From NCBI GenBank assembly GCA_017307375.1, contig JAFKFH010000018.1, forward strand, positions 1-64,000: a DNA stretch of 64,000 nt. The letters are read 5' to 3'. The notes under the pieces were generated by a model that was not told the origin of the DNA, made no database searches, and worked only from the letters and a program-made list of their open reading frames with translations. A program made the position numbers and the translations under genes. Below are positions 1 to 64,000 of this stretch, piece by piece. The DNA comes from Alphaproteobacteria bacterium (lineage in GTDB: Bacteria; Pseudomonadota; Alphaproteobacteria; Ferrovibrionales; Ferrovibrionaceae). Each line of letters opens with the position of its first letter. The first letter of the stretch is position 1.

Positions 1-1250
1 ACGGGGATCGGCACGTTGACGCCGACCATGCCGACCTGGACCTTGTTGACGAAGTCGCGGGCGGCATCGCCGTCGCGGGTGAAGATGGCGACGCCGTTGC
101 CGAACTCATGCTCGGTCGGCAGGCGGGCGGCGGCGTCGAAATCGGGGGCCCGGACGACCGAGAGGACCGGGCCGAAGATCTCTTCCTTGTAGATCGTCAT
201 GTCCGGGGTGACGCGGTCGAACAGGCAGCCGGCGAGGTAGTAGCCGTTCTCGTAGCCCTGCAGCTTGACGCCGCGGCCGTCGACGACGAGTTCGGCGCCT
301 TCGCGCAGGCCGTGCTCGACATAGCCGGTGACCTTGGCCAGATGCTCGCGGGTCACCAGCGGGCCGAACTCGCTCTCGGCTGCCGTGGCCGGGCCGACCT
401 TCAGCGCGCGGACGCGCGGGGCCAGCCGCTCGATCAGCGCGTCGGCGGTGCGCTCGCCCACCGGCACCGCCACCGAGACCGCCATGCAGCGCTCGCCGGC
501 CGAGCCGTAGCCGGCCCCGATCAGCGCGTCGACCGCCTGGTCGAGGTCGGCGTCGGGCATGATGATCATGTGGTTCTTGGCGCCGCCCATCGCCTGGACG
601 CGCTTGCCGTGCGCGGCACCGGTCGCATAGACGTACTTGGCGATCGGGGTCGAGCCGACGAAGGAGATCGCCTGGACCCGCGGGTCGGTCAACAGCGTGT
701 CGACCGCGACCTTGTCGCCATGGACCACGTTCAGCACGCCCGGGGGCGCGCCGGCCTCCAGCATCAGCTCGGCCAGGCGGACCGGGACGCTCGGGTCCTT
801 CTCCGACGGCTTCAGCACGAAGGTGTTGCCGGTGGCGATCGCCACCGCGAACATCCACATCGGCACCATCGCGGGGAAGTTGAACGGCGTGATGCCGGCG
901 ACGACGCCGAGCGGCTGGCGCATCGAATAGAGGTCGATGCCGCGCGAGACCGAATCGGAGAACTCGCCCTTCATCAGATGCGGGATGCCGCAGGCGAACT
1001 CGACCACCTCCAGCCCGCGCTGGATCGAGCCCTTGGCGTCCGAGACCACCTTGCCGTGCTCGCTGGAGAGCAGCACGGCCACCGGGAACGCCGCCTGCGC
1101 GTCGGCGATCGCCGCCTCGACCTCGGCCCGGGTCGCCAGCGGCACCCGCGCCTGCTCCTCGCCCGTCGACGGGTTGTAGACCGCGCCAGACCGATCCGAA
1201 CTGCCGGAAACCGCCTTGCCGCCGATGATGTGGTGAATCTGCCTGGTCAT
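1..1250 (-). CDS. mmsA: CoA-acylating methylmalonate-semialdehyde dehydrogenase (3' end outside window, internal deletion)
   Basis: Aldehyde dehydrogenase of valine and inositol breakdown that makes propionyl- or acetyl-CoA from (methyl)malonate semialdehyde. The frame starts at ATG 1250 and runs off the left edge; about 80 C-terminal residues are missing. Family signatures seen are YNPSTGE, ITPFNFPAMVPMWM, VLKPSEKDPS, GSTPIAKYVY and the catalytic Cys255 in SAGERCMA, ending in GMVGVNVPIP. Odd: AAFP (to residue 56) is joined directly to VAVLLSSEHGK. As I know the family, about 27 residues (the WRxTPPxxRAxVLFRF helix) normally lie between, and Cys255 sits correspondingly early. The join is in frame. 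Divergent from a LysR gene. The family call is secure; whether the product is active is not. Confidence 0.93.
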   Translation of the reverse strand, partial: MTRQIHHIIGGKAVSGSSDRSGAVYNPSTGEEQARVPLATRAEVEAAIADAQAAFPVAVLLSSEHGKVVSDAKGSIQRGLEVVEFACGIPHLMKGEFSDSVSRGIDLYSMRQPLGVVAGITPFNFPAMVPMWMFAVAIATGNTFVLKPSEKDPSVPVRLAELMLEAGAPPGVLNVVHGDKVAVDTLLTDPRVQAISFVGSTPIAKYVYATGAAHGKRVQAMGGAKNHMIIMPDADLDQAVDALIGAGYGSAGERCMAVSVAVPVGERTADALIERLAPRVRALKVGPATAAESEFGPLVTREHLAKVTGYVEHGLREGAELVVDGRGVKLQGYENGYYLAGCLFDRVTPDMTIYKEEIFGPVLSVVRAPDFDAAARLPTEHEFGNGVAIFTRDGDAARDFVNKVQVGMVGVNVPIP

Positions 1251-1279
1251 GGTTTTCCGTCCCCGGATGATCTGGATAT

Positions 1280-1332
1280 TTCTGCACAATTGACAGCTTG
1301 GAATCCCATTGGGTATGCGAAATTCTGCACAA
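1280..1332. repeat. Paired 10-bp direct repeats between mmsA and lysR
   Basis: TTCTGCACAA occurs at 1280-1289 and again at 1323-1332, the starts 43 bp apart (about four helical turns). Both lie between the divergent mmsA and LysR-family starts and flank a -35-like TTGACA. The position suits binding sites for the neighbouring LysR regulator, but that is inference. Confidence 0.45.
1290..1319 (+). promoter_or_regulatory. Putative promoter of the LysR-family gene
   Basis: A perfect TTGACA -35 hexamer (1290-1295) is followed after 18 bases by TATGCG (1314-1319). Transcription would begin near 1326, which argues against start codons at 1309 or 1315 and for those at 1345/1354. The -10 is weak (3/6). 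Confidence 0.4.
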
Positions 1333-1344
1333 CCGATGTGGGGG

Positions 1345-2253
1345 ATGCCACGAGTGACCGATCGCGAGCTGGACTGGAACGATCTGCGCTATTTCCTGGC
1401 CGTGGTGCGCGCCGGCCGGCTGACCGAGGCGGCGCGGCGGCTGGGCCAGGACCATTCGACGGTCGGGCGGCGAATCGCCGCGCTGGAGCAGGCGGTCGGC
1501 GCCCGGCTGTTCGAGCGGCGCCCGCAGGGGTATTTTCTGACGCCGGCCGGCCAGCGGCTGATCCCGACGGCGGAAACCATCGAGCGCGCGGCGCTGGGCG
1601 CGGCGCGTGCCGCCGGCGGCGAGGCGCGCATCGCCGGCATCGTACGCATCGGTGCGCCAGAAGGTTTCGGCGGGCATTTCCTGGCGCCGCGGCTGGGCAG
1701 GCTGGCCACCGCCCACCCGGAACTGCAGCTCGAGCTGGCGGCCCTGCCCCGCGTCTTCAGCCTGTCCAAGCGCGAGGCCGACATCGCCATCGGCCTGAGC
1801 CGCCCGACCGAGGGGCGCCTCTACGTGCGCAAGCTGACCGATTATCATCTGCAGCTCTATGCCGCCGCCGGCTATCTCGACGCCCACCCCGAGATCACCG
1901 GCACCGACGACCTGCACGCCCATCGCCTGATCGGCTATGTCGACGACTACATCTTCACGCCGGAGCTGGATTACCTGCCGCTGATCGCCAAGGGGCTGAA
2001 GGCGACGTTGCGGTCGTCGAACCTGCTGGCCCAGTTGGCCGCCACCGCATCGGGCGCCGGGCTCTGCGTGCTGCCCTGCTTCCTGGCGGCCGGCCGCAGC
2101 GACCTGCGGCCGGTGCTGCCCGACACCGTGCGGCTGACCCGCAGCTTCTGGCTGATCACCCATGCCGACCTGCACGACCTGGCGCAGATCCGGGCGACGT
2201 CGGACTTCATCGCCCAGGAAGTGCGCGAGGCACGGGGTCTGTTCCTCGGCTAG
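1345..2253 (+). CDS. LysR-family transcriptional regulator
   Basis: DNA-binding regulator with an N-terminal winged helix (DLRYFLAVVRAGRLTEAARR, then STVGRRIAALE and ARLFERR) and a LysR substrate-binding domain over the last two thirds; 302 residues is normal. Two starts fit: ATG 1345 and GTG 1354, the latter with a G-rich Shine-Dalgarno (TGGGGGA) about nine bases upstream. In-frame upstream starts (1309, 1315) would lie before the predicted transcription start. Divergent from mmsA, with a repeated 10-mer between, so it probably controls mmsA or the wider catabolic operon to the left; the effector is unknown. It converges with the amidohydrolase gene, leaving 6 bp between stops. Confidence 0.9.
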   Translation: MPRVTDRELDWNDLRYFLAVVRAGRLTEAARRLGQDHSTVGRRIAALEQAVGARLFERRPQGYFLTPAGQRLIPTAETIERAALGAARAAGGEARIAGIVRIGAPEGFGGHFLAPRLGRLATAHPELQLELAALPRVFSLSKREADIAIGLSRPTEGRLYVRKLTDYHLQLYAAAGYLDAHPEITGTDDLHAHRLIGYVDDYIFTPELDYLPLIAKGLKATLRSSNLLAQLAATASGAGLCVLPCFLAAGRSDLRPVLPDTVRLTRSFWLITHADLHDLAQIRATSDFIAQEVREARGLFLG

Positions 2254-2259
2254 GCCGGC

Positions 2260-3447
2260 TCAGGCCAGTTCCTGCGCCACCAGGTTGACCCAGTAGGCAG
2301 AGCCGGTGGTCAGCACCGTGTCGTTGAAGTCGTAATGCGGCGTGTGGACATAATGGCAGCCGCCGGCCGAACCGTCGCCACCATTGCCGAGCAGGATGTA
2401 GGCGCCGGGCTTCTTCTCCAGCATGAAGGCGAAATCCTCGGCCCCGGCCAGCTTGGGCGTGTCGCCGTCGACGCGATCCTTGCCCACGGTCGCCGCGGCG
2501 GCGGCCAGGGCGATGGCCGTATGCTCGGCCGCGTTGACCAGCGGCGGATAGCGGCGCAGGTAGTGATAGTCGGCGGCACAGCCGTGGGCCGTGGCGATCC
2601 CCGCCGCCAGTTCGCCCAACCGGCGTTCCAGCAGGTCGCGGGTGGCCGGCGTGTAGCTGCGCGCGGTGCCGCGGACCACGACTTCCGAGGGGATGACGTT
2701 GGGCGACCCCCAGGCGCCGCCGTGGACATGGCCGACCGACAGCACCGCGGCCTCGAACGGGGTGACGTTGCGGGCGACGATCGTCTGCATCGCGATGATG
2801 AAATTCGCCATCGGCACGGTCGGGTCGGTGCCGCGCTCCGGCGCCGAGCCATGGCCGCCGGTGCCGGTGAACTTGACCGTCCAGGTGTCGGAGGCCGCCA
2901 TCATCGCACCCGGGCGGATGGCGAAGCTGCCGGCGGGAAGGCCGGGCATGTTGTGCATGCCGTAGACCGCGTCGCAGGGGAAGCGGTCGAACAGTCCTTC
3001 CTCGATCATCACCCGGGCCCCGCCCTCGCCTTCCTCGGCCGGCTGAAAGATGAAATGCACGGTGCCGGCGAAATCGCGGTTGGCGGCAAGGTACTGCGCG
3101 GCCCCCAGCAGCATCGCCGTATGTCCGTCATGGCCGCAGGCATGCATCTTGCCGTCGTGGACCGAACGGTAGTCGAACTCGTTCTTCTCCTGCAGGTTCA
3201 GCGCGTCCATGTCGGCGCGCAAGCCGATGGCGCGCTGGCCCGGGCGGTTGCCTGCCAGCGTGCCGACCACGCCGGTGCGGGCCAGCCCCCGGTCGATCGG
3301 GATGCCCCAGCCGGTCAGCCGCTCGGCCACCACATCGGCGGTACGGCGTTCCTCGAAGGCGGTCTCGGGGTGGCGGTGCAGGTCGCGGCGAATGGCGACC
3401 AGCTCGGCCTCGTGGCCGCGCAGGGCGGCAAGAATCTTGTCGGTCAT
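2260..3447 (-). CDS. M20D-family amidohydrolase (hippurate hydrolase/N-acyl-amino-acid deacylase type)
   Basis: Di-zinc hydrolase that removes an acyl group from an N-acyl amino acid or splits a related amide in the cytoplasm. Seen: the metal-binding ACGHDGHTAML, PAEEGEGG with its catalytic Glu, a metal His in YGMHN, and the C-terminal CHYVHTPHYDFND. At 395 residues it has family length, and no export signal is visible. It follows the DUF1194 gene by 13 bp on the same strand, so the two probably share a transcript. The family does not fix the substrate (hippurate, N-acetyl-amino acids and indole-acetyl conjugates are all known). Confidence 0.9.
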   Translation of the reverse strand: MTDKILAALRGHEAELVAIRRDLHRHPETAFEERRTADVVAERLTGWGIPIDRGLARTGVVGTLAGNRPGQRAIGLRADMDALNLQEKNEFDYRSVHDGKMHACGHDGHTAMLLGAAQYLAANRDFAGTVHFIFQPAEEGEGGARVMIEEGLFDRFPCDAVYGMHNMPGLPAGSFAIRPGAMMAASDTWTVKFTGTGGHGSAPERGTDPTVPMANFIIAMQTIVARNVTPFEAAVLSVGHVHGGAWGSPNVIPSEVVVRGTARSYTPATRDLLERRLGELAAGIATAHGCAADYHYLRRYPPLVNAAEHTAIALAAAAATVGKDRVDGDTPKLAGAEDFAFMLEKKPGAYILLGNGGDGSAGGCHYVHTPHYDFNDTVLTTGSAYWVNLVAQELA

Positions 3448-3460
3448 GGCCCCGACTCTG

Positions 3461-4147
3461 TCACTTCAGCGCGGCGATTTCCAGGATCAGCTTCTGGCGG
3501 ATCGCCTCGCCGAAGGCGTCGAAATCGCGCGCCGGAATCATGAAGGCGCCGGGACCGCCGATCACCTCGTCCTGGTAGTAGCGATCGATATCGGGTTCCT
3601 GGTTCAGGATCGGCAGGCCGTTGATGGTGATGCCGGCCGCCACCGCCTCGTCACGCGCCGGCGGCGCCGGCCGGCCGTTGTTGGTGCGCCCGTCGCCCGA
3701 GACGTCGATCACCAGCCGCATCGCCTCGACCGGCAGCTGGCCGATGAGATGCCGGCCAAAGTCGATCGCGCCGCTGACCGAGGTGCCGCCGCCGAAGATG
3801 GTGCGCGGCGCGCCGGCCAGCTTGTCGGCAAAGGCGGCGATATCGGCCGGGCTGCGCAGGATCGTCCAGGTGACGATCTGGTTCTGCAGCGCCGGGCCCG
3901 ACCATTGGAAATAGGTCACGGCGATGCCGCCATGCAGGCCGGACAGGATGGCCCTGATCACCCTGGGGTCGCGGAAGGCATCGGCATAGCCCTGTTGCTG
4001 CAGCCGATAGCCCTGCGTGGTGACCGAGCCGGAGCAGTCGGCCGCCAGCACCAGCGCCAGGTCGACCGGGGCGCGGTCCTCGGCCAGCGCGGGAAGCGCC
4101 GAAAAGCCGAGGAAAATCAACAGGAGACAGCGAAGAACTAGCGGCAT
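3461..4147 (-). CDS. DUF1194 (von Willebrand A-like) exported protein
   Basis: A 228-residue protein of the DUF1194 family. An N-terminal signal peptide (hydrophobic LRCLLLIFLGFSALPALA) leads into a VWA-like fold carrying a MIDAS-type DCSGS near residue 40, a TSVSGAIDF segment and VIDVSGDGRTNNG. This suggests metal-dependent protein binding in the periplasm; no enzymatic role is established. ATG 4147 is preferred; an in-frame TTG at 4156 would sit right against the G-run that could serve as ribosome site. First gene of a likely two-gene unit with the M20 hydrolase. Confidence 0.85.
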   Translation of the reverse strand: MPLVLRCLLLIFLGFSALPALAEDRAPVDLALVLAADCSGSVTTQGYRLQQQGYADAFRDPRVIRAILSGLHGGIAVTYFQWSGPALQNQIVTWTILRSPADIAAFADKLAGAPRTIFGGGTSVSGAIDFGRHLIGQLPVEAMRLVIDVSGDGRTNNGRPAPPARDEAVAAGITINGLPILNQEPDIDRYYQDEVIGGPGAFMIPARDFDAFGEAIRQKLILEIAALK

Positions 4148-4205
4148 CTCGGACAATACCCCCTATAGTTCCGGCCATCAGAGTGCCACAAACGGAACGT
4201 TCGAG

Positions 4206-5183
4206 ATGTTGAAATTGGGGATTGCCGGCCTGGGCCGCTGGGGACGGGTTCTGGTCGATTCGGTGCAGGGCCGTTCGGACAAGGTCCGCTTCGTCGCCGG
4301 CACCACGGGCACCCGCGCCAAGGCCGAGGATTACGCCCGCCAGCAGGGCATCCGGCTGCATGACGATCTCGCCGGCCTGCTGGCCGACGGCGAGGTCCAG
4401 GCGATCGTGCTAGCCACGCCGCACAGTCAGCATGCGGCGCAGATGGCCGCGGCGGCGGCGACCGGCCGCCCGGTCTTCGTCGAGAAGCCGCTGACCCTGA
4501 CCCATGCCGACGCGCTGGCCGCGACGAAGGCATGCGACAAGGTGGTGGTGGCGCTGGGTCACAACCGCCGCTTCATGCCGGCCTATCGCGAGCTTCAGTC
4601 GCTGGTCGCGTCCGGCGCGCTGGGCACCGTCCTGCACGTCTCGGGCAACTATTCGGCCAATGCCGTGCCGAACTGGAAGGAAGGCATGTGGCGGGCCACC
4701 CGGGCGGAGAGCCCCGCCGGCGGCATGACCGGGCTGGGCATCCATCTGGTCGATGCGATGATCGGGCTGGGCCTGCGCTTTGCCGAGGTCCATGTGCGCT
4801 CGACCCGCCGGGTGATGCCGGTCGACGTCGACGATACCACGACCGCGATGATCACTTTCGAAGGCGGGGCGCAGGGGGTGCTGACCACGCTGGTCGCCAC
4901 CAGCCCGATCTGGCGCCTGGACGTCTACGGTTCGAACGGCTGGGCCACGATGGACCAGGAACGCCGCCTCGTGCATGCGGCGTTGGGGCAGCCGGTGCGC
5001 ACCACCGAATTCCCGGCCTTCGATGCCGAGCGCGCCGAGCTCGAGGCCTTCGCCGCCGCGGTGGCCGGCACCGCGCCGTTCCCGATCACGGTGCCCGAAA
5101 TGGTCCACGGGATCGCGGCGTTCGAGGCGATCATCGGCGCGGCGGGCGAAGCGGGCGTCGGGATGCGCAAGGTCGCCGGATGA
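4206..5183 (+). CDS. Gfo/Idh/MocA-family oxidoreductase
   Basis: NAD(P)-dependent dehydrogenase of the glucose-fructose oxidoreductase/inositol dehydrogenase superfamily, 325 residues. The N-terminal Rossmann motif GIAGLGRWG is followed by the family EKP signature (VFVEKPLTL) and then GHNRRF and the C-terminal alpha/beta domain with GGMTGLGIHLVD. Substrate unknown, probably a sugar or polyol. The start at ATG 4206 places the Rossmann glycines at the very N-terminus, as is usual. It is divergent from DUF1194 and overlaps the UPF0178 gene by 4 bp (ATGA), heading a tightly coupled three-gene operon. Confidence 0.9.
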   Translation: MLKLGIAGLGRWGRVLVDSVQGRSDKVRFVAGTTGTRAKAEDYARQQGIRLHDDLAGLLADGEVQAIVLATPHSQHAAQMAAAAATGRPVFVEKPLTLTHADALAATKACDKVVVALGHNRRFMPAYRELQSLVASGALGTVLHVSGNYSANAVPNWKEGMWRATRAESPAGGMTGLGIHLVDAMIGLGLRFAEVHVRSTRRVMPVDVDDTTTAMITFEGGAQGVLTTLVATSPIWRLDVYGSNGWATMDQERRLVHAALGQPVRTTEFPAFDAERAELEAFAAAVAGTAPFPITVPEMVHGIAAFEAIIGAAGEAGVGMRKVAG

Positions 5184-5647
5184 CACAGCCGACCGTCATC
5201 TACGTCGATGCCGATGCCTGCCCGGTGAAGGACGAAGTCTACCGGGTCGCAGGCCGCTACGGCCTCGCCGTCAAGGTGGTGGCGAACGGCGGGTTGGCCG
5301 TGCCGGCCGACCCGCTGATCGAACGCGTCCTGGTGGCGGAGGGGCCCGACGTCGCCGACGACTGGATCGCCGCGCGGGCCGGCCCGCGCGACATCGTGAT
5401 CACCGCCGACATCCCGCTGGCCAGCCGCTGCGTCAAGGCCGGCGCCGAGGTGCTGGCGCCCACCGGCAAGCGGTTCACGCCCGAGTCGATCGGCATGACG
5501 CTGGCCAGCCGCGACCTGATGACCCATCTGCGGGATACCGGCGTGATCACCGGCGGCGGACCGCGCGCGATGAAGGCGACCGACCGGTCGGCCTTCCTGT
5601 CCGCGCTCGACAATGCCGTGGTGCGCCTGCGCAAGAAGCCGACATGA
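5180..5647 (+). CDS. UPF0178 family protein (YaiI/YqxD)
   Basis: A 155-residue cytoplasmic protein of the UPF0178 family. It opens with IYVDADACPVKDEVYR, the family hallmark, and carries DDWIAARAGPRDIVITADIP, an acidic arrangement resembling PIN/NYN-type metal-dependent nucleases. GKRFTPESIG and the TGGGP turn near the C-terminus also match the family. No activity is established. It overlaps its neighbours at both ends (ATGA with the oxidoreductase, 4 bp with the VOC gene), so translation is probably coupled. Confidence 0.92.
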   Translation: MTQPTVIYVDADACPVKDEVYRVAGRYGLAVKVVANGGLAVPADPLIERVLVAEGPDVADDWIAARAGPRDIVITADIPLASRCVKAGAEVLAPTGKRFTPESIGMTLASRDLMTHLRDTGVITGGGPRAMKATDRSAFLSALDNAVVRLRKKPT

Positions 5648-6306
5648 TGAGACTGGCCAAGCCGGCCCTGGATCTCGGGCTCAATACCAACCGGCGCGAC
5701 GATCAGCTCGCCTTCTGGCAGCAGCGGATCGGCCTGCCCTACGATCACATGGGCAAGCTGGGCGGTGGCATGCAGCAGCACCGCCACCACCTGCACGGCT
5801 CGATCCTCAAGGTGAACCACGCCCGCGACCCGCTGCCGCCGGCGGCGCCATCCGGGTTCCGGCGGCTGTGGATCGCCCGGCCGGGCATCGAGGAGCCGGT
5901 CGAGCTGGCCGACCCCGACGGCAATGCGGTGCGCCTGATCCCGCCGGGGCAGGACGCCATCACGGACATCGCCATCGAACTGGCGGCAAACGACGTCGAG
6001 GCCTCGCGCCGCTTCTATGTCGAGGCGATGGGGTTCACCGGCCTCGCCTGCGGCACGACGCGGCTGATCCTGATGCCGGGCCGGGTCGAGCCCTCGCCCG
6101 ACTGGCGGGCACCCGGCTTTCGCTACATCACCGTCCAGGTCTTCGACGCCGTCGCCGCCCACGCCCGCGTGCTGGCCCGTGGCGGCACGGAAGCCGTGCC
6201 GCCACGCGTCCTCGGCGATGTCGTCCGCTTCAGCTTCGTGCGCGACCCCGACGGCAACTTCATCGAGATCTCCGAACGCACGACGCTGACCGGGCGGCCG
6301 CTCTAG
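5644..6306 (+). CDS. VOC (glyoxalase/dioxygenase superfamily) protein, two-module
   Basis: A 220-residue vicinal-oxygen-chelate protein with two VOC modules. The first holds DDQLAFWQQRIGLPYDHMG and the second IAIELAANDVEASRRFYVEAMG, with DPDGNFIEI as terminal signature. Such folds bind one metal and act as lyases, isomerases or dioxygenases on small molecules; the HRHHLHG stretch may hold metal ligands. Substrate unknown. Start is ATG 5644 or the adjacent 5647. Last gene of the operon; its stop overlaps the convergent SDR stop by sharing CTAG. Confidence 0.82.
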   Translation: MMRLAKPALDLGLNTNRRDDQLAFWQQRIGLPYDHMGKLGGGMQQHRHHLHGSILKVNHARDPLPPAAPSGFRRLWIARPGIEEPVELADPDGNAVRLIPPGQDAITDIAIELAANDVEASRRFYVEAMGFTGLACGTTRLILMPGRVEPSPDWRAPGFRYITVQVFDAVAAHARVLARGGTEAVPPRVLGDVVRFSFVRDPDGNFIEISERTTLTGRPL

Positions 6307-7088
6307 CCGCGATAGCGCGCGGCCGGCTGCGACTGGGCGAAGTTCGGCAGCATGGCAAGCCGCGCGGCATTGAACGCCTGCCACTGGCCCTCGTCCGGCA
6401 GCGGCGGAATCGTCACCGTCTCGTGCCGGTCGAACCCGACCAGCGCGGCATCGACCAGGTCGCCGACCTCCATCACCCCGGCAAGATCGTCGACCGAACG
6501 GCCCGAGCGCTCCCAGATTTCGGTGCGGGTGGCCGCGGGCAGCACGGCCTGGACGTAGACGCCTTTCGGCCCCAGCTCGGTCTGCAGCGACTGGGAGAGG
6601 GCCAGGACGTAGGCCTTGGTCGCGCCGTAGATGCCGAGCGGGAATTCCGGGGCCAGCGCCACGACCGACGCGATGTTGACGATCGCGCCGGCGCCGGCGG
6701 CGACGAAGCGCGGAACGACGGCGCCGATCAGCCGCGTCACCGCCGTGACGTTGAGGCGGATCAGACGCTCGAAGGCGTCGAGATCAGGTGCCTCGAACCC
6801 GCCCGGCACCGCCGCGCCGGCATTGTTGACCAGCAGCGCGATCGAGGGATCGTCGCGCAGCCGCGCCTCGACCCGGGCCAGGTCGGCGGCCACGGTCAGG
6901 TCGGCCCGCAGAATGTCGACGGCAGCGCCGGTTTCCGACTTGAGCCGGGCGGCCAGATCGGCCAGCCGGTTCCCGTCGCGGGCGACGAGCACGAGGTCGA
7001 AGCCGCGCCGGGCCAGGCGGTCGGCATAGACGGCGCCGATCCCGGTCGAGGCGCCGGTGACGAGGGCAAGGGGACGCGCGGTGGTCAT
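6303..7088 (-). CDS. Short-chain dehydrogenase/reductase (SDR) controlled by adjacent TetR
   Basis: Classical SDR of 261 residues: the TGASTGIG cofactor loop, NNAG, a catalytic Ser in NIASVVA and YGATK with the catalytic Tyr and Lys. The final half resembles DltE/YqjQ-like SDRs of unknown substrate. ATG 7088 is preferred because AGGA lies about eight bases upstream and it gives the usual short lead to the cofactor loop; in-frame ATGs at 7097, 7106 and 7115 are possible. Divergent from a TetR regulator, with a perfect palindrome between, the usual layout for a regulator that represses both genes until a ligand (often the enzyme's substrate) binds. Confidence 0.9.
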   Translation of the reverse strand: MTTARPLALVTGASTGIGAVYADRLARRGFDLVLVARDGNRLADLAARLKSETGAAVDILRADLTVAADLARVEARLRDDPSIALLVNNAGAAVPGGFEAPDLDAFERLIRLNVTAVTRLIGAVVPRFVAAGAGAIVNIASVVALAPEFPLGIYGATKAYVLALSQSLQTELGPKGVYVQAVLPAATRTEIWERSGRSVDDLAGVMEVGDLVDAALVGFDRHETVTIPPLPDEGQWQAFNAARLAMLPNFAQSQPAARYRG

Positions 7089-7129
7089 GGCAGTCATCCT
7101 ATTCATGACGTTCATCAGCAGAAATTTTC

Positions 7130-7147
7130 ATATTATGATCATAATAT
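7130..7147. promoter_or_regulatory. 18-bp perfect palindrome, probable TetR operator
   Basis: ATATTATGATCATAATAT reads identically on both strands and is strikingly AT-rich for this genome. It lies 20 bp before the TetR-family start and about 42 bp before the preferred SDR start. Its size and place fit the operator of a TetR dimer controlling both genes. Confidence 0.7.
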
Positions 7148-7166
7148 AAAAGTCAAGGAGTGCCGG

Positions 7167-7715
7167 ATGAAAGTCAGCCGCGACCAGCTTGCCGAGAACC
7201 ACCGGCAGATCCTCGACGCCGCATCCCGCCTGTTCCGCGAGCGCGGCATCGACGGCGTGACGGTGGCACAGATCATGCGCGCCGCGGGCCTCACCCATGG
7301 CGCCTTCTACGGGCATTTCAAATCCAAGGAGGCGCTCGTCGCGCAGGCCTGTGCCCACGCCCTGCAGCGCGACGGGATCGACGATCTTGCGCGCTACGTC
7401 GCCGGCTACCTGACGCCTCGCCATCGCGACGAGCAGGCTGATGGCTGCGTCTTCGCCGCCCTGGGGGCGGAAGTGGTGCGCGGCACGCCCGAAGCTCGCA
7501 AGGTCCTGACCCTGGCAGCCGAGCGGCAGATCGAGCGGCTGGCGGCGATCGCGCCGGGCCGCACGCAGGCGGACCGCCGCCGGGCGGCGATCACGACCTG
7601 GTCGGCCATGATCGGCGCCATGATCCTGGCCCGACTGGTCGACGACGGCGCGCTGTCGGCCGAAATTCTCGGCGCGACCGAGGCGGGGCTTCGCGGCTTC
7701 AGCCGAACCGGTTGA
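7167..7715 (+). CDS. TetR-family transcriptional regulator
   Basis: A 182-residue repressor-type protein. The N-terminal helix-turn-helix is clear (ILDAASRLFRERGIDGVTVA, AAGLTHGAFYGHFKSKEAL); the C-terminal ligand domain resembles the TetR_C subgroup near NemR/AcuR-like regulators (DGCVFAALGAEV). Shine-Dalgarno AAGGAG at 7155-7160 sits six bases before ATG 7167. It is divergent from the SDR gene across an 18-bp palindrome and should control that gene and itself. Its 3' end overlaps the convergent SMP-30 gene by 17 bp. Confidence 0.92.
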   Translation: MKVSRDQLAENHRQILDAASRLFRERGIDGVTVAQIMRAAGLTHGAFYGHFKSKEALVAQACAHALQRDGIDDLARYVAGYLTPRHRDEQADGCVFAALGAEVVRGTPEARKVLTLAAERQIERLAAIAPGRTQADRRRAAITTWSAMIGAMILARLVDDGALSAEILGATEAGLRGFSRTG

Positions 7716-8556
7716 CCGGCACGCCCGTCACCCCGGGATTGCCGACCAGCACCGTCCCGCCGACGGCGCGCCCGGTCCGATCGGTCGCGAGCGACGTCAC
7801 GTAGAGACGGTCGAGCGCCGGCCCGCCAAAGCAGGCCATGGTCGGGGCCGGGGCCGGCAGATCGATCACCGCGGCGATGCGGCCGTCGGGCGCGAGGCGA
7901 TTTAGGCGGCCGGCCGTCACACCAGCACTCCAATAGAATCCCTGCACGTCCACAGCCGCCCCGTCCGGCAGGCCATCCGCTTCGCCGAGCGTGGCGAGAA
8001 TGCGCCCTGGTCCCAACGTCCCGCCGGCCGGATCGAACGGATAGGCCGAGACATGCGGTCCCCGGCTGTCGGCGTGATACATGATCCGGCCATCGGGGCT
8101 CCAGGCCAGGCCGTTCGAGACCTTCAGGCCATCCAGCACCTTGTCGGCCTGGCCTTGCGGCGTCACGCGATAGAGCGCCGCGGTCGGCTGGCGCGGCAGC
8201 GCATCATGCATGCTGCCGACCCAGAAGCAGCCATCGGGGCCGACCTTGCCGTCGTTGAGGCGGTTCATCGGCCGGTCGGGCTCAGGCTGCACCAGGAAAT
8301 CGAGCGTGCCGCTGTCGGGGTCGAACAGATGCACGCCGCTGCGCAAGGCCGCAACCAGCCGGCCATCGATGCAAAGCCCGAGGCTTGCGACCAGATCGGG
8401 CATGGCGAAGCGGGAAACCGTACCACCAGCCGGATCCAGCCGGAAAATCGCCGGCGCCAGGATGTCGACGAACCACAGCACATGCCGCCGGTCGTCCCAC
8501 AGCGGGCTTTCGCCGATCGCCAGTTCGATGTCGATGACCGGCGTGAACATGGTCAT
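7699..8556 (-). CDS. SMP-30/gluconolactonase/LRE-family protein
   Basis: Six-bladed beta-propeller lactonase family, 285 residues. The metal-site residues expected of the family are visible: Glu in IGESPLWDD, Asn in NRLNDGKVGPDG, Asn in KVSNGLAWSPDG, and Asp in the EADGLPDGAAVD region. Members hydrolyse sugar lactones such as gluconolactone, galactonolactone or arabinonolactone. Its ATG overlaps the SDR stop (ATGA). As last gene of a three-gene operon after a D-serine-dehydratase-like enzyme and an SDR, it could open a lactone formed by the SDR; that is inference. Confidence 0.88.
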   Translation of the reverse strand: MTMFTPVIDIELAIGESPLWDDRRHVLWFVDILAPAIFRLDPAGGTVSRFAMPDLVASLGLCIDGRLVAALRSGVHLFDPDSGTLDFLVQPEPDRPMNRLNDGKVGPDGCFWVGSMHDALPRQPTAALYRVTPQGQADKVLDGLKVSNGLAWSPDGRIMYHADSRGPHVSAYPFDPAGGTLGPGRILATLGEADGLPDGAAVDVQGFYWSAGVTAGRLNRLAPDGRIAAVIDLPAPAPTMACFGGPALDRLYVTSLATDRTGRAVGGTVLVGNPGVTGVPVNRFG

Positions 8557-9374
8557 GACTGGCCGGCGGCAGCCCGCCGCTCCTTTTGCTTGATCGCGCC
8601 GATCGCCTCGTTGCGCTCGACCAGCGCGCGCAGGGCCCGCGGGCTAGTCCCGACGCGACGGACTACCCGCCCGCGCTCAGGCGGCATGAAGACCTCGACC
8701 GACCGCCGGCGGATCGCCGTCATGATGACCTCGGCCACCGTCTCCGCCGTGACCGACGGACCGGCAAAGGCCATCGCCACGGCATCATCCTGCGCCTCCT
8801 GCTCCAGCATCGGGGTTTCAGTCGCGGTCGGATGGACGATGGTAAAGACGACCGGGCCGTCGCGCTCCTCCAGCATCAGCGCGTGGTGGAAGGCGCGCAG
8901 CGCATGCTTGGACGCGGCATAGGATGCGATGCCTGGAAACGGCAGGAACGCCGTCATCGAGCATACGGTCACCAGGTGGCCCGACCCTTGCGCCCGGAAG
9001 CGCGGCAGCACCTTGAGCATGCCCGAAAGCGGCCCCATGAAGTTCGTGGTCATGGTCGCGCCGTGGCGTTCGATGCTGACGTCGCGGGCATAGCCGGTAT
9101 GGACCACGGCGGCGTTGTTGATCAGCACGTCGACCCGTCCGAAACGGGCCCAGGCGGCATCGAGCGCGCTGTCCCATTGTGCGGGGCTGGTGATGTCGAG
9201 CGCCAGGGCCATCGCAGCGCCGCCGAGCGATTCGGCCAGCGCCGTGGCGCCCGCCAGATTGATATCGGCGACGACGACCTTGTGCCCGGCGGCGGCGGCG
9301 GCACGCGCGGTCGCCGCCCCGATCCCGCTGGCGGCGCCGGTGATGAAGAAGATCCGTGATTTGACGTGCTTCAC
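8553..9374 (-). CDS. SDR family oxidoreductase
   Basis: Classical short-chain dehydrogenase of 273 residues: TGAASGIG cofactor loop, NNAA, a Ser in VCSMTA and catalytic YAASK. Asp in VVVADIN at the end of beta-2 favours NAD over NADP. Second gene of an operon: 21 bp after the D-serine-dehydratase-like gene and overlapping SMP-30 by 4 bp. Substrate not recognisable; an alcohol or hydroxy acid arising in the same pathway is the natural guess. Confidence 0.9.
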   Translation of the reverse strand: MKHVKSRIFFITGAASGIGAATARAAAAAGHKVVVADINLAGATALAESLGGAAMALALDITSPAQWDSALDAAWARFGRVDVLINNAAVVHTGYARDVSIERHGATMTTNFMGPLSGMLKVLPRFRAQGSGHLVTVCSMTAFLPFPGIASYAASKHALRAFHHALMLEERDGPVVFTIVHPTATETPMLEQEAQDDAVAMAFAGPSVTAETVAEVIMTAIRRRSVEVFMPPERGRVVRRVGTSPRALRALVERNEAIGAIKQKERRAAAGQS

Positions 9375-9395
9375 TGAGGGCCCCCGAGCGAAATA

Positions 9396-10697
9396 TCAGA
9401 AATAGGTCCGGATCGTGTCGACGACGCGGTAATCGTCGTCGACCAGATGGATCGCCCGCCATTTGTCGAAGGTCAGGCAGGGATGGGAGATGCCGAAGGC
9501 CACCATGTCGCCGACCTGCAGCGGCGATTGCGCCGGCACGGTGAGATGGCAATGCTGATCGTTGAGGCGGGTCACCACATGGCCTTCGCCGAGCGGCTGC
9601 GGCGTCGCGGTCTCGCCGGGCCTGTACCAGTGCTGCGCCAGCGGCAGGTCATCATGGGACAGGTCGCGCTTGCCCAGCCCGACGATCGCCTTCCCGGCCT
9701 CGGGCCGCGACTGCACGTAGCCCCAGACTTCCAGCGCCGGGCGCAATCCGCCATCGGTTGCCGCCAGCGCCGGATCCCGGGCGCGCAACGCGTCGAAGGC
9801 CTTCACGTACATGATCGAATCGTGGGTGATGTAACAGCCGCTGCGCAGCAGCACCGTCGTCGCACGTCCGAGGGCGGCGGCGCCGAAGCGTTCCGCCACC
9901 AGATCGTAAAAGGCGGATCCGCCGGCGCTGAGAATCACCGGTCCGTCGCCGAACAGACCTTCATCGCCGCAGGCACGGGCCAGGGCGACGACGTCGTCGA
10001 GAAAGGCGCTGACCCGCGCCGCCGTGGCCGCCGGCGTCGCTTCCTTGAACAGGCCTTCGAAGCCTTCGACGCCGGCAAGGGCCAGGGCGCCGTCCGAACC
10101 GGCGACGGCACGGGCGACTGCGAGCGCTTCCGCCTGCGTGCGGCAGCCGGTGCGCCCGCCGGCATAGCCGCGCTCGACCAGCACGGTCAGCGGCCGCGGC
10201 AGGCGCAATCGCCGTGCCGCCGCGGCAAGCGCCGCGACATTGGCGACCGAATCGACCAGGCAGTAGAATTCGCAATCCGGATGGTCGCGCAGCTCGGTGA
10301 CCACGTAGTCGATCGCCGCCCGGCCGACCAGCTGATTGGCAAGGAACAGCCGCCGATAGCCGAAGCTGCGCGCAACCTGGAACTGATGCGGCGTACCGAC
10401 CGTGATACCCCAGGCGCCGTCATCCAGCTGCAGGTCGAACAAGGCCGGCGCCATCGTCGTCTTGCCGTGCGGCGCGAGGGCGAGATTGCGGCGTGCGATG
10501 AAATCGCGCATCCAGCCGCTGTTGTGATGCAGCGCGCCGCGCCGGATCACCGCCGCCGGCAACGGCAGATCCTCGGCCAGCAGATTCCAGCCGCGGGCGC
10601 CGACGTCACCCAGCGGCGTCGGACCGGCCAGGCCCGGCACGCCCTTGTCGCGCAGATCGAGCGGCGCTTCGGCGGCGGCGTTACGACGTTGCGTCAT
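9396..10697 (-). CDS. PLP-dependent D-amino-acid dehydratase/aldolase (DSD1, alanine-racemase fold)
   Basis: A 433-residue enzyme of the D-serine dehydratase/D-threonine aldolase group. The PLP lysine is seen in APHGKTTMAP near residue 77 of an alanine-racemase-like barrel. The C-terminal beta domain holds NDQHCHL and GISHPCLTFDKW, the His and Cys that bind zinc in eukaryotic-type D-serine dehydratase. The reaction is probably deamination of a D-hydroxy amino acid or cleavage of a beta-hydroxy D-amino acid; often annotated simply as amino acid deaminase. First gene of an operon with an SDR and SMP-30, divergent from a GntR regulator that likely controls it. Confidence 0.85.
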   Translation of the reverse strand: MTQRRNAAAEAPLDLRDKGVPGLAGPTPLGDVGARGWNLLAEDLPLPAAVIRRGALHHNSGWMRDFIARRNLALAPHGKTTMAPALFDLQLDDGAWGITVGTPHQFQVARSFGYRRLFLANQLVGRAAIDYVVTELRDHPDCEFYCLVDSVANVAALAAAARRLRLPRPLTVLVERGYAGGRTGCRTQAEALAVARAVAGSDGALALAGVEGFEGLFKEATPAATAARVSAFLDDVVALARACGDEGLFGDGPVILSAGGSAFYDLVAERFGAAALGRATTVLLRSGCYITHDSIMYVKAFDALRARDPALAATDGGLRPALEVWGYVQSRPEAGKAIVGLGKRDLSHDDLPLAQHWYRPGETATPQPLGEGHVVTRLNDQHCHLTVPAQSPLQVGDMVAFGISHPCLTFDKWRAIHLVDDDYRVVDTIRTYF

Positions 10698-10755
10698 GAT
10701 CGAGGTTCCCGATGGTTGAGAAGAAAAAAATCACAGGCGTGGTTGATCCGCCTGC

Positions 10756-10763
10756 TGTACAAT
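10756..10763. promoter_or_regulatory. Candidate GntR operator overlapping a -10-like TACAAT
   Basis: CTGTACAAT between the divergent D-serine-dehydratase-like and GntR genes holds the TGTACA palindrome typical of FCD-type GntR operators. It overlaps TACAAT (10758-10763), a possible -10 of the GntR gene. No convincing -35 is seen, and the half-site is short. Confidence 0.3.
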
Positions 10764-10797
10764 CCGCTGCAAGATCGCGGCAGTTTCGAGGAAGACG

Positions 10798-11532
10798 ATG
10801 ACGGCGCAGGAGGCACATGACGAGGACGAGCAGGGCATCATTCGCGACAGCCTGTCCGAAAAGGCCTATGCCCGTCTGCGCGCGGCCCTGATCGCCGGTG
10901 TCTACGAACCGGGCGAGCGCCTTTCGATCCGGCGCCTGGCCGCTGCCTACGACACCTCGCCGACCCCGGTGCGCGAAGCGGTGATCCAGCTGGCGCGCGA
11001 AGGTGCGCTGGAACTGCGCATCGGCCATCAGCCGCGCGTACCGGTGCTGACCATCCCGCAATACATCAACATCCGCGAAGTGCGCGCACCGCTGGAACGC
11101 CTGGCCGCCGAGCGTGCGGCGGCGGCGATGACCGATGAAATCCTGGCAAGCCTCGAGGCGCTGCATCAGCGGTTCGTGCAGTCCGAACAGCGCCACGACT
11201 GGAAGGAAGCGCTGGCCGCCAACAAGGAGTTCCATTTCACGGTGTACCGGGCTGCCGGCAACGACGTGCTGCTGGGCATCATCGAGAACCTGTGGCTGTT
11301 GATCGGCCCGTTCGTGACCCATCAATACCCCCATGTCGCCCGCGCCCATGCCGAGGCGCATCCCCATCTGATGCTGATCGACGCGCTGCGCCGCCGAGCC
11401 CCGGCCGAGGCGGGCGAGCTGATCGTGCAGGATCTGCGGCAGGGTTCCTACCTGATCCTGGAGCGGCTGAAGGCCGAAGGCTACGACGCCCGGCCCGCGC
11501 GGGGGCGGCGGTCTCAGGCATCGGCGGGCTGA
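10798..11532 (+). CDS. GntR-family regulator, FadR/FCD subfamily
   Basis: A 244-residue regulator. The winged helix-turn-helix spans about residues 20-80 ([38 protein letters not shown]). The helical FCD ligand domain follows with the expected Asp/His metal ligands around [14 protein letters not shown] and the later [17 protein letters not shown] ligands are usually small carboxylates or amino acids. Shine-Dalgarno GAGGAAG precedes ATG 10798. Divergent from the D-serine-dehydratase-like operon; its 3' end overlaps the last gene of the amidase/transporter operon by 19 bp. It may control either or both. Confidence 0.92.
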
Positions 11533-12497
11533 TCCAGGTGGCAGGCCGCCAGCCGGCCTGACCCCACCGCCCGCAATGCCGGTTCGTCGACCCGGCAGCG
11601 GTCGAAGGCAAGCGGGCAGCGGGTGTGGAACCGGCAGCCGCGCGGCGGATCGATCGGGCTGGGCAGGTCGCCGGCCAGCGCGGCGCGGCCGCGCCGCACC
11701 GCCGGATCGGGCACCGGCACCGCCGACAGCAGCGCCCGGGTATAGGGATGGGCCGGTTGCGCGAACAGGACATCGCGGTCGCCGATTTCCATGATCTTGC
11801 CCAGGTACATGACCGCGACCCGGTGCGCCATATGCTCGACGACCGCGATATCGTGGCTGATGAACAGCAGCGCCAGGCCGTATTCGGCCTGCAGATCGAG
11901 CAGCAGATTGACGATCTGGGCCTTGACCGAGACGTCCAGGGCGGAGACGGCCTCGTCGCAGACGATCAGATCAGCCCCCGGCGCCAGGGCGCGGGCGATG
12001 CAGATGCGCTGGCGCTGGCCGCCGGAGAATTCGTGCGGAAAGCGGTTCAGCGCGTCCGCGGGCAGGCCGACCCGGACCAGCAGGTCGCGCACCCGGTCGG
12101 TGATGGCCGAGCGCCCGTCGATCACGCCGAAATTCTCCAGCGGCTCGGCAACGATGTCGCGCACCTTCATCCGCGGGTTCATCGAGCTGAAGGGGTCCTG
12201 GAAGACCACCTGCAGCCGGCGGCGCACGCGCTTCATGTCCGCAGCCCCAATGTCCGCATAGTCGGTGCCGCCGAAACTGACCCGGCCCGCAGTCGGCGGG
12301 GCCAAGCCCAGCACGACCTTGCCGACGGTCGACTTGCCACAGCCGCTTTCGCCGACGATCGCCAGGGTTTCACCGGCATCGACACCGAACGAGACGCCGT
12401 CGACGGCATGGACCGTCTCGGCTCTCCGCCCGAACAGACCGCCGCCTACCGGGTAGTGTTTGACCAGGTCACGAACGTCCAGCAGCGTCGTACTCAT
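11514..12497 (-). CDS. Dpp/Opp-type ABC transporter ATP-binding protein (F subunit)
   Basis: A 327-residue ATPase of the peptide/nickel/opine importer family. Seen: Walker [11 protein letters not shown]-loop [14 protein letters not shown], signature [15 protein letters not shown], Walker [13 protein letters not shown], switch His in [12 protein letters not shown], and the oligopeptide-family C-terminal extension with [17 protein letters not shown] 12497 overlaps the stop of the partner ATPase by 4 bp; upstream in-frame residues look non-coding. Seventh and last gene of the SBP-dimethylformamidase-importer operon, powering uptake of its substrate. Confidence 0.93.
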
Positions 12498-13471
12498 GCG
12501 GCACCGGCGGCAAAATGGCAGGCGGCGCCGTGGCCGGGTCCGACCTCGCGCCAGGCCGGGGCCGCGCGCCGGCAGATATCGCCGGCCTTCGGGCAACGCC
12601 CGGCAAAGGCACAGCCGACCAGCGGCTTGATCAGCGACGGGACCGAGCCCGGAATTTCGGCGAGCCGCGTATTCGTGCCGCGCGATCCCGGCCTCGGCAC
12701 GGCCCCCAGCAGCCCGCGGGTATAGGGGTGGCGCGGATCGGTGAAGATCGTGGCGACGTCGGCCTCCTCGACCTTGCGGCCGGCATACATCACCACAACC
12801 CGCGCCGCCATCTCGGCCACGACGCCGAGGTCATGGGTGATCAGGATGATCGCCGACCCGGTGCGGCGCTGCAGGTCGCGCATCAGGTCGATGATCTGGG
12901 CCTGGATGGTGACGTCGAGCGCGGTGGTCGGCTCGTCGGCCACCAGGATCTTCGGATTGCAGGCCAGCGCCATGGCGATCATTGCGCGCTGGCGCATGCC
13001 GCCGGACAGCTGATGCGGATAGTCGTCCAGCCGGCGTTCCGGCGCCGGAATGCCGACCAGGGTCAGCATCTCCAGCGCCCTGGCCCGCGCCGCAACGCGA
13101 TCCAGCCCCTGATGCAGCATCACCGGCTCGGCGATCTGGCGACCGATGGTCAGCAGCGGGTTCAGGCTGGTCATCGGCTCCTGAAAGATCATGCCGATCT
13201 CGTTGCCGCGCAGATCCCGCATCTCGGCCTCGCCGAGTGCCGCGAGATTTCGGCCGCCGAAGCGGATCTGCCCGGCAATCCGTGCCGGCGGCTGATCGAC
13301 GAGGCGCAGGATCGACAGCGACGTGACCGACTTGCCGCAGCCGGATTCGCCGACGATCGCCACGGTCTCGCCGGCATCGACATGAAAGGACAGGCCGTCG
13401 ACGGCGCGCACCACGCCATTGCGGGTCGCAAAATGGGTCCGGAGATTCTCGACTTCGAGCAGGGCCGCCAT
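12494..13471 (-). CDS. Dpp/Opp-type ABC transporter ATP-binding protein (D subunit)
   Basis: A 325-residue ATPase partner of the F subunit. Walker [10 protein letters not shown] (Val replaces the usual Thr, common in DppD), Q-loop [13 protein letters not shown], signature [15 protein letters not shown], Walker [12 protein letters not shown] and switch [13 protein letters not shown] are all seen, with the C-terminal C-x7-C-type cluster [15 protein letters not shown]. Its start overlaps the permease stop by 1 bp and its stop overlaps the next ATPase by 4 bp. Sixth gene of the operon. Confidence 0.93.
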
Positions 13472-14382
13472 CACGCCCTCTTGGCGACGCGGGGGTCGAG
13501 CATGTCGCGCAGGCCGTCGCCCAGCAGGTTGACGCCGAGCACGGTGATGCACAGGAAGACCGCGGGGAAGAACACGATATAGGGCTTGACCTGCCACAAG
13601 GCGCGACCCTCGGCCATGATGTTGCCCCAGCTTGGCACGGTTGGCGGCGTGCCGACACCGATGAAGGACAGGACGGCTTCGGCGATGACGGCCGAGGCGC
13701 CGATATAGGTGGCCTGGACGATGATCGGATCGAGCGCGTTGGGCAGGATATGGCGCAGCATGATGCGGCCGCCGCCGGAACCGCAGGCCAGCGCGGCATC
13801 GACGTAGGGCTGCTCGCGCAACGACAGGACCACGCCGCGCACCAGCCGGGCGACACGCGGGAATTCGGCCAGGGTAATCGCGACGATGACATTGACGACC
13901 GAGCCGCGGGCAATGCCGAGCAGGGCAATGGCGATCAGCACCGACGGAATCGCCATCAGCCCGTCGATCACCCGCATCACGATGGGGTCGAGCCAGCGGA
14001 CGAAGCCGGAGACCAGCCCGACCGCCACGCCCGCAACCGTGGCGGCAAGGGCGACGACGATGCCGACCAGCAGCGAGGTGCGCGCGCCGTAGATCACGCG
14101 CGAATAGACGTCGCGTCCCAGGCTGTCGGTACCGAACCAGAATTCGGCCGACGGCGCGCGGATGCGCTTGGCCGGTGACAGCGCCTGCGGATCCCCGGTG
14201 CCGAGCCACGGGGCGCAGACCGCGATCAGCACCATCAGCCCGAGCAGTGCGGCGCCCAGCACGATGGTCGGATGGCGGCGAACGAAAGTCGCCACCCGGC
14301 CGCGCCGCGGCGGCTCGGCGATCAACGGGGGAAGGTCTGGGGCGATGGCGAAGCCTTCGCCGTCCGGCGCGGTCGCGGTCAA
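13471..14382 (-). CDS. Dpp/Opp-type ABC transporter permease (C subunit)
   Basis: Inner-membrane permease, 303 residues, with an N-terminal cytoplasmic tail, a first helix (IVLGAALLGLMVLIAV), the DppC/OppC signature FWFGTDSLGRDVYSR, and a five-helix BPD_transp_1 domain with the EAA-like loop DAALACGSGGGRIMLRHILPN. The frame begins with TTG 14382, inside the stop of the B subunit; a coupled TTG start is plausible but a later start cannot be excluded. Fifth gene of the operon. Confidence 0.92.
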   Translation of the reverse strand: MTATAPDGEGFAIAPDLPPLIAEPPRRGRVATFVRRHPTIVLGAALLGLMVLIAVCAPWLGTGDPQALSPAKRIRAPSAEFWFGTDSLGRDVYSRVIYGARTSLLVGIVVALAATVAGVAVGLVSGFVRWLDPIVMRVIDGLMAIPSVLIAIALLGIARGSVVNVIVAITLAEFPRVARLVRGVVLSLREQPYVDAALACGSGGGRIMLRHILPNALDPIIVQATYIGASAVIAEAVLSFIGVGTPPTVPSWGNIMAEGRALWQVKPYIVFFPAVFLCITVLGVNLLGDGLRDMLDPRVAKRA

Positions 14383-15320
14383 TAGCGGATCCTCGGGTCA
14401 AGCAGGGTGTAGGCGAGATCGATGGCCAGGTTGACCAGCACATAGGTGAAGCTGAAGACGAGCACGACGCCCTGGATGACCGGATAGTCGCGGCGCAGCA
14501 GCGCGTCGACGACCAGTCGGCCCAACCCGGGAATGCCGAACACGGTCTCGGTGACGACGGCGCCGCTGATCAGGGTGGCGACGCCGATCCCGATGATCGA
14601 GACAATCGGCAGCGTGGCATTCCGCAAGGCATGCACGAACAGGATCACCTGTCGCGCCACGCCCTTGGCCCGGGCGGTGCGGATGTAATCCTGGGACAGC
14701 ACCTCCAGCATTGCCGACCGGGCGATGCGCGCGATCAGCGCGATGTAGCCACCCGACAGCGCCAACGCCGGCAGGATCAGCCGCGACAGGTATTCCCAGA
14801 CGCCGCCCGACGGCGGACGATAACCCTGGACCGGCAGCCAGCCGAGTTGCAGGGCAAAGAGATAGGCCAGCAGATAGCCGACCACGAAGACCGGCAGGGA
14901 GAAGCCGAGCACGGCGGCCGACATGAACAATCGGTCGATCCAGCCCCCCTGGTTGGCGGCCGCGACCACGCCGACCGGCACCGCCACGACGATGGAGATC
15001 AGCAGGGTCAGCACCATCAGCGACAGCGTCGGCGGGATGCGCTGGACGATCATCTCGCTGACCGGCGTGGCCGAGAAGACCGAGACGCCGAGATCGCCCT
15101 GCACCGCGTTCCAGGCCCAGCGTGCGAAACGCGGGACAAAAGGCTGATCCAGGCCGAGCGAGGCGCGAATGCGCTGCATCTCGGCCGGGGTCGCCTGTTC
15201 GCCGGCGATGATCGCGGCGGGGTCGCCCGGCGCCACGTAGAGCAGGCTGAAGACGAACAGCGCGACCACCGCCATCACCGGGACGGTCATCAGCAGACGG
15301 CGGAGGATATATCCCGTCAC
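14379..15320 (-). CDS. Dpp/Opp-type ABC transporter permease (B subunit)
   Basis: Inner-membrane permease of 313 residues. N-terminal GYILRRLLMTVPVM is the classic DppB start, followed by the periplasmic DP-rich segment ending ARWAWNAVQGDLG, then six helices and the EAA loop YIRTARAKGVARQVILFVHALRN. It starts at GTG 15320 with GAGGG seven bases upstream, 10 bp after the dimethylformamidase large-subunit gene. Pairs with the C subunit to form the channel. Confidence 0.93.
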   Translation of the reverse strand: MTGYILRRLLMTVPVMAVVALFVFSLLYVAPGDPAAIIAGEQATPAEMQRIRASLGLDQPFVPRFARWAWNAVQGDLGVSVFSATPVSEMIVQRIPPTLSLMVLTLLISIVVAVPVGVVAAANQGGWIDRLFMSAAVLGFSLPVFVVGYLLAYLFALQLGWLPVQGYRPPSGGVWEYLSRLILPALALSGGYIALIARIARSAMLEVLSQDYIRTARAKGVARQVILFVHALRNATLPIVSIIGIGVATLISGAVVTETVFGIPGLGRLVVDALLRRDYPVIQGVVLVFSFTYVLVNLAIDLAYTLLDPRIRY

Positions 15321-15330
15321 CCCGACGCCC

Positions 15331-17577
15331 TCAGTCGAACGGTCGGGGATCGAGGAACCGGCGCAGCACGTTGCCCGTCAGCCGGCTGACATTGTTGTCG
15401 TACCCGTCATGCGACAGGGCACAGCACCACGCGATCGAGCCGGTCGCGAACACCGCGCCACCCTGCGATGTCTCGAAGAACACGATGTCGGCCCGCACCC
15501 GCGCATTCTGGTCGCCGGTCAGGCCGCGATGGGTGGTGCGGAACTCCTCGGTCGTCGGCAGGCCGCCGGCGCCGATGCGATCGGCGGTGGCAAGCAGCAT
15601 CAGGTTCGGCGGCGAACCCAGGGTTGCGTCGGCGCGATCGATCTCGAGGCCTGCGGCTCCGCCGAGGCGCAGGCCGAAGTCGCCGATCGCCTCGTCCGGC
15701 CCGATGCCCTCGAACGCGAAGGCGACACGCGGATCGAAACTGTCGCCGAGACGGCGATAGGCAGCCGAACGATCGAAGACCTGGGCATCGAAACCCACGC
15801 CGACCAGCCGTTGCGGCGGACGGCCGTTCGAGCGCCACAGGCCGCTCGGCTCGCCGGTGAAGGACAAGGTATTCTCGCCCGCTTCGCCCTCCCAGGTACG
15901 GGTACCGGTGATGCCGCGGCGCACCTCGATGCGGCCGGGCGCGGTCGGGTGGAAGGCGATACGCCAGTAGAAGCCGTTGCCACCGAGATACATGTGGCGG
16001 CCGCCGGCATTCTGATAGGTTTCGAAGGCGTCGAGCATTGGCCGCGAGAAATATTCAGGGTGCGAGCCGGTGATGACGACGCGATAGGGCTTCAGCGCGC
16101 GGGCCCCCTCGCGATCGATATCCTCGTCGGTCACGATGTCGTAGGGGATGCCCTGCTCCTCGAGCCAGTCGAGCAGATGGGTATCGTTGACGTAGTTGAA
16201 CGTGTTGCCGCGCGGCCGCATGTTCAGGATCGGCCGGGCCCCGGACGAATAGCAGACCCCGCTGCCATCGCTGTGCGTGTCGTAGGTCGACAGGCCGAGC
16301 TCGCGATGCGCGCTCAGGTAACAGTCGTCGCCGCTGATCAGCACCAGCCCCTCGTTCATCGCCTCGAAGTGGCTCTGGTCGAGGCGCAGGCAGGAATTCG
16401 CATAGGCAAGGAAGGTGGCCGTCGAGGCGACGACGGCAAGTGGGGCCGTCGCCCGGTCGCGCGGCGCGCGCACGAAGAACGGCACATAACTCTCGACCGA
16501 CACGCCCTCGCCGGTCGCAGCCGTCAGTTCCAGTGCATAGAAACCCGATGGCCAGTCCGCCGGCACGGTCAGCTTGCGATCGGCCTTCCAGCCGCAATCG
16601 GCGATGTCGTCATCGTGAAAATGAATCGCCCCGTATTGCCAGGGCACTTCGGTCCAGCTGTTCGACCGGCCATCCCAGTTGGCGCCGGTGGCGGCACGCA
16701 TCGGCAACTGGTGCAGGATGCCGTCATGGCGATGGCCGGACAGGTCCCTGATGGTGTCGCCGCCGATATCGCGGCTGAAATCCCATGCCGCGATCAGGGC
16801 CGGATCGGTATTCGGCGGATTCAGCGCATCGACCAGCGCGCCAATGCGGCCGGCATCGAGGGCGGCGGCGTAAAGCCGCGGGCGATCGATCTTGCCGTTC
16901 AGGTGGTGGCTGGTGGCGCGCAACGGCTTGTCGAGGCCGGTACCCTGCGCCGCCAGGACCAGTGGCGTGGCCGTCGGCCAGGCGATGGCGGCCGGCCCCG
17001 CGGCCGTCGCCGTGCCGGTGCGGTCGCGTCCGCCATCGCGCGCCAGGCTGGCCTGATGGACGGCAACCGTGCCGCCCGTGAGGTCGACCGTCGCGGCGGC
17101 GAGCACCCATTCACGCTCCAGCAGCGGCTTCGGTGCCCGCACGTTCCAGCGCCTGCCGCCGTCGGCAATGGTCAGCAGAAGATGCGCCTCCTCGTCGAGC
17201 TCGAGCTTCCAGCCGCATTCCCGCAATTCGTTCCAGCGCGCGGCGATCGTCTGGCGCCGCCCGCCGATCAGCGTCGGGAACAGGTAGCAGCCGAACGTAA
17301 AATCGCCGAGACCGGCCAACTGCGCACTGTCGGCCACCACGGCGCAGGAACCGGGGTGGATCGGCTGATGGCTCAGGTCGATCGGGCCGTCGATGGCGCT
17401 GCTCGGCCCCGTCGTACGGATACCCGGCCCCGCCGGATCGGCATCGGCGCAGCGGACGCGGACGACGCGCAGCTGCGCCTCGGCAAGCGTCTCGCTGCTG
17501 AGATGGAAGCTGACGGTTTCACCCGGCGCCACGGCCATCGGCCAGGCGTAGCCGAGCACGGCGGTCGTATCGATCAT
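15331..17577 (-). CDS. dmfA2: N,N-dimethylformamidase large (beta) subunit family
   Basis: Catalytic subunit of the dimethylformamidase family (EC 3.5.1.56 type), an amidohydrolase splitting N-substituted formamides into formate and an amine; 748 residues against about 760 for the Paracoccus enzyme. The N-terminal half is beta-rich with a LamG-like segment. The C-terminal half holds FLAYANSC (Tyr392), LGLSTYDTHSDGSGV (Tyr432) and GSHPEYFS (Glu508). From memory, the Paracoccus enzyme binds one iron through Tyr399, Tyr440 and Glu521, so these three match in order and spacing. AAGGGA precedes ATG 17577. Encoded after the small subunit and inside a peptide-type importer operon, so the natural substrate may be a larger amide. 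Confidence 0.85.
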   Translation of the reverse strand: MIDTTAVLGYAWPMAVAPGETVSFHLSSETLAEAQLRVVRVRCADADPAGPGIRTTGPSSAIDGPIDLSHQPIHPGSCAVVADSAQLAGLGDFTFGCYLFPTLIGGRRQTIAARWNELRECGWKLELDEEAHLLLTIADGGRRWNVRAPKPLLEREWVLAAATVDLTGGTVAVHQASLARDGGRDRTGTATAAGPAAIAWPTATPLVLAAQGTGLDKPLRATSHHLNGKIDRPRLYAAALDAGRIGALVDALNPPNTDPALIAAWDFSRDIGGDTIRDLSGHRHDGILHQLPMRAATGANWDGRSNSWTEVPWQYGAIHFHDDDIADCGWKADRKLTVPADWPSGFYALELTAATGEGVSVESYVPFFVRAPRDRATAPLAVVASTATFLAYANSCLRLDQSHFEAMNEGLVLISGDDCYLSAHRELGLSTYDTHSDGSGVCYSSGARPILNMRPRGNTFNYVNDTHLLDWLEEQGIPYDIVTDEDIDREGARALKPYRVVITGSHPEYFSRPMLDAFETYQNAGGRHMYLGGNGFYWRIAFHPTAPGRIEVRRGITGTRTWEGEAGENTLSFTGEPSGLWRSNGRPPQRLVGVGFDAQVFDRSAAYRRLGDSFDPRVAFAFEGIGPDEAIGDFGLRLGGAAGLEIDRADATLGSPPNLMLLATADRIGAGGLPTTEEFRTTHRGLTGDQNARVRADIVFFETSQGGAVFATGSIAWCCALSHDGYDNNVSRLTGNVLRRFLDPRPFD

Positions 17578-17588
17578 CGCGGCATCCC

Positions 17589-17930
17589 TTACACAGTACG
17601 CTCAGCCGGCAGCACGCGACCGGTGATCGCCTGCCAGCGTCGGCGGAAGACTTCCCATTCGGCATCCGCCGGATCGGTGAACACATGGTCGGCCAGGCGT
17701 TCGATCTGCCCGCCGCGCCGTTCGGGCAGCCGCCCCAGCATCCAGCGGCGCCCCGGCTCGATCACGATCAGGACGTAGCGCCGCGGCTCTCCGGCCCAGC
17801 GCATGCGATGCAGCACTTTCTGTAGCGCATCGCTGTGCGGGCCCTTGGGTGCGCGGCGGAATTCCTCGACCAGATCGAGCCGGTCGGGATCGATCGGATA
17901 GTGGGCGGCATTCGGATCGTTCTCGAGCAT
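17589..17930 (-). CDS. dmfA1: N,N-dimethylformamidase small (alpha) subunit family
   Basis: A 113-residue partner subunit of dimethylformamidase; the known subunit is about 130 residues. Seen: DRLDLVEEFRRAPKGPHSD, VLHRMRWAGEPRRYVLIVIE and EWEVFRRRWQAITGR, matching the family pattern of a small helical-beta protein that packs on the large subunit. No catalytic residues are expected. It begins 7 bp after the binding-protein stop and ends 11 bp before the large subunit, so the three genes are co-transcribed. No clear Shine-Dalgarno is seen; coupling to the upstream stop is likely. Confidence 0.82.
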   Translation of the reverse strand: MLENDPNAAHYPIDPDRLDLVEEFRRAPKGPHSDALQKVLHRMRWAGEPRRYVLIVIEPGRRWMLGRLPERRGGQIERLADHVFTDPADAEWEVFRRRWQAITGRVLPAERTV

Positions 17931-17937
17931 GGGACGA

Positions 17938-19521
17938 TCAGGCGCGGCGCAGGCCGTAGAACAGCGGCGTGCCCTTCAGCATGCCGGTGAGATCGGCGCG
18001 GAAGGCGGTCGGCTGGTAGTAGAGGCCGAGCGGGATATAGGGCGTCTCGGCATAGGCGACCTTCTGGATCTCCTCGCAGATCTTCTGCTGCGCGGCGAGG
18101 TCCGGGGCATCGAACCAGTCGTTGCGCAGCTGCTCGATCGCCGGGATGGTCGGCCAACCGAACAGGGCCTTCTCGCCGTTCGACCGCAGGTAGCTGTGCG
18201 CGGCCGGATTGAACATGCCGATGCCGGCCGCGAAGTTGCAGGTGACGCTCCACCCGCCCTTGTCGATCGGCTCGCGCGACTGCAGCCGCGAGGAGACCGT
18301 CGCCCAGTCCTGGACCTGCAGGTCGAGGTTGACGCCGACCTTCTGGAACATGTCGGCGGCAATCTGGCTCATCAGGTTGATGACCGGAAAATCGGCGGTG
18401 GCCAGCATCACCACGCGCTCGCCCTTGTAGCCGGCGGCCGCCAGGTCCTGCTTGACGCGGGCGAGATCCGGCTTGCCCGCCGGGATCGCGGCCTTGCTGG
18501 CCATCGGCGAATCCGGGTGGAAGAAGCCGAGACCGTCGCGCCACAGCGCCTTGTCCTCGCCGACCGCGGCGATCAGGTAGTCGGACTGCAGAATGCCACC
18601 GAAGAAGGCCCGCCGGATCGCGGGGTTGTCGAAGGGCTTCTGCAGGTGGTTGAAGCGCATCACGCCGGCGAAGCCTGTCGTATCCTGGACCTGCACCCGG
18701 ATGTCGGCGTTCCCGCGCAACAGCGGCGTCAGATCCGAGGTCGGCTGCTCCCACCAGTCGATTTCGCCGGCCTGCAGCGCCGCCGCCGCGGTCGAGGCGT
18801 CGGGCAGGGTATGCCACTCGATCCGCTCGAAATGCGCGACCTTGCCGCCCGACAGATAGTTGGCCGCCCCGTCGCGCGGCACGTAGCCGGCGAACTTCTC
18901 ATAGACGTTGAGGGCGCCGGGGTTGCGCTCCTTGGCGAGGAACCGATAGGGGCCGGAGCCGACGATCTCGGTGATCTGCGTCGTCGCCTCGGTCTTGGCC
19001 AGGCGTTCCGGCATGATCGCGGCAATCGTCGGCGCCCCCTTGCCCAGCACCGCAGGCAGATGGGCGAACGGCTTCTTCAGCCGGAACTCGACCACGCGGT
19101 CGGAGGGGGCGGAAAGATCGTCGATGACCGCCATCAGGGCGCCGCCGTAGATGTCGCGCTTGCCCCAGCGATTGATGCTGGCGACGACGTCGCGGGCGAG
19201 CACCGGGGTGCCGTCATGGAACTGGAGGCCCGGGCGCAGGGTCAGCCGCCACAGCTTGCCGTCGTTCTCGACGACATGGCCTTCGACCATCTGGGGATGC
19301 GGCTGGTTCTTGTCGTCCACGCCATAGAGCGTGTCGAAGACCATCAGCGCATGGTTGCGGGTGACATAGGCCGTGGTGCCGATCGGATCGAGCACCGCAA
19401 GGTCGGCCTGCGGCACGAATTTCAGGACGCGGCGATCAGCGGCGCCCGCCGGGCGGATCGCCGGCATGGCGAAGAGCCCCATGGCGGCGGCGGTCGTCGA
19501 AAGAAACTGGCGACGGTGCAT
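17938..19521 (-). CDS. Dpp/Opp-type (family 5) ABC transporter substrate-binding protein, Tat-type signal
   Basis: A 527-residue periplasmic binding protein of extracellular family 5 (peptide/nickel/opine). The N-terminus HRRQFLSTTAAAMGLFAM is a twin-arginine-type signal. The body carries LRPGLQFHDGTPVLARDVVAS and the pattern FNHLQKPFDNPAIRRAF, both family signatures. GGGAG lies about eight bases before ATG 19521. First gene of the operon dmfA1-dmfA2-permease-permease-ATPase-ATPase, so it should deliver the amidase substrate or a related compound. Unlike the two binding proteins near 36 and 40 kb, no stem-loop follows it. Confidence 0.92.
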   Translation of the reverse strand: MHRRQFLSTTAAAMGLFAMPAIRPAGAADRRVLKFVPQADLAVLDPIGTTAYVTRNHALMVFDTLYGVDDKNQPHPQMVEGHVVENDGKLWRLTLRPGLQFHDGTPVLARDVVASINRWGKRDIYGGALMAVIDDLSAPSDRVVEFRLKKPFAHLPAVLGKGAPTIAAIMPERLAKTEATTQITEIVGSGPYRFLAKERNPGALNVYEKFAGYVPRDGAANYLSGGKVAHFERIEWHTLPDASTAAAALQAGEIDWWEQPTSDLTPLLRGNADIRVQVQDTTGFAGVMRFNHLQKPFDNPAIRRAFFGGILQSDYLIAAVGEDKALWRDGLGFFHPDSPMASKAAIPAGKPDLARVKQDLAAAGYKGERVVMLATADFPVINLMSQIAADMFQKVGVNLDLQVQDWATVSSRLQSREPIDKGGWSVTCNFAAGIGMFNPAAHSYLRSNGEKALFGWPTIPAIEQLRNDWFDAPDLAAQQKICEEIQKVAYAETPYIPLGLYYQPTAFRADLTGMLKGTPLFYGLRRA

Positions 19522-19822
19522 CGGACACTCCCTGCAGTTCGGCGCGGCGCGGCGCATGCGATTTCGGACGGCTTCCCGGCTCGATCGGTCGGCAGACCGA
19601 TGATGTCCGTCCTTCGCAATTTAAAAGATCATATATCAAAAATGCTGTCCAGGGGGTTATTCAGCCGGAAATACGTCGGCAAATGGCCGAAAACTGGGCT
19701 TACAGCCTCAATTTTTGACATATCAAATGTCACAATATCGGGTGATGGCGGATAAATCCCGCCCGCAGAACAAAACTGGGCGCCGATGGGCGCCCAGAAA
19801 ATCAGCAATCGCTATATCAAAT
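19522..19822. promoter_or_regulatory. AT-rich promoter region of the amidase/importer operon with repeated octamer
   Basis: This 301-bp non-coding stretch separates the RND operon terminator from the operon start at 19521 and is far more AT-rich than its surroundings. ATATCAAA occurs three times on the plus strand (19633, 19720, 19814). TGACAT-N5-ATGTCA forms an inverted repeat at 19716-19732 containing the middle copy. On the minus strand TGGACA (near 19645-19650) lies upstream of TATGAT- and TTTAAA-like stretches, but no promoter with ideal spacing stands out. The repeats are candidate regulator sites. Confidence 0.5.
19776..19797 (-). terminator. Rho-independent terminator of the RND efflux operon
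   Basis: A perfect 9-bp stem (CTGGGCGCC 19776-19784 with GGCGCCCAG 19789-19797) closes a 4-base loop. Read on the minus strand it is followed by TTTTG, and it lies 26 bp past the RND permease stop. Confidence 0.8.
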
Positions 19823-22800
19823 TCAGCTAACGGCGCCGCCGGGGTCGGGCCGATGGACGACGACCTTGGCCTGCCGCCTGGCGCCGGTATGTCGGGCTGC
19901 CAGCATCAGGTACATCGCCGGCACCACGAACAGGGTGAAGATGGTGCCGATGCCGATGCCGGCGAAGATCATCAGCCCCATGTGATTGCGGCCGGTGGCA
20001 CCGGCGCCCGAGGCCAGCACCAGCGGCACCACGCCGAGGATCATCGCCGCCGTCGTCATCAGGATCGGGCGCAGGCGCACGGCCGAGGCTTCGACGATCG
20101 CCTCCATCTTCGACATGCCCTGGCGCTGCAGGTCGTTGGCGAACTGCACGATCAGGATGCCGTGCTTGGAAATCAGCCCCACCAGCGTCACCAGCCCGAC
20201 CTGGGTATAGATGTTGATGGTGGCCAGCCCGACATTGGTGCAAAGCAGCGCGCCGAACACCGCCATCGGCACCGAGGCCAGCACGACGATCGGATCGCGG
20301 AAGCTCTCGAACTGCGCCGCCAGGGTCAGGAACACGACGATGATCGCGAAGGTCAGCGTGATCAGGAACCCGCCGGTCTCCTGCACGTACTGGCGCGACT
20401 GGCCGCCATAGTCGATCGCATAGCCGCCCGGCATCTCGTCGGCTGCGACCCCCTTCAGGTAGTCGAGCGCCTGGCCGAGCGTGATGCCCGGCACCGCGAC
20501 GCCGGTGATGGTCGCCGAGTTGAGCTGCTGAAAGCGGTTGATCGATTCGGGCACCACCGAACGCTCGATATGCGCAACCGTCGAGGCCTGGACCAGACTG
20601 CCCTTGGCGGTCCTGATATAATAGCCCTCCAGCTGCGCCGGATTGAGCCGGTCGACCTGCAGGACCTGCGGGATCACCTTGTAGGAGCGGCCCGAGATCG
20701 AGAAGTAGTTGACGTAGCCGCCGCCCAGCGCCGCGGTCAGCGACGAGCCGACATCCTGCAGCGACAGGCCGAGGCTTGCGACCTTGTCGCGGTCGATCAC
20801 CAGCTGGGCCTGGGGCTTATCGATCTTGAGATCGGAATCGATGAAGAAGAAGCGGCCGGACTGGCTGGCCTTGGCGACGATCGCCTTGGCCACCTCGTCC
20901 AGGTTGCGGAACGGTTCGGTGGTGGTGATGACGAACTGGATCGGCAAGCCCTGGGCGCCTGGCAACGCCGGGAACTGGAAGGCGGCGATCCGCGCCCCGG
21001 CGACGGTGTCGAACTTCGCCTGCAATTCCTGCTGCAGCTGCTTGGCGCTCTTCGTGCGGTCGGCCCACGGCTTCAGCAGCACGCCGGAAATGCCGGAATT
21101 CAGCGTCGGCTGGCCGTCGAGCTGGAACAGCGCCTCGTATTCCGGCATCGCCCGGGCGATCTGGTAGACCTGATCGGAATAGACCGCCATCTGCTCGATC
21201 GTCGCATCGGGCGCCCCCTGGGTCTGGGCCAGAACGATGCCCTGGTCTTCCTCGGGCGCCAGTTCCTGCGACGAGTTGATGAAGAGATAGGCGTTGCCGA
21301 ACAGGACCAGCAGGCCGAACACCACCAGGACCGGCCAGGTGCGCAAGGCACCGGCAAGCATCCGACGATAGCGTTCGCGCACGCCGTCGAACACCTTGTC
21401 GATGATCCGCACCAGGCGGCTTTCGCCATGGCTGGCCGAGAGGAATTTTGCGCACATCATCGGCGACAGGGTCAGCGCGATGACCGCCGAGACGGCGACC
21501 GCCCCGGCCAGGGTGAAGGCGAACTCCGAGAACAGCGCGCCGGTCAGCCCGCCCTGAAACCCGATCGGCACGTAGACCGCGACCAGCACGACCGAGATCG
21601 CGATGATCGGCCCGGCCAGCTCGCGCGCCGCGACCAGCGCGGCGTCGAGCGGCGCCATGCCGTCCTTGATGTGGCGATCGACGTTCTCGACCACGATGAT
21701 CGCGTCGTCGACCACGAGCCCGATGGCGAGTACCAGCGCCAGCAAGGTCAGGAGATTCACCGAGTATCCGAGGACCAGCATGATGAAGAAGGTGCCGATC
21801 AGCGACAGCGGCATGGCGATCACCGGTATCGCCACCGACCGCAAGGTACCGAGGAACAGGAAGATCACGACGGTGACGATGACCAGCGTCTCGACCAGCG
21901 TCGAGACCACCTCGTCGATCGAGGCATTGATGAACTCGGTGGCGTCGTAGACGATCTTGCCCTCGAGGCCCGCGGGCATCTGCGCGACGATCGGCGGCCA
22001 GGCCCGGCGCACCCGCTCGACCACCTCCAGCACGTTGGCGTCGGGCGCCACCTTGATGCCGACGAATACCGAGCGCTGGCCGTTGAAGGCGACGTTGAAG
22101 TCGTAGTCGTCGGCACCGAGCGAGACGGTCGCGACATCGCCGAGCCGCACCAGCACCCCGTTGTTCTCGCGCACGACCAGCGTCTTGAACTCATCGACCG
22201 TATGCAGCGACGTCGCCGCCGTCAGGTTGACGGTGACCATCGTGCCCTTGGTGCGACCCAGCGCCGAGAGATAGTTGTTGCTGCCCAGCGCCGAGAACAC
22301 GTCGGAGGCGGTGACGCCGAAGGCGGCCATCTTCATCGGATCGAGCCAGGCGCGCAGGGCGAATTGCCGGGCGCCCAGGATCTCGGCGGTCTGCACCCCG
22401 TCGAGCGCGTCGAGCTGCGGCTTGACCACGCGCAGCAGGTAGTCGGTGATCGAATTGGTCGCCAGGGCGGTCGACGAGAAACCGAGATACATCGAATCGG
22501 TCGTCTCGCCGACCTGCACCTTCAGGGTCGGCTGCTGCGCCTCGGGCGGCAGCTGGTTCAGGACCGAATTGACCTGGGTGTTGATCTGGGTCAGCGCCTT
22601 GTTGGCGTCGTAGTTCAGCCGCAGCGTCGCGGTGATCAGCGATACCGACGTGGTCGAGGACGAGGTGAGATAATCGATGCCCTCGGCCTGGGCGATCGCC
22701 GATTCCAGCGGCTGGGTGATGAAGCCCGCCACCGTCTCGGCATCGGCGCCGTAATAAGTGGTCGTCACGGTGACGACCGCGTTCTCGGTCTTCGGATACT

Positions 22801-22906
22801 GCCGGATCGACAGCGAATCGAGGGCGCGCAACCCCAGGACCAGGATCATCAGGCTGACGACGGTCGCCAGCACCGGGCGCTTGATGAAGATGTCGGTGAA
22901 ATTCAT
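19823..22906 (-). CDS. Multidrug efflux RND transporter permease (AcrB/MexB type, HAE1)
   Basis: A 1027-residue inner-membrane proton/drug antiporter. It begins with FTDIFIKRPVLATVVSLMI, the usual RND N-terminus; TM4 holds the proton-relay pair Asp400-Asp401 in GLVVDDAIIVVEN, and TM10 holds GLISKHGILIVQFAND with the relay Lys. The large periplasmic loops (porter and docking domains) lie between TM1-2 and TM7-8. Third gene of an OMP-adaptor-pump operon, 10 bp after the adaptor. No dedicated regulator is adjacent; drug range cannot be told. Confidence 0.95.
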   Translation of the reverse strand: MNFTDIFIKRPVLATVVSLMILVLGLRALDSLSIRQYPKTENAVVTVTTTYYGADAETVAGFITQPLESAIAQAEGIDYLTSSSTTSVSLITATLRLNYDANKALTQINTQVNSVLNQLPPEAQQPTLKVQVGETTDSMYLGFSSTALATNSITDYLLRVVKPQLDALDGVQTAEILGARQFALRAWLDPMKMAAFGVTASDVFSALGSNNYLSALGRTKGTMVTVNLTAATSLHTVDEFKTLVVRENNGVLVRLGDVATVSLGADDYDFNVAFNGQRSVFVGIKVAPDANVLEVVERVRRAWPPIVAQMPAGLEGKIVYDATEFINASIDEVVSTLVETLVIVTVVIFLFLGTLRSVAIPVIAMPLSLIGTFFIMLVLGYSVNLLTLLALVLAIGLVVDDAIIVVENVDRHIKDGMAPLDAALVAARELAGPIIAISVVLVAVYVPIGFQGGLTGALFSEFAFTLAGAVAVSAVIALTLSPMMCAKFLSASHGESRLVRIIDKVFDGVRERYRRMLAGALRTWPVLVVFGLLVLFGNAYLFINSSQELAPEEDQGIVLAQTQGAPDATIEQMAVYSDQVYQIARAMPEYEALFQLDGQPTLNSGISGVLLKPWADRTKSAKQLQQELQAKFDTVAGARIAAFQFPALPGAQGLPIQFVITTTEPFRNLDEVAKAIVAKASQSGRFFFIDSDLKIDKPQAQLVIDRDKVASLGLSLQDVGSSLTAALGGGYVNYFSISGRSYKVIPQVLQVDRLNPAQLEGYYIRTAKGSLVQASTVAHIERSVVPESINRFQQLNSATITGVAVPGITLGQALDYLKGVAADEMPGGYAIDYGGQSRQYVQETGGFLITLTFAIIVVFLTLAAQFESFRDPIVVLASVPMAVFGALLCTNVGLATINIYTQVGLVTLVGLISKHGILIVQFANDLQRQGMSKMEAIVEASAVRLRPILMTTAAMILGVVPLVLASGAGATGRNHMGLMIFAGIGIGTIFTLFVVPAMYLMLAARHTGARRQAKVVVHRPDPGGAVS

Positions 22907-22916
22907 CGCCCGCGCC

Positions 22917-24047
22917 TCACTGTTCCTGCGGCGTCGGGTTGGGGTTGTTCGACGGCTGCACGCTGTTGTTGATCACCAGCGGCGTATCGTTCTTCAGCTT
23001 CATCAGCCCCGACGTCACCACCGTCTGGCCGGCATCGAGGCCCTTGAGCACCGCGACCTGGTCGCCGCGGCGGGCGCCGAGCGTCACGAAGGTCTGTCGC
23101 GCCTTCAGCCTGGGCTTGCCCTCGCCGTCGCGGCCGTCGTCGATCACCAGGTAGACGGTGTCGCCATAGGGGTTGTAGGACACCGCGGTCTGCGGCAGGG
23201 TCAGCAGGTTTTCGGGGCTGCCGACCGTCAGCCGCAGATCGACATACATGCCGGGCATCAGCTGCGCTTTCGGGTTCGGCACGCTGGCCTCGACCTGCAC
23301 ATTGCGGGTATTGGCGTCGATCCGCGGATTGATCGCGGTGATCCTGCCCTGGAAGGCCTGGCCGGGGAAGGCATCGGCCGTCAGCGTGACCGCCTGGTCG
23401 ACGGCCAGCCGCCCCAGTTCCTGTTGCGGCAGGAAGAAGTCGACCAGGATCGGATCGAGCTGCTGCAGGGTGACGATGACGTCGCCGGGATTGACGTACT
23501 GGCCGGGATTGACGGTCGTGATGCCCAGGCGGCCGGCGAACGGCGCGCGCAGCACGCGCTTGGTCAGCAGCGCCGCCTGCTGGTCGAGCGCGGCGCGGGC
23601 ACTGTCGAGCGTCGCCTGATCGTTGTCGGCCTGCGACTGGGCGACGGCCTGAACGGTCAATTGCTGCCGCGTGCGGCGCAGGTTGATCTCGGCCAGCTTC
23701 ACATTGGCCTCGAGCTGGCGCAGCTTCGCCGCCTCGTCGGTGTCGTAGAGACGGGCCAGCACCTGGCCTGCCTGCACCTCCTGGCCCGAGGTGAACTCGA
23801 CCCTGGTGACGAGCCCGCCGACCTGGAACGAAAGATCGACGCCGCGCACCGCCCGCAACGTGCCGATCGCCGCCAGTTGCCGCACCCATTCGGAAGATTG
23901 GACCTGCATCGCCGTGACCGTCTGCGGCGGCGCGGTGCGGCTGGCCAGGAACTGGCCGATCATCTTGGCGCGGAACATGTTGAAGCCGACGATGCCGCCG
24001 CCGATGATGGCGACCACGACCAGCATGATGATCAGGCGCTTGATCAT
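22917..24047 (-). CDS. RND efflux periplasmic adaptor (membrane fusion protein)
   Basis: A 376-residue HlyD/AcrA-family adaptor. One N-terminal membrane anchor (IIMLVVVAIIGGGIVGF) replaces the lipid anchor of AcrA. Then come the barrel-sandwich (lipoyl) halves around GLVTRVEFTSGQEVQAGQVLA and VLRAPFAGRLG, with the coiled-coil hairpin (LRQLEANVKLAEINLRRTRQ) between them and a C-terminal beta-barrel and membrane-proximal domain. It links the inner-membrane pump to the outer-membrane channel. Second gene of the operon, 29 bp after the channel gene. Confidence 0.94.
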   Translation of the reverse strand: MIKRLIIMLVVVAIIGGGIVGFNMFRAKMIGQFLASRTAPPQTVTAMQVQSSEWVRQLAAIGTLRAVRGVDLSFQVGGLVTRVEFTSGQEVQAGQVLARLYDTDEAAKLRQLEANVKLAEINLRRTRQQLTVQAVAQSQADNDQATLDSARAALDQQAALLTKRVLRAPFAGRLGITTVNPGQYVNPGDVIVTLQQLDPILVDFFLPQQELGRLAVDQAVTLTADAFPGQAFQGRITAINPRIDANTRNVQVEASVPNPKAQLMPGMYVDLRLTVGSPENLLTLPQTAVSYNPYGDTVYLVIDDGRDGEGKPRLKARQTFVTLGARRGDQVAVLKGLDAGQTVVTSGLMKLKNDTPLVINNSVQPSNNPNPTPQEQ

Positions 24048-24076
24048 GCCTCACACTCCGCTGAAGACGATCGGGG

Positions 24077-25609
24077 TCATTGGCCCAGCCATGGGCGGGC
24101 AGGCGGTGCGGCGACCGGCGGCGCCAGCGCCGCGGCATCCCGCCAGCCGCCGCCCAGCGCGGCGTAGAGCGCGGCCGTATCCTGCAGCCGCGCGGCACGC
24201 GCCTGGATCAGGGAGATGCGCGACTGCAGCGCCTGGCGCTCGGCATCCAGCACCGACAGGATGTTGATCGCCCCGGCCTCGTACTGGCTGCGCACCAGCC
24301 GCAGCGAGTCCGACGCGGCCAGCTCGTAGGCGGCCTGGGCCCGCAAGGTCTCGGCATCGATCACCAGCGCGCGCAGGGCGTTGGCGACGTCCTGAAACGC
24401 CGTCAGGACGGTGACGCGGTAATCGGCGACGGCTTTCTGCAGCGCCGCCTCGGCCGCCCGCTGGCGGGCGGTCAGCGTGCCGCCCTGGAAGATCGGCTGG
24501 GCCAGGTTGAGCCCGAGGCTCCAGACGCCGCTGCCGGCACCCAGCAGGTCGCTCATCGACGTCGCCTGGCTACCGAGCGATCCGGACAGGACGATGTTGG
24601 GCAGCCGGTTGGCAGTCGCCACCCCGACCTGGGCCGTCGCCTGGTGCAACTGGGCGTCGGCGGCGCGGATGTCGGGCCGGTTGGCGACGACCGTCGACGG
24701 CAGCGAGACCGGAATGTCCGGCGGCAGGGTCAGCGCGTCGAGCTGGAGCGGCGCCAGGTCCGCTTCGGCGGGCAGGCGGCCGAGATAGGTAGCCAGCTGG
24801 TTCCCCGTCTGCTCCAGCCGCTGCTGCAACGGCGGCAGCAGTGCGCGCTGGGCGGCAAGCTGCGAGCGTGCCTGCAGGACGTCGGCCATCGAGCGCGCGC
24901 CGAAGCGCTGCTGGGCTTCGATCAGCTCCAGCTGGCGTTCGAAGGCGGCGATGATGTCGCCGGTCGCCCGGATCTGGGCACGCAACGATGCCTCCTGGAC
25001 CGAGGCGGTGACGACATTGGCGACCAGGGCCTGGTAGGTCGCGTCGAGTTCGGCCTGCTGGACGTCGGCCAGCGCTGCCTGCGCCTCGACCTGGCGGCGG
25101 ACCGCACCGAACAGGTCGATGGTGTAGGAGACGCTGACCGAGGCGTTGTAGAGCGTGTAGATCGGGCTTGGCGCCTGCGAATTCTCGATGCCGATGCCGG
25201 CCAGCGACGACTTCTGCCGGGTGGCGCCGAGTGCGCCCGACACCGCCGGAAACTGGCCGCCGGCCGCCGCATTCAGGTTTTCCTGCGCCTGGCGCAACGC
25301 CGCCTGGGCGGAGGCGACCGACGGGTTATGCTCGAGCGCGATCGCGATCCGCCGGTCGATCTCGGGCGAGCCGAACACCGTCCACCAGCGGGCCGGCACG
25401 TCGGCACCGTTGAGGAAGCGCTGGGCATCGCCGGTCGGCGCCGGCGAGGACGCGGTCCGGTCCGGCATCACCGTCGCGGTGAAGCGCGCGACCTCGGGCG
25501 GCCTGGGCGACAGGAAATCGGGCCCGACATTGCATCCGGCCAGGAACAACGCGACGCTCAGCGCGGCAGTCGACGACACCGGCAGACGACGACGATCGAC
25601 GGATCTCAT
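24077..25609 (-). CDS. Outer-membrane efflux lipoprotein (TolC/OprM-like, NodT family)
   Basis: A 510-residue outer-membrane channel. The signal peptide ends in a lipobox (LFLAGC), so the mature protein is lipid-anchored. Two tandem OEP repeats follow, with long helical stretches and the typical NPSVASAQAALRQAQENL and SVLDAERQALQSRI segments. The start at ATG 25609 gives a compact signal peptide; no Shine-Dalgarno is visible there and the frame stays open upstream, so the exact start is uncertain. First gene of the tripartite efflux operon, divergent from an alpha/beta hydrolase gene. Confidence 0.92.
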   Translation of the reverse strand: MRSVDRRRLPVSSTAALSVALFLAGCNVGPDFLSPRPPEVARFTATVMPDRTASSPAPTGDAQRFLNGADVPARWWTVFGSPEIDRRIAIALEHNPSVASAQAALRQAQENLNAAAGGQFPAVSGALGATRQKSSLAGIGIENSQAPSPIYTLYNASVSVSYTIDLFGAVRRQVEAQAALADVQQAELDATYQALVANVVTASVQEASLRAQIRATGDIIAAFERQLELIEAQQRFGARSMADVLQARSQLAAQRALLPPLQQRLEQTGNQLATYLGRLPAEADLAPLQLDALTLPPDIPVSLPSTVVANRPDIRAADAQLHQATAQVGVATANRLPNIVLSGSLGSQATSMSDLLGAGSGVWSLGLNLAQPIFQGGTLTARQRAAEAALQKAVADYRVTVLTAFQDVANALRALVIDAETLRAQAAYELAASDSLRLVRSQYEAGAINILSVLDAERQALQSRISLIQARAARLQDTAALYAALGGGWRDAAALAPPVAAPPARPWLGQ

Positions 25610-25715
25610 GACATCGCGCACCGCGTTGGGAAAGACTGCACCGGCACCCGAAGGTGGATGGAGTCCGTTGATGACACGTGGCGCGGCATGTGACGGCGAT
25701 CCGGCAAAGCTGTCA

Positions 25716-26609
25716 ATGACTTCAGGATTTGTAAGGTTTGGATTCGTTCCTTTGTGCAATCGCGGAGCGGCGCTGATGGCGGTGACCCTGACCATGCTGC
25801 TGGGCCAGCCGGCATCGGCGCAACAGGCGATCAGGTTCCCATCGCCTGACCGGGCCGGCACGGCGGTGAGCGGCTGGCTGTGGCAGCCGGCCGGTCCCGG
25901 CCCGCATCCGGCGGCCGTGCTGCTGCATGGCTGCGGCGGGCCGACGACGTCGTCGGGCAGGCTGAACAGCCGGATCGTCGACTGGGCCGGCCGGCTGGCC
26001 AAGGCCGGCTACATCGCCTTGGCCATCGATTCCTTCGGGCCGCGCGGGATCAAGTCGACCTGCGGCAAGAACGCCGACCGGCTGGCCACGAGCGTCCGGG
26101 TGGACGATGCGCTGGACGGGCTGGCCTGGCTGCGCCGCCAACCCGCCGTCAGGGGCGACCGGATCGCCGCCTTCGGCTGGTCGGCCGGCGCCCAGGTGGT
26201 GCTGAGCCTGGTCAATGACGGCGCCGGCAAGGCGGCCCGCCTGCCGGAGGGCAACTTTCGCGCCGCCGTCGCGTTCTATCCGGGTTGCCGTGGATTCAAC
26301 GAGAATGGCGCATGGCGGAGCCGGATCCCCCTGCAGATCGAGATCGGTGCCGCCGACGACTGGACGCCGGCTGCGCCCTGCGAGGCGCTGGTCCGGCGCC
26401 GCCAGGCCGCGGGCGACCCGATCGCCATCACCGTCCATCCCGGCGCCTACCACGATTTCGACGCCCCCGACATGAAGATCCGGGTGCGCGAGGGGCTGGC
26501 CCATTCGGCCGACGGCACGGGGCGCGCCCATCTCGGCACCGACCCTGCCGCACGGGCGGCCGCGATCGTCGAGGTCATGGCCTTCCTGCAACACCGCCTG
26601 AAGGATTGA
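25716..26609 (+). CDS. Exported dienelactone-hydrolase-like alpha/beta hydrolase
   Basis: A serine hydrolase with the oxyanion segment LLHGCGGPT, nucleophile Ser in GWSAGAQ (dienelactone hydrolase proper has Cys) and the C-terminal His in AYHDFDAPD. The N-terminus around ALMAVTLTMLLGQPASAQQ is a signal peptide, so it acts in the periplasm. Start uncertain: ATG 25716 gives a positively charged lead (297 residues); ATG 25776 has GGAG nine bases upstream but would leave a signal peptide without basic residues. Substrate unknown. Divergent from the efflux operon; 51 bp before the PBP gene. Confidence 0.82.
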   Translation: MTSGFVRFGFVPLCNRGAALMAVTLTMLLGQPASAQQAIRFPSPDRAGTAVSGWLWQPAGPGPHPAAVLLHGCGGPTTSSGRLNSRIVDWAGRLAKAGYIALAIDSFGPRGIKSTCGKNADRLATSVRVDDALDGLAWLRRQPAVRGDRIAAFGWSAGAQVVLSLVNDGAGKAARLPEGNFRAAVAFYPGCRGFNENGAWRSRIPLQIEIGAADDWTPAAPCEALVRRRQAAGDPIAITVHPGAYHDFDAPDMKIRVREGLAHSADGTGRAHLGTDPAARAAAIVEVMAFLQHRLKD

Positions 26610-26660
26610 GTAACGGTTTGCCGCCATGCTTTCGCCATTCTCGACGCGCAGACCGATGAC

Positions 26661-28751
26661 ATGGCGGAAGAGATGGAGAGAGGGGCACGCCGGGGCCTGA
26701 GGGCCGATCCGAAAGATCGGCCGGAACTGGCCGCCGGGGGCGAGGAGAAGCCGGCAAAGCGGGGCCGGCAGAAGGCAGCCAAGCCTGCCGAACCGGCGCG
26801 GGCCAGGCGCAGGCTGAGGCTGTGGCCGCGCGGTCTCGCCGGAAAAGCCCTGCAATGGGCCGCGGTGGCGATGATCTGGGGCGGCGTGGCGCTGGGCCTG
26901 GTGCTGGCCTGGTTCGCCTACGACCTGCCGCCGGTTTCCGGCCTGCACGACATCGATCGCCGGCCGTCGGTGACGCTGCTGTCGAGCGGGGGCGCGGTGA
27001 TCGCGACCTACGGCGATCTCTATGGCGAACATCTGACGGCCGAACAGATCCCGCTGACCGTGCGTCAGGCGCTGATCGCCACCGAGGACCGGCGCTTCTA
27101 TCACCATTTCGGCCTCGACCTGATCGGGCTGGCCCGTGCCGTCTATGTCAACCTGACGTCGGGCCGACTGGTCCAGGGCGGATCGACGATCAGCCAGCAA
27201 TTGGCCAAGAACGTCTATCTCTCCGGCGACCGGACGCTGAAGCGCAAGGTCCAGGAACTGCTGCTGGCGATGTGGCTGGAGCACAAGTTCACCAAGGACG
27301 AGATCCTCGAGCTTTACCTGAACCGGGTCTATTTCGGGGCCGGTGCCTACGGTGTCGAGGCCGCCGCCCAGCGCTATTTCGCCAAGTCGGCCAGGCAGTT
27401 GAACCTGACCGAATCGGCGATGCTGATCGGGCTGTTGCGCGCGCCGTCCAAGCTGTCCCCGACCGCCAATCTGACGGCGGCGCAGAACCGCGCGGCGACG
27501 GTGCTGGCGAACATGGCCGCGGCCGAGTACATCACCGACGAGCAGGCCAAGGCCGCCCAGGCCCAGCCCGCCCAGCTCGCCGCCGGCCGCGAACCGGCCC
27601 GCGGGGCGCGCTATTTTGCCGACTACCTGCTCGACGAGCTGAACGACCTGCTCGGCCGGTCGGCCGACGACCTGGTCGTGCAGACCACGCTTGATCTCAA
27701 CCAGCAGCAGGCGGCCGAGAAGGCGGTCTCCGACGTGCTCGACCGCGAGGGCCAGAAGGCCGAGGCAGCGCAGGCCGCGCTGGTCGCGATGTCGCCGGAC
27801 GGCGCGATCCGCGCCATGGTCGGCGGCCGCGACTGGCGCGAAAGCCCGTTCAACCGCGCCACCCAGGCGCGGCGCGAACCGGGCTCGGCGTTCAAGCTGT
27901 TCGTGTTCCTGGCGGCGCTCGAAGCCGGCTATCGCCCCGATTCGACCTTCGTCGACGGGCCGATCTCGGTCGGCAACTGGCGGCCGCGCAACTACGAGGG
28001 CGGCTATATGGGCGAGGTCAGCTTCCGGACGGCCGCCGCCCGCTCGATCAATACCGTCGCCGTCCAGCTGACCGAGAAGGTTGGCCGCGGCCGGGTCATC
28101 GACATGGCCCGGCGGCTGGGCCTGTCGACCGACATGATGGCCGTGCCGTCGATCGCGCTGGGCGCCCTGGGCGTCTCGCTGGTCGAACTGACCGGCGCCT
28201 ACGACACGGTGGCCAATGGCGGCATCGCGGTCGAACCCTACGGCATCGTCTCGATCAAGGATCGCCGGGGCAATCTGGTCTACAAGCGGCCCGCCCCGCG
28301 CGCGCTGCGCGTGCTCGACACCTCGATCGTGGCGGAGGCCAATGCGCTGCTGACCGGCGTCATCGAGGGCGGCACCGGCCGCGCCGCCCAGTTGGGGCGC
28401 CCGGCCGCCGGCAAGACCGGGACGTCGTCGGATTTCCGCGACGCGATGTTCATGGGCTACACCGCCGACCTCACCGCCGGCGTCTGGGTCGGCAACGACG
28501 ATGCCAGCCCGATGCACAAGGTCACTGGCGGCGGCCTGCCGGCGCAGATCTGGAAGCAGTTCATGACCGCCGCGCTGAAGGACCAGCCGGCCAAGCCGCT
28601 GCTGGTCGCAAGCCCTCGGCCGGCCGGCCTGTTCGAGACCCTGTCCAGCACTGCGGCGGCCGCACCGCCGCGCAGCATCGTGCCCCCGGTGCTGCAGCCG
28701 ACGACGCCGAACGACCCGGCCCGCTGGAACCCGTCGGCGGCGAACCGCTGA
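26661..28751 (+). CDS. Class A penicillin-binding protein (PBP1A-type transglycosylase/transpeptidase)
   Basis: Bifunctional peptidoglycan synthase of 696 residues. A basic cytoplasmic tail precedes one membrane anchor (AAVAMIWGGVALGLVLAW). The GT51 domain holds ATEDRRFYHHFG with catalytic Glu142, then GGSTISQQLAKN. The transpeptidase domain has the active-site SAFK (Ser409, Lys412), the SIN triad from Ser462 and KTG from Lys585. No OB-like insertion, so it is shorter than E. coli PBP1A. A Pro/Ala-rich tail ends the protein. It converges with the MFS gene, 4 bp between stops. Confidence 0.95.
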   Translation: MAEEMERGARRGLRADPKDRPELAAGGEEKPAKRGRQKAAKPAEPARARRRLRLWPRGLAGKALQWAAVAMIWGGVALGLVLAWFAYDLPPVSGLHDIDRRPSVTLLSSGGAVIATYGDLYGEHLTAEQIPLTVRQALIATEDRRFYHHFGLDLIGLARAVYVNLTSGRLVQGGSTISQQLAKNVYLSGDRTLKRKVQELLLAMWLEHKFTKDEILELYLNRVYFGAGAYGVEAAAQRYFAKSARQLNLTESAMLIGLLRAPSKLSPTANLTAAQNRAATVLANMAAAEYITDEQAKAAQAQPAQLAAGREPARGARYFADYLLDELNDLLGRSADDLVVQTTLDLNQQQAAEKAVSDVLDREGQKAEAAQAALVAMSPDGAIRAMVGGRDWRESPFNRATQARREPGSAFKLFVFLAALEAGYRPDSTFVDGPISVGNWRPRNYEGGYMGEVSFRTAAARSINTVAVQLTEKVGRGRVIDMARRLGLSTDMMAVPSIALGALGVSLVELTGAYDTVANGGIAVEPYGIVSIKDRRGNLVYKRPAPRALRVLDTSIVAEANALLTGVIEGGTGRAAQLGRPAAGKTGTSSDFRDAMFMGYTADLTAGVWVGNDDASPMHKVTGGGLPAQIWKQFMTAALKDQPAKPLLVASPRPAGLFETLSSTAAAAPPRSIVPPVLQPTTPNDPARWNPSAANR

Positions 28752-28755
28752 GGCG

Positions 28756-29970
28756 TCAGCGCCGCGCGATCAGGTGATAGGCGCCGGCGCTGACCAGGCC
28801 GCTGAGTGCAAGCGACAACGCCATCGGAAAAGCCGTGCCGTCGAAGCCATGGCCGCCGATCGCGCCGACGATCGCGGCGATGGCGAACTGCAGCGACCCC
28901 ATCAGCGCCGCGGCCGATCCCGCCATCTGCGGGAAGGGCGACAGCGCGCCGGCCTGGCCCTGCGGCATGACGAAGCCCAGCCCCACCGTGAACACCATCA
29001 TCGGGGCCAGCAGGGCCAGCGGCCCGTCCAGGTGCAGCAGCACCAGGGCCAGCATCCCGACCCCGCCCAGCGCGATCACGCCGGTGCCGATCGTCATCAT
29101 CCGCTCCAGCCCGAGCCGCATGCCGAGCCGGGCCGAGGTCAGCGTGCCGACGATGTAGCCCAGGCAGATCCCGGCGAAATAGAGCCCGAAATGCTGCGAA
29201 GGTACGCCGTAGACGTCGATCAGCACGAACGACGAGCCGGAGATCCAAGAGAACAGCCCGGCATAGCCCGCCGCGACCGCCAGGGCGAAGCCGACATAAT
29301 GGCGCGAGGTCAACAGCGTCGCGTAGTTGCGCAGCATCCGCCGCGGCGACAAGGCATGGGGATCGGGCGACTGGTTGCTTTCCGGCAGCTTGCGCCAGGC
29401 CAGCACGAACAGGACCAGCCCGAAGCCCGCCTGGGCGACGAAGACCGATTTCCAGCCGAGGGCCAATTGCAGATAGCCACCCAGGGTCGGCGCGATCATC
29501 GGGGCGAACGACATCGCCATGCCGAGATAGGCCAGCATGCGGGCCGCGCGCTCGCGAGTGAACAGGTCGCGCACCACCGCCCGGCCGAGCACCACCCCGG
29601 CGCAGGCCCCCAGCGCCTGCAGGAAGCGGCCGGCGATGAGCGCCTCGATCGACCAGGCGAAGGTGCAGCTGAGGGTGCCGACGACGAACAGCGCCAGCCC
29701 GAACAGGATCGGTTTCTTGCGGCCCAGGCGATCGGACACCGGGCCGTATATCAGCTGGGTAACGGCGAAGCCGACCAGGAACAGGCTGAGCGTCAGCTGG
29801 ACGCGGCCGACATCGGCGGCGAATTCGAGCTTCAGCGCCGGCAGGGTCGGCAGATACATGTCGGTCGACAGCGGGCCGAGCGACGTCAGCGCGGCCAGCA
29901 GCAACAGGAAACCCAGGGATTCGGTGCGGAGCATGGCGCGGAACTTAGCAAGTTCGGTATCCGCCGCCAT
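28756..29970 (-). CDS. Bcr/CflA-family multidrug efflux MFS transporter
   Basis: Twelve-helix proton-driven exporter, 404 residues. DMYLPTLPALKLEF after the first helix and GPVSDRLGRKKPIL in the loop between TM2 and TM3 are hallmarks of the Bcr/CflA drug-resistance group (bicyclomycin, chloramphenicol, florfenicol exporters). RAVVRDLFTRERAARML matches the motif B region. Two starts are possible: ATG 29970 and ATG 29934 (LRTESLGFLLLLAAL); neither has a clear ribosome site. Divergent from a VOC gene; substrates cannot be inferred. Confidence 0.92.
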   Translation of the reverse strand: MAADTELAKFRAMLRTESLGFLLLLAALTSLGPLSTDMYLPTLPALKLEFAADVGRVQLTLSLFLVGFAVTQLIYGPVSDRLGRKKPILFGLALFVVGTLSCTFAWSIEALIAGRFLQALGACAGVVLGRAVVRDLFTRERAARMLAYLGMAMSFAPMIAPTLGGYLQLALGWKSVFVAQAGFGLVLFVLAWRKLPESNQSPDPHALSPRRMLRNYATLLTSRHYVGFALAVAAGYAGLFSWISGSSFVLIDVYGVPSQHFGLYFAGICLGYIVGTLTSARLGMRLGLERMMTIGTGVIALGGVGMLALVLLHLDGPLALLAPMMVFTVGLGFVMPQGQAGALSPFPQMAGSAAALMGSLQFAIAAIVGAIGGHGFDGTAFPMALSLALSGLVSAGAYHLIARR

Positions 29971-30008
29971 GGTATTTTCGGCCAGGCATAAGAACAGGGA
30001 TACCAGCC

Positions 30009-30410
30009 ATGCTCGACCATGTTTCGATCGGCACCAGCGACTTCGCCCGGGCGCGGGCGTTCTATGACGCCGTCCTGGCCACCCTAGGCTACGCGCCGGT
30101 GATGGTGCTGGAGCAGTACGAGGTCGCGGGCTACGGCCAGGGCCAGAAGCCGTCGTTCTGGGTACACGGTCCAGCCGGCTGCCCGATGCCGGGTCATTCG
30201 GTTATCGGTTCCGGGCCAGGCCAGCATGTCGCCTTCACCGCACCTGACCGCCACGCGGTGGACGCCTTCCATGCCGCAGGCACCGGCCTCGGCGCCAAGG
30301 ACAACGGGGCGCCGGGGCTGCGACCGCACTATCATCCGGCCTATTACGGCGCCTTCCTGGTCGACCCGGACGGCCATCGCATCGAAGCCTGCTGCCACCA
30401 TCCGGAATAA
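30009..30410 (+). CDS. Single-module VOC/glyoxalase family protein
   Basis: A 133-residue protein of the glyoxalase/bleomycin-resistance superfamily. It opens with LDHVSIGTSDFARARAFYDA and closes with AAFLVDPDGHRIEA-like GAFLVDPDGHRIEACC, the two conserved ends of the fold. One such module normally dimerises to make two metal sites. Function unknown; members range from lactoylglutathione lyase to antibiotic-binding proteins. CAGGGA lies before ATG 30009. Its transcript probably stops at the terminator at 30493-30530. Confidence 0.85.
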   Translation: MLDHVSIGTSDFARARAFYDAVLATLGYAPVMVLEQYEVAGYGQGQKPSFWVHGPAGCPMPGHSVIGSGPGQHVAFTAPDRHAVDAFHAAGTGLGAKDNGAPGLRPHYHPAYYGAFLVDPDGHRIEACCHHPE

Positions 30411-30492
30411 GCCGTGCTCCTCCCGGCGGGCCCCACCACCTACTGAGCTAATATTCCTGTCGATACGGTGGGCAGCCTGGCGGAAATCCATT

Positions 30493-30530
30493 ACGGGCGG
30501 GTGGAACCTTGATTCTATCCGCCCGTTTTT
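30493..30530 (+). terminator. Probable rho-independent terminator after the VOC gene
   Basis: ACGGGCGG (30493-30500) pairs perfectly with CCGCCCGT (30519-30526) across an 18-base loop and runs into five T residues (30526-30530), about 80 bp past the VOC stop. The loop is longer than usual. Confidence 0.6.
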
Positions 30531-30539
30531 ACGGGTATC

Positions 30540-30559
30540 GGTGCGCGACGTTGCGCACC
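30540..30559 (+). promoter_or_regulatory. GC-rich hairpin before the 68-residue gene
   Basis: GGTGCGC (30540-30546) and GCGCACC (30553-30559) form a 7-bp stem with a 6-base loop, 41 bp before ATG 30601 and only 10 bp after the terminator-like hairpin. No T-run follows, so it may be a leader structure rather than a second terminator. Confidence 0.35.
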
Positions 30560-30600
30560 CGGCAAATGGGGAAGCCCACCGGACAGCCCAGGAGTTCGAC

Positions 30601-30807
30601 ATGACCGAGATCCGGACCCACGCGAAGACCCAGGCCTCCATCGTCCACGACGGCCATGTCTGGACCGTGACAGGCGATACGCTGACCAGCCTGCTGCTGC
30701 GCCGGCCGCGCGTGCCGGCAAATCCGACTTTAGGCTATGTCTACGAGACCCTGGCCAAGGATCCGGTGATCGAGGCCCATAACGACAACCGCGCGCAGGC
30801 GATCTGA
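30601..30807 (+). CDS. Small hypothetical protein (68 residues)
   Basis: I do not recognise this protein. ATG 30601 has a good Shine-Dalgarno (AGGAG, 30590-30594) at six bases. The product is soluble-looking, with no signal peptide or membrane segment: an N-terminal ASIVHDGHVWTVTGDTLTSL stretch that suggests a beta hairpin, then LLLRRPRVPANPTLG and a polar tail with KDPVIEAHNDNRAQ. It stands alone behind two hairpins and ends 6 bp from the convergent YgjP-like gene. The ribosome site and codon use support a real gene; function unknown. Confidence 0.6.
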   Translation: MTEIRTHAKTQASIVHDGHVWTVTGDTLTSLLLRRPRVPANPTLGYVYETLAKDPVIEAHNDNRAQAI

Positions 30808-30813
30808 ACCGCC

Positions 30814-31494
30814 TCAGCCGATGCGGTGAAGCGTGGCGCCGTTGCGCTTCAGCCAGGCTTCGCCACTGCGGCGATGCGGCGTCAGACGGTCGACGGCGGC
30901 CCAGAAATCCGGGCCATGATCCATGTGCAGCAGATGCGCGACCTCATGGGCGACGAGATATTCGGCAACGGTGTCTGGCGCCAGGATCAGCCGCCAGGAA
31001 AACGACAGCTGTCCCTCCGAGGAACAGGACCCCCAGCGCGTCTTCATGTCCCGCACGCTGACCCGGCGGACACGCTTGCCGACGGTTCCGGCGAGTGCCA
31101 GTACGCGAGGCTCGAACATCGCGCGTGCCTCCCGCTTGAGCCAGTCGGTCAGGCGTCGCGGCAGGTGTTCGATCGCCCCGGCGACGTGAATCTCCGCCCC
31201 TTCGATCCACACCGTGCCACGGCTGTCGGGGCGGTGGCGGATCCTGTGCGGGACACCGCGATAGGGCACCACCGCCCCGTCGATCAACGGTTGCGCGGCG
31301 GGCATCGTGGCCAGGCGGCGGGCCACCCAGTGGCGTTGTTCGGCAAGGAAGCGTTCGCCGGCGGCGACGCTGGCCCGCGGCGGCAGGACCAGCGTGACGG
31401 TGCCGGTGCGCAGATCGACCTTGAGCGAGATCCGCCGGGCGCGCACGCTGCGCCGGATCACGACGGCAGAGGAGAGATCGGCGGACGTCATCAT
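30814..31494 (-). CDS. YgjP-like M48-type metallopeptidase domain protein (DUF45)
   Basis: A 226-residue protein of the YgjP/DUF45 family. The C-terminal half carries MKTRWGSCSSEG and the zinc motif AHEVAHLLHMDH, with DFWAAVDRL after it, exactly as in the family. The N-terminal half is the family beta-sheet (RRISLKVDLRTGTVTLVLPP). Members are annotated as putative metallopeptidases; a role in UTP or other nucleotide hydrolysis has been suggested for some, not certain here. Divergent from greB across 122 bp. Confidence 0.9.
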   Translation of the reverse strand: MMTSADLSSAVVIRRSVRARRISLKVDLRTGTVTLVLPPRASVAAGERFLAEQRHWVARRLATMPAAQPLIDGAVVPYRGVPHRIRHRPDSRGTVWIEGAEIHVAGAIEHLPRRLTDWLKREARAMFEPRVLALAGTVGKRVRRVSVRDMKTRWGSCSSEGQLSFSWRLILAPDTVAEYLVAHEVAHLLHMDHGPDFWAAVDRLTPHRRSGEAWLKRNGATLHRIG

Positions 31495-31544
31495 GGCGGC
31501 TTAGCAGTCCCGCAGGCGACATGCAAGGCGGCTTCGGATCGGCA

Positions 31545-31573
31545 TGGGCAGGATGGTCGATTGCGTCTAGAAT
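31545..31573 (+). promoter_or_regulatory. Putative sigma-70 promoter of greB
   Basis: TGGGCA (31545-31550, 4/6) and TAGAAT (31568-31573, 5/6) are separated by exactly 17 bases. Transcription would start near 31580, giving a leader of about 37 bases before ATG 31617. Confidence 0.5.
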
Positions 31574-31616
31574 CGATCTCGCAAACTGCGCGTGACCGCT
31601 GAGTGGACGACCCCGA

Positions 31617-32174
<558 letters not shown>

Positions 32175-32177
32175 CCG

Positions 32178-32426
32178 TCAATGCGGCCTTGCCTGGACGA
32201 CGAGGCTGACGATGGTCTCCTCGCCCAGTGCCTTGCAGGCTTCTAGGCGATGCAGCCCTTCGACAAGCACCAGCCGCTCGCCGTCGCGCCGCACCTGAAT
32301 CGGGGTCAGCTGGCCCACCTCGAGCATGCTTTCGGCGATCGCCTTGACGCTGTCGGGGCGCAGGGTGGTGCGCCGCTTGGCCGGCACGTAGATGTCCTTG
32401 ATCGGGAAGACATGGTTCTTCAGCAT
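32178..32426 (-). CDS. Stand-alone ParB N-terminal-like (ParB/Srx fold) protein
   Basis: An 82-residue protein made of little more than a ParB/sulfiredoxin-fold domain: FPIKDIYVPAKRRTTL, then VGQLTPIQVRRDGERLVLVE and the nucleotide-binding-box-like GLHRLEACKALG. ParB box II in partition proteins is GERRxRA; GLHRLEA is the variant seen in small ParB-like proteins of phages and genomes, some with nuclease or CTPase activity. No helix-turn-helix or dimer domain is present. ATG 32426 is preferred; the open frame continues upstream in unlikely sequence. Divergent from a GGDEF gene; not near a parA. Confidence 0.8.
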   Translation of the reverse strand: MLKNHVFPIKDIYVPAKRRTTLRPDSVKAIAESMLEVGQLTPIQVRRDGERLVLVEGLHRLEACKALGEETIVSLVVQARPH

Positions 32427-32515
32427 CACCAGCCCCGCTATCCGCGCTGGGCGCGAGTCTAGCATGCCGGGATCGCAATTGTCTCGGCCGCCTCCCTCCG
32501 CCACAATCATCGGCG

Positions 32516-33847
32516 ATGAGCGCGGAACGACCATCCCCGCAAGCCCTGGACGTGGCGATGCGCGCAGCCCTGTTCGACCTGGTCGTCGACCATGGCGATG
32601 CGGCTTATTGTCTCTATGATGCGGACGAGGCGATCCTCTGGTGGAACGACCGCTATGTCGAGTTCTTCCCCGAGGTACGCGAGATCCTGGCACCCGGCCT
32701 GCCCTTCCTGGAAACCGTGCGGCCGTTCCTGCGGCAGCAGCACCCCGACCATGCCGAACCCGACAAGCTGCAGCCCTATCTCGACATGGCCATGCGACGG
32801 CACCGCGAGGAACAGGGCCCGCTTGAGTATCAACGCGCCAGCGACGGCCGCTGGGTCGAACTGCGCATGTTCCCGCTGCCCCAGGGCGGCCGCTTCAAAA
32901 TCTGGCGGGATGTCACCGCACGGCAGAAGCAGCAGGCCGTCGACCACCGGCTGTTCGATCTGCTGACGACGCTGAACGCCGGCCTGCTCTACTATGGCCC
33001 CGACGGCCAGCTGGGCTTCTCCAACATCCGCTTCTTTTCCGAACTCTTCACCGCGCTGGTGATCAAGGTTCCGACACTGCGCCAGCGGCGGGACCGCGCG
33101 ACCTATTGGCGGGGCTTCGCCAGCGTTTTCGTAGCCGACCCGGTCTTCACGGCCCTGACCGAGGAAGTCGACGGCCGCGGGCCGCTTGCCCAGACGGTGA
33201 TGCTGCAAACCCTGGACGGTCGCTGGGTCCGCATCGAGGAGCAGGACTGGGCGGGCGGGCTGGTATCGCTGTGGGTCGACGTGACCGCCCTGAAGCGGCA
33301 GGAGGTCGCGCTGGCGGAATCGCAGGCCGCGTTGATGAAGGCCAATGCGCGGCTGACCGACATGGCGGAACACGACCCGCTGACCCGGGTGTTCAATCGC
33401 CGCAAGCTTCTCGAACTGGCGGATGCGGGAATCGCCGCGGCGCGGGCGGAGGGAAGGGCCGCCGCGCTGATCCTGCTCGACCTCGATCACTTCAAGGCGA
33501 TCAACGATCGCCACGGCCATCAGGCCGGCGACGAGGTGCTGCGTGCCGTGGGCCGCTGCCTGCGCGGCGCCGTCGCCTCGGATGTCGCGGTCGGGCGCCT
33601 GGGGGGCGAAGAATTCGCCGTCTTCCTGGCGGACACCACGCGCGCCGCCGCGGCCGTGCTGGCCGAGACGTTGCGCGACCGCATCGCCGCGCTGGCGTTT
33701 GCCCAAGGGCAGCTCGCCAGTGCGTCGTTCGGCGTGGTCGAACTGCGACCGGGCGAAGACATGCGGTCGATGGCGGCCAGGGCCGATCTGCTCCTCTACG
33801 AGGCCAAGCGCGCGGGCCGCAACCGCGTCGCCGTCGACCGCGACTGA
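32516..33847 (+). CDS. PAS-PAS-GGDEF diguanylate cyclase without canonical I-site
   Basis: A 443-residue soluble signalling protein. Two PAS-like modules (AAYCLYDADEAILWWNDRYV near residue 30 and AGLLYYGPDGQLGFSN near 155), each ending in a DVTA linker, precede a GGDEF domain. The catalytic motif GGEEF is at 363-367 with LDLDHFKAINDRHGHQAGD before it, so it should make cyclic-di-GMP. The inhibitory RxxD motif is not seen at its usual place (the bases read VASD one residue off), so product inhibition through that site is unlikely. No membrane segments. Divergent from the ParB-like gene. Confidence 0.9.
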   Translation: MSAERPSPQALDVAMRAALFDLVVDHGDAAYCLYDADEAILWWNDRYVEFFPEVREILAPGLPFLETVRPFLRQQHPDHAEPDKLQPYLDMAMRRHREEQGPLEYQRASDGRWVELRMFPLPQGGRFKIWRDVTARQKQQAVDHRLFDLLTTLNAGLLYYGPDGQLGFSNIRFFSELFTALVIKVPTLRQRRDRATYWRGFASVFVADPVFTALTEEVDGRGPLAQTVMLQTLDGRWVRIEEQDWAGGLVSLWVDVTALKRQEVALAESQAALMKANARLTDMAEHDPLTRVFNRRKLLELADAGIAAARAEGRAAALILLDLDHFKAINDRHGHQAGDEVLRAVGRCLRGAVASDVAVGRLGGEEFAVFLADTTRAAAAVLAETLRDRIAALAFAQGQLASASFGVVELRPGEDMRSMAARADLLLYEAKRAGRNRVAVDRD

Positions 33848-33850
33848 CCG

Positions 33851-34330
33851 TCAGGGCAGATGGGTCAGGGGTAGCGGCGCGCCGAGCTTGATGCGGCGCA
33901 GCGCGAAGTTCGACCGGACATCCTTGACCATCGGCAGCTTGAGCAGCGTGTCGAACAGAAGCCGCTCGTAGCAACCGAGGTCGGGCACCACGACCTCGAG
34001 CAGGAAATCCGCTTCGCCCGACACGATATGCGCCGCCACCACCTCGGGCATCTGCCGCACCGCCGCCTGCAGCGCCTCGGCATCCGCATCCTGATGGCGG
34101 TCGACCTTGATCTCGACGAAGACGGTGAGACCGAGCCCGACGCGGTCGCGATCGAGACTGGCCCGATAGCCGGCGATGACCCCCTCCTGCTCCAGGCGCT
34201 TCAGCCGCCTCAGGCACGGCGACGGCGACAGGCCGACCCTGTCGGCAAGGTCCACGTTCGAGACGCGCCCGTCGGCCTGCAGGGTGTCGAGAATGCGGTG
34301 ATCGATGGCATCGAATTCAATTTCTGGCAC
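33851..34330 (-). CDS. Lrp/AsnC-family transcriptional regulator (divergent from mdeA)
   Basis: A 159-residue regulator: helix-turn-helix ILDTLQADGRVSNVDLADRV and LSPSPCLRRLKRLEQEGVI, then the RAM ligand domain (FVEIKVDRHQD, HIVSGEADFLLEVVVPD). The start is GTG 34330. It lies head to head with methionine gamma-lyase, the same layout as mdeR-mdeA of Pseudomonas putida, so it probably senses methionine or a related amino acid and activates the lyase. The inverted repeat between the genes is a candidate site. Confidence 0.92.
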   Translation of the reverse strand: MPEIEFDAIDHRILDTLQADGRVSNVDLADRVGLSPSPCLRRLKRLEQEGVIAGYRASLDRDRVGLGLTVFVEIKVDRHQDADAEALQAAVRQMPEVVAAHIVSGEADFLLEVVVPDLGCYERLLFDTLLKLPMVKDVRSNFALRRIKLGAPLPLTHLP

Positions 34331-34353
34331 GAATTTATCCTCTTAAGCCATTT

Positions 34354-34376
34354 CTTGGCACGATCGCGTCGCCAAG
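34354..34376. promoter_or_regulatory. Inverted repeat between the Lrp-type regulator and mdeA
   Basis: CTTGGC (34354-34359) and GCCAAG (34371-34376) form a perfect 6-bp inverted repeat with 11 bases between, about two helical turns overall, 24 bp upstream of the regulator's GTG. A candidate operator for the Lrp-type protein. Confidence 0.4.
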
Positions 34377-34458
34377 GGCTGAAATCAAGGAGAGAACGCA
34401 AGGACACGCCCTGCCGCGGCGCGCGATCATGCGCGGCACCAGCAGAAGGAGCCCGACC

Positions 34459-35649
34459 ATGACGAGCAACCACAGCGGTTTTGCGACCCGTGCCATCCAC
34501 GGCGGATATGACCGCGATCGGCACCACGGCGCGCTGAACCCGCCGGTCTACCTGACCTCCACCTATGCCTTCCCCTCGATCGGCGAAGGGTCGGCCCGTT
34601 TCGCCGGCGAGACCGACGGCTATGTCTATGGCCGTGTGGGCAACCCGACGGTCGCGGCACTGGAAGCGCGGCTCTGTGCCTTGGAAGGGGCTGAGGCCGC
34701 CCTTGTCACCGCGTCGGGCATGGGGGCGATCACGGCAGCGATCTGGACGCTGGTCGCGGCCGGCGACGAGATCGTGGCCGACAAGACCCTTTATGGCTGC
34801 ACCTACGAATTCTTCACGCACGGCCTGGCGCGGCTCGGCGTGACGACGCGTTTCGTCGACCTGTCCGATCCGGAGAACCTGGTCCGCGCGATCACGGCCG
34901 GCACCCGCATCGTCTTTTGCGAAACCCCCGCCAATCCGAACTTGCGCCTGTGCGACATCCAGGCATTGGCCGGGATCGCGCATGCGGCAGGGGCGACGCT
35001 GATCGTCGACAACACCTATTGCACGCCCTATCTGCAGCAGCCGCTTGCGCTGGGGGCCGATCTGGTCGTGCATTCGGCCACGAAGTATCTAGGCGGCCAT
35101 GGCGACCTGCTGGCCGGCGCCGTGCTCGGCCGGACCGAGATGCTCGGGCGGATCCGCTTCTTCGGCCTGAAGGACATGACCGGCGCGGTCGTCTCGCCCT
35201 TCGATGCCTATCTGATCCTGCGCGGCCTGAAGACACTGGCCCTGCGGATGGAACGGCATTGCGCCAGCGCCGCGACGATCGCCCGTCTCGTGGCCGCGCA
35301 CCGCGCGGTCGCCTCGGTCGCCTATCCCGGCCTGCCCGACTTCCCCCAACGGCCGCTCGCGGCGCGGCAGATGAGGCATCCAGGTGGCATGATCGCCTTC
35401 GAACTGAAAGGGGGGCTGGCAGCCGGCATCCGCTTCATGGACGCGTTGAACCTGGTCACCCGCGCCGTCTCGCTCGGCGATGCCGAAACCCTCGTCCAGC
35501 ACCCGGCCTCGATGACCCACGCCCCCTACGCCCCGGAAGTCCGGGCACGGCACGGCATTTCGGACGGCCTGGTGCGGCTCTCGATCGGGCTGGAGGAGGT
35601 CGAGGATCTTTCGGCCGACATCATATCGGCGCTGGATCAGGCGCGTTAG
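34459..35649 (+). CDS. mdeA: Methionine gamma-lyase
   Basis: PLP enzyme of the Cys/Met metabolism family that cleaves methionine to methanethiol, 2-oxobutyrate and ammonia; 396 residues. The PLP lysine is Lys209 in SATKYLGGHGD. Tyr112 and Cys114 in KTLYGCTYEFF match Tyr114 and Cys116 of the Pseudomonas putida enzyme with the same offset as the lysine (Lys211), which separates true methionine gamma-lyases from cystathionine lyases. Shine-Dalgarno AAGGAG (34446-34451) precedes ATG 34459 by seven bases. The divergent Lrp-type gene is its likely regulator. Confidence 0.9.
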   Translation: MTSNHSGFATRAIHGGYDRDRHHGALNPPVYLTSTYAFPSIGEGSARFAGETDGYVYGRVGNPTVAALEARLCALEGAEAALVTASGMGAITAAIWTLVAAGDEIVADKTLYGCTYEFFTHGLARLGVTTRFVDLSDPENLVRAITAGTRIVFCETPANPNLRLCDIQALAGIAHAAGATLIVDNTYCTPYLQQPLALGADLVVHSATKYLGGHGDLLAGAVLGRTEMLGRIRFFGLKDMTGAVVSPFDAYLILRGLKTLALRMERHCASAATIARLVAAHRAVASVAYPGLPDFPQRPLAARQMRHPGGMIAFELKGGLAAGIRFMDALNLVTRAVSLGDAETLVQHPASMTHAPYAPEVRARHGISDGLVRLSIGLEEVEDLSADIISALDQAR

Positions 35650-35692
35650 CCTTTCGGTCCAGCTTCGCTTTGGGTTTCATTTTGACGCTGGA

Positions 35693-35710
35693 TTGTCATG
35701 AAACTTTCAT
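35693..35710 (+). promoter_or_regulatory. Pho-box-like element upstream of ugpB
   Basis: TTGTCAT-GAAA-CTTTCAT matches the PhoB box layout (two CTGTCAT-type heptamers, 11-bp repeat, four A-rich bases between); each heptamer has 6 of 7 consensus bases. It lies 75 bp before ugpB, whose E. coli counterpart is a classical Pho regulon operon. PhoB boxes replace the -35; TATTAG overlaps its end, and no ideal -10 lies ten bases on. Confidence 0.6.
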
Positions 35711-35784
35711 ATTAGTGTCTTGACCTGGAAATCGGCTGCCGCCAAAAGCGGGCAGCCCAAGAACATCGCTAGGGGGAGATCCTA

Positions 35785-37113
35785 ATGTTCACGCGACGCC
35801 TGCTCGTTACCGCCGCCACGGCCGCCCTGATCGGCGCCGCGGCCCCCGCCTATGCCGCCCCGGTCGAAATCCAGTGGTGGCATGCCATGGGCGGCCCGCT
35901 CGGCGAGAAGCTCGTCTCGATCGCCGAGGGCTTCAACAAGAGCCAGAGCGACTACAAGGTCGTGCCGGTGTTCAAGGGGTCCTACCCCGAAGCCATGACC
36001 GGCGCCATCGCGGCGTTCCGCGCCAAGCAGCAGCCCGACATCGTCCAGGTGTTCGAAGTCGGCACGGCGACGATGATGGCCGCCAAGGGCGCCATCTATC
36101 CCGTGTACGAGCTGATGAAGGACGAGGGCGAGAAGTTCGACCCCAAGGCCTATGTGAGCGCCGTCACCGGCTACTATTCGGACTCGAAGGGCAACCTGCT
36201 CTCGTTCCCGTTCAACTCGTCGACCCCGGTCTTCTACTACAACAAGACCCTGTTCAAGAAGGCGGGCCTCGACCCCGAGAAGGCGCCGAAGACCTGGCCG
36301 GAAGTGGCCGAGGCCGGCAAGAAGCTGCGTGCGGCCGGCGTCGCCTGCGGCATCACCACGACCTGGCCGTCGTGGGTCAACATCGAGAACCTGTCGGTCT
36401 GGCACGCGAAGCCGATCGCCACACTGAACAACGGCTTCGACGGCCTGGGCACCAAGCTCGAGATCGCCACGCCGCTGCAGGTCAAGCATATCGAGGCGCT
36501 GGCCGAGTGGCAGAAGGACAAGGTGTTCGATTACGGCGGGCGCACCAACCAGGCCGGCTCGAAGTTCGCCTCGCAGGACTGCGCGATGCTGATCGAAAGC
36601 TCGGGCGGCCAGGCCGCGATCCGCGCGAACGCGGCCAAGGCCGGCTACGAATTCGGCATCGGCATGATGCCCTACTGGCCCGACGTGCAGGGCGCCCCGC
36701 AGAACTCGATCATCGGCGGCGCGACGCTGTGGGTGCTGAAGGGCAAGCCGAAGGCCAACTACAAGGGCGTCGCCAAGTTCTTCACCTACCTGTCGAAGCC
36801 TGAAGTCCAGGCCGACTGGCACCAGTCGACCGGCTACCTGCCGATCACCAACGCCTCCTACCAGCTGACGCTGGAATCGGGCTTCTACCAGAAGTTCCCG
36901 GGCGCCGACATTCCGTTCCTGCAGATGTCGAACAAGGCCCCGCTGCCCTACACCAAGGGGCTGCGGCTCGGCTACATGGTGCAGGTGCGCGACGTGATCG
37001 AGGAAGAGCTCGAGGCCGCGTTCTCGGGCAAGAAGACCGCCAAGGCCGCGCTCGAGGATGCGCAGACCCGGGGCAACGCCCTGCTGCGCAAGTTCGAGCA
37101 GGAAAACAAGTAA
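35785..37113 (+). CDS. ugpB: sn-Glycerol-3-phosphate ABC transporter substrate-binding protein
   Basis: Periplasmic binding protein (442 residues) that captures sn-glycerol-3-phosphate and glycerophosphodiesters. Signal peptide RRLLVTAATAALIGAAAPAY ends near AYA. UgpB signatures: IQWWHAMGG, VPVFKGSYPE, PDIVQVFEVGTATMM, FPFNSSTPVFYYNK and the late QSTGYLPITNASY. AGGGGGAG lies a few bases before ATG 35785. First gene of ugpBAEC; preceded by a Pho-box-like element and followed by a strong hairpin that may raise its mRNA level over the membrane genes. Confidence 0.95.
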   Translation: MFTRRLLVTAATAALIGAAAPAYAAPVEIQWWHAMGGPLGEKLVSIAEGFNKSQSDYKVVPVFKGSYPEAMTGAIAAFRAKQQPDIVQVFEVGTATMMAAKGAIYPVYELMKDEGEKFDPKAYVSAVTGYYSDSKGNLLSFPFNSSTPVFYYNKTLFKKAGLDPEKAPKTWPEVAEAGKKLRAAGVACGITTTWPSWVNIENLSVWHAKPIATLNNGFDGLGTKLEIATPLQVKHIEALAEWQKDKVFDYGGRTNQAGSKFASQDCAMLIESSGGQAAIRANAAKAGYEFGIGMMPYWPDVQGAPQNSIIGGATLWVLKGKPKANYKGVAKFFTYLSKPEVQADWHQSTGYLPITNASYQLTLESGFYQKFPGADIPFLQMSNKAPLPYTKGLRLGYMVQVRDVIEEELEAAFSGKKTAKAALEDAQTRGNALLRKFEQENK

Positions 37114-37133
37114 GCTTCGACTGACCCAACGCT

Positions 37134-37163
37134 CCCGGGAGGGGTTTGAAACCCCCTCCCGGG
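37134..37163 (+). promoter_or_regulatory. Strong stem-loop between ugpB and ugpA
   Basis: CCCGGGAGGGG (37134-37144) pairs with CCCCTCCCGGG (37153-37163); TTT/AAA can extend the stem inward past one bulged C. It starts 21 bp after the ugpB stop. No clean T-run follows, so read-through into ugpA is expected; such hairpins protect the 3' end of binding-protein messages or act as partial terminators. Confidence 0.65.
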
Positions 37164-37196
37164 TTGATTTCGTTCCAACCGGGATTGCGCCTGCCG

Positions 37197-38078
37197 ATGC
37201 ATAAACGGGTAACCTTCGACAACAAGCTCTTGCCCTATCTGCTGGTATCGCCGCAGATCCTGGTCACCCTTGTGTTCTTCTTCATCCCGGCCGGCGAAGC
37301 CGTGGTCTATTCGGTGTTCAGCCAGGATGCCTTCGGCATCGAGATCAATTTCGTCGGGCTGGACAATTTCCTGTTCCTGCTGAACGACCCGCATTACCTG
37401 CGATCGTTCGGCATCACGGTCTTCTATTCGGTCGCGGTCGCGGTCAGCGCGCTGATCCCGGCACTGATCCTGGCCGTACTGGCCGACGGTGTCGCCAAGG
37501 GCGCGACAGTCTACAAGACCCTGCTGATCTGGCCCTATGCGGTTGCGCCGGCCGTCGCCGGCGTCCTCTGGGTCTTCATGTTCAATCCGGCCGTCGGCAT
37601 CGTCGCCCAGTGGCTGCGCGCGGCGGGCATCGACTGGAACTACAAGCTCGACGGCGACCAGGCCATGGCGCTGGTCATCTTCGCCGCCGCCTGGAAGCAG
37701 ATTTCCTACAACTTCCTGTTCTTCCTGGCCGGGCTGCAGGCCATTCCGAAATCGCTGATCGAGGCCGCGGCGATCGACGGCGCCGGGCCGATGCGCCGCT
37801 TCTTCACCATCATCCTGCCGCTGCTGTCGCCGACCACGTTCTTCCTGGCCGTCGTCAACATGGTCTACGCGTTCTTCGACACCTTCGGCGTGATCCACGC
37901 CGTGACGCTGGGCGGCCCGGCAGGCGCCACCAACATCCTGGTCTACAAGGTCTTCAACGACGGCTTCATCGGCCTCGACCTCGGCTCGTCCTCGGCCCAG
38001 TCGGTCATCCTGCTGCTGATCGTCGTCGTGCTGACCGTGGTCCAGTTCCGCTATGTCGAGCGCAAGGTGCAGTACTGA
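37197..38078 (+). CDS. ugpA: sn-Glycerol-3-phosphate ABC transporter permease UgpA
   Basis: Inner-membrane permease, 293 residues, six helices. The first helix is [20 protein letters not shown]; the UgpA/MalF-type EAA loop is [20 protein letters not shown], and [20 protein letters not shown] is a family signature. ATG 37197 ([15 protein letters not shown]) is chosen over an in-frame start inside the hairpin. Its stop overlaps ugpE (TGATG). Forms the channel with UgpE. Confidence 0.94.
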
Positions 38079-38923
38079 TGTCGGGCTCGGGCCGCCTTTC
38101 CTCGCTGCTGATCCATGGCGTGCTGATCCTCGGCATCGCCGTCATCGCCTTCCCCATCCTGATCGCGCTGATCGCCTCGTCGCACGACCAGATCACGCTG
38201 GTCGGCAAGTTCCCGTTCTATTTCGGCGAACATTTCATCGAGAATTACCGGACCGTGCTGGGCGAGGGCATGAAGCGCGCCGGCGGCGGCGCGGTCGGTC
38301 CGATGCTGATGAATTCGTTCGTGATGGCGATCGTCATCGCGGTCGGCAAGATCGTGATCTCGATCCTCTCGGCCTTCGCGATCGTCTATTTCCGCTTCCC
38401 CTTCCGCATGGGCTTCTTCTGGATGATCTTCATCACCCTGATGCTGCCGGTCGAGGTGCGGATCCTGCCGACCTACCAGGTCATCGCCAATCTCGAGCTG
38501 CTGAATTCCTATACCGGCCTGACGCTGCCGCTGATCGCCTCGGCCACCGCGACCTTCCTGTTCCGGCAGTTCTTCCTGACCGTGCCCGAGGAACTGACCG
38601 AGGCGTCGCGCATCGACGGCGCCGGGCCGATGCGCTTCTTCTGGGATGTGCTGCTGCCGCTGTCGCGCACCAACATCGCGGCGCTGTTCGTGATCGTCTT
38701 CATCTACGGCTGGAACCAGTATCTCTGGCCGCTCCTGGTGACCCAGGAGGAGAGCATGTACACCGTCGTCATGGGCATCCAGCGCATGGTCACGGTCGCC
38801 GACGCCCAGGCCGAGTGGAACCTCGTGATGGCGACGACGATCCTGGCGCTGCTGCCGCCGGTCCTTGTCGTCGTGCTGATGCAGCGCTGGTTCGTCAAGG
38901 GCCTGGTCGAGACCGAGAAGTAA
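38078..38923 (+). CDS. ugpE: sn-Glycerol-3-phosphate ABC transporter permease UgpE
   Basis: Inner-membrane permease, 281 residues, six helices, pairing with UgpA. Seen: an N-terminal helix ([20 protein letters not shown]), the EAA loop [20 protein letters not shown], and the MalG-type [17 protein letters not shown] 38078 overlaps the ugpA stop by 1 bp; stop 14 bp before ugpC. Confidence 0.94.
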
Positions 38924-38936
38924 GGAACAGATACCG

Positions 38937-39995
38937 ATGGCCGCAGTCGCCTTTTCCGCCGTCAGGAAGTCCTACGGCAACAACCCCGTCATCCACGGCG
39001 TCGACATGCAGATCGCCGATGGCGAGTTCATCGTCATCGTGGGTCCCTCGGGCTGCGGCAAGTCGACGCTGCTGCGCATGGTCGCCGGCCTCGAGGCGAT
39101 CTCCGCCGGCACGATCGCGATCGGCGAGCGGGTCGTGAACAACCTGGAACCCAAGGACCGCGACATCGCGATGGTGTTCCAGAACTATGCGCTGTACCCG
39201 CATATGTCGGTCTTCGAGAACATGGCCTACGGCCTGAAGATCCGCGGCTTCTCGAAGTCGGACATCGAGGCGCGGGTCAAGCGCGCAGCCGACATCCTGC
39301 AGCTCGACCCCTACCTTGCGCGTCGCCCGCGCGAACTGTCGGGCGGCCAGCGCCAGCGCGTCGCCATGGGCCGCGCCATCGTGCGCCAACCGGCGGTGTT
39401 CCTGTTCGACGAACCGTTGTCGAACCTCGACGCCAAGCTGCGCGTGCAGATGCGCATCGAGATCAAGCGGCTGCATCGCGAACTCGGCGTCACCTCGATC
39501 TACGTCACCCACGACCAGATCGAGGCGATGACGCTCGCCGACCGCCTGGTCGTGATGAACGGCGGCCGGGCCGAGCAGATCGGCCCGCCGAAGGAAGTCT
39601 ACGAACGCCCCGCCACCACCTTCGTCGCGACCTTCATCGGCTCGCCGGCGATGAACCTGATTCCGGCGCGGGTCCAGGCGCCGGACCTGTTCGAGCTGGC
39701 CGGGGGCCTGAGCGTGCGGCTGCCCGCGCCCCGTGGTGCCGCCGCCGGTACCGACCTGACCTTCGGCATCCGCCCCGAACATGTCGCGCTGGCCGACGAC
39801 GGCGCGCCGCTGACGGTCGAACTGGCCGAGGAGCTGGGCGCCGACACCATCGTCTACGGTCGCCTCGACGGCGGCCAGGAACTGGTCGTGCGGGTGCCCG
39901 GATACCTCGAACTGAACATCGGCGATCGCGTCGGCATCCAGATCGACACCTCCAAGGTGCATCTGTTCGACAAGGCCAGCGGCCAGCGGCTGTAG
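38937..39995 (+). CDS. ugpC: sn-Glycerol-3-phosphate ABC transporter ATP-binding protein
   Basis: ATPase of the CUT1/MalK type, 352 residues. Walker [11 protein letters not shown]-loop [20 protein letters not shown], signature [15 protein letters not shown], Walker [12 protein letters not shown] and switch [15 protein letters not shown] are seen. The C-terminal TOBE/OB regulatory domain includes FGIRPEHV and is where UgpC is inhibited by phosphate or PhoU-type signals in E. coli; conservation of that control here is inferred only. Last gene of ugpBAEC. Confidence 0.94.
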
Positions 39996-40083
39996 CCGTT
40001 CCGTCACAACGCTTGCGCAGCCCCCCGGAAGTACGCTAACGCCTCGTTGATTGGACGCAGGCTGGCGTCCTTCTGGAGGGGAA

Positions 40084-40941
40084 ATGATGAAGCGCTTGAT
40101 GACCTGCGCGGCGGGCCTGCTGGCCGCCGTCGTTCTGGCCGGCTCGGCCACTGCCCAGACCAAGGACTGGTCGACGATCCGCATCGCGACCGAGGGCGCC
40201 TACAAGCCCTGGAACTTCACCGACGCGTCCGGCAAGCTCGTCGGCTACGAGCTCGACCTCGCCGCCGATCTCTGCGCCCGCATCAAGGCGAAGTGCGAAA
40301 TCTCGGCCCAGGCTTTCGACGGCATGATCCCCGGCCTGAACGCGGGCAAGTTCGACGCGATCATGGCCGGCATGAACATCAGCCCGAAGCGCCTCGAAGC
40401 CATCAACTTCTCGCTGCCCTACGGCCGCACCCCGTCGACCTGGGCGACGACCAAGGACAGCGCGCTGGCCAAGCTGCCGGATGCCGACAAGGTCTATTCG
40501 CTGGTCGGCGGCGCCGACCTCGCCGCGGCCGAGAAGGCCGCCGCCGATCTCAAGCCGCTGCTCAAAGGCAAGATCATCGGGGTCCAGACTTCGACGATCC
40601 AGGCGAACTTCATCGAACAGTACTTCAAGGACGTCGTCGAGATCCGCCAGTACAAGACGACCGAGCAGCACGATCTCGACCTGCTCGCCGGTCGCCTCGA
40701 CGCGGTGTTCGCCTCGATGTCCTACCTGAAGGGCGTGACCGAGGAGAACAAGGAGATCGTCATGGCCGGGCCGCGCTTCACCGGCGGCATCCTGGGCGCC
40801 GGGGTCGCGGTCGGGCTGCGCAAGACCGACCCGGAACTGAAGGAGAAGTTCGACGCGGCCGTCGCCGCCGCGATCGCCGACGGCACGGTGGCCAAGCTGT
40901 CGGTCAAGTGGTTCGGCTTCGACATCACGCCGAAGGGCTGA
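40084..40941 (+). CDS. Basic amino acid/opine-type ABC transporter substrate-binding protein
   Basis: Family 3 periplasmic binding protein, 285 residues, of the HisJ/ArgT/OccT/NocT group. Signal peptide MTCAAGLLAAVVLAGSATA; then IRIATEGAYKPWNFTDASGK, LVGYELDLAADLCARI and AFDGMIPGLNAGKFDAIMAG. An insertion around DKVYSLVGGADLAAAEKAA before the hinge is typical of octopine/nopaline-type and lysine/arginine/ornithine binders. GGAGGGG precedes ATG 40084 (a second ATG follows). A perfect hairpin follows the stop. First gene of a SBP-QM-P operon; exact ligand not determinable. Confidence 0.92.
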   Translation: MMKRLMTCAAGLLAAVVLAGSATAQTKDWSTIRIATEGAYKPWNFTDASGKLVGYELDLAADLCARIKAKCEISAQAFDGMIPGLNAGKFDAIMAGMNISPKRLEAINFSLPYGRTPSTWATTKDSALAKLPDADKVYSLVGGADLAAAEKAAADLKPLLKGKIIGVQTSTIQANFIEQYFKDVVEIRQYKTTEQHDLDLLAGRLDAVFASMSYLKGVTEENKEIVMAGPRFTGGILGAGVAVGLRKTDPELKEKFDAAVAAAIADGTVAKLSVKWFGFDITPKG

Positions 40942-40948
40942 TGCGCCC

Positions 40949-40973
40949 GGGGCGCGCCCCCGCGGCGCGCCCC
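40949..40973 (+). promoter_or_regulatory. Strong stem-loop between the amino-acid binding protein and its permease
   Basis: GGGGCGCGCC (40949-40958) pairs perfectly with GGCGCGCCCC (40964-40973) around a 5-base loop, 8 bp after the stop. No T-run follows. It mirrors the ugpB-ugpA hairpin in place and strength. Confidence 0.65.
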
Positions 40974-40993
40974 GACGACCTCTCGGGGGCGGG

Positions 40994-41704
40994 ATGGGTT
41001 ATTTCGAACTGATGGGCTTCGGCCCAAAGGGCTGGGGCCTGCTGCTGGCGCAGGCCACGCTGATGACCATCGCGGTCTCGGTCACGGCCTTTGCCATCGG
41101 CGCCGTGCTGGGCGGTCTGCTGGCCTGGGCCCGCCTCGCCGGCGGGCGCGGCATCGGCATCGCGGCCGAGACCTACGTCACCGTGCTGCGCGGCATCCCC
41201 GACCTTCTGGTCATCTATCTGCTCTATTTCGGCGGCTCGTCGGTTCTGACCAGCGTGATGCGCTGGCTCGGCAATGACGGCTTCGTCGGTGTCAATGCCT
41301 TTGCCGCCGGCGCGATCGCCGTCGGCATCATCTCGGCCGCCTATCAATCGGAAGTCTATCGCGGCGCGTTCGGCGCGGTGGCCAAGGGCGAGATCGAGGC
41401 GGCGCGGGCGGTCGGCATGGGCCGCATGCTGATGTTCCGCCGCATCCTGGCCCCGCAGATCCTGCGCTTCGCCATTCCGGGCCTCGGCAATGTCTGGCAG
41501 CTGGCACTGAAGGAATCGGCACTGATCTCCGTCGTCGGCCTGACCGAGATCCTGCGCCAGGCCCAGGTCGGCGCCGGGTCGACCCGCCAGCCCTTCGTCT
41601 TCTTCATCACCGCCGCCCTGCTCTACCTGCTGTTGTCGACCGTGTCGGGCTGGGGCTTCAACCGGGCCGAGGCAGCCGCGATGCGCGGCGTCAGGCGGGC
41701 CTGA
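40994..41704 (+). CDS. Polar amino acid ABC transporter permease (HisQ/OccQ type)
   Basis: Inner-membrane permease, 236 residues, five helices. [20 protein letters not shown] is the first helix; [20 protein letters not shown] and the EAA loop [20 protein letters not shown] are family hallmarks, as is [20 protein letters not shown]. It begins 52 bp after the binding-protein gene, past a hairpin, and overlaps the next permease by 1 bp (TGATG). Confidence 0.93.
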
Positions 41705-42414
41705 TGGATCTCGTCTTCCTCGCCGATACCTTCGTCACGCTGCTCGGCGGCGTACCGCTGCTGCTGCAGCTCACCGCGATCTCGGTCTCGGTCGGCGCGG
41801 TGCTCGCCGTGCTGCTGGCGCTGATGCGGCTGTCGGGCAACCCGCTGCTCGACTATCCGGCGCGCGGCTACGTCTTCGTCTTCCGCGGCACGCCGCTGCT
41901 GGTGCAGATCTTCCTGATCTATTACGGCCTGGGCCAGTTTCCGGAAATCCGCCAGTCGGTCGCCTGGCCGTTCCTGCGCCAGCCCTACTGGTGCGCCATG
42001 CTGGCCCTGACCTTGAACACCACCGCCTACGCGACCGAGATCATCCGCGGCGGCATCCTGTCGGTGCCGTTCGGCCAGATCGAGGCTGCGCGCGCCTGCG
42101 GCATGTCGCGCCTGCTGATCTTCCGGCGCATCATCCTGCCGCAAGGGCTGCGCACCGCCCTGCCCGCCTATGGCAACGAGATCATCCTGATGACGCGAGC
42201 CACCGCGCTGGCCTCGGTGATCACGCTGATGGAGGTGACCGGCATCGCCTCGAAACTGGTGTCCGAGACCTTTCGCGCCATCGAAGTCTTCGCCTGCGCC
42301 GGCGCGATCTACCTGATCATCAACTTCCTCATTTCGCGGGCGATCGCCCTGGCCGAACGACGCCTGTCGCCGCAGCTGGCCGCGCCCCCTGCCGCCCCGG
42401 AGCCTGCCCGATGA
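41704..42414 (+). CDS. Polar amino acid ABC transporter permease (HisM/OccM type)
   Basis: Inner-membrane permease, 236 residues, partner of the HisQ-type protein. Seen: [40 protein letters not shown] with the family aromatic stretch, [20 protein letters not shown] as EAA loop, and a long periplasmic segment [20 protein letters not shown] typical of HisM/OccM. Its stop overlaps the ATPase start (ATGA). Confidence 0.93.
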
Positions 42415-43184
42415 CCACCCCCGCCATCAGCCTGAAGGGCATCCGCAAGCGCTTCGGCGACCTCGAGGTGCTCAAGGGCATTTCGCTCGACGCGGCCGAA
42501 GGCGACGTCATCTCGATCCTCGGCGCCTCCGGTTCGGGCAAGTCGACGCTGCTGCGCTGCATCAACCTGCTGGAGGTCGCGGACGCCGGCGACGTCGTGA
42601 TCGGCGGCGAGGCCATCGCCTGGAAGCCGAAGCGGGACGGCGGGCGCGAGGCTGCCGACCGCGCGCAGGTCGAGCGGATGCGGGCCCGCCTGGGGATGGT
42701 CTTCCAGAACTTCAACCTGTGGTCGCACATGACCGTGCTGGAAAACGTCATCGAGGCACCGGTCCACGTGCAGAAGCGGCCGAAGGCCGAGGCCATCGCC
42801 GAAGCCGAGGCGCTGCTGGACAAGGTCGGCATTGCCGACAAGCGCAACCATTACCCGGCGCATCTGTCGGGCGGCCAGCAGCAGCGGGCGGCGATCGCGC
42901 GCGCGCTGGCCATGCACCCCCGGGTCATGCTGTTCGACGAACCGACCTCGGCCCTCGACCCCGAACTGGTCGGCGAGGTCCTGCGGGTGATGCGGGCGCT
43001 GGCCTACGAGGGGCGGACGATGCTGGTCGTGACCCACGAGATCGGCTTCGCCCGCGAGGTGTCGGACCGGGTGTTGTTCCTGCACCAGGGCGTGATCGAG
43101 GCCGACGGCCGGCCCGACGAGATTTTCACCGCGCCGAAATCGGACCGCCTGCGCCAGTTCCTGGCCCGGACGATGCCGGCCTGA
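42411..43184 (+). CDS. Polar amino acid ABC transporter ATP-binding protein (HisP/OccP type)
   Basis: A 257-residue ATPase. Walker [11 protein letters not shown]-loop [20 protein letters not shown] (the NFNLW is typical of this family), signature [15 protein letters not shown], Walker [20 protein letters not shown] and switch [15 protein letters not shown]. Insert [20 protein letters not shown] matches HisP/OccP. Last gene of the four-gene importer operon; converges with ycgN, 47 bp between. Confidence 0.94.
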
Positions 43185-43231
43185 GCGGTCGTCATACGCC
43201 CGCCAGCATCGCGCGACCGCGCAGATCCGGA

Positions 43232-43669
43232 TCAGTCGAACCAGTCGACGACGTGATCCTCGAGCTCGCCGGCCAGATGTTCGGCGACGGCCCGCCCCCG
43301 GACCGAGACCCCGGCCTGATGGACGGTCTCGGAGTCGCCCGAAACCAGCGGGTGCCACCAGGGCAGGTCCTTGCGTTCGGCGACAAGACGGTAGCCGCAG
43401 GTCGACGGCATCCATTTCAGCGCATCGACCAGCGTCGGATCGAGCGAGATGCAGTCCGGCACCAGCGCCTGGCGCTTGGGATAGTTGCCGCAGCGGCATG
43501 TGCCGAGGTCGAGCAACCGGCAGGCCACGTTGGTGTAGTGCACCCGGCCGGTATCCATGTCCTCGAGCTTGTGCAGGCAGCATTTGCCGCAGCCGTCGCA
43601 CAGGCTTTCCCATTCGTCGCGGGACAGTTGGTCGAGCGTCTTCGCACGCCAGAACGGCTGGTCGGTCAT
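43232..43669 (-). CDS. YcgN/UPF0260 cysteine-cluster protein
   Basis: A 145-residue protein of the UPF0260 family (CxxCxxxCC type). The cluster [18 protein letters not shown] lies near the N-terminus with further cysteines in [19 protein letters not shown] and VPDCISLDP, an arrangement expected to bind zinc or an iron-sulfur centre. [20 protein letters not shown] and WHPLVSGD are also family signatures. Function not established. It follows phaZ by 40 bp on the same strand. Confidence 0.92.
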
Positions 43670-43709
43670 CGGCCGAGGCTAGTCCCGATCGAGGCGGCCC
43701 GGCAAGCGG

Positions 43710-44942
43710 TCAGCCGCCATGGGCCCGGATGAAGGCGGCGACGCGCGGCTGGATTTCCGAGCGCCAGCGGCGGCCGTTGAAGACGCCGTAGTGGCCGACC
43801 CCCGGCTGTTCGTAATGGCCGCGCATGTCGTCGGCCAGATTGACGCAGAGGTCGTGCGCCGCCCGGGTCTGCCCGATGCCGGAAATGTCGTCGAGTTCAC
43901 CTTCGACCGTCATCAGCGCGGTGCGGGTGATGGCGCCGCAATCGATCAGTTCGCCCCGGCAGCGCATGACGCCGCGCGGCAGCTGATGCTCCTGAAAGAC
44001 CTGGCGGATGGTCTGCAGGTAGTATTCGGCGGGCAGGTCCATCACGGCGCGGTATTCGTCGTAGAAATCCTTGTGCGCCTCGACCGAATCCCCGTCGCCC
44101 TTGATCATGTTGTGGAAGACGCGCAGATGCGCGCCGACATGCCGGTCCAGGTTCATCGACATGAAGCCGCTGAGTTGCAGGAAGCCGGGATAGACCCGGC
44201 GCATGTAGCCGGGATAATTCACCGGGACGCGGGTGATCACCGACTGCTCGAACCAGGCCAGCGACCGTTCGGTCGCGAGCTTGTTGGGCACGGTCGGGTT
44301 GCGGCGGGTGTCGATCGGCCCGCCCATCAGCGTCATCGTGCGTGGCGTGGCCGGGTCGTTCATCGCGTTCATCAGCGCGACGGCTGCCATCACCGGCACC
44401 GATGGCTGGCATACTGCCATCACGTGGGTGCCGGGTCCGAGGAAGCGCAGGAAGCCGATGACGTAGTCGATATAGTCGTCGAGGTCGAAGGCCCCTTCCG
44501 CCAGCCGGACCAGCCGGGCGTCGCGCCACTCGGTGATATAGACCTCATGATCCGGCAGCATCGCCTGCACGGTGCCGCGCAGCAGCGTGGCGAAATGGCC
44601 CGAGAGCGGCGCGACGATAAGGAGCTTCGGGTCCTTGCCCGCCGGCACGCCCTGACGCTCGAACTGCCGGAGTTGGGCGAAGGGGCGACGATCGACGATA
44701 TGTTCGACGACCGGAACCTCGCGGCCGGCGATCATCGTGGTCTTCAGGCCGAAATCTGGCTTGCCTTGCGGCCGCGTCGAATGCTCGAACACGTCGAAAG
44801 CCGCGGCAACCGTGCGGCCGGCCGGGGTGTAGGACAACGGATTCAGCGGGTTGCGGAAAAGCTGCATGCCGGCTTCGGCCGAGAGGCGGAAGGGAATCAG
44901 CGCCGCCTGCTGGAACTCGTGCATCTGGTACAAAAACGTCAT
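43710..44942 (-). CDS. phaZ: Intracellular polyhydroxyalkanoate (PHB) depolymerase
   Basis: Intracellular PHB depolymerase mobilising stored poly(3-hydroxybutyrate); 410 residues, family length. MTFLYQMHEFQQAALIPFRL is the typical N-terminus of this group. The catalytic cysteine replacing lipase serine lies in HVMAVCQPSVPVMAA; ITEWRDARLVRLAEG and VEGELDDISGIGQT (catalytic Asp region) and the late GVGHYGVFNGRRWR (His) complete the site. ATG 44942 fits the family start, with AGGAG 11 bases upstream. Its presence implies the organism stores PHB. The polymer-making genes are not in this window. Confidence 0.94.
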   Translation of the reverse strand: MTFLYQMHEFQQAALIPFRLSAEAGMQLFRNPLNPLSYTPAGRTVAAAFDVFEHSTRPQGKPDFGLKTTMIAGREVPVVEHIVDRRPFAQLRQFERQGVPAGKDPKLLIVAPLSGHFATLLRGTVQAMLPDHEVYITEWRDARLVRLAEGAFDLDDYIDYVIGFLRFLGPGTHVMAVCQPSVPVMAAVALMNAMNDPATPRTMTLMGGPIDTRRNPTVPNKLATERSLAWFEQSVITRVPVNYPGYMRRVYPGFLQLSGFMSMNLDRHVGAHLRVFHNMIKGDGDSVEAHKDFYDEYRAVMDLPAEYYLQTIRQVFQEHQLPRGVMRCRGELIDCGAITRTALMTVEGELDDISGIGQTRAAHDLCVNLADDMRGHYEQPGVGHYGVFNGRRWRSEIQPRVAAFIRAHGG

Positions 44943-45072
44943 GGTACGCGACACTCCTGACCTGATCTGCGCCGGGGAACGCCCTACGCTCGGCGCCAGA
45001 TCGTTCGCATACGGATAGCATCCGGCTCGTTTGCTTAACAAGCCGTATAGCTGTGCAAATTCGTGACGGAAA

Positions 45073-45696
45073 TTACAGCAGAGAGCGTATTTTTTCGGCG
45101 ATCGACTGCGGCTCGACCTGCGGGCGGAAATGGGCGCGATAACGACCGTCCCGGCCCATCAGGTAGACGAAACCCGAATGATCCATCAGGTAATCGCTGG
45201 ATCCTGCAGTTTCCTTCGACCGGGCATAGTAGACACGGTATGCCTTTGCCGCCGCCTTGACCTGCTCTGCCGTACCGCCCAGGCCCACCATGTCGTTGCC
45301 GAAATTGCCGACATAATCCTTCAGCACCTGGGTGGTGTCACGTTCGGGATCCACGGTGATGAAAACGAGCTGGACCTGTTTGCGTTCCGCGGGCGTAAGC
45401 AGATCGTAGGCGGCGGCCATGTTCGCCAGTTCGGTCGGGCACACATCCGGGCAGAAGGTGTAGCCGAAATAGACCAGCATCAGCTTGCCGGCGAAGTCCT
45501 TGTCGGTGACGGTCCTGCCGGTCTGGTCGACCAGCGTGAAGGGACCGCCCAATTGCAACTGCTCGGCCCCCATGCCGGCCATCTGGCCGCCGCGGTTGAA
45601 ATAGCGCCAGGCGGCGAAACCGCCGAGCGCGGCGGCCAGCACCAGCGCCAGCAACAGGCCGCGCTTCAGGCCCCGCTTCATCGGACTGTCGGCCAT
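45073..45696 (-). CDS. Sco1/SenC family copper chaperone
   Basis: Membrane-anchored thioredoxin-fold protein, 207 residues, that delivers copper to the CuA site of cytochrome oxidase or acts as thiol reductant. One N-terminal anchor (GLLLALVLAAALGGFAAW), then GKLMLVYFGYTFCPDVCPTE with the CxxxC copper ligands, and the ligand His in LMDHSGFVYLM. AGGAGG precedes ATG 45696. It follows a TauE/SafE-type membrane protein by 11 bp, a pairing that suggests copper or haem supply for an oxidase. No oxidase genes are seen nearby. Confidence 0.93.
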   Translation of the reverse strand: MADSPMKRGLKRGLLLALVLAAALGGFAAWRYFNRGGQMAGMGAEQLQLGGPFTLVDQTGRTVTDKDFAGKLMLVYFGYTFCPDVCPTELANMAAAYDLLTPAERKQVQLVFITVDPERDTTQVLKDYVGNFGNDMVGLGGTAEQVKAAAKAYRVYYARSKETAGSSDYLMDHSGFVYLMGRDGRYRAHFRPQVEPQSIAEKIRSLL

Positions 45697-45707
45697 GACG
45701 AACCCTC

Positions 45708-46454
45708 CTAGAACCGCGCGGCGACGAGGTCGCCGGCAAACCACAACAGCACCAAGGCGTTGACCGTCATCAGCACGGCGCCAATGCGCCGCGCCGGCGC
45801 CCGCACCCTGGCGATCGCCAGATGGCCGAGCACGCCGACCGCCACCAGCCCCGGCACGGTACCCAGCGCGAAGGCCCCGGTCAGCAGGGCACCGGACAAG
45901 GCCCCGCCGCTGGCCGCGGCCGTGGCCAGCGCCGCATAGATCAGGCCGCAGGGCAGGAAGCCGAGCGCCAGGCCCAGGGCGAAACCACGCCAGCCGAGCG
46001 GTCGGGCGAACAGCGGCCCGGCGACATCGGCCAGGCGGCGCCCGAAGCCGCCGAGGCCGGGCAGGCTGAGACCGAAGCCGCCCAGGGCATAGCCAAGGAA
46101 GGACAGCCCGGCAAGCGCCAACAGCCCGGCCGCGATCCAGGTAAACCAGTTTTGCCCCCCGACCAGCCCGCCGATGCCGCCGGCGACGGCCCCGAGCCCG
46201 GCATAGGTGACAAGCCGGCCGAGGTGGTAGGGCAAGGCCGCCGCGCCGACCAGGCGCGTCCATTCCCCCATCCGGTCGGCCGGGGTCGCCCCCAGCCGGG
46301 CGGCCGCCTGGGCCAAGACGAACGGCCCGCACATGAAGGCGCAATGGGTCAGGCTGCCGACCAGGCCGGCGACGAACAGGCTGGCCGCCAGCGGCTGGCG
46401 TCCGGCCATCGCCGCGCCGCAGGCGGCAAGCAACGCGCCGAGCAGGTCAGACAA
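45708..46454 (-). CDS. TauE/SafE-family membrane protein (CcoH/UreH-like, probable cytochrome oxidase assembly)
   Basis: A 248-residue membrane protein with about six helices. The FVAGLVGSLTHCAFMCGPFV segment, with paired Cys residues next to the first helix, and LGFLPCGLIYAALATAAA in the middle are characteristic of the UreH-like/sulfite-exporter-like subgroup that occurs with copper and cytochrome assembly genes. The HCAFMC and PC cysteines could bind copper. It overlaps the small membrane gene by 8 bp and leads into sco, so all are probably one transcript. Confidence 0.85.
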   Translation of the reverse strand: MSDLLGALLAACGAAMAGRQPLAASLFVAGLVGSLTHCAFMCGPFVLAQAAARLGATPADRMGEWTRLVGAAALPYHLGRLVTYAGLGAVAGGIGGLVGGQNWFTWIAAGLLALAGLSFLGYALGGFGLSLPGLGGFGRRLADVAGPLFARPLGWRGFALGLALGFLPCGLIYAALATAAASGGALSGALLTGAFALGTVPGLVAVGVLGHLAIARVRAPARRIGAVLMTVNALVLLWFAGDLVAARF

Positions 46455-46743
46455 GGTGCCAGATGCCGATTGCCCCGGCGGCAGCCATCGGCCAGCAGAC
46501 CACGGGACGGATCAATTGCCGCAGAAAGCGGTGGCCCGGTTCCCAGCCGAAGCCGTGGAACAGGCAGGAAACCCCGCCGACCAGCAGGAAGGCGAGCGCG
46601 ATGCGCGTCGGCCAGTCGGCCCCGTCGCCCAGCACCTGCGGGTGGCTGCCGAGCAGCGCGATGGCCACGGCGACCAGCAGCAGCGAGACGACCGCCGGCA
46701 GGCTCGGCAGATGCTGGCGCTGCGGCGGCCGTTCGTCGGTCAC
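46447..46743 (-). CDS. Small membrane protein (98 residues, unknown)
   Basis: I do not recognise a family. The frame starts at GTG 46743, overlapping the SYLF stop (GTGA), and ends inside the next gene. Two or three hydrophobic segments are seen: VVSLLLVAVAIALLGSH, ALAFLLVGGVSCLFHGFGW-like IALAFLLVGGVSCLFHGF, and CWPMAAAGAIGIWHL. Cys and His residues in the second and third (SCLFHG, VCWP) could be metal ligands, as in oxidase-assembly proteins. Its place between SYLF and TauE/SafE genes and the overlaps at both ends support translation. Confidence 0.65.
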   Translation of the reverse strand: MTDERPPQRQHLPSLPAVVSLLLVAVAIALLGSHPQVLGDGADWPTRIALAFLLVGGVSCLFHGFGWEPGHRFLRQLIRPVVCWPMAAAGAIGIWHLV

Positions 46744-47417
46744 GGCGCCTCGGCCGCCTTCAGCGCCTGGCGCAGCGCGTCCGACCCCATGCCGTCGACA
46801 TTGCCGGCGAGGATTTCGCGCGGCGTCACCGGCTTGGCGTAGTAGGTATCGTTCCAGCGGTCGCGCGGCTGCAGCACGGCGCCGTCGATCGAGATGCCCG
46901 CCGCCAGGCCCTTGGCGCGGCTGAAGGTGACGATGTCGGCACCGACGTTCGACGTGGTCGAGGCCGCGAGGCCCTTGCCGATGGTGCCGAAGGCGACGGT
47001 TGCGTCGGCCCCGACCTTGAAGCGGTTCTTGAGCACCGCGTCCAGCCCCTTCTCGGTGCGGATGACCAGCATGATCTCGGAAATTTCGCCGCCCGCCTGC
47101 AGGCCGAACGAACCGCCGCCCATCAGGTAGAAGACCGGGGCCGACCACTGGCCGCCCTGGGGGTCGCGCGCCAGCAGGACGCCGCCGCCGCCCTCGCCGC
47201 CGATCAGGAAGCTTGCCTTGATGTACTCGGGGAAGATGATGACGCCGCGTGCAGTCGCCAGCATCTTGCGCAGGTCGGCCATGTCGGACTGGGCGGCAAA
47301 GGCGTCGACCGAAACCTTGGCGCGGTCGATCAGCACCTGCTCCTCGCCGGCGCGCGCCGCCGGGGCGGCAGCGACCAGCAGCAAGGCCACGGCCAGTGCG
47401 ATGAAACCACGAATCAT
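46740..47417 (-). CDS. SYLF/YSC84-domain lipid-binding exported protein
   Basis: A 225-residue protein with a signal peptide (GFIALAVALLLVAAAPAARA) and a SYLF (YSC84-type) domain: KMLATARGVIIFPEYIKASF, GGEGGGGVLLARD, FGLQAGGEISEIMLVI and GADATVAFGTIGKGLAAST are its signatures. SYLF domains bind phosphoinositides in eukaryotes; bacterial exported members have no settled role. AGGAGG precedes ATG 47417. First gene of a probable four-gene unit running through the small membrane protein and TauE/SafE to sco. Confidence 0.88.
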   Translation of the reverse strand: MIRGFIALAVALLLVAAAPAARAGEEQVLIDRAKVSVDAFAAQSDMADLRKMLATARGVIIFPEYIKASFLIGGEGGGGVLLARDPQGGQWSAPVFYLMGGGSFGLQAGGEISEIMLVIRTEKGLDAVLKNRFKVGADATVAFGTIGKGLAASTTSNVGADIVTFSRAKGLAAGISIDGAVLQPRDRWNDTYYAKPVTPREILAGNVDGMGSDALRQALKAAEAP

Positions 47418-47441
47418 GGGGCACCTCCTGTTTCCAGGCGT

Positions 47442-47468
47442 AATATAGGGGGCTCACCATGACGACAA
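47442..47468 (-). promoter_or_regulatory. Possible promoter of the SYLF gene
   Basis: On the minus strand TTGTCG (47463-47468) precedes TATATT (47442-47447) by 15 bases, somewhat short. A start near 47435 would give a brief leader before ATG 47417. Confidence 0.35.
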
Positions 47469-47583
47469 TGGGGCAAGGCCATTTACCACCGCCCGCCGTC
47501 CGCGGGGCCGTGGCGAAATGACGCTGAGTGGGTTAGACCTGACGGCGTCGATTTTCCCCTCTCCGATCAGGTCACCTGCGCCC

Positions 47584-48645
47584 ATGAGCCGTTTCTGGAG
47601 CCCCGTCGTCCGCACCCTCACCCCCTACGTGCCGGGCGAACAGCCCAAGCTCGCCAACCTGATCAAGCTCAATACCAACGAGAACCCTTACGGCCCGTCG
47701 CCCCGCGTGCTCGAGGCCTTGCGCGCCGAAGCCGCCGAATCGCTGCGCCTCTATCCCGACCCCAGCGCCGACCGGCTGAAGAAGACGCTGGCGGCCTATC
47801 ACGGCGTCAGCCCGGCGGAAGTGTTCGTCGGCAACGGCTCGGACGAAGTGCTGGCCCATGTCTTCCTCGGTCTGCTGAAGCAGGATGCCCCGCTGCTGTT
47901 TCCCGACATCAGCTATTCGTTCTATCCGGTCTATTGCGGGCTCTACGGCATCGAGTACCGCCAGATACCGTTGAACGCCGCGATGGAGATCGACGTCGAC
48001 GGCTATGACGGGTCCTGCGGCGGCGTCATCTTTCCGAACCCCAACGCGCCGACCGGGCATCTGCTGCCCCTCGATGCCATCGAACGGCTGCTGACCCGCC
48101 ACGCCGACCGCGTCGTCGTCGTCGACGAAGCCTATGTCGCCTTCGGCGGCGAAAGCGCCATCCCGCTGGTCGCCCGCCATCCGAACCTGCTGGTGGTGCA
48201 GACCCTGTCGAAATCCCGTTCCCTGGCCGGTCTGCGCGTCGGCTTCGCCATCGGCCAGGCCGAACTGATCGAGGCGCTGGAGCGGGTCAAGAACAGCTTC
48301 AATTCCTACCCCCTCGACCGCTTCGCCATGGCCGGCGCGGTCGCCGCCTTCGAGGACGAGGGCTATTTTCAGGAAACCCGCCAGGCGGTGATCCGCAGCC
48401 GCGAGAAGCTGGCGGCCGACCTGCAGGCGCTGGGCTTCCGGGTGCTGCCCTCGGCCGCCAACTTCGTCTTCGCGACGCACCCGAAGCAGGACGCGGGCAA
48501 GCTCGCCGCGGCCTTGCGCGAACGCGGCATCATCGTCCGCCATTTCCGCCAGCCCCGCATCGAGCAGTATCTGCGCATCACCGTCGGCACCCCGGCCGAA
48601 TGCGACGCGCTGATCGAGGCGCTGGGCGAGCTGACGAAGGACTGA
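47584..48645 (+). CDS. hisC: Histidinol-phosphate aminotransferase
   Basis: Class II PLP aminotransferase, 353 residues, seventh step of histidine synthesis (imidazole-acetol phosphate with glutamate). Seen: [13 protein letters not shown] at the N-terminus, [30 protein letters not shown] and the PLP lysine in [20 protein letters not shown] 47584 is preferred; an in-frame ATG at 47518 would add 22 atypical residues. Several HisC-like enzymes also act on aromatic substrates, but the fit to HisC is good. Convergent with the nucleotide-transporter-like gene with no gap. Confidence 0.92.
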
Positions 48646-49953
48646 CTATTCGGCCGGCGACGCGACGGCCTCGCGTCGCTCGGCCTGCTCCTGCCTGCGG
48701 CCGAGCCAGTAGCTCAGGCCGAGCCACAATGCGGAGACCGGCACGGCGATCCAGGCAATGCCGGTCAGGGTGAGGCCCACCGCCAGCAGACCGGCATAGG
48801 CCCAGCTGCCGACCTGATCGCCGCCGCGATAGACGACGGTGTCGATGAAATTCTTGGCCTTGTAGCGATCCTCGCGCGGGACCGAGGTGAACAAGACCTC
48901 CCGCGTCGGCCGGGCCAGGGCGAAATTCGAGACACGGCGGCCGACCTGGACCGCCACGAAGACCGCCACCGTCGGCATCGAGGCCAACGCCGCGAACCCG
49001 GCGATGCTGACCAGCGGCAGGATGCACAGCGTGAGAGCGACGCCGAGCCAGCCCATCACCCGGCCGGTCAGGAACAGCTGGATCGCCAGGGTGAAGACGT
49101 TCACCCAGAAATCGATGTCGGCGAAGAAGGCGGTGCGCGCCGCGCGATCGGCAAAATTCGCCTCGGCGATCTGGGCCTGCTGGAAATAGAGCACGGTCGA
49201 GGTGATCGAATAGAGCAGGATGAAGACCGCGATGCCGAACAGGTAGGGCGAGCGGAAGGTATGGGTGAGCCCCGCGAAGATGCCGCCGCCGACAGCGCGA
49301 TGCGGATCGTCGCCCTGCACCGGCTGCCGGAACGCATCCGAAAGCCGCGACAGCCGGCGCGTCGCGAACACGGCCACTTCGAGCAGCAGGATCGAGGCGA
49401 GCAGCAGCCAGGTCTGGCCGACATGCTCGACGAAACCTGAGGTCAGGGCCGAGCCCGCCAGGCCGCCGAGCGTCGCCCCGGCGGCCAGGAAGCCGAACAG
49501 ACGCTTGCCCTGGCCGCCGTCGAAGACGTCGACGATGAACGACCAGAACACCGAGACGACGAACAGGTTGAAGACCGAGACCCAGATGAAGAAGGCGCGG
49601 CCGATCCAGACATGCTGTTCGGGCGTCGCCAGCGCGAGCAGCCCCATGAACACCAGCAGGTTGACCATGAAGAAGCGGTAGGAGACCGCAATGAACTGCT
49701 CGCGCGGCCAGCGGCGCACCGCGGCGGCAAACAGCGGATTGACCGCGAGCATCGCGACCAGCGTGCCGGTGAACAGCCAGGGCAGGTTGCGCACCCCGCC
49801 GGCGACGCCGAGTTCATCGCGGATCGGCCGCAATACGTAATAGGCCAGGAACAACGCGAAGACGTAGAGCCATGACCAGGCCAGCGCCCGGCCCTCGCCG
49901 GGCCGGATGTCGATCACGCGGCGGATGAGGGCGGCCGCGCCGTCAGAGCGCAT
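48646..49953 (-). CDS. MFS/nucleotide (NTP/NDP) transporter-like membrane protein
   Basis: A 435-residue twelve-helix protein resembling the Npt1/Npt2-type nucleotide transporter group found in free-living bacteria (WSWLYVFALFLAYYVLRPIR near residue 30, VFWSFIVDVFDGGQGKRLFG, ARPTREVLFTSVPREDRYKA and KNFIDTVVYRGGDQVGSWAY are typical). True ATP/ADP translocases belong to parasites; the role in free-living cells is unknown. ATG 49953 overlaps the aldo/keto reductase stop region by 11 bp, so the two are co-transcribed and share the Pho-box-like element upstream. Confidence 0.85.
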   Translation of the reverse strand: MRSDGAAALIRRVIDIRPGEGRALAWSWLYVFALFLAYYVLRPIRDELGVAGGVRNLPWLFTGTLVAMLAVNPLFAAAVRRWPREQFIAVSYRFFMVNLLVFMGLLALATPEQHVWIGRAFFIWVSVFNLFVVSVFWSFIVDVFDGGQGKRLFGFLAAGATLGGLAGSALTSGFVEHVGQTWLLLASILLLEVAVFATRRLSRLSDAFRQPVQGDDPHRAVGGGIFAGLTHTFRSPYLFGIAVFILLYSITSTVLYFQQAQIAEANFADRAARTAFFADIDFWVNVFTLAIQLFLTGRVMGWLGVALTLCILPLVSIAGFAALASMPTVAVFVAVQVGRRVSNFALARPTREVLFTSVPREDRYKAKNFIDTVVYRGGDQVGSWAYAGLLAVGLTLTGIAWIAVPVSALWLGLSYWLGRRQEQAERREAVASPAE

Positions 49954-50863
49954 CGATGAACTGCTCCATCCGCCGGCGCAGCGCCGCGTCGGGCATGCGG
50001 CCCTGGGCGGCCTTGAGGTTGTCGTCGACATAGCGGGCCTGGGCCATGCCCGGCACCGCGCAGGTCACGGCGTCATGGGAGACGATGTACTTGAGGAACA
50101 CCTGGGCCCAGGTCGTGCAGTCGATCTCGGCCGCCCAGTCGGGCAGCGGCCTGCCCTCGGTCGCCTTGAACAGCCGGCCCCGGCCGAACGGCAGGTTGAC
50201 GAACACCGCCATGCCGCGATCCCGGGCCAGCGGGATGATGCGGTCGGCCGAGCCGCGATCGTCCAGCGCATAGTCGATCTGGATCGAATCGAGCGGTTCG
50301 TCCCGCATCATCGCCTCGAAATCCTGGTACTGGCGATCGAACGAGGTGGTCGCGCCGACATAGCGGATGCGGCCGGCGGCCTTCAGGTCGCGCAGGGTGG
50401 CGAGCTGGTTTGCCGTGTCGCGCAGGTTGTGGACCGCGATCAGGTCGATCCGGTCGGTCTGCAGGTTGCGGAAGGCCTGCTCGATCTGGGCGCGGCCGGC
50501 TTCCTTCGAATCGGCACCGACCTTGGTCGCCAGGAACAGCCGGGGTCGCAGCCCGAGGTCGGCGACCAGCCGCCCCATGATCGCCTCGGCATTGCCATAG
50601 GACGGGGCGGTGTCGATCACCGTGCCGCCCAAGGCGCTGAACCGCGCGAAGGTCTCGCGCAACGGCGCCATGTCGGCGTCGGTGCGGGCTTCCTCATAGC
50701 GGCGGGCGGTGCCCAGGCCGATGACCGGGATCCGCTCGCCGCTCGACGGAATCGGCTTGGTGATCAGGGCCGGACCCTGGGCCAGCGCCGAACCACCCGG
50801 CACCTGGCCGCCCAGCGCCAGGGCCGCGCCACCAGCCAGCAGGCCACGTCGGGTAATCTGCAT
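49943..50863 (-). CDS. Exported aldo/keto reductase (Tat-type signal)
   Basis: A 306-residue aldo/keto reductase. The N-terminus QITRRGLLAGGAALALGG is a twin-arginine signal, so the folded protein should act in the periplasm, unusual for an NADPH enzyme. The barrel follows: IPVIGLGTARRYEEAR, DTAPSYGNAE with the catalytic Asp and Tyr, LFLATKVGA with Lys and IDLIAVHNL with His, so the catalytic tetrad is intact. TWAQVFLKYIVSHDAVTCAV precedes the phosphate-binding end. GGGAGG precedes ATG 50863. Preceded by a Pho-box-like element and followed by a nucleotide-transporter-like gene. Confidence 0.9.
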   Translation of the reverse strand: MQITRRGLLAGGAALALGGQVPGGSALAQGPALITKPIPSSGERIPVIGLGTARRYEEARTDADMAPLRETFARFSALGGTVIDTAPSYGNAEAIMGRLVADLGLRPRLFLATKVGADSKEAGRAQIEQAFRNLQTDRIDLIAVHNLRDTANQLATLRDLKAAGRIRYVGATTSFDRQYQDFEAMMRDEPLDSIQIDYALDDRGSADRIIPLARDRGMAVFVNLPFGRGRLFKATEGRPLPDWAAEIDCTTWAQVFLKYIVSHDAVTCAVPGMAQARYVDDNLKAAQGRMPDAALRRRMEQFIDAL

Positions 50864-50890
50864 GACATCCTCCCATTGCGAAGGATTATC

Positions 50891-50908
50891 ATGACATTTT
50901 TATGACAG
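50891..50908 (-). promoter_or_regulatory. Pho-box-like element upstream of the aldo/keto reductase
   Basis: Read on the minus strand, CTGTCAT-AAAA-ATGTCAT is two 7-mers in 11-bp register: the first fits the PhoB box exactly and the second in 6 of 7 bases, with an all-A spacer. GATAAT follows directly; a CGCAAT lies ten bases further and could serve as -10. The start codon is 28 bp downstream. Confidence 0.6.
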
Positions 50909-50953
50909 TCGACAATGCCGTCCGGACGGCGAAACGGCCTGACGTTTGCGTGA

Positions 50954-53221
50954 TCAGGCGCCGACGCTGATGCCGTGGCTGGCCGCCCAGTCGAGCAGGC
51001 GGTCGCGGATCGAATGTTCGTGGCTGTCGAGGATCTCGGCCATGAAGCGCTGGATCTGGCCGGCATCGAGGCTGCGCAGCATTTCCTTGACCGGCCCGAC
51101 CGAACCGGCCTGCATCGAGAAGCCGTCGAGGCCGATGCCGATCAGCGCCATCGCCTCGAGCGGCTTGCCGCCCATCTCGCCGCACAGCGTCACCGGCCGG
51201 CCGGCGGCGCGGCACTGGTCGACGACGTCCTTGAGAAACTTGAGGAACCCCGGCGCCAGGCGATCGTAGCGGTCCATCACCTTGGGATTGCCACGATCGA
51301 CGGCGAACAGGAACTGCATCAGGTCGTTCGACCCGATCGAGATGAAGTCGACGCGCGGCAGCAGCGCGCCGAGCTGATAGGCCAGGGCCGGCACTTCGAG
51401 CATGGTGCCGACGCGCAGTTCGGAAGGCACTTCGCGGTTGTGCTTTCTGACCCAGGCCACCTCGGAATCGAGCATCGCGCGGGCGCGGATGAATTCCTCG
51501 ACCTCCGACACCATCGGAAACATGATGTCGAGCCGGCGGCCGGCACCCGCGATCAGCAGCGCGCGCAGCTGGCTGCGCAGCAGCACCGGGCGGTCGAGGC
51601 CCATCCGGATCGCCCGCCAGCCCAGCGCCGGATTTTCCTCCTCCGGGTGCGGCATGTAGGGCAGCCGCTTGTCGCCGCCGATGTCGAGCGTGCGGAAGAC
51701 GACCGGCCGCCCCTTGGCACTGTCGAGGATCGAGGCGTAGATGCCGGCCTGGGCATCGATGCGCGGCAGCGACGAGCGCACCATGAAATGCAGCTCGGTA
51801 CGATAGAGACCGATGCCGTCGGCACCGGTCTCGTCGAGATGGTCGAGATCGGCCAGCAGGCCGGCATTCATGTAGAGCCGGATCTTGCGGCCGTCGCGGG
51901 TGACGGCCGGATCATCCTTCTGGCTGGCATATTTGGCGAGGCGGGCGGCGCGCACCGCCATGTTCTGGCGGAAGGCGGCCTGCACATCCTCGCGCGGGCG
52001 AATGAACAGCTGACCGCGATCGGCGTCGACGATGACCTGGTCGCCCAGCTCGACCGCCGCGATCGCCCCTTCGGCCGAGCCGACGACCGGCAGGTTCAGG
52101 GCGCGGGCGACGATGGCCACATGGCTCATCGTCGACCCTTCCTCGAGCACCAGGGCCTGCAGCCGCGCGCGATCGTAGTCGAGCAGCTCGGCCGGCCCCA
52201 TCGAGCGGGCGAACAGCACCGCGTTGTCGGGCATCTTGCGCACATGCTCGTTCGGGTCGCGCCCCGATAGATGCAGCAGCAGGCGGTTCGCCAGGTCCTC
52301 CAGATCGGCCAGCCGCTCCCGGATATAGGGGTCGGTGATCTGGTTCATGCGGTTGCGCATGTCGGTCTGGACGCGCTGGACCGCCGCCTCGGCGGTGAGG
52401 CCGCTTTCGACGGCCTCGTGCAGCTTGGCGTTCCAGCCCTTGTCGTAGGCGAACATCTTGTAGGTTTCGAGGATGTCGCGGCTTTCGCCGGTGATGCCGT
52501 CGCCGTCGAGCATCAGGTCGATCGAATCGCGCATCGACAGGATCGCGCGCTCGAGCCGTTCCAATTCGTGGCCGGTATCCTCGGCCACGGTGCGCGTCAC
52601 CTCGATACGCGGCTCGTGCAGATGGGCGGTGCCGATCGCCAGCCCTTCCGACAGCGCCCGGCCCTCGATCCGGGTCGGCAGCAGGCTGGAGCGGCGGACG
52701 CGGGCGAGGTCCTCGGGCGCCAGGATGCCGGACTGGCTGACCAGTTCGGCCAGCACCATGGCGATGGTCTCGAGGACCTCGACCTCTTCCTCGGCATATT
52801 GGCGGCGGGTGCGGTTCTGCACGACCAGTACGCCGATCGACTTGCCGGCGCGCAGGATCGGCACGCCGAGCAGCGAATGGTAGATCTCTTCGCCGGTTTC
52901 GGGGCGATAGGCGAAATGAGGATGCGACTGGGCATCGGCCAGCGCCAGCGGCCGGGAATTCATCGCGATGTCGCCGACCAGACCCTCGCCGACATTGAGG
53001 CGGGTGCGATGGACGGCCGAGGGATTCAGGCCCTCGGTCGCGTAGAGCTCGAGGATCTCGCCCGGCCGCATCAGATAGACCGAGCACACCTCCGACACCA
53101 TGTTGGAGGCGATGACGCGCACGACCTCGTGCAGCCGGTCGTCCGGGCTGCCGGGGCCGGCGAGAAGTTCGCGTAGACGCTTGAGAAGGAGACGCGGCCC
53201 CGCCGCCGCCGGCCGTTTCAT
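50954..53221 (-). CDS. ptsP: Phosphoenolpyruvate-protein phosphotransferase, nitrogen PTS (EI-Ntr)
   Basis: First enzyme of the PTS-Ntr phosphorelay (PEP to NPr to EIIA-Ntr), which links nitrogen and carbon state to potassium, PHB and stress control. 755 residues: an N-terminal GAF domain (LHEVVRVIASNMVSEVCSVY, GDIAMNSRPLALADAQ) that binds glutamine/2-oxoglutarate in this family, then the EI domains with phospho-His in LEEGSTMSHVAIVARALN and the C-terminal PEP-binding barrel (GIGLYRTELHFMVR, RTLDIGGDKRLPYM, FISIGSNDLMQFLFAVDR, catalytic Cys in VTLCGEMGG). Same strand as lysC, 51 bp after it. Confidence 0.95.
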   Translation of the reverse strand: MKRPAAAGPRLLLKRLRELLAGPGSPDDRLHEVVRVIASNMVSEVCSVYLMRPGEILELYATEGLNPSAVHRTRLNVGEGLVGDIAMNSRPLALADAQSHPHFAYRPETGEEIYHSLLGVPILRAGKSIGVLVVQNRTRRQYAEEEVEVLETIAMVLAELVSQSGILAPEDLARVRRSSLLPTRIEGRALSEGLAIGTAHLHEPRIEVTRTVAEDTGHELERLERAILSMRDSIDLMLDGDGITGESRDILETYKMFAYDKGWNAKLHEAVESGLTAEAAVQRVQTDMRNRMNQITDPYIRERLADLEDLANRLLLHLSGRDPNEHVRKMPDNAVLFARSMGPAELLDYDRARLQALVLEEGSTMSHVAIVARALNLPVVGSAEGAIAAVELGDQVIVDADRGQLFIRPREDVQAAFRQNMAVRAARLAKYASQKDDPAVTRDGRKIRLYMNAGLLADLDHLDETGADGIGLYRTELHFMVRSSLPRIDAQAGIYASILDSAKGRPVVFRTLDIGGDKRLPYMPHPEEENPALGWRAIRMGLDRPVLLRSQLRALLIAGAGRRLDIMFPMVSEVEEFIRARAMLDSEVAWVRKHNREVPSELRVGTMLEVPALAYQLGALLPRVDFISIGSNDLMQFLFAVDRGNPKVMDRYDRLAPGFLKFLKDVVDQCRAAGRPVTLCGEMGGKPLEAMALIGIGLDGFSMQAGSVGPVKEMLRSLDAGQIQRFMAEILDSHEHSIRDRLLDWAASHGISVGA

Positions 53222-53272
53222 GGCGCGGCCGGCGCCGTCAGGGCCGAGGCTGTGGCCCGGCTATGTGGCCGC

Positions 53273-54499
53273 TCAGGCGGCATCCAGCCCGAAGGCGGTG
53301 TGCAGGCTGCGCACCGCCAGCTCGGTATATTCCGCCGCGATCAGCACCGAGACCTTGATCTCGGAGGTGGTGATCACCTGGATGTTGATGCCCTTCTCGG
53401 CCAGCGCCTTGAACATCGTGCGCGCGATGCCCGAATGGCTGCGCATGCCGACGCCCACGACCGAGACCTTGACCACGTTCTTGTCGAGGACGAGGTTGGC
53501 GTAGGAGACGGTTTCGCGGGCGGCCTCGATCGTCTGCTTGGCGCGCTCGGCATCGGCGCGGCCGACGGTGAAGGTCAGGTCGGTCAGCTTGCCGTCTTCC
53601 GAGACGTTCTGGACGATCATGTCGACGTTGATGCCGGCATCGGCCAGCGGCCCGAAGATCGACGCGGCGATGCCCGGGCGGTCCGGCACGTGCAGCAGCG
53701 CGATCTTGGCTTCATCGGTCGAATAGGTCACGCCGCTGACGATTTGCTGTTCCACGATCTCTTCCTCATCAACAACCAGCGTGCCGGGCTTGTCCTCGAA
53801 GCTCGACAGCACCTGTACGCGAACACGGTGATTCATCGCCATCTCGACCGAGCGGGTCTGCAGGACCTTTGCGCCCAGCGATGCCAGTTCCAGCATTTCC
53901 TCGTAGGTGATCCTATCGAGTTTGCGGGCAGCCGTCACGATGCGCGGATCGGCCGTATAGACCCCGTCCACATCGGTATAGATGTCGCAGCGATCGGCCT
54001 TGAGGGCGGCGGCCAGCGCCACGGCCGACGTGTCCGAGCCGCCGCGGCCGAGCGTCGTGACCCGCGGCTGATTGCCACCGGTGACGCCCTGGAAACCCGC
54101 CACGACCGGGACGATGCCGGCCGAGAATTCGGCCTCGATCATCTCGGCGTCGATCGATTCGATACGGGCCGAGCCATGCATGTCGTTGGTGCGAATCGGG
54201 ATCTGCCAGCCGGTCCAGGAGCGTGACTTGACCCCGAGTTGCTGCAGCGCGAGGGCGACCAGGCCGATGGTGACCTGCTCGCCGGTCGCGACGATCTGGT
54301 CGTATTCCTTCTGGTCGTAGACCGGCGCGATCTGGCGGACATAGTCGACGAGCTTGTTGGTCTCGCCCGACATGGCGGACACGACGACCGCGACCTGGTT
54401 GCCGGCATCGACCTCGCGTTTGATCTTGGTGGCGACGTTCTTGATCCGATCGATCGTGCCGACCGACGTCCCGCCGAACTTCAACACCAGACGCGCCAT
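53273..54499 (-). CDS. lysC: Aspartate kinase
   Basis: Phosphorylates aspartate at the head of lysine, threonine and methionine synthesis. 408 residues: KFGGTSVG at the N-terminus, VVSAMSGETNKL, TTLGRGGSDTSAVALAA and DVDGVYTADPRIV in the catalytic domain, then two ACT domains in the last third (PGIAASIFGPLADAGINVDM and GMRSHSGIARTMFKALAEKG) for feedback by lysine and/or threonine. ATG 54499 fits the family start. Divergent from ubiG and followed by ptsP, an arrangement common in Alphaproteobacteria. Confidence 0.96.
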   Translation of the reverse strand: MARLVLKFGGTSVGTIDRIKNVATKIKREVDAGNQVAVVVSAMSGETNKLVDYVRQIAPVYDQKEYDQIVATGEQVTIGLVALALQQLGVKSRSWTGWQIPIRTNDMHGSARIESIDAEMIEAEFSAGIVPVVAGFQGVTGGNQPRVTTLGRGGSDTSAVALAAALKADRCDIYTDVDGVYTADPRIVTAARKLDRITYEEMLELASLGAKVLQTRSVEMAMNHRVRVQVLSSFEDKPGTLVVDEEEIVEQQIVSGVTYSTDEAKIALLHVPDRPGIAASIFGPLADAGINVDMIVQNVSEDGKLTDLTFTVGRADAERAKQTIEAARETVSYANLVLDKNVVKVSVVGVGMRSHSGIARTMFKALAEKGINIQVITTSEIKVSVLIAAEYTELAVRSLHTAFGLDAA

Positions 54500-54621
54500 A
54501 GTCCCGTTCCCTGCCAAGACGTGCCGCCACGCGGCACCAAACAATCATAGGCCTCAGGCGACGCGGGGAGCCCGGCCGCACCCCAGATGGATCCAGCCCA
54601 GTCCCTTCTTTGCCTGAAGCC

Positions 54622-54650
54622 TTGTCGGAAAGAAGCGCGCTATACATACT
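54622..54650 (+). promoter_or_regulatory. Putative sigma-70 promoter of ubiG
   Basis: TTGTCG (54622-54627, 4/6) and CATACT (54645-54650, 4/6) are separated by 17 bases; transcription would start near 54657, giving a leader of about 20 bases before ATG 54678. Confidence 0.45.
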
Positions 54651-54677
54651 CCGCGCCAGCCACTTTGGGAAGTCGCC

Positions 54678-55430
54678 ATGCTCGTCTCCGCCACCGGCCC
54701 GACCGTCGACCAGGACGAGGTTGCCCGCTTTGCCGCCCTCGCCCAGAAGTGGTGGGATACCAAGGGCGAATTCGCGCCGCTTCACGCGCTGAACCCGGTG
54801 CGGCTGGGGTTCATCCGCGATCGCCTCTGCGCCCGCCACGGCCGCGACCCGGGCGCCCAGCGGCCGCTGGAGGGATTGCGGCTGATCGACGTGGGCTGCG
54901 GCGGCGGGCTGCTGGCCGAGCCGCTGGCCCGGATGGGCGCCGAGATGGTCGCTATCGATGCCGCCGCCGAAAACATCGGCACCGCCCGCGCCCATGCCGA
55001 GCAGGCGGGTGTCGCCGTCGACTACCGCTGCGTCACGGCAGAAGCGGTCGCCGCGGCCGGGGAACGCTTCGACGGCGTCGTGGCGATGGAGATCGTCGAG
55101 CATGTCGCCGATGTCGACGCCTTCATGGCCGCGCTGGCCGACCTCGCCCGGCCCGGGGCGCCGGTCTTCATGGCCACGCTGAACCGCACGCTGAAGGCCC
55201 GGGCCCTGGCGGTCTTCCTGGCCGAACGGGTGCTGCGCTGGCTGCCGCCGGGCACGCATGACTGGCGCAAGTTCCTCAAGCCGCACGAACTGGCACGCGC
55301 CATGCGCCATGCCGGGCTCATTCCACGCGCGCTGGTCGGGGTCACCTACAACCCGCTCGGCAATTCCTGGCGGGTCAGCCGCGATACCGACATCAACTAC
55401 ATGATGATGGCCGAAAAGCCCGGCGAATGA
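54678..55430 (+). CDS. ubiG: 3-demethylubiquinone-9 3-O-methyltransferase/2-polyprenyl-6-hydroxyphenyl methylase
   Basis: SAM-dependent O-methyltransferase of ubiquinone synthesis, carrying out both O-methylations; 250 residues. Seen: ARFAALAQKWWDTKGEFAPL and HALNPVRLGFIRD (UbiG N-terminal signature), the SAM motif LIDVGCGGGLLAEPLARMGA, VVAMEIVEHVADVDAFM and the end piece LVGVTYNPLGNSWRVS with DTDINYMM. It overlaps the flippase-like gene by 4 bp (ATGA) and is divergent from lysC. Confidence 0.96.
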   Translation: MLVSATGPTVDQDEVARFAALAQKWWDTKGEFAPLHALNPVRLGFIRDRLCARHGRDPGAQRPLEGLRLIDVGCGGGLLAEPLARMGAEMVAIDAAAENIGTARAHAEQAGVAVDYRCVTAEAVAAAGERFDGVVAMEIVEHVADVDAFMAALADLARPGAPVFMATLNRTLKARALAVFLAERVLRWLPPGTHDWRKFLKPHELARAMRHAGLIPRALVGVTYNPLGNSWRVSRDTDINYMMMAEKPGE

Positions 55431-56392
55431 CCGGCGATCCGGCGCCGCGGCTGGCCCGCAGCCGGCGGATCGCCCTGGGGCTTGCCGCCGGATTCGTTCT
55501 GGCCTTCGTCATCGGCGCCGCGCTCACGGGCCGTCTCGATCGCGTCGCCGCCGAGGTTCTGGCCTTGCCGCCGGCCCTGGTACTCGTCCTTGCCGCGACC
55601 TCGCTGGCCAATTTCGCCCTGCGAGCCCGTCGCTGGCAGATCGCCCAGGCACGGCTCGGCCTCGACCTGCCCTATCCCCGCACCCTGCTGTATTTCATGG
55701 CCGGCTACGCGCTGCTCCTCACCCCGGGGCGGATCGGCGAGGCGGTGCGGCTGTGGCTGCTGCGCCGGGGGCACGGCGCACGCTACGAACACAGCTTCGC
55801 GCTGCTGGCCCTCGACCGGCTGTCAGACGGGCTGGTCTTCGTCCTGTTCATCCTGGCGGGCCTCGCCTCGTTTCCCGGCTTCGCCGGCCTGGCGGCAGGC
55901 ATTGCGACCCTGCTCGGGCTCGCGCTGTGGCTGTTCTTCCGGCCGGCGCCGCTGCTCGCTCTCGTCGGCTGGGGCTATCGGCGGCTCGGGCGCTGGCCGC
56001 GCGGCTTCGCGCGCCTGCGTGTCGCGTTGCGCCAGGGCGGGCGGATCGTCACGCCGGCCCTGGCTGCGGCAATGCTTGTCCTGTCGCTCGCCGCCTGGAC
56101 GATCCTGGCCGGCGGCCTTGCCCTGTTGCTGCGCGGACTGGGAACCACGGCCACCCTGATCGACGCCATGTTCATCCTCGGCGCGGCCTCGGCCGCCGGT
56201 GCGCTGATCGTGGTGCCCGGCGGCCTCGGCGGTACCGAGGGGGCGATGCTGGCGCTGATCACCGGCCTTGGCACCAGCGCCGAAGCGGCGATCGCCGCGA
56301 CGCTGGTGTTTCGCGCCCTGACCCTCTGGCTGTCGGTCGCGATCGGCTTTCCCACACTGGCTGCCGCAATCCGGCTCACGGGCCGGCCGTGA
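55427..56392 (+). CDS. Flippase-like/lysylphosphatidylglycerol synthase TM-region family membrane protein
   Basis: Polytopic inner-membrane protein of 321 residues in the DUF2156-less LPG_synthase_TM (YbhN-like, UPF0104) family. Seen: LANFALRARRWQIAQARLGL, TPGRIGEAVRLWLLRRGHGA with the conserved R-x-GE motif, RLSDGLVFVLFILAGL, and VVPGGLGGTEGAMLALI, whose PGG-G-E is the family hallmark. Members move or modify lipids; the soluble synthase domain is absent here. Translationally coupled to ubiG and to the acetyltransferase (4-bp overlaps). Confidence 0.88.
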   Translation: MTGDPAPRLARSRRIALGLAAGFVLAFVIGAALTGRLDRVAAEVLALPPALVLVLAATSLANFALRARRWQIAQARLGLDLPYPRTLLYFMAGYALLLTPGRIGEAVRLWLLRRGHGARYEHSFALLALDRLSDGLVFVLFILAGLASFPGFAGLAAGIATLLGLALWLFFRPAPLLALVGWGYRRLGRWPRGFARLRVALRQGGRIVTPALAAAMLVLSLAAWTILAGGLALLLRGLGTTATLIDAMFILGAASAAGALIVVPGGLGGTEGAMLALITGLGTSAEAAIAATLVFRALTLWLSVAIGFPTLAAAIRLTGRP

Positions 56393-56874
56393 CCGGCATC
56401 CGCGAAGCGATCCCTGAAGACGCCCGGGCGATCGCGGCCGTGCACGTCGCGGCGCATCGCCAGACCTATGCCCGCTATTTCGGGACAAGCTATGCCGCGC
56501 CGGACCTCGGCGACCGGCAGGACCTGTGGGGTCGGGCCCTCCGCGGCCCGGGCCGGGCATTCGTCGCAGTCGAAGATGGAGAGATCGTCGGATTCGGCCA
56601 CCACCTCGGCGCGGAGATCACGACCCTCTACCTGCTGGCGGCCTGGCAGCGGCGCGGCATCGGCCAAAGGTTGCTGCAGCATTTGGCCGCGTCGATCGCC
56701 GCCGCGGGTTTCGCCGATGCGCGGCTCGCGGTTCTGGCCAGAAACGAACCGGCCATCGCCTTCTACGAGGGCTGGGGCGCACGACGCATCGGCGTCGCGA
56801 CGGATCCCGGGAGCGGCGAGGAAGATATCCTGTTCACCCTGAATACCGCAGCGTGCCTCGGGCGTCGTCGGTGA
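56389..56874 (+). CDS. GNAT-family N-acetyltransferase
   Basis: A 161-residue acetyltransferase starting at GTG 56389, which overlaps the previous stop (GTGA). The fold is clear: IREAIPEDARAIAAVHVAAH, IVGFGHHLGAEITTLYLLAA with the acetyl-CoA motif A in WQRRGIGQRLLQHLA, and RNEPAIAFYEGWGARRIG near the end. Substrate unknown. Third gene of the ubiG operon. Downstream, 173 bp without a gene separate it from the RsbQ-like gene. Confidence 0.86.
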   Translation: MTGIREAIPEDARAIAAVHVAAHRQTYARYFGTSYAAPDLGDRQDLWGRALRGPGRAFVAVEDGEIVGFGHHLGAEITTLYLLAAWQRRGIGQRLLQHLAASIAAAGFADARLAVLARNEPAIAFYEGWGARRIGVATDPGSGEEDILFTLNTAACLGRRR

Positions 56875-56992
56875 CGGCGGCTTGCTGTCAAAAGGATAAG
56901 CCGGCGCGGTATCCTGTTATTGGTGACCGTCAAATCTTTGCGCACCAATGGACAGATCAAAATTCTTCCGGTATCGCGATTGTAAGGCCGGC

Positions 56993-57007
56993 CAAGAATT
57001 CTTGACG
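56993..57007. promoter_or_regulatory. 12-bp palindrome overlapping a -35-like TTGACG before the RsbQ-like gene
   Basis: CAAGAATTCTTG (56993-57004) is a perfect palindrome that overlaps TTGACG (57002-57007). It lies about 44 bp before the RsbQ-like start in the only long gap of this region (56875-57047). No convincing -10 follows; an operator role is a guess. Confidence 0.35.
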
Positions 57008-57047
57008 CTTGATCAGTTGATCGATCCGCCATGCAGAATGGAGCGGT

Positions 57048-57851
57048 TTGTTGGCAAGTAAATTTGAAACCCTGCATGGGCGGATAACCGGCAACGGCAC
57101 GCGGACCGTCGTGCTGTCCCACGGCTTCGGCACCGACCAGTCCGCCTGGGACGCCCTGCGCCCGGCGCTGGACGCGCATTTCCGGGTGGTTTCCTACAAT
57201 CTCGCCGGCGCCGGGCCGAACGGCGAGGCGAGTTACGATCCCAGGCGCCATTCGTCGCTCTACGGCTTCGCCGACGATCTGGTCGCGATCCTCGACGAAC
57301 TCGGCATCGACAGCTGCATCTATATCGGCCATTCGGTCAGCGGCATGATCGGTGCCGCCGCGGCGGCTGTCCGACCCGAGCCGTTTCGCCGGCTGATCCT
57401 GATCGGCGCCTCGCCGCGCTACCTCGACGAACCGGGCTACGAAGGCGGGTTCACCCGCGAGGGCCTCGAGGCCCTGCACGCCGGGATGGCGGCGAATTTC
57501 CAGGCCTGGGGCGCCGGCTTCGCCCCGGCCGTGGTCGGTGTGCCGGGCCACAAGGCCGTCGACGAATTCTGCCGGACGCTGTTCCAGATGCGGCCGGACA
57601 TCGCCCTGGCGATCTCGCGCACCATCTTCCAGTCGGACATGCGCGAGATCGCGACCCGGCTGGAACGGCCGACGCATATCGTGCAGGCCAGCCGCGACGT
57701 CGCCGTGCCGATGTTCGTGGCGCAATGGCTGCACCGCCATATCGACGGCTCGACCCTCGATGCGATCGAGGCGGAGGGCCACTTCCCGCACATGACCGCG
57801 CCGGACGAGGTGCTGCGTGTCATCGAGCGGCGGCTGGACCTGGCAGCCTGA
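57048..57851 (+). CDS. RsbQ-like alpha/beta hydrolase (signal-sensing partner of a cyclase)
   Basis: A 267-residue alpha/beta hydrolase close to Bacillus RsbQ and the KAI2/D14 receptors, which bind or cleave a hydrophobic signal. Counting from TTG 57048, the triad is Ser96 (GHSVSG), Asp217 (QASRDVAVP) and His245 (EGHFPHM), against Ser96-Asp219-His247 in RsbQ. FGTDQSAWDALRPAL, GASPRYLDEPGYEGGF and the SSLYGFADDLV cap lead are also RsbQ-like. The start is a TTG (57048 or 57051) with GGAG at 57040-57043; no in-frame ATG exists nearby. It lies 4 bp before a sensory diguanylate cyclase, so it probably supplies that protein's signal, as RsbQ does for RsbP. Confidence 0.87.
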   Translation: MLASKFETLHGRITGNGTRTVVLSHGFGTDQSAWDALRPALDAHFRVVSYNLAGAGPNGEASYDPRRHSSLYGFADDLVAILDELGIDSCIYIGHSVSGMIGAAAAAVRPEPFRRLILIGASPRYLDEPGYEGGFTREGLEALHAGMAANFQAWGAGFAPAVVGVPGHKAVDEFCRTLFQMRPDIALAISRTIFQSDMREIATRLERPTHIVQASRDVAVPMFVAQWLHRHIDGSTLDAIEAEGHFPHMTAPDEVLRVIERRLDLAA

Positions 57852-57855
57852 CGCC

Positions 57856-59169
57856 ATGGCCGACCACACCGACGGCCTGGAAGCCCTGACCCGTTTCGCC
57901 CGCATCGCCTCGGGCGCCGATATCGCCATCGCCTTCGAGGCGACGGAAGGCGGCATGGCCCTGCCGCTGGCCGCCGCCCCCGAACCGCCGCCGGCACCGT
58001 TTTCGCTCGGCGACTGCCGCCTCGACGCCACCGACTGGCGCCTGGGCGCCATTCCGGCCGAAGGGGTGCGCCTGCCTGCCGCGGTGCTCGCGGCGCTGGG
58101 CCGGCCGGCCCGTGAAGTCCATTTCATTCCGACGCCGATCGCCGAGGCGCCGCGCAGCGGCATCCTGCTGCTCTGGGCCGCCCAAACCGCCCGGCGCTGC
58201 GTCTGCCCGTTCCGCTCGGACGTCGAACAGGGCATACCGATCCTGACCAGCGTCTTCTCGCAGATGCTGAGCGACCGGCGCCAGGCGATGCTGCGCCGCG
58301 TGATGAGCGATCGATTCGACGACCTGATCGGCAGCGTGCCGGCCGGCGTGCTGGTCATTCCCGGCGACGGCGGCCCCGCGCTGGTCAATCCTCCGGCCTC
58401 GGCGCTGCTGGGGCTCGCCACCGGCGAGAACGACGCCGCGACCCTGGCCCAGGCGATGCGGCGGCTGCGCGAATCCTGCGTCAATGCCGACGCGTTGCAG
58501 ACGACCTACGCCGCCGTGGTCGCCGACGTCGGCTTTGCCGTCAAGGCGGTCTGGGACCTGGGCGACCGGCAGTTCGAGGTCGACAGCCATCCGGTCCAGG
58601 GCGACGGCCGCAACGGCCGCATCTGGGTCTTCGACGAGATCACCGCCCAGCATCGGCTGGAGCAGGAATTGCGCCGCCTTGCCGCGACCGACCCGTTGAC
58701 GGGGTTGTCGAATCGTCGCCAGTTCGCCGAATCCGGCGGCGCGATGCTGCGCCAGACCCGGGCCGATGCGCTGCCATTGGCCGTGCTGATGCTCGATATC
58801 GACCACTTCAAATCGATCAACGACCGTTTCGGCCATCCCGTCGGCGACGTCGTGCTGCAGGCGACCGCCCAGCGCTGCCGCGCCGAACTGCGCCAGCAGG
58901 ACCTGATGGCGCGGATGGGCGGCGAGGAATTCGCGGTGATGCTGCCGGGTGTCGGGGCCGACGAGGCGGCGGCAACCGCCGAACGGCTGCGAGCGGCGAT
59001 CGCGGCGGCGCCGGTCAGCGCCGACGAGTTGCGCATCGAGGTGCGGGTCTCGATCGGCGGCACCGGACGGCTGGCGGAGGACCGGACGCTCGACGAACTG
59101 CTCGGGCGCGCCGACCAGGCGCTCTATACCGCCAAGCGGACCGGCCGCAACAAGGTGGTCTTCGAATAG
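57856..59169 (+). CDS. GAF/PAS-GGDEF diguanylate cyclase with I-site, partner of RsbQ-like protein
   Basis: A 437-residue soluble signalling protein starting at ATG 57856, 4 bp after the RsbQ-like stop. Residues 1-140 look like a GAF-type sensor (ALTRFARIASGADIAIAFEA); a PAS-like module follows (DDLIGSVPAGVLVIPGDGG, ALVNPPASALLGLA), then a linker helix and the GGDEF domain (LDIDHFKSINDRFGHPVGD, GGEEF 355-359). RQQD at 346-349 followed by five residues is a canonical I-site, so product inhibition is expected. Co-transcription with the hydrolase suggests that a small molecule made by the latter tunes cyclic-di-GMP synthesis. Confidence 0.9.
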   Translation: MADHTDGLEALTRFARIASGADIAIAFEATEGGMALPLAAAPEPPPAPFSLGDCRLDATDWRLGAIPAEGVRLPAAVLAALGRPAREVHFIPTPIAEAPRSGILLLWAAQTARRCVCPFRSDVEQGIPILTSVFSQMLSDRRQAMLRRVMSDRFDDLIGSVPAGVLVIPGDGGPALVNPPASALLGLATGENDAATLAQAMRRLRESCVNADALQTTYAAVVADVGFAVKAVWDLGDRQFEVDSHPVQGDGRNGRIWVFDEITAQHRLEQELRRLAATDPLTGLSNRRQFAESGGAMLRQTRADALPLAVLMLDIDHFKSINDRFGHPVGDVVLQATAQRCRAELRQQDLMARMGGEEFAVMLPGVGADEAAATAERLRAAIAAAPVSADELRIEVRVSIGGTGRLAEDRTLDELLGRADQALYTAKRTGRNKVVFE

Positions 59170-59176
59170 GCCCGGT

Positions 59177-59596
59177 TCAGGCGTCGCCGCGATCGACCCA
59201 GGGCACGACGCCGAATTCGACGCCTTCCTCCTGCAGGGCCTGGGCTTCGTCGGCCGTGGCCTCGCCGTAGATCGAACGCTGCTCGGTCTCGCCGTAATGG
59301 ATCTTGCGGGCTTCTTCCGGGAACTTGTTGCCGACATAGTCGGCATTCTTCTCGACCTGCTCGCGCAGCTTGACCAGCATCTCGCGCGCCTTGGCCCGGG
59401 CCTGGCGGGCCTCGTCGTTGGAGAGTTCGCGCGTCGTCTTCACCGCCGGGGCCATCGGCGCACGGGTCACCTTGGTCGAGCCGCATTCCGGGCAGGTGAT
59501 CTTGCGACCCTTGGCCTGCTTCTCGAAATCGTCGCTCGACCGGAACCAGCCTTCGAAGACGTGCTCCTTGGCGCATTTGACGTCGTAGACAATCAT
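59177..59596 (-). CDS. DUF1178 family protein
   Basis: A 139-residue protein of the DUF1178 family. MIVYDVKCAKEHVFEGWF at the N-terminus is the family signature, with paired Cys in ITCPECGSTKVTRAPMAPA that make a zinc-ribbon-like site, and the conserved C-terminal ADYVGNKFPEEARKIHYGE and RSIYGEATADEAQAL. Function unknown; widespread in Alphaproteobacteria next to nitrilase and grxC, as here (about 1.6 kb away). ATG 59596 is chosen because it gives the family start. Confidence 0.93.
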   Translation of the reverse strand: MIVYDVKCAKEHVFEGWFRSSDDFEKQAKGRKITCPECGSTKVTRAPMAPAVKTTRELSNDEARQARAKAREMLVKLREQVEKNADYVGNKFPEEARKIHYGETEQRSIYGEATADEAQALQEEGVEFGVVPWVDRGDA

Positions 59597-59613
59597 CGTC
59601 GACCCGGAAAACA

Positions 59614-60165
59614 ATGGATCCCGTCATGCAACGGTCACCTGTAGATGGCACGTCCGTGCCGGCCCGACAAGGGCGGGGCGCGCCCTCGCCCTGGATATCC
59701 GACCATGCCGGGCTGGTCCCGGCCGGCGGCCCGGTGCTCGATCTCGCCTGCGGGTCGGGCCGGCATGCCCTGCTGTTCCTCGGGCGCGGCCATCCGGTCG
59801 TCGCGGTCGACCGCGACATTTCCGGGGTTCGCGACCTGCCCGCCGAGCTTGTCGAGGCCGACCTGGAAGACGGCCCCTGGCCGCTGCCGCACCGGCGTTT
59901 CGCCGGCATCGTGGTGACAAATTACCTTTGGCGGCCGCTCTTGCCGCGGATCGTCGCCGCCGTGGCACCGGGGGGCGTCCTGCTCTACGAGACATTCGCC
60001 CAGGGCCAGGCCCGATTCGGCCGCCCGGCGAACCCGGATTTCCTGCTGCGGCCGGGCGAATTGCTGACGGCGGTGGCGGGCCAGCTCGAGGTCCGCGCCT
60101 ATTTCGACGGCGAAACGAGCGAGCCGGCCATGCGCCAGCGGATCGTCGCCGTCAGGCGGCCTTGA
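59614..60165 (+). CDS. Class I SAM-dependent methyltransferase
   Basis: A short 183-residue methyltransferase. SAM motif I is GPVLDLACGSGRHALLFLGR, followed by VVAVDRDISGV (acidic residue of motif II), VEADLEDGPWPL and IVVTNYLWRPLLPRIVAAV. GGVLLYETFAQGQARFGRP and PDFLLRPGELL are like the TehB/YodH-type group; the substrate is unknown. Start ATG 59614 or ATG 59626. Divergent from DUF1178 with 17 bp between starts; its 3' end overlaps the convergent transporter gene by 14 bp. Confidence 0.87.
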   Translation: MDPVMQRSPVDGTSVPARQGRGAPSPWISDHAGLVPAGGPVLDLACGSGRHALLFLGRGHPVVAVDRDISGVRDLPAELVEADLEDGPWPLPHRRFAGIVVTNYLWRPLLPRIVAAVAPGGVLLYETFAQGQARFGRPANPDFLLRPGELLTAVAGQLEVRAYFDGETSEPAMRQRIVAVRRP

Positions 60166-61066
60166 GCCGCGGGGTGACCGCGGCGGGCGCCGGCCGGATC
60201 GACGCCAGGGCGATCCCGGACAGGACGACGACGGCCCCGACGACCTCGCGCAGCCCGACGGTCTCGCCCAGCACCGCCACGCCCAGCAGGATCGTCCAGA
60301 CCGGCACGAGATAGCCGTTCATCGACCCGCGGGTCGGGCCGGCCAGCCGCAGGATGTTCATGTAGAGGGCGATCGGCAGGGCGGTGGCGAAGACGCCCAG
60401 CAGGATCAGCGTGCCGGCATGCGAGGGCATGGCGGCAAAGGCCGACGACCCGCCCAGCCCGAACGCCAGCGCGGTCAGCGGCAAGCCGGAGAAAAGCTGC
60501 TGGCCGAAGGCGAGACGACCGGGCCGCGGGTTGGGGATGCCGCGGACATAGAGGTTGCCGACCGCATAGGACAGGGCGGTCGCCGCCATCGCCAGGACGC
60601 CGCCGAGGCTGCCGCCGCGACCGGCCAGCACGGCGGGGGCGAGCAGGATGGCCATGCCGGCAAAGCCGAGCAGCACCCCCGCGCCGCGCCGCCAAGTCAG
60701 GCGTTCCTCGGCAAACATGACATGGGCGAACACGGCGACGATCAGCGGCGTCGAGGCCTGGATCAGCGAGGTCATGCCGGCCGAGATCTGGGTCAGCGCA
60801 TAGACGGTCAGCGTATTGGGGATCGCGCCCTGGACCAGCCCCAGCACCGCCCAGTCCCGCCATTCCCGGCCCCGCGGCAGGATGTTGCCGCCGCAGATCA
60901 GGAACCAGCCGCCGATCAGCCCGGCCCCCATCAGCCCGCGAACGGCTGCCAGCGGCACGGCGCCGATATCGGCGCCGATCAGCTTCATCAGCAGGAAGGC
61001 CGTGCCCCACAGGAACGAGCAGGCCAGCAATTGCAGGGGCAGCGGGGCGGATGCGAGGCGGGACAT
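60152..61066 (-). CDS. EamA-family DMT transporter
   Basis: Drug/metabolite transporter with two EamA repeats, 304 residues, ten helices. Seen: LACSFLWGTAFLLMKLIGAD in TM1-2, LVQGAIPNTLTVYALTQISA, then the second repeat from AMAATALSYAVGNLYVRGIP with PVWTILLGVAVLGETVG near the end. Such proteins export amino acids or other small metabolites; substrate unknown. Preceded by two tandem hairpins (61074-61145). Confidence 0.9.
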   Translation of the reverse strand: MSRLASAPLPLQLLACSFLWGTAFLLMKLIGADIGAVPLAAVRGLMGAGLIGGWFLICGGNILPRGREWRDWAVLGLVQGAIPNTLTVYALTQISAGMTSLIQASTPLIVAVFAHVMFAEERLTWRRGAGVLLGFAGMAILLAPAVLAGRGGSLGGVLAMAATALSYAVGNLYVRGIPNPRPGRLAFGQQLFSGLPLTALAFGLGGSSAFAAMPSHAGTLILLGVFATALPIALYMNILRLAGPTRGSMNGYLVPVWTILLGVAVLGETVGLREVVGAVVVLSGIALASIRPAPAAVTPRLKAA

Positions 61067-61073
61067 CGGGACT

Positions 61074-61145
61074 CATCCTGGTCAGCGCGGGACTACGGCC
61101 CCAGGATGGTGCCGGATGCGGTGCTCAAAAAGCGCCGCATCCGGC
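61074..61145. repeat. Two tandem hairpins between nitrilase and EamA genes
   Basis: CATCCTGG (61074-61081) pairs with CCAGGATG (61101-61108) across 19 bases. Right after it, GCCGGATGCGG (61111-61121) pairs perfectly with CCGCATCCGGC (61135-61145). The second is followed by a T-rich stretch only on the plus strand. Together they fill most of the 84-bp gap. They may end the nitrilase transcript without a U-tract, or shape the EamA leader. Confidence 0.55.
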
Positions 61146-61150
61146 TATTT

Positions 61151-61981
61151 TCAGGGTGCCAATTCGAAATCCCGGTCGGCCTTCCAGGCCGGGACGTTGC
61201 CGCGGGCCTCGGCGACCTTGGCAAGATCGAGATCGGCGACGATGAAGCCCGGCTCCTCGCCGCCATCGGCCAGGACCTGACCCCAGGGATCGACGATCAG
61301 GCTGTGGCCGTAGGTGCGCCGCTTGCCCGGATGCTCGCCGCATTGCGCGGCGGCGAACACGAAGGCGCCGGTCTCGATTGCCCGCGCCCGCTGCAGCACG
61401 TGCCAATGGGCCATGCCGGTGGTGCGGGTGAAGGCGGCCGGAATCGAGATCAGCGCCGCCCCGGCCTGGCCAAGCCGGCGGTAGAGATGCGGGAAGCGCA
61501 CGTCGTAGCAGATGGTCAGTCCGATCAGCCCCCAGGGGGTGTCGACGGTGCGGGCGAGCGCGCCCGGCGCGAAACTCTTCGATTCGCGATAGCTCTCGCC
61601 GTTGGCGAGATCGACGTCGAACATGTGGATCTTGTCGTAGCGCGCCGCGATCGTGCCGTCCGGCCGGATCAGGAATTGCCGGTTGCGGATGCGCGGCTCG
61701 TCGCCCTCGCGGATCCACAACGACCCGATCGAGAGCCAGCGGCCGAGTTCGGCGGCCAGCGCCCGATAGGCCGCCAGTGCCGGATGCTCGGCCTCGCTGC
61801 GGCCGGCGGCAAGCACGCGGTCGCTGGAGGGTTGCATGCAGCCGGTGTTCTCCGGCGTCGCGATCAGCTCGGCGCCCGCGGCCGCGGCCTGGCGGATGAA
61901 CCCGCTGCAGGCCGCGATGTTGGCGTCGAAATCCTCCTGCGCGTTGAGCTGGACGCAGGCCAGCCGCAGCGTCCGGCTCAT
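61151..61981 (-). CDS. Carbon-nitrogen hydrolase (Nit-type, probable deaminated-glutathione amidase)
   Basis: Nitrilase-superfamily amidase, 276 residues, with the catalytic triad Glu44 (ATPENTG), Lys117 (RYDKIHMFD) and Cys158 (LTICYDVRFP). Length and motifs (FDVDLANGESYRESKSF, YRRLGQAGAALISIPAAFTR) place it in the Nit1/Nit2 branch; Nit1-type members repair deaminated glutathione, an assignment made by similarity only. ATG 61981 overlaps the glutaredoxin stop by 4 bp, a thiol-related pairing that supports a glutathione-linked role. Confidence 0.9.
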   Translation of the reverse strand: MSRTLRLACVQLNAQEDFDANIAACSGFIRQAAAAGAELIATPENTGCMQPSSDRVLAAGRSEAEHPALAAYRALAAELGRWLSIGSLWIREGDEPRIRNRQFLIRPDGTIAARYDKIHMFDVDLANGESYRESKSFAPGALARTVDTPWGLIGLTICYDVRFPHLYRRLGQAGAALISIPAAFTRTTGMAHWHVLQRARAIETGAFVFAAAQCGEHPGKRRTYGHSLIVDPWGQVLADGGEEPGFIVADLDLAKVAEARGNVPAWKADRDFELAP

Positions 61982-62235
61982 CCCAGCAGCGGATCGAGCT
62001 GGCCGGCGCGGTCGAGCGCGTAGAGATCGTCGCAGCCGCCGATATGCTTGCCGTCGATGAAGATCTGCGGCACCGAGGTCCGCCCGGCGGCACGGCCGGT
62101 CATCTCGTCGCGCTTGGGCGGATCCACCGTCACGTCGTACTCGGTATATTCCTGCCCCTTCTTCTGCAGAAGCGACTTCGCCCGCGAGCAATAGGGGCAC
62201 CAGGCGGTGGTGTAGATCTCGATATTGTGGGCCAC
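61978..62235 (-). CDS. grxC: Glutaredoxin 3
   Basis: Glutathione-dependent dithiol oxidoreductase, 85 residues, normal for GrxC. Active-site WCPYC near residue 11-14, cis-Pro in TSVPQIFIDGKHIGG and the GG-DDL glutathione-binding end (GGCDDLYALDRAG). It starts at GTG 62235 with GAGG about eight bases upstream; longer in-frame starts would give an atypical tail. First gene of a two-gene unit with the nitrilase. Confidence 0.94.
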   Translation of the reverse strand: MAHNIEIYTTAWCPYCSRAKSLLQKKGQEYTEYDVTVDPPKRDEMTGRAAGRTSVPQIFIDGKHIGGCDDLYALDRAGQLDPLLG

Positions 62236-62266
62236 GGGACAACCTCGTTTCGGCGATACGGAAACG

Positions 62267-62296
62267 TTTATATCGTGCGCCGGTCGTCCGAGACAA
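62267..62296 (-). promoter_or_regulatory. Putative sigma-70 promoter of grxC-nitrilase
   Basis: On the minus strand TTGTCT (62291-62296, 4/6) is followed after 18 bases by TATAAA (62267-62272, 5/6). Transcription would start near 62260, about 25 bases before the GTG. Confidence 0.55.
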
Positions 62297-62344
62297 CGCG
62301 GGCGGGCGTCAATGCTCGTATGCATTGCAGGAATTGCCGCGACT

Positions 62345-63112
62345 TCAGATCGACCGATCGTCGTCCCGGACAACCCGCGCCAGCGTCAGCACGTCGACCC
62401 GGGCCGCGCCGGCCTGCAGCAGGACGCGAGCACAGGCGGTGACGGTTGCGCCGGTGGTGAACACGTCGTCGATCAGCAAGACCCGCAGGCCCGTCACCGC
62501 CCGGCCGGGACGCAAGGCGATCGCCCCGGCCACGTTGCGCCGGCGCGCCTCGCGGCCGAGGCCGCCCTGGGTCGGCGTCGCCCGCGGCCGGATCAGCAGG
62601 TCGACCGCGGCCGGCCGGCCGGTTTCGCGGGCCACGGCTAGGGCCAGCAGGGCCGACTGGTTGTAGCGCCGGCGCCACAGGCGCCAGCGATGCAGCGGCA
62701 CCGGCACGACAAGATCGCAATCGGTGGTCAGGTCGATAGCGGCACGGGCAAGCCATCGCCCGTACGGAACCGAGCGCTCGGTTCGGTCGGCATGCTTGAA
62801 CGAAAGCACCAGGTCGCGGCTATGCTCGTCATAGACGAATACCGATCGCGCACGTTCGAACAAGGGTGGTTCGGCGATGCAGGACGGGCACAAGGTTCCC
62901 ACGCCTTCGTCCCGGCCGAAGGGCAGGCCGCAGCAGGCGCAGAACGGCGGGGCGATGAAGCGGATGCGGCCCCAGCAGTCGGGGCAGAGCTGGCCGGGGC
63001 GGTCGACCAGCCTGCGGCAGCCGAGGCATTGCGGCGGCAAAAGCACGTCGAGCAAAGCTGACCCGACGGTCAAAATTTTACGCTTGGCCCATGTCGATAT
63101 CGCCGCTGTCAT
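62345..63112 (-). CDS. ComF family protein (phosphoribosyltransferase fold)
   Basis: A 255-residue ComF-like protein. Four-Cys zinc modules at the N-terminus (PPQCLGCRRLV, QLCPDCWGRIRF, PFCACCGLPFG, LCPSCIAE) precede a phosphoribosyltransferase domain with the PRPP loop LLIDDVFTTGATVTACARVL. DLVVPVPLHRWRLWRRRYNQ is the family signature. ComF is needed for single-strand DNA handling in natural transformation; elsewhere it may help DNA repair. It starts only 17 bp from the divergent methyltransferase, and 109 bp separate it from grxC. Confidence 0.92.
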   Translation of the reverse strand: MTAAISTWAKRKILTVGSALLDVLLPPQCLGCRRLVDRPGQLCPDCWGRIRFIAPPFCACCGLPFGRDEGVGTLCPSCIAEPPLFERARSVFVYDEHSRDLVLSFKHADRTERSVPYGRWLARAAIDLTTDCDLVVPVPLHRWRLWRRRYNQSALLALAVARETGRPAAVDLLIRPRATPTQGGLGREARRRNVAGAIALRPGRAVTGLRVLLIDDVFTTGATVTACARVLLQAGAARVDVLTLARVVRDDDRSI

Positions 63113-63129
63113 GTTAGGGTCCGGCCGAA

Positions 63130-64000
63130 ATGACCTCCGGGACCCCCATATTGTTCGATCGTGCCGCGCTGCGCGCCCGCCGGGCGCGGGCCGCGGGCAA
63201 TTTCGCCGCGCACGACTTCCTCTATCGCGAGATCGCCGACCGGCTGGCCGACCGGCTGGACGACGTGGTGCGGCAATTCCCGGTGGCGCTCGACCTCGGC
63301 ACCCGCGGCGGCCTGCTGGCCGAGGTGCTGGGACGCCGCGGCGGCATCGAGACGCTGGTGCGGATGGACCTGGCGCCCGGTTTCGTCAGCCCGGGACCGG
63401 GCGTGGTCGGCGACGAGGAATTCCTGCCCTTCGCGGCGGCCAGCTTCGACCTGGTCTTCAGCGTGCTGGGGCTGCACTGGGTCAACGACCTGCCCGGCGC
63501 GCTGCTGCAGATCAACCGCGCGCTGCGCCCCGACGGGCTGTTCGTCGGCGCCTTCTTCGGCGGCGCGACGCTGATGGAACTGTCGGACGCCCTGCGCCGT
63601 GCGGAAAGCGAGATCGAGGGGGCGCTGAGCCCGCGCACCGCGCCGCTGGCCGATCTGCGCGATGCCGCCGGGCTGATGCAGCGCGCGGGGTTTGCGTTGC
63701 CGGTCGTCGATTGCGAGACCGTCACCGTCACCTACGCCGACCCCTTCGCGCTGATGCGCGACCTGCGCGGCATGGCCGAGACCAATGTCGGCGCGGCACG
63801 CCGGCGCAGCTTCAGCCGCCGGGCCACGCTGTTCCGCGCCGCCGAGATCTACATGGCCGAGCATGCCGGGCCGGACGGCCGCATCCCCGCCACCTTCGAC
63901 GTCATCACCGTGATGGGCTGGCATCCCGCCGCCAACCAGCAGCAGCCCGCCCGCCGCGGCAGCGCCAATGCGCGCCTTGCCGACGCCCTCGACGCGATCG
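63130..64000 (+). CDS. BioC/NDUFAF5-like SAM-dependent methyltransferase (3' end outside window)
   Basis: At least 290 residues visible, open at the right edge. ILFDRAALRARRARAAGNFA is the N-terminal signature of this group (the ARRxRA stretch is shared with NDUFAF5), followed by VALDLGTRGGLLAEVLGRRG for SAM binding, FDLVFSVLGLHWVNDLPGAL and GLFVGAFFGGATLMELSDAL. NDUFAF5 relatives hydroxylate an Arg in complex I; BioC makes malonyl-ACP methyl ester. The LHWVNDLPG motif fits NDUFAF5-like proteins of Alphaproteobacteria. Divergent from comF with 17 bp between starts. Confidence 0.88.
   Translation, partial: MTSGTPILFDRAALRARRARAAGNFAAHDFLYREIADRLADRLDDVVRQFPVALDLGTRGGLLAEVLGRRGGIETLVRMDLAPGFVSPGPGVVGDEEFLPFAAASFDLVFSVLGLHWVNDLPGALLQINRALRPDGLFVGAFFGGATLMELSDALRRAESEIEGALSPRTAPLADLRDAAGLMQRAGFALPVVDCETVTVTYADPFALMRDLRGMAETNVGAARRRSFSRRATLFRAAEIYMAEHAGPDGRIPATFDVITVMGWHPAANQQQPARRGSANARLADALDAI

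Follow-up and report, generated by a model that had tools for sequence, protein, structure and literature searches.

The 18 bp at positions 50891-50908 (minus strand) of the window, the whole 64,000-nucleotide stretch of DNA that was analysed, are very probably a genuine PhoB-binding sequence, a bona fide Pho box of the lineage. They lie ahead of two overlapping genes, which encode an aldo/keto reductase (AKR) with a Tat-type signal and a twelve-helix carrier that resembles nucleotide transporters (NTT). Boxes were not found at the orthologous pairs scanned; related carriers are repeatedly linked to genes for exported oxidoreductases of several families, and we consider the pair of more interest than its promoter.

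A very probable Pho box precedes the reductase gene

The box reads CTGTCAT-AAAA-ATGTCAT on the minus strand, with two half-sites (CTGTCATAAAAATGTCAT) that are direct repeats of 7 nt, CTGTCAT-like, at an 11-bp period and that match at 7/7 and 6/7 positions; a third half-site is absent. It is intergenic, sense-oriented and ahead of the first gene, that of the reductase. The preliminary description had read this sequence at the same place and strand, and it is indeed present. The distance to the reductase gene had been given as 28 bp; the closeness stands, but the figure does not, as 27 bases separate the end of the box from the ATG at 50863. This interval contains a putative -10 hexamer, GATAAT (50885-50890, minus strand), which abuts the box (offset 0) and is called on consensus match alone (5/6 to TATAAT), and a Shine-Dalgarno-like GGGAGG (50869-50874, minus strand), read directly in the sequence. 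On the other side, a ptsP-like gene (GAF and PEP-utilising enzyme domains, 50954-53221, minus strand) ends 90 bp before the reductase gene.

The pattern TGTCATN5TGTCAT was searched for genome-wide (7,539,962 bases, 7.54 Mb, in 41 contigs). The reductase box is the only site without mismatch. Nine further sites have one mismatch, six of them sense-oriented upstream of a gene, two antisense and one intragenic. In the 18 genomes of the family, the 18-mer CTGTCATN5TGTCAT gave 51 matches with at most one mismatch, compared with 3 for a reversed control pattern.

A PhoB matrix scan, proposed as a check in the preliminary description, was performed with 23 Pho boxes from this genome and others of its family, where they precede ugpB-, pstS-, phnC- or phnD-like genes, PhoX genes and the like; the reductase box was left out. 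Of the 23 rows, 12 are near-identical ugpB boxes, on which the matrix leans. The reductase box scored 27.08 bits. When each control was scored with itself left out, all 11 non-ugpB boxes fell below this value and eight of the 12 ugpB boxes, a group with many near copies, lay above it. The highest background score was 15.7 bits, in 400 kb of stretches from the same genome, and simulation of 119.8 million positions with a Markov-3 model gave none at 27.08 bits or above. Within the window alone, three sites with up to three mismatches compare with 1.93 expected by shuffling, a non-significant difference; the weight for the box being more than chance comes from its perfect match, not from the window count. 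The genome-wide search and the simulation thus make a chance match unlikely, and the very good fit to the PhoB box that had been noted is borne out by the sole perfect match in the genome and by the matrix score. Two weaker Pho-box-like sites are also present in the window, at 7125-7142 and 59621-59638 (both plus strand; 16.5 and 15.6 bits).

PhoB and sister boxes in the genome and family

PhoB is encoded on contig C20 (TIGR02154, 354.8 bits; curated cut-off 296.2), and a pstS-like gene with a two-mismatch box upstream lies some 7 kb away. Further boxes precede PhoX (PF05787), a PhoU-domain Na/Pi cotransporter and a TauD-family dioxygenase. Boxes also precede a saccharopine-dehydrogenase-family gene, a GntR/UTRA regulator and a ParA-type gene, none of which we know as a Pho gene. 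At the ugpB-type loci of the family, this genome included, a box was present with at most three mismatches in 16/16 cases and with at most two in 10/16. The positive control in the window is a three-half-site Pho box (35693-35721, plus strand) before a ugpB-like gene; it scored 23.3 bits against the matrix built without it and 26.6 against the one that includes it. The ugpB-like gene (35785-37113, plus strand) is followed by permease genes. These sister boxes, together with the presence of PhoB, argue that in this lineage the reductase site is very probably a true PhoB box. It shares with the alphaproteobacterial PhoB regulon (ugp, pst, phn, phoX) the two CTGTCAT-type half-sites 11 bp apart, the sense orientation and the intergenic location, and its score falls inside the range of the control boxes.

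Some sites of the genome and family merit description in their own right. A double Pho-box-like site (C29:92578-92605, minus strand) lies 58 bp before the saccharopine-dehydrogenase-family gene; the gene downstream of this site resembles homospermidine synthase, not a Pho gene to our knowledge. A one-mismatch Pho box (C38:95433, minus strand) lies 43 bp before the gene of the GntR/UTRA regulator, which is possibly a regulator of phosphonate genes. In two relatives (loci L199 and L217 of genomes G007 and G009), a perfect Pho box precedes, at a distance of 223 bp, a called gene whose product resembles CHAD-domain proteins, a class linked to polyphosphate.

The box is not found at orthologous pairs

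The check for a box before orthologous pairs, also proposed earlier, went against the preliminary description: a box with at most two mismatches was found before the first gene in 0/50 AKR/carrier orthologous pairs scanned. These 50 AKR-paired loci with a promoter region (29 with the AKR gene first, 21 with the carrier gene first) belong to 95 loci scanned overall; L033 and L045 were dropped from the promoter scan for lack of a usable upstream region, and L122 offered only 112 bp. Because 43 loci with a carrier only had been scanned directly before the carrier, which is not always the operon start, a rescan covered 3.6 kb upstream on both strands of each of the 95 loci, 296 kb altogether. It gave no site with fewer than two mismatches, and the eight scattered two-mismatch sites compare with about six expected at the rate of the window's genome.

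The box-less loci include Roseomonas-type ones with carriers up to 86% identical to that of the window. In Roseomonas-type genomes the motif is found before pstS- or phnC-like genes in 7/10 cases, these gene names being given by eye from translations. With at most one mismatch, the 18-mer occurs 19 times in the ten genomes: six occurrences lie 80-99 bp before a pstS-like gene (L279, L281, L283, L286, L291 and L292) and two lie 52 bp before a phnC-like gene (L276 and L277). Since these genomes use the motif elsewhere, the missing box at their pairs is not simply due to the use of another motif.

A phosphate-starvation role for the pair, for example in the salvage of phosphorylated compounds, had been suggested in the preliminary description. 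A very probable Pho box in a host that encodes PhoB speaks for the first part of this proposal; the lack of box conservation speaks against it, and weakens the case for a general role of the pair in phosphate starvation. A conserved phosphate-starvation module was rejected for the absence of the box at the orthologues scanned. No sign of salvage was found; the gene neighbourhoods described below point instead to extracytoplasmic NAD(P)-type redox enzymes. In conclusion, membership of the pair in the Pho regulon is partly supported and a phosphate-salvage role is weakly supported.

Position of the box

The reductase box lies 27 bp before the start codon, whereas nine comparison boxes of the same genome (six sense one-mismatch sites and three two-mismatch sites, before the Na/Pi cotransporter, pstS-like and dioxygenase genes) lie 43-101 bp before theirs. 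Other two-mismatch sites, of undefined standing, are found from 13 bp before a start codon onward, and a perfect box in a relative (L201) is 17 bp from the start codon. The sole good -10 hexamer is the one that abuts the box, with a match of 5/6 compared with 3/6 or less at offsets 8-12 (the next best being 3/6 at offset 10); in 19 distinct control promoters the -10 peak was not sharp either. Compared with other alphaproteobacterial Pho boxes, the reductase box differs in lacking a third half-site, in its abutting GATAAT and in not being found at orthologues. According to passages of one study, PhoB is a dual regulator whose effect is set by the position of its site, activation requiring strict spacing (PMC10294691). 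With this position dependence and this geometry, repression or no effect is as likely as activation, and the position of the box would fit blocking better than activation.

The reductase

The reductase gene (49943-50863, minus strand, 306 aa) encodes a protein that matches PF00248 (E 8.9e-29, 100.9 bits for a cut-off of 24). Its N-terminus, MQITRRGLLAGG..., carries an RR signal; in the longer stretch MQITRRGLLAGGAALALGG..., an RR motif and a hydrophobic h-region were recognized by regular expression and by eye, and orthologues are similar. Residues D84, Y89, K114 and H145 are invariant across 34 homologues (alignment A2); we take them to be the Asp-Tyr-Lys-His catalytic tetrad of aldo/keto reductases. 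The structural model (pLDDT 90.3) retrieved as its first solved fold 4pmj, an NADP complex. The protein therefore resembles known aldo/keto reductases (4pmj, 4xap, YghZ AKR14A1) in its PF00248 match, its TIM-barrel fold and the invariant tetrad, and differs from them in its Tat-type signal and in an identity of 25% to the top solved fold, 4pmj. The PF00248 match and the RR-type, signal-like N-terminus agree with the Tat-exported aldo/keto reductase proposed earlier, and the enzyme is presumably extracytoplasmic.

The carrier

The carrier gene (48646-49953, minus strand, 435 aa) starts at 49953 and the reductase gene ends at 49943, so that the two share 11 bp, as originally noted. The description of its product as an Npt-like twelve-helix protein also holds, Chlamydia NTT1 being the closest solved fold. 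Profile comparison with Chlamydia NTT1 chain 9j3n gave E 1.9e-15. In a Foldseek search of the PDB with the carrier model (pLDDT 87.5), the first match was 9j3o (NTT1; E 2.5e-12, TMq 0.81), followed by other MFS folds with TMq of about 0.6-0.7; the inward-open NTT1 state, 9j3n, ranked 24th with 0.58. This likeness to the NTT/TLC transporters (Chlamydia NTT1, Protochlamydia NTT4) is offset by several differences. The carrier is 17% identical to 9j3o and remains below the curated cut-offs for TLC (PF03219; 18.2, cut-off 21), TIGR00769 (23.4, cut-off 387.2) and also MFS_1 (21.6, cut-off 33.4). Furthermore, its clade is linked to exported oxidoreductases, and the hosts are, by record titles, largely free-living. 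Among 43 aligned carriers, MFS_1 was matched with E <=0.01 by 42 and TLC by 24. The carrier of the window thus appears, from sequence comparison and modelling, to be NTT-like without being a member of the NTT/TLC family.

The profile alignment sets the invariant K365, K367 and D371 of the carrier against the NTT1 segment KGKAAID. For plant NTT1, passages of PMC3306366 give K155 and K527 as nucleotide-binding lysines. NAD is transported by PamNTT4, which falls outside the main NTT clade, and the same has been suggested for its uncharacterised relatives (excerpts of PMC5381601).

Origin of the pair

The carrier was found in 2/18 genomes of the family, its own included and some of them incomplete, and the other copy is 47% identical. 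The five nearest carriers on the tree are from Acetobacteraceae (Roseomonas-type) and are 82-86% identical. The simplest reading is that the pair was gained recently by horizontal transfer and that the box would be a local feature. In L088, L116 and L043 a second carrier copy lies beside the first; these second copies are about 40% (L088 and L116) and 37% (L043) identical to the carrier of the window. Membership in a defence system was considered and rejected, as no PADLOC match was found at E <=0.01.

Carriers are linked to oxidoreductase genes

The 95 carrier loci come from named genomes (80) and from a class sample (15). In 79/95 loci the carrier gene has, on its own strand and no more than 300 bp away, a gene of the AKR, F420-oxidoreductase-like or epimerase type (AKR 40, F420-type 26, epimerase 15, some loci having two); the partner models were seeded from the same loci, which are uneven, with many Methylobacterium and Roseomonas. 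One counted AKR match (L110) is weak, at 45 bits, and the partner in L118 runs into masked bases. Genes were called by a home-made codon-usage script, on which start sites and distances depend. Two partner families were present within 2.6 kb in 18/95 loci. Same-strand partner matches numbered 83 in the first 500 bp and 0-2 per bin from 2.5 to 5 kb, compared with a steady 0-3 per bin on the opposite strand; in 400 kb of background from the window's genome, the five partner models together matched four ORFs. The ten neighbours searched in Pfam matched F420_oxidored (PF03807), Epimerase (PF01370)/NAD_binding_10, adh_short (PF00106) and Aldo_ket_red, and no phosphatase or nucleotidase was seen among the neighbours displayed, of which these ten were Pfam-searched.

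By the 300-bp rule, 16/95 loci are unlinked; six of these are still near another oxidoreductase gene. L086 and L098 have an epimerase-type gene nearby, with signal-peptidase-I and lipoprotein signals respectively, L088 and L116 have an SDR gene nearby, Tat-type in L088, L041 has a Tat-type SDR downstream, and L115 has a Tat-type epimerase upstream on the opposite strand.

A phylum sample of 29 loci, which shares two loci (L248 and L253) and also genera with the first set, gave a linked partner within 170 bp for 15/20 carriers scoring more than 450 bits, and for 0/9 of those scoring less than 400 bits. On a FastTree of 121 carriers, the six partner labels ('none' included) require at least 25 changes, a rough number in view of the long branches; the partial carriers of L045 and L046, and L248 and L253, which duplicate class-sample genomes, were left out of the tree.

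No published account of a linkage between Tat reductases and nucleotide transporters was found in the open literature, where some 'aldo-keto' spellings may have been missed, nor, judging by titles, was a carrier for periplasmic NADP(H). The available text of PMC5381601 does not contain the terms 'reductase', 'periplasm' or 'twin-arginine'. The carrier/oxidoreductase linkage is therefore without description in the open literature as searched, and a prior account may exist elsewhere.

Export signals and cofactor motifs of the partner enzymes

A Tat-type RR motif was found on the adjacent partner in 63/95 loci. Seventeen adjacent partners were not flagged for Tat, several of which show RR, RK or single-R variants by eye. 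Lipoprotein signals are present on the partners in L079, L098 and L264, and a signal of the signal-peptidase-I type in L086. Some Gemmatimonadota epimerases adjoining the carrier have no visible export signal; in L120, L132, L134 and L137 a Tat-type epimerase copy lies one or two genes further. The carrier is preceded by two or three tandem epimerase-family genes in L120, L132, L133, L134 and L137, the farthest copy being Tat-type.

Regular expressions detected [SL]SR after the glycine motif in 26/26 F420-type adjacent partners and an FNRG motif in 13/15 epimerase-type ones. We take both to be marks of NADP-preferring Rossmann enzymes. Tat enzymes can be exported with their cofactor bound, so that they do not strictly depend on a supply route. 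Sec passengers cross the membrane unfolded; they therefore cannot bring a cofactor along and must find one outside. Glucose-fructose oxidoreductase, which reportedly binds its cofactor before Tat export, is likewise an exported oxidoreductase of the NADP-binding class; the enzymes described here differ from it in that a carrier gene lies beside them and in that a few of them look Sec-exported.

Discussion

Our preferred interpretation is a joint one, which we put forward tentatively as coming close to, without reaching, the probable. The 18 bp would bind PhoB at the reductase/carrier pair, in this lineage only. The pair would be a horizontally mobile unit with overlapping genes, one for an NTT-like carrier of the inner membrane and one for an exported oxidoreductase of the NADP(H) type. 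The most likely task of the carrier would be to pass NADP(H) or NAD(H) through that membrane, allowing the enzymes to work outside the cytoplasm. We infer this substrate, and the direction of its transport, from the association of the same carrier with several different exported NAD(P)-type oxidoreductases, of which the cofactor is the most economical common factor. At low phosphate, PhoB would repress the pair rather than activate it, and repression would spare a phosphate-rich cofactor by cutting its outflow. Repression appears likelier than activation because the box abuts the likely -10 hexamer, 27 bp from the start codon; we infer PhoB occupancy, the -10 hexamer with its start site and the direction of regulation.

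The opposite regulation, activation by PhoB at low phosphate of proteins that help to salvage phosphorylated compounds, with the carrier importing nucleotides, seems improbable to us. In its favour, the box is the best in the genome by mismatch count and sense-oriented before the first gene, and NTT relatives do import nucleotides. However, none of 50 orthologous pairs is boxed, even though 7/10 Roseomonas-type genomes use the motif at pstS/phnC-like genes, the geometry (27 bp to the ATG, GATAAT abutting) is unfavourable, and the identified neighbours are redox enzymes, with no phosphatase or nucleotidase seen among those displayed, ten of them searched in Pfam. Alternatively, the box may be bound but inert, or a recent accident, beside a horizontally transferred pair, an interpretation to which we give a minor share of our confidence. 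It agrees with the absence of boxes at the other pairs scanned, with the Acetobacteraceae origin of the nearest carriers (82-86%) and with a homologue in 1/17 other genomes of the family (47%), and many E. coli PhoB sites, above all intragenic ones, are described as inert in passages of PMC10294691. Nevertheless, the reductase box is perfect, intergenic and sense-oriented, 27 bp before the start codon, and a score of 27.08 bits is not expected by chance in the genome.

The substrate of the carrier might also be unrelated to nucleotides. It is conceivable, if doubtful, that we are dealing with a porter of the MFS type whose organic compound (e.g. a sugar or a ketone) is a substrate or product common to the exported enzymes, which would act on it with a cofactor bound before Tat export. 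The more frequent matches to MFS_1 than to TLC (42 and 24 of 43 carriers, E <=0.01) and the mostly Tat-type signals of the flagged partners suit such a porter; partners of different folds (a TIM barrel and several Rossmann types), the few partners resembling Sec-exported lipoproteins and a nucleotide carrier, NTT1, as the nearest solved fold do not. The NAD(P)(H)-carrier interpretation can be taken further: an NTT-like carrier clade of many phyla would supply the periplasm with NADP(H), and an extracytoplasmic pyridine-nucleotide pool would serve exported oxidoreductases that plug into it (AKR, F420-oxidoreductase-like, epimerase and SDR); here, PhoB would shut the outflow when phosphate is scarce. 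In this broad form we regard it as speculative and rather unlikely.

Excerpts of PMC5381601 indicate that the diversity of NTT-like proteins in free-living bacteria has been little studied by experiment. Exported NAD(P)-type enzymes exist in genomes, which raises the question of how they obtain and recycle their cofactor. The general view is that the periplasm contains no free NAD(P)(H). A carrier with the nucleotide-transporter fold that is repeatedly linked to enzymes of different descent and export routes makes the cofactor question directly testable. If the proposal is true, it would provide a role for NTT-like proteins of free-living bacteria, and the Pho box would be a natural lever on the module, which may be phosphate-switched in this lineage alone.
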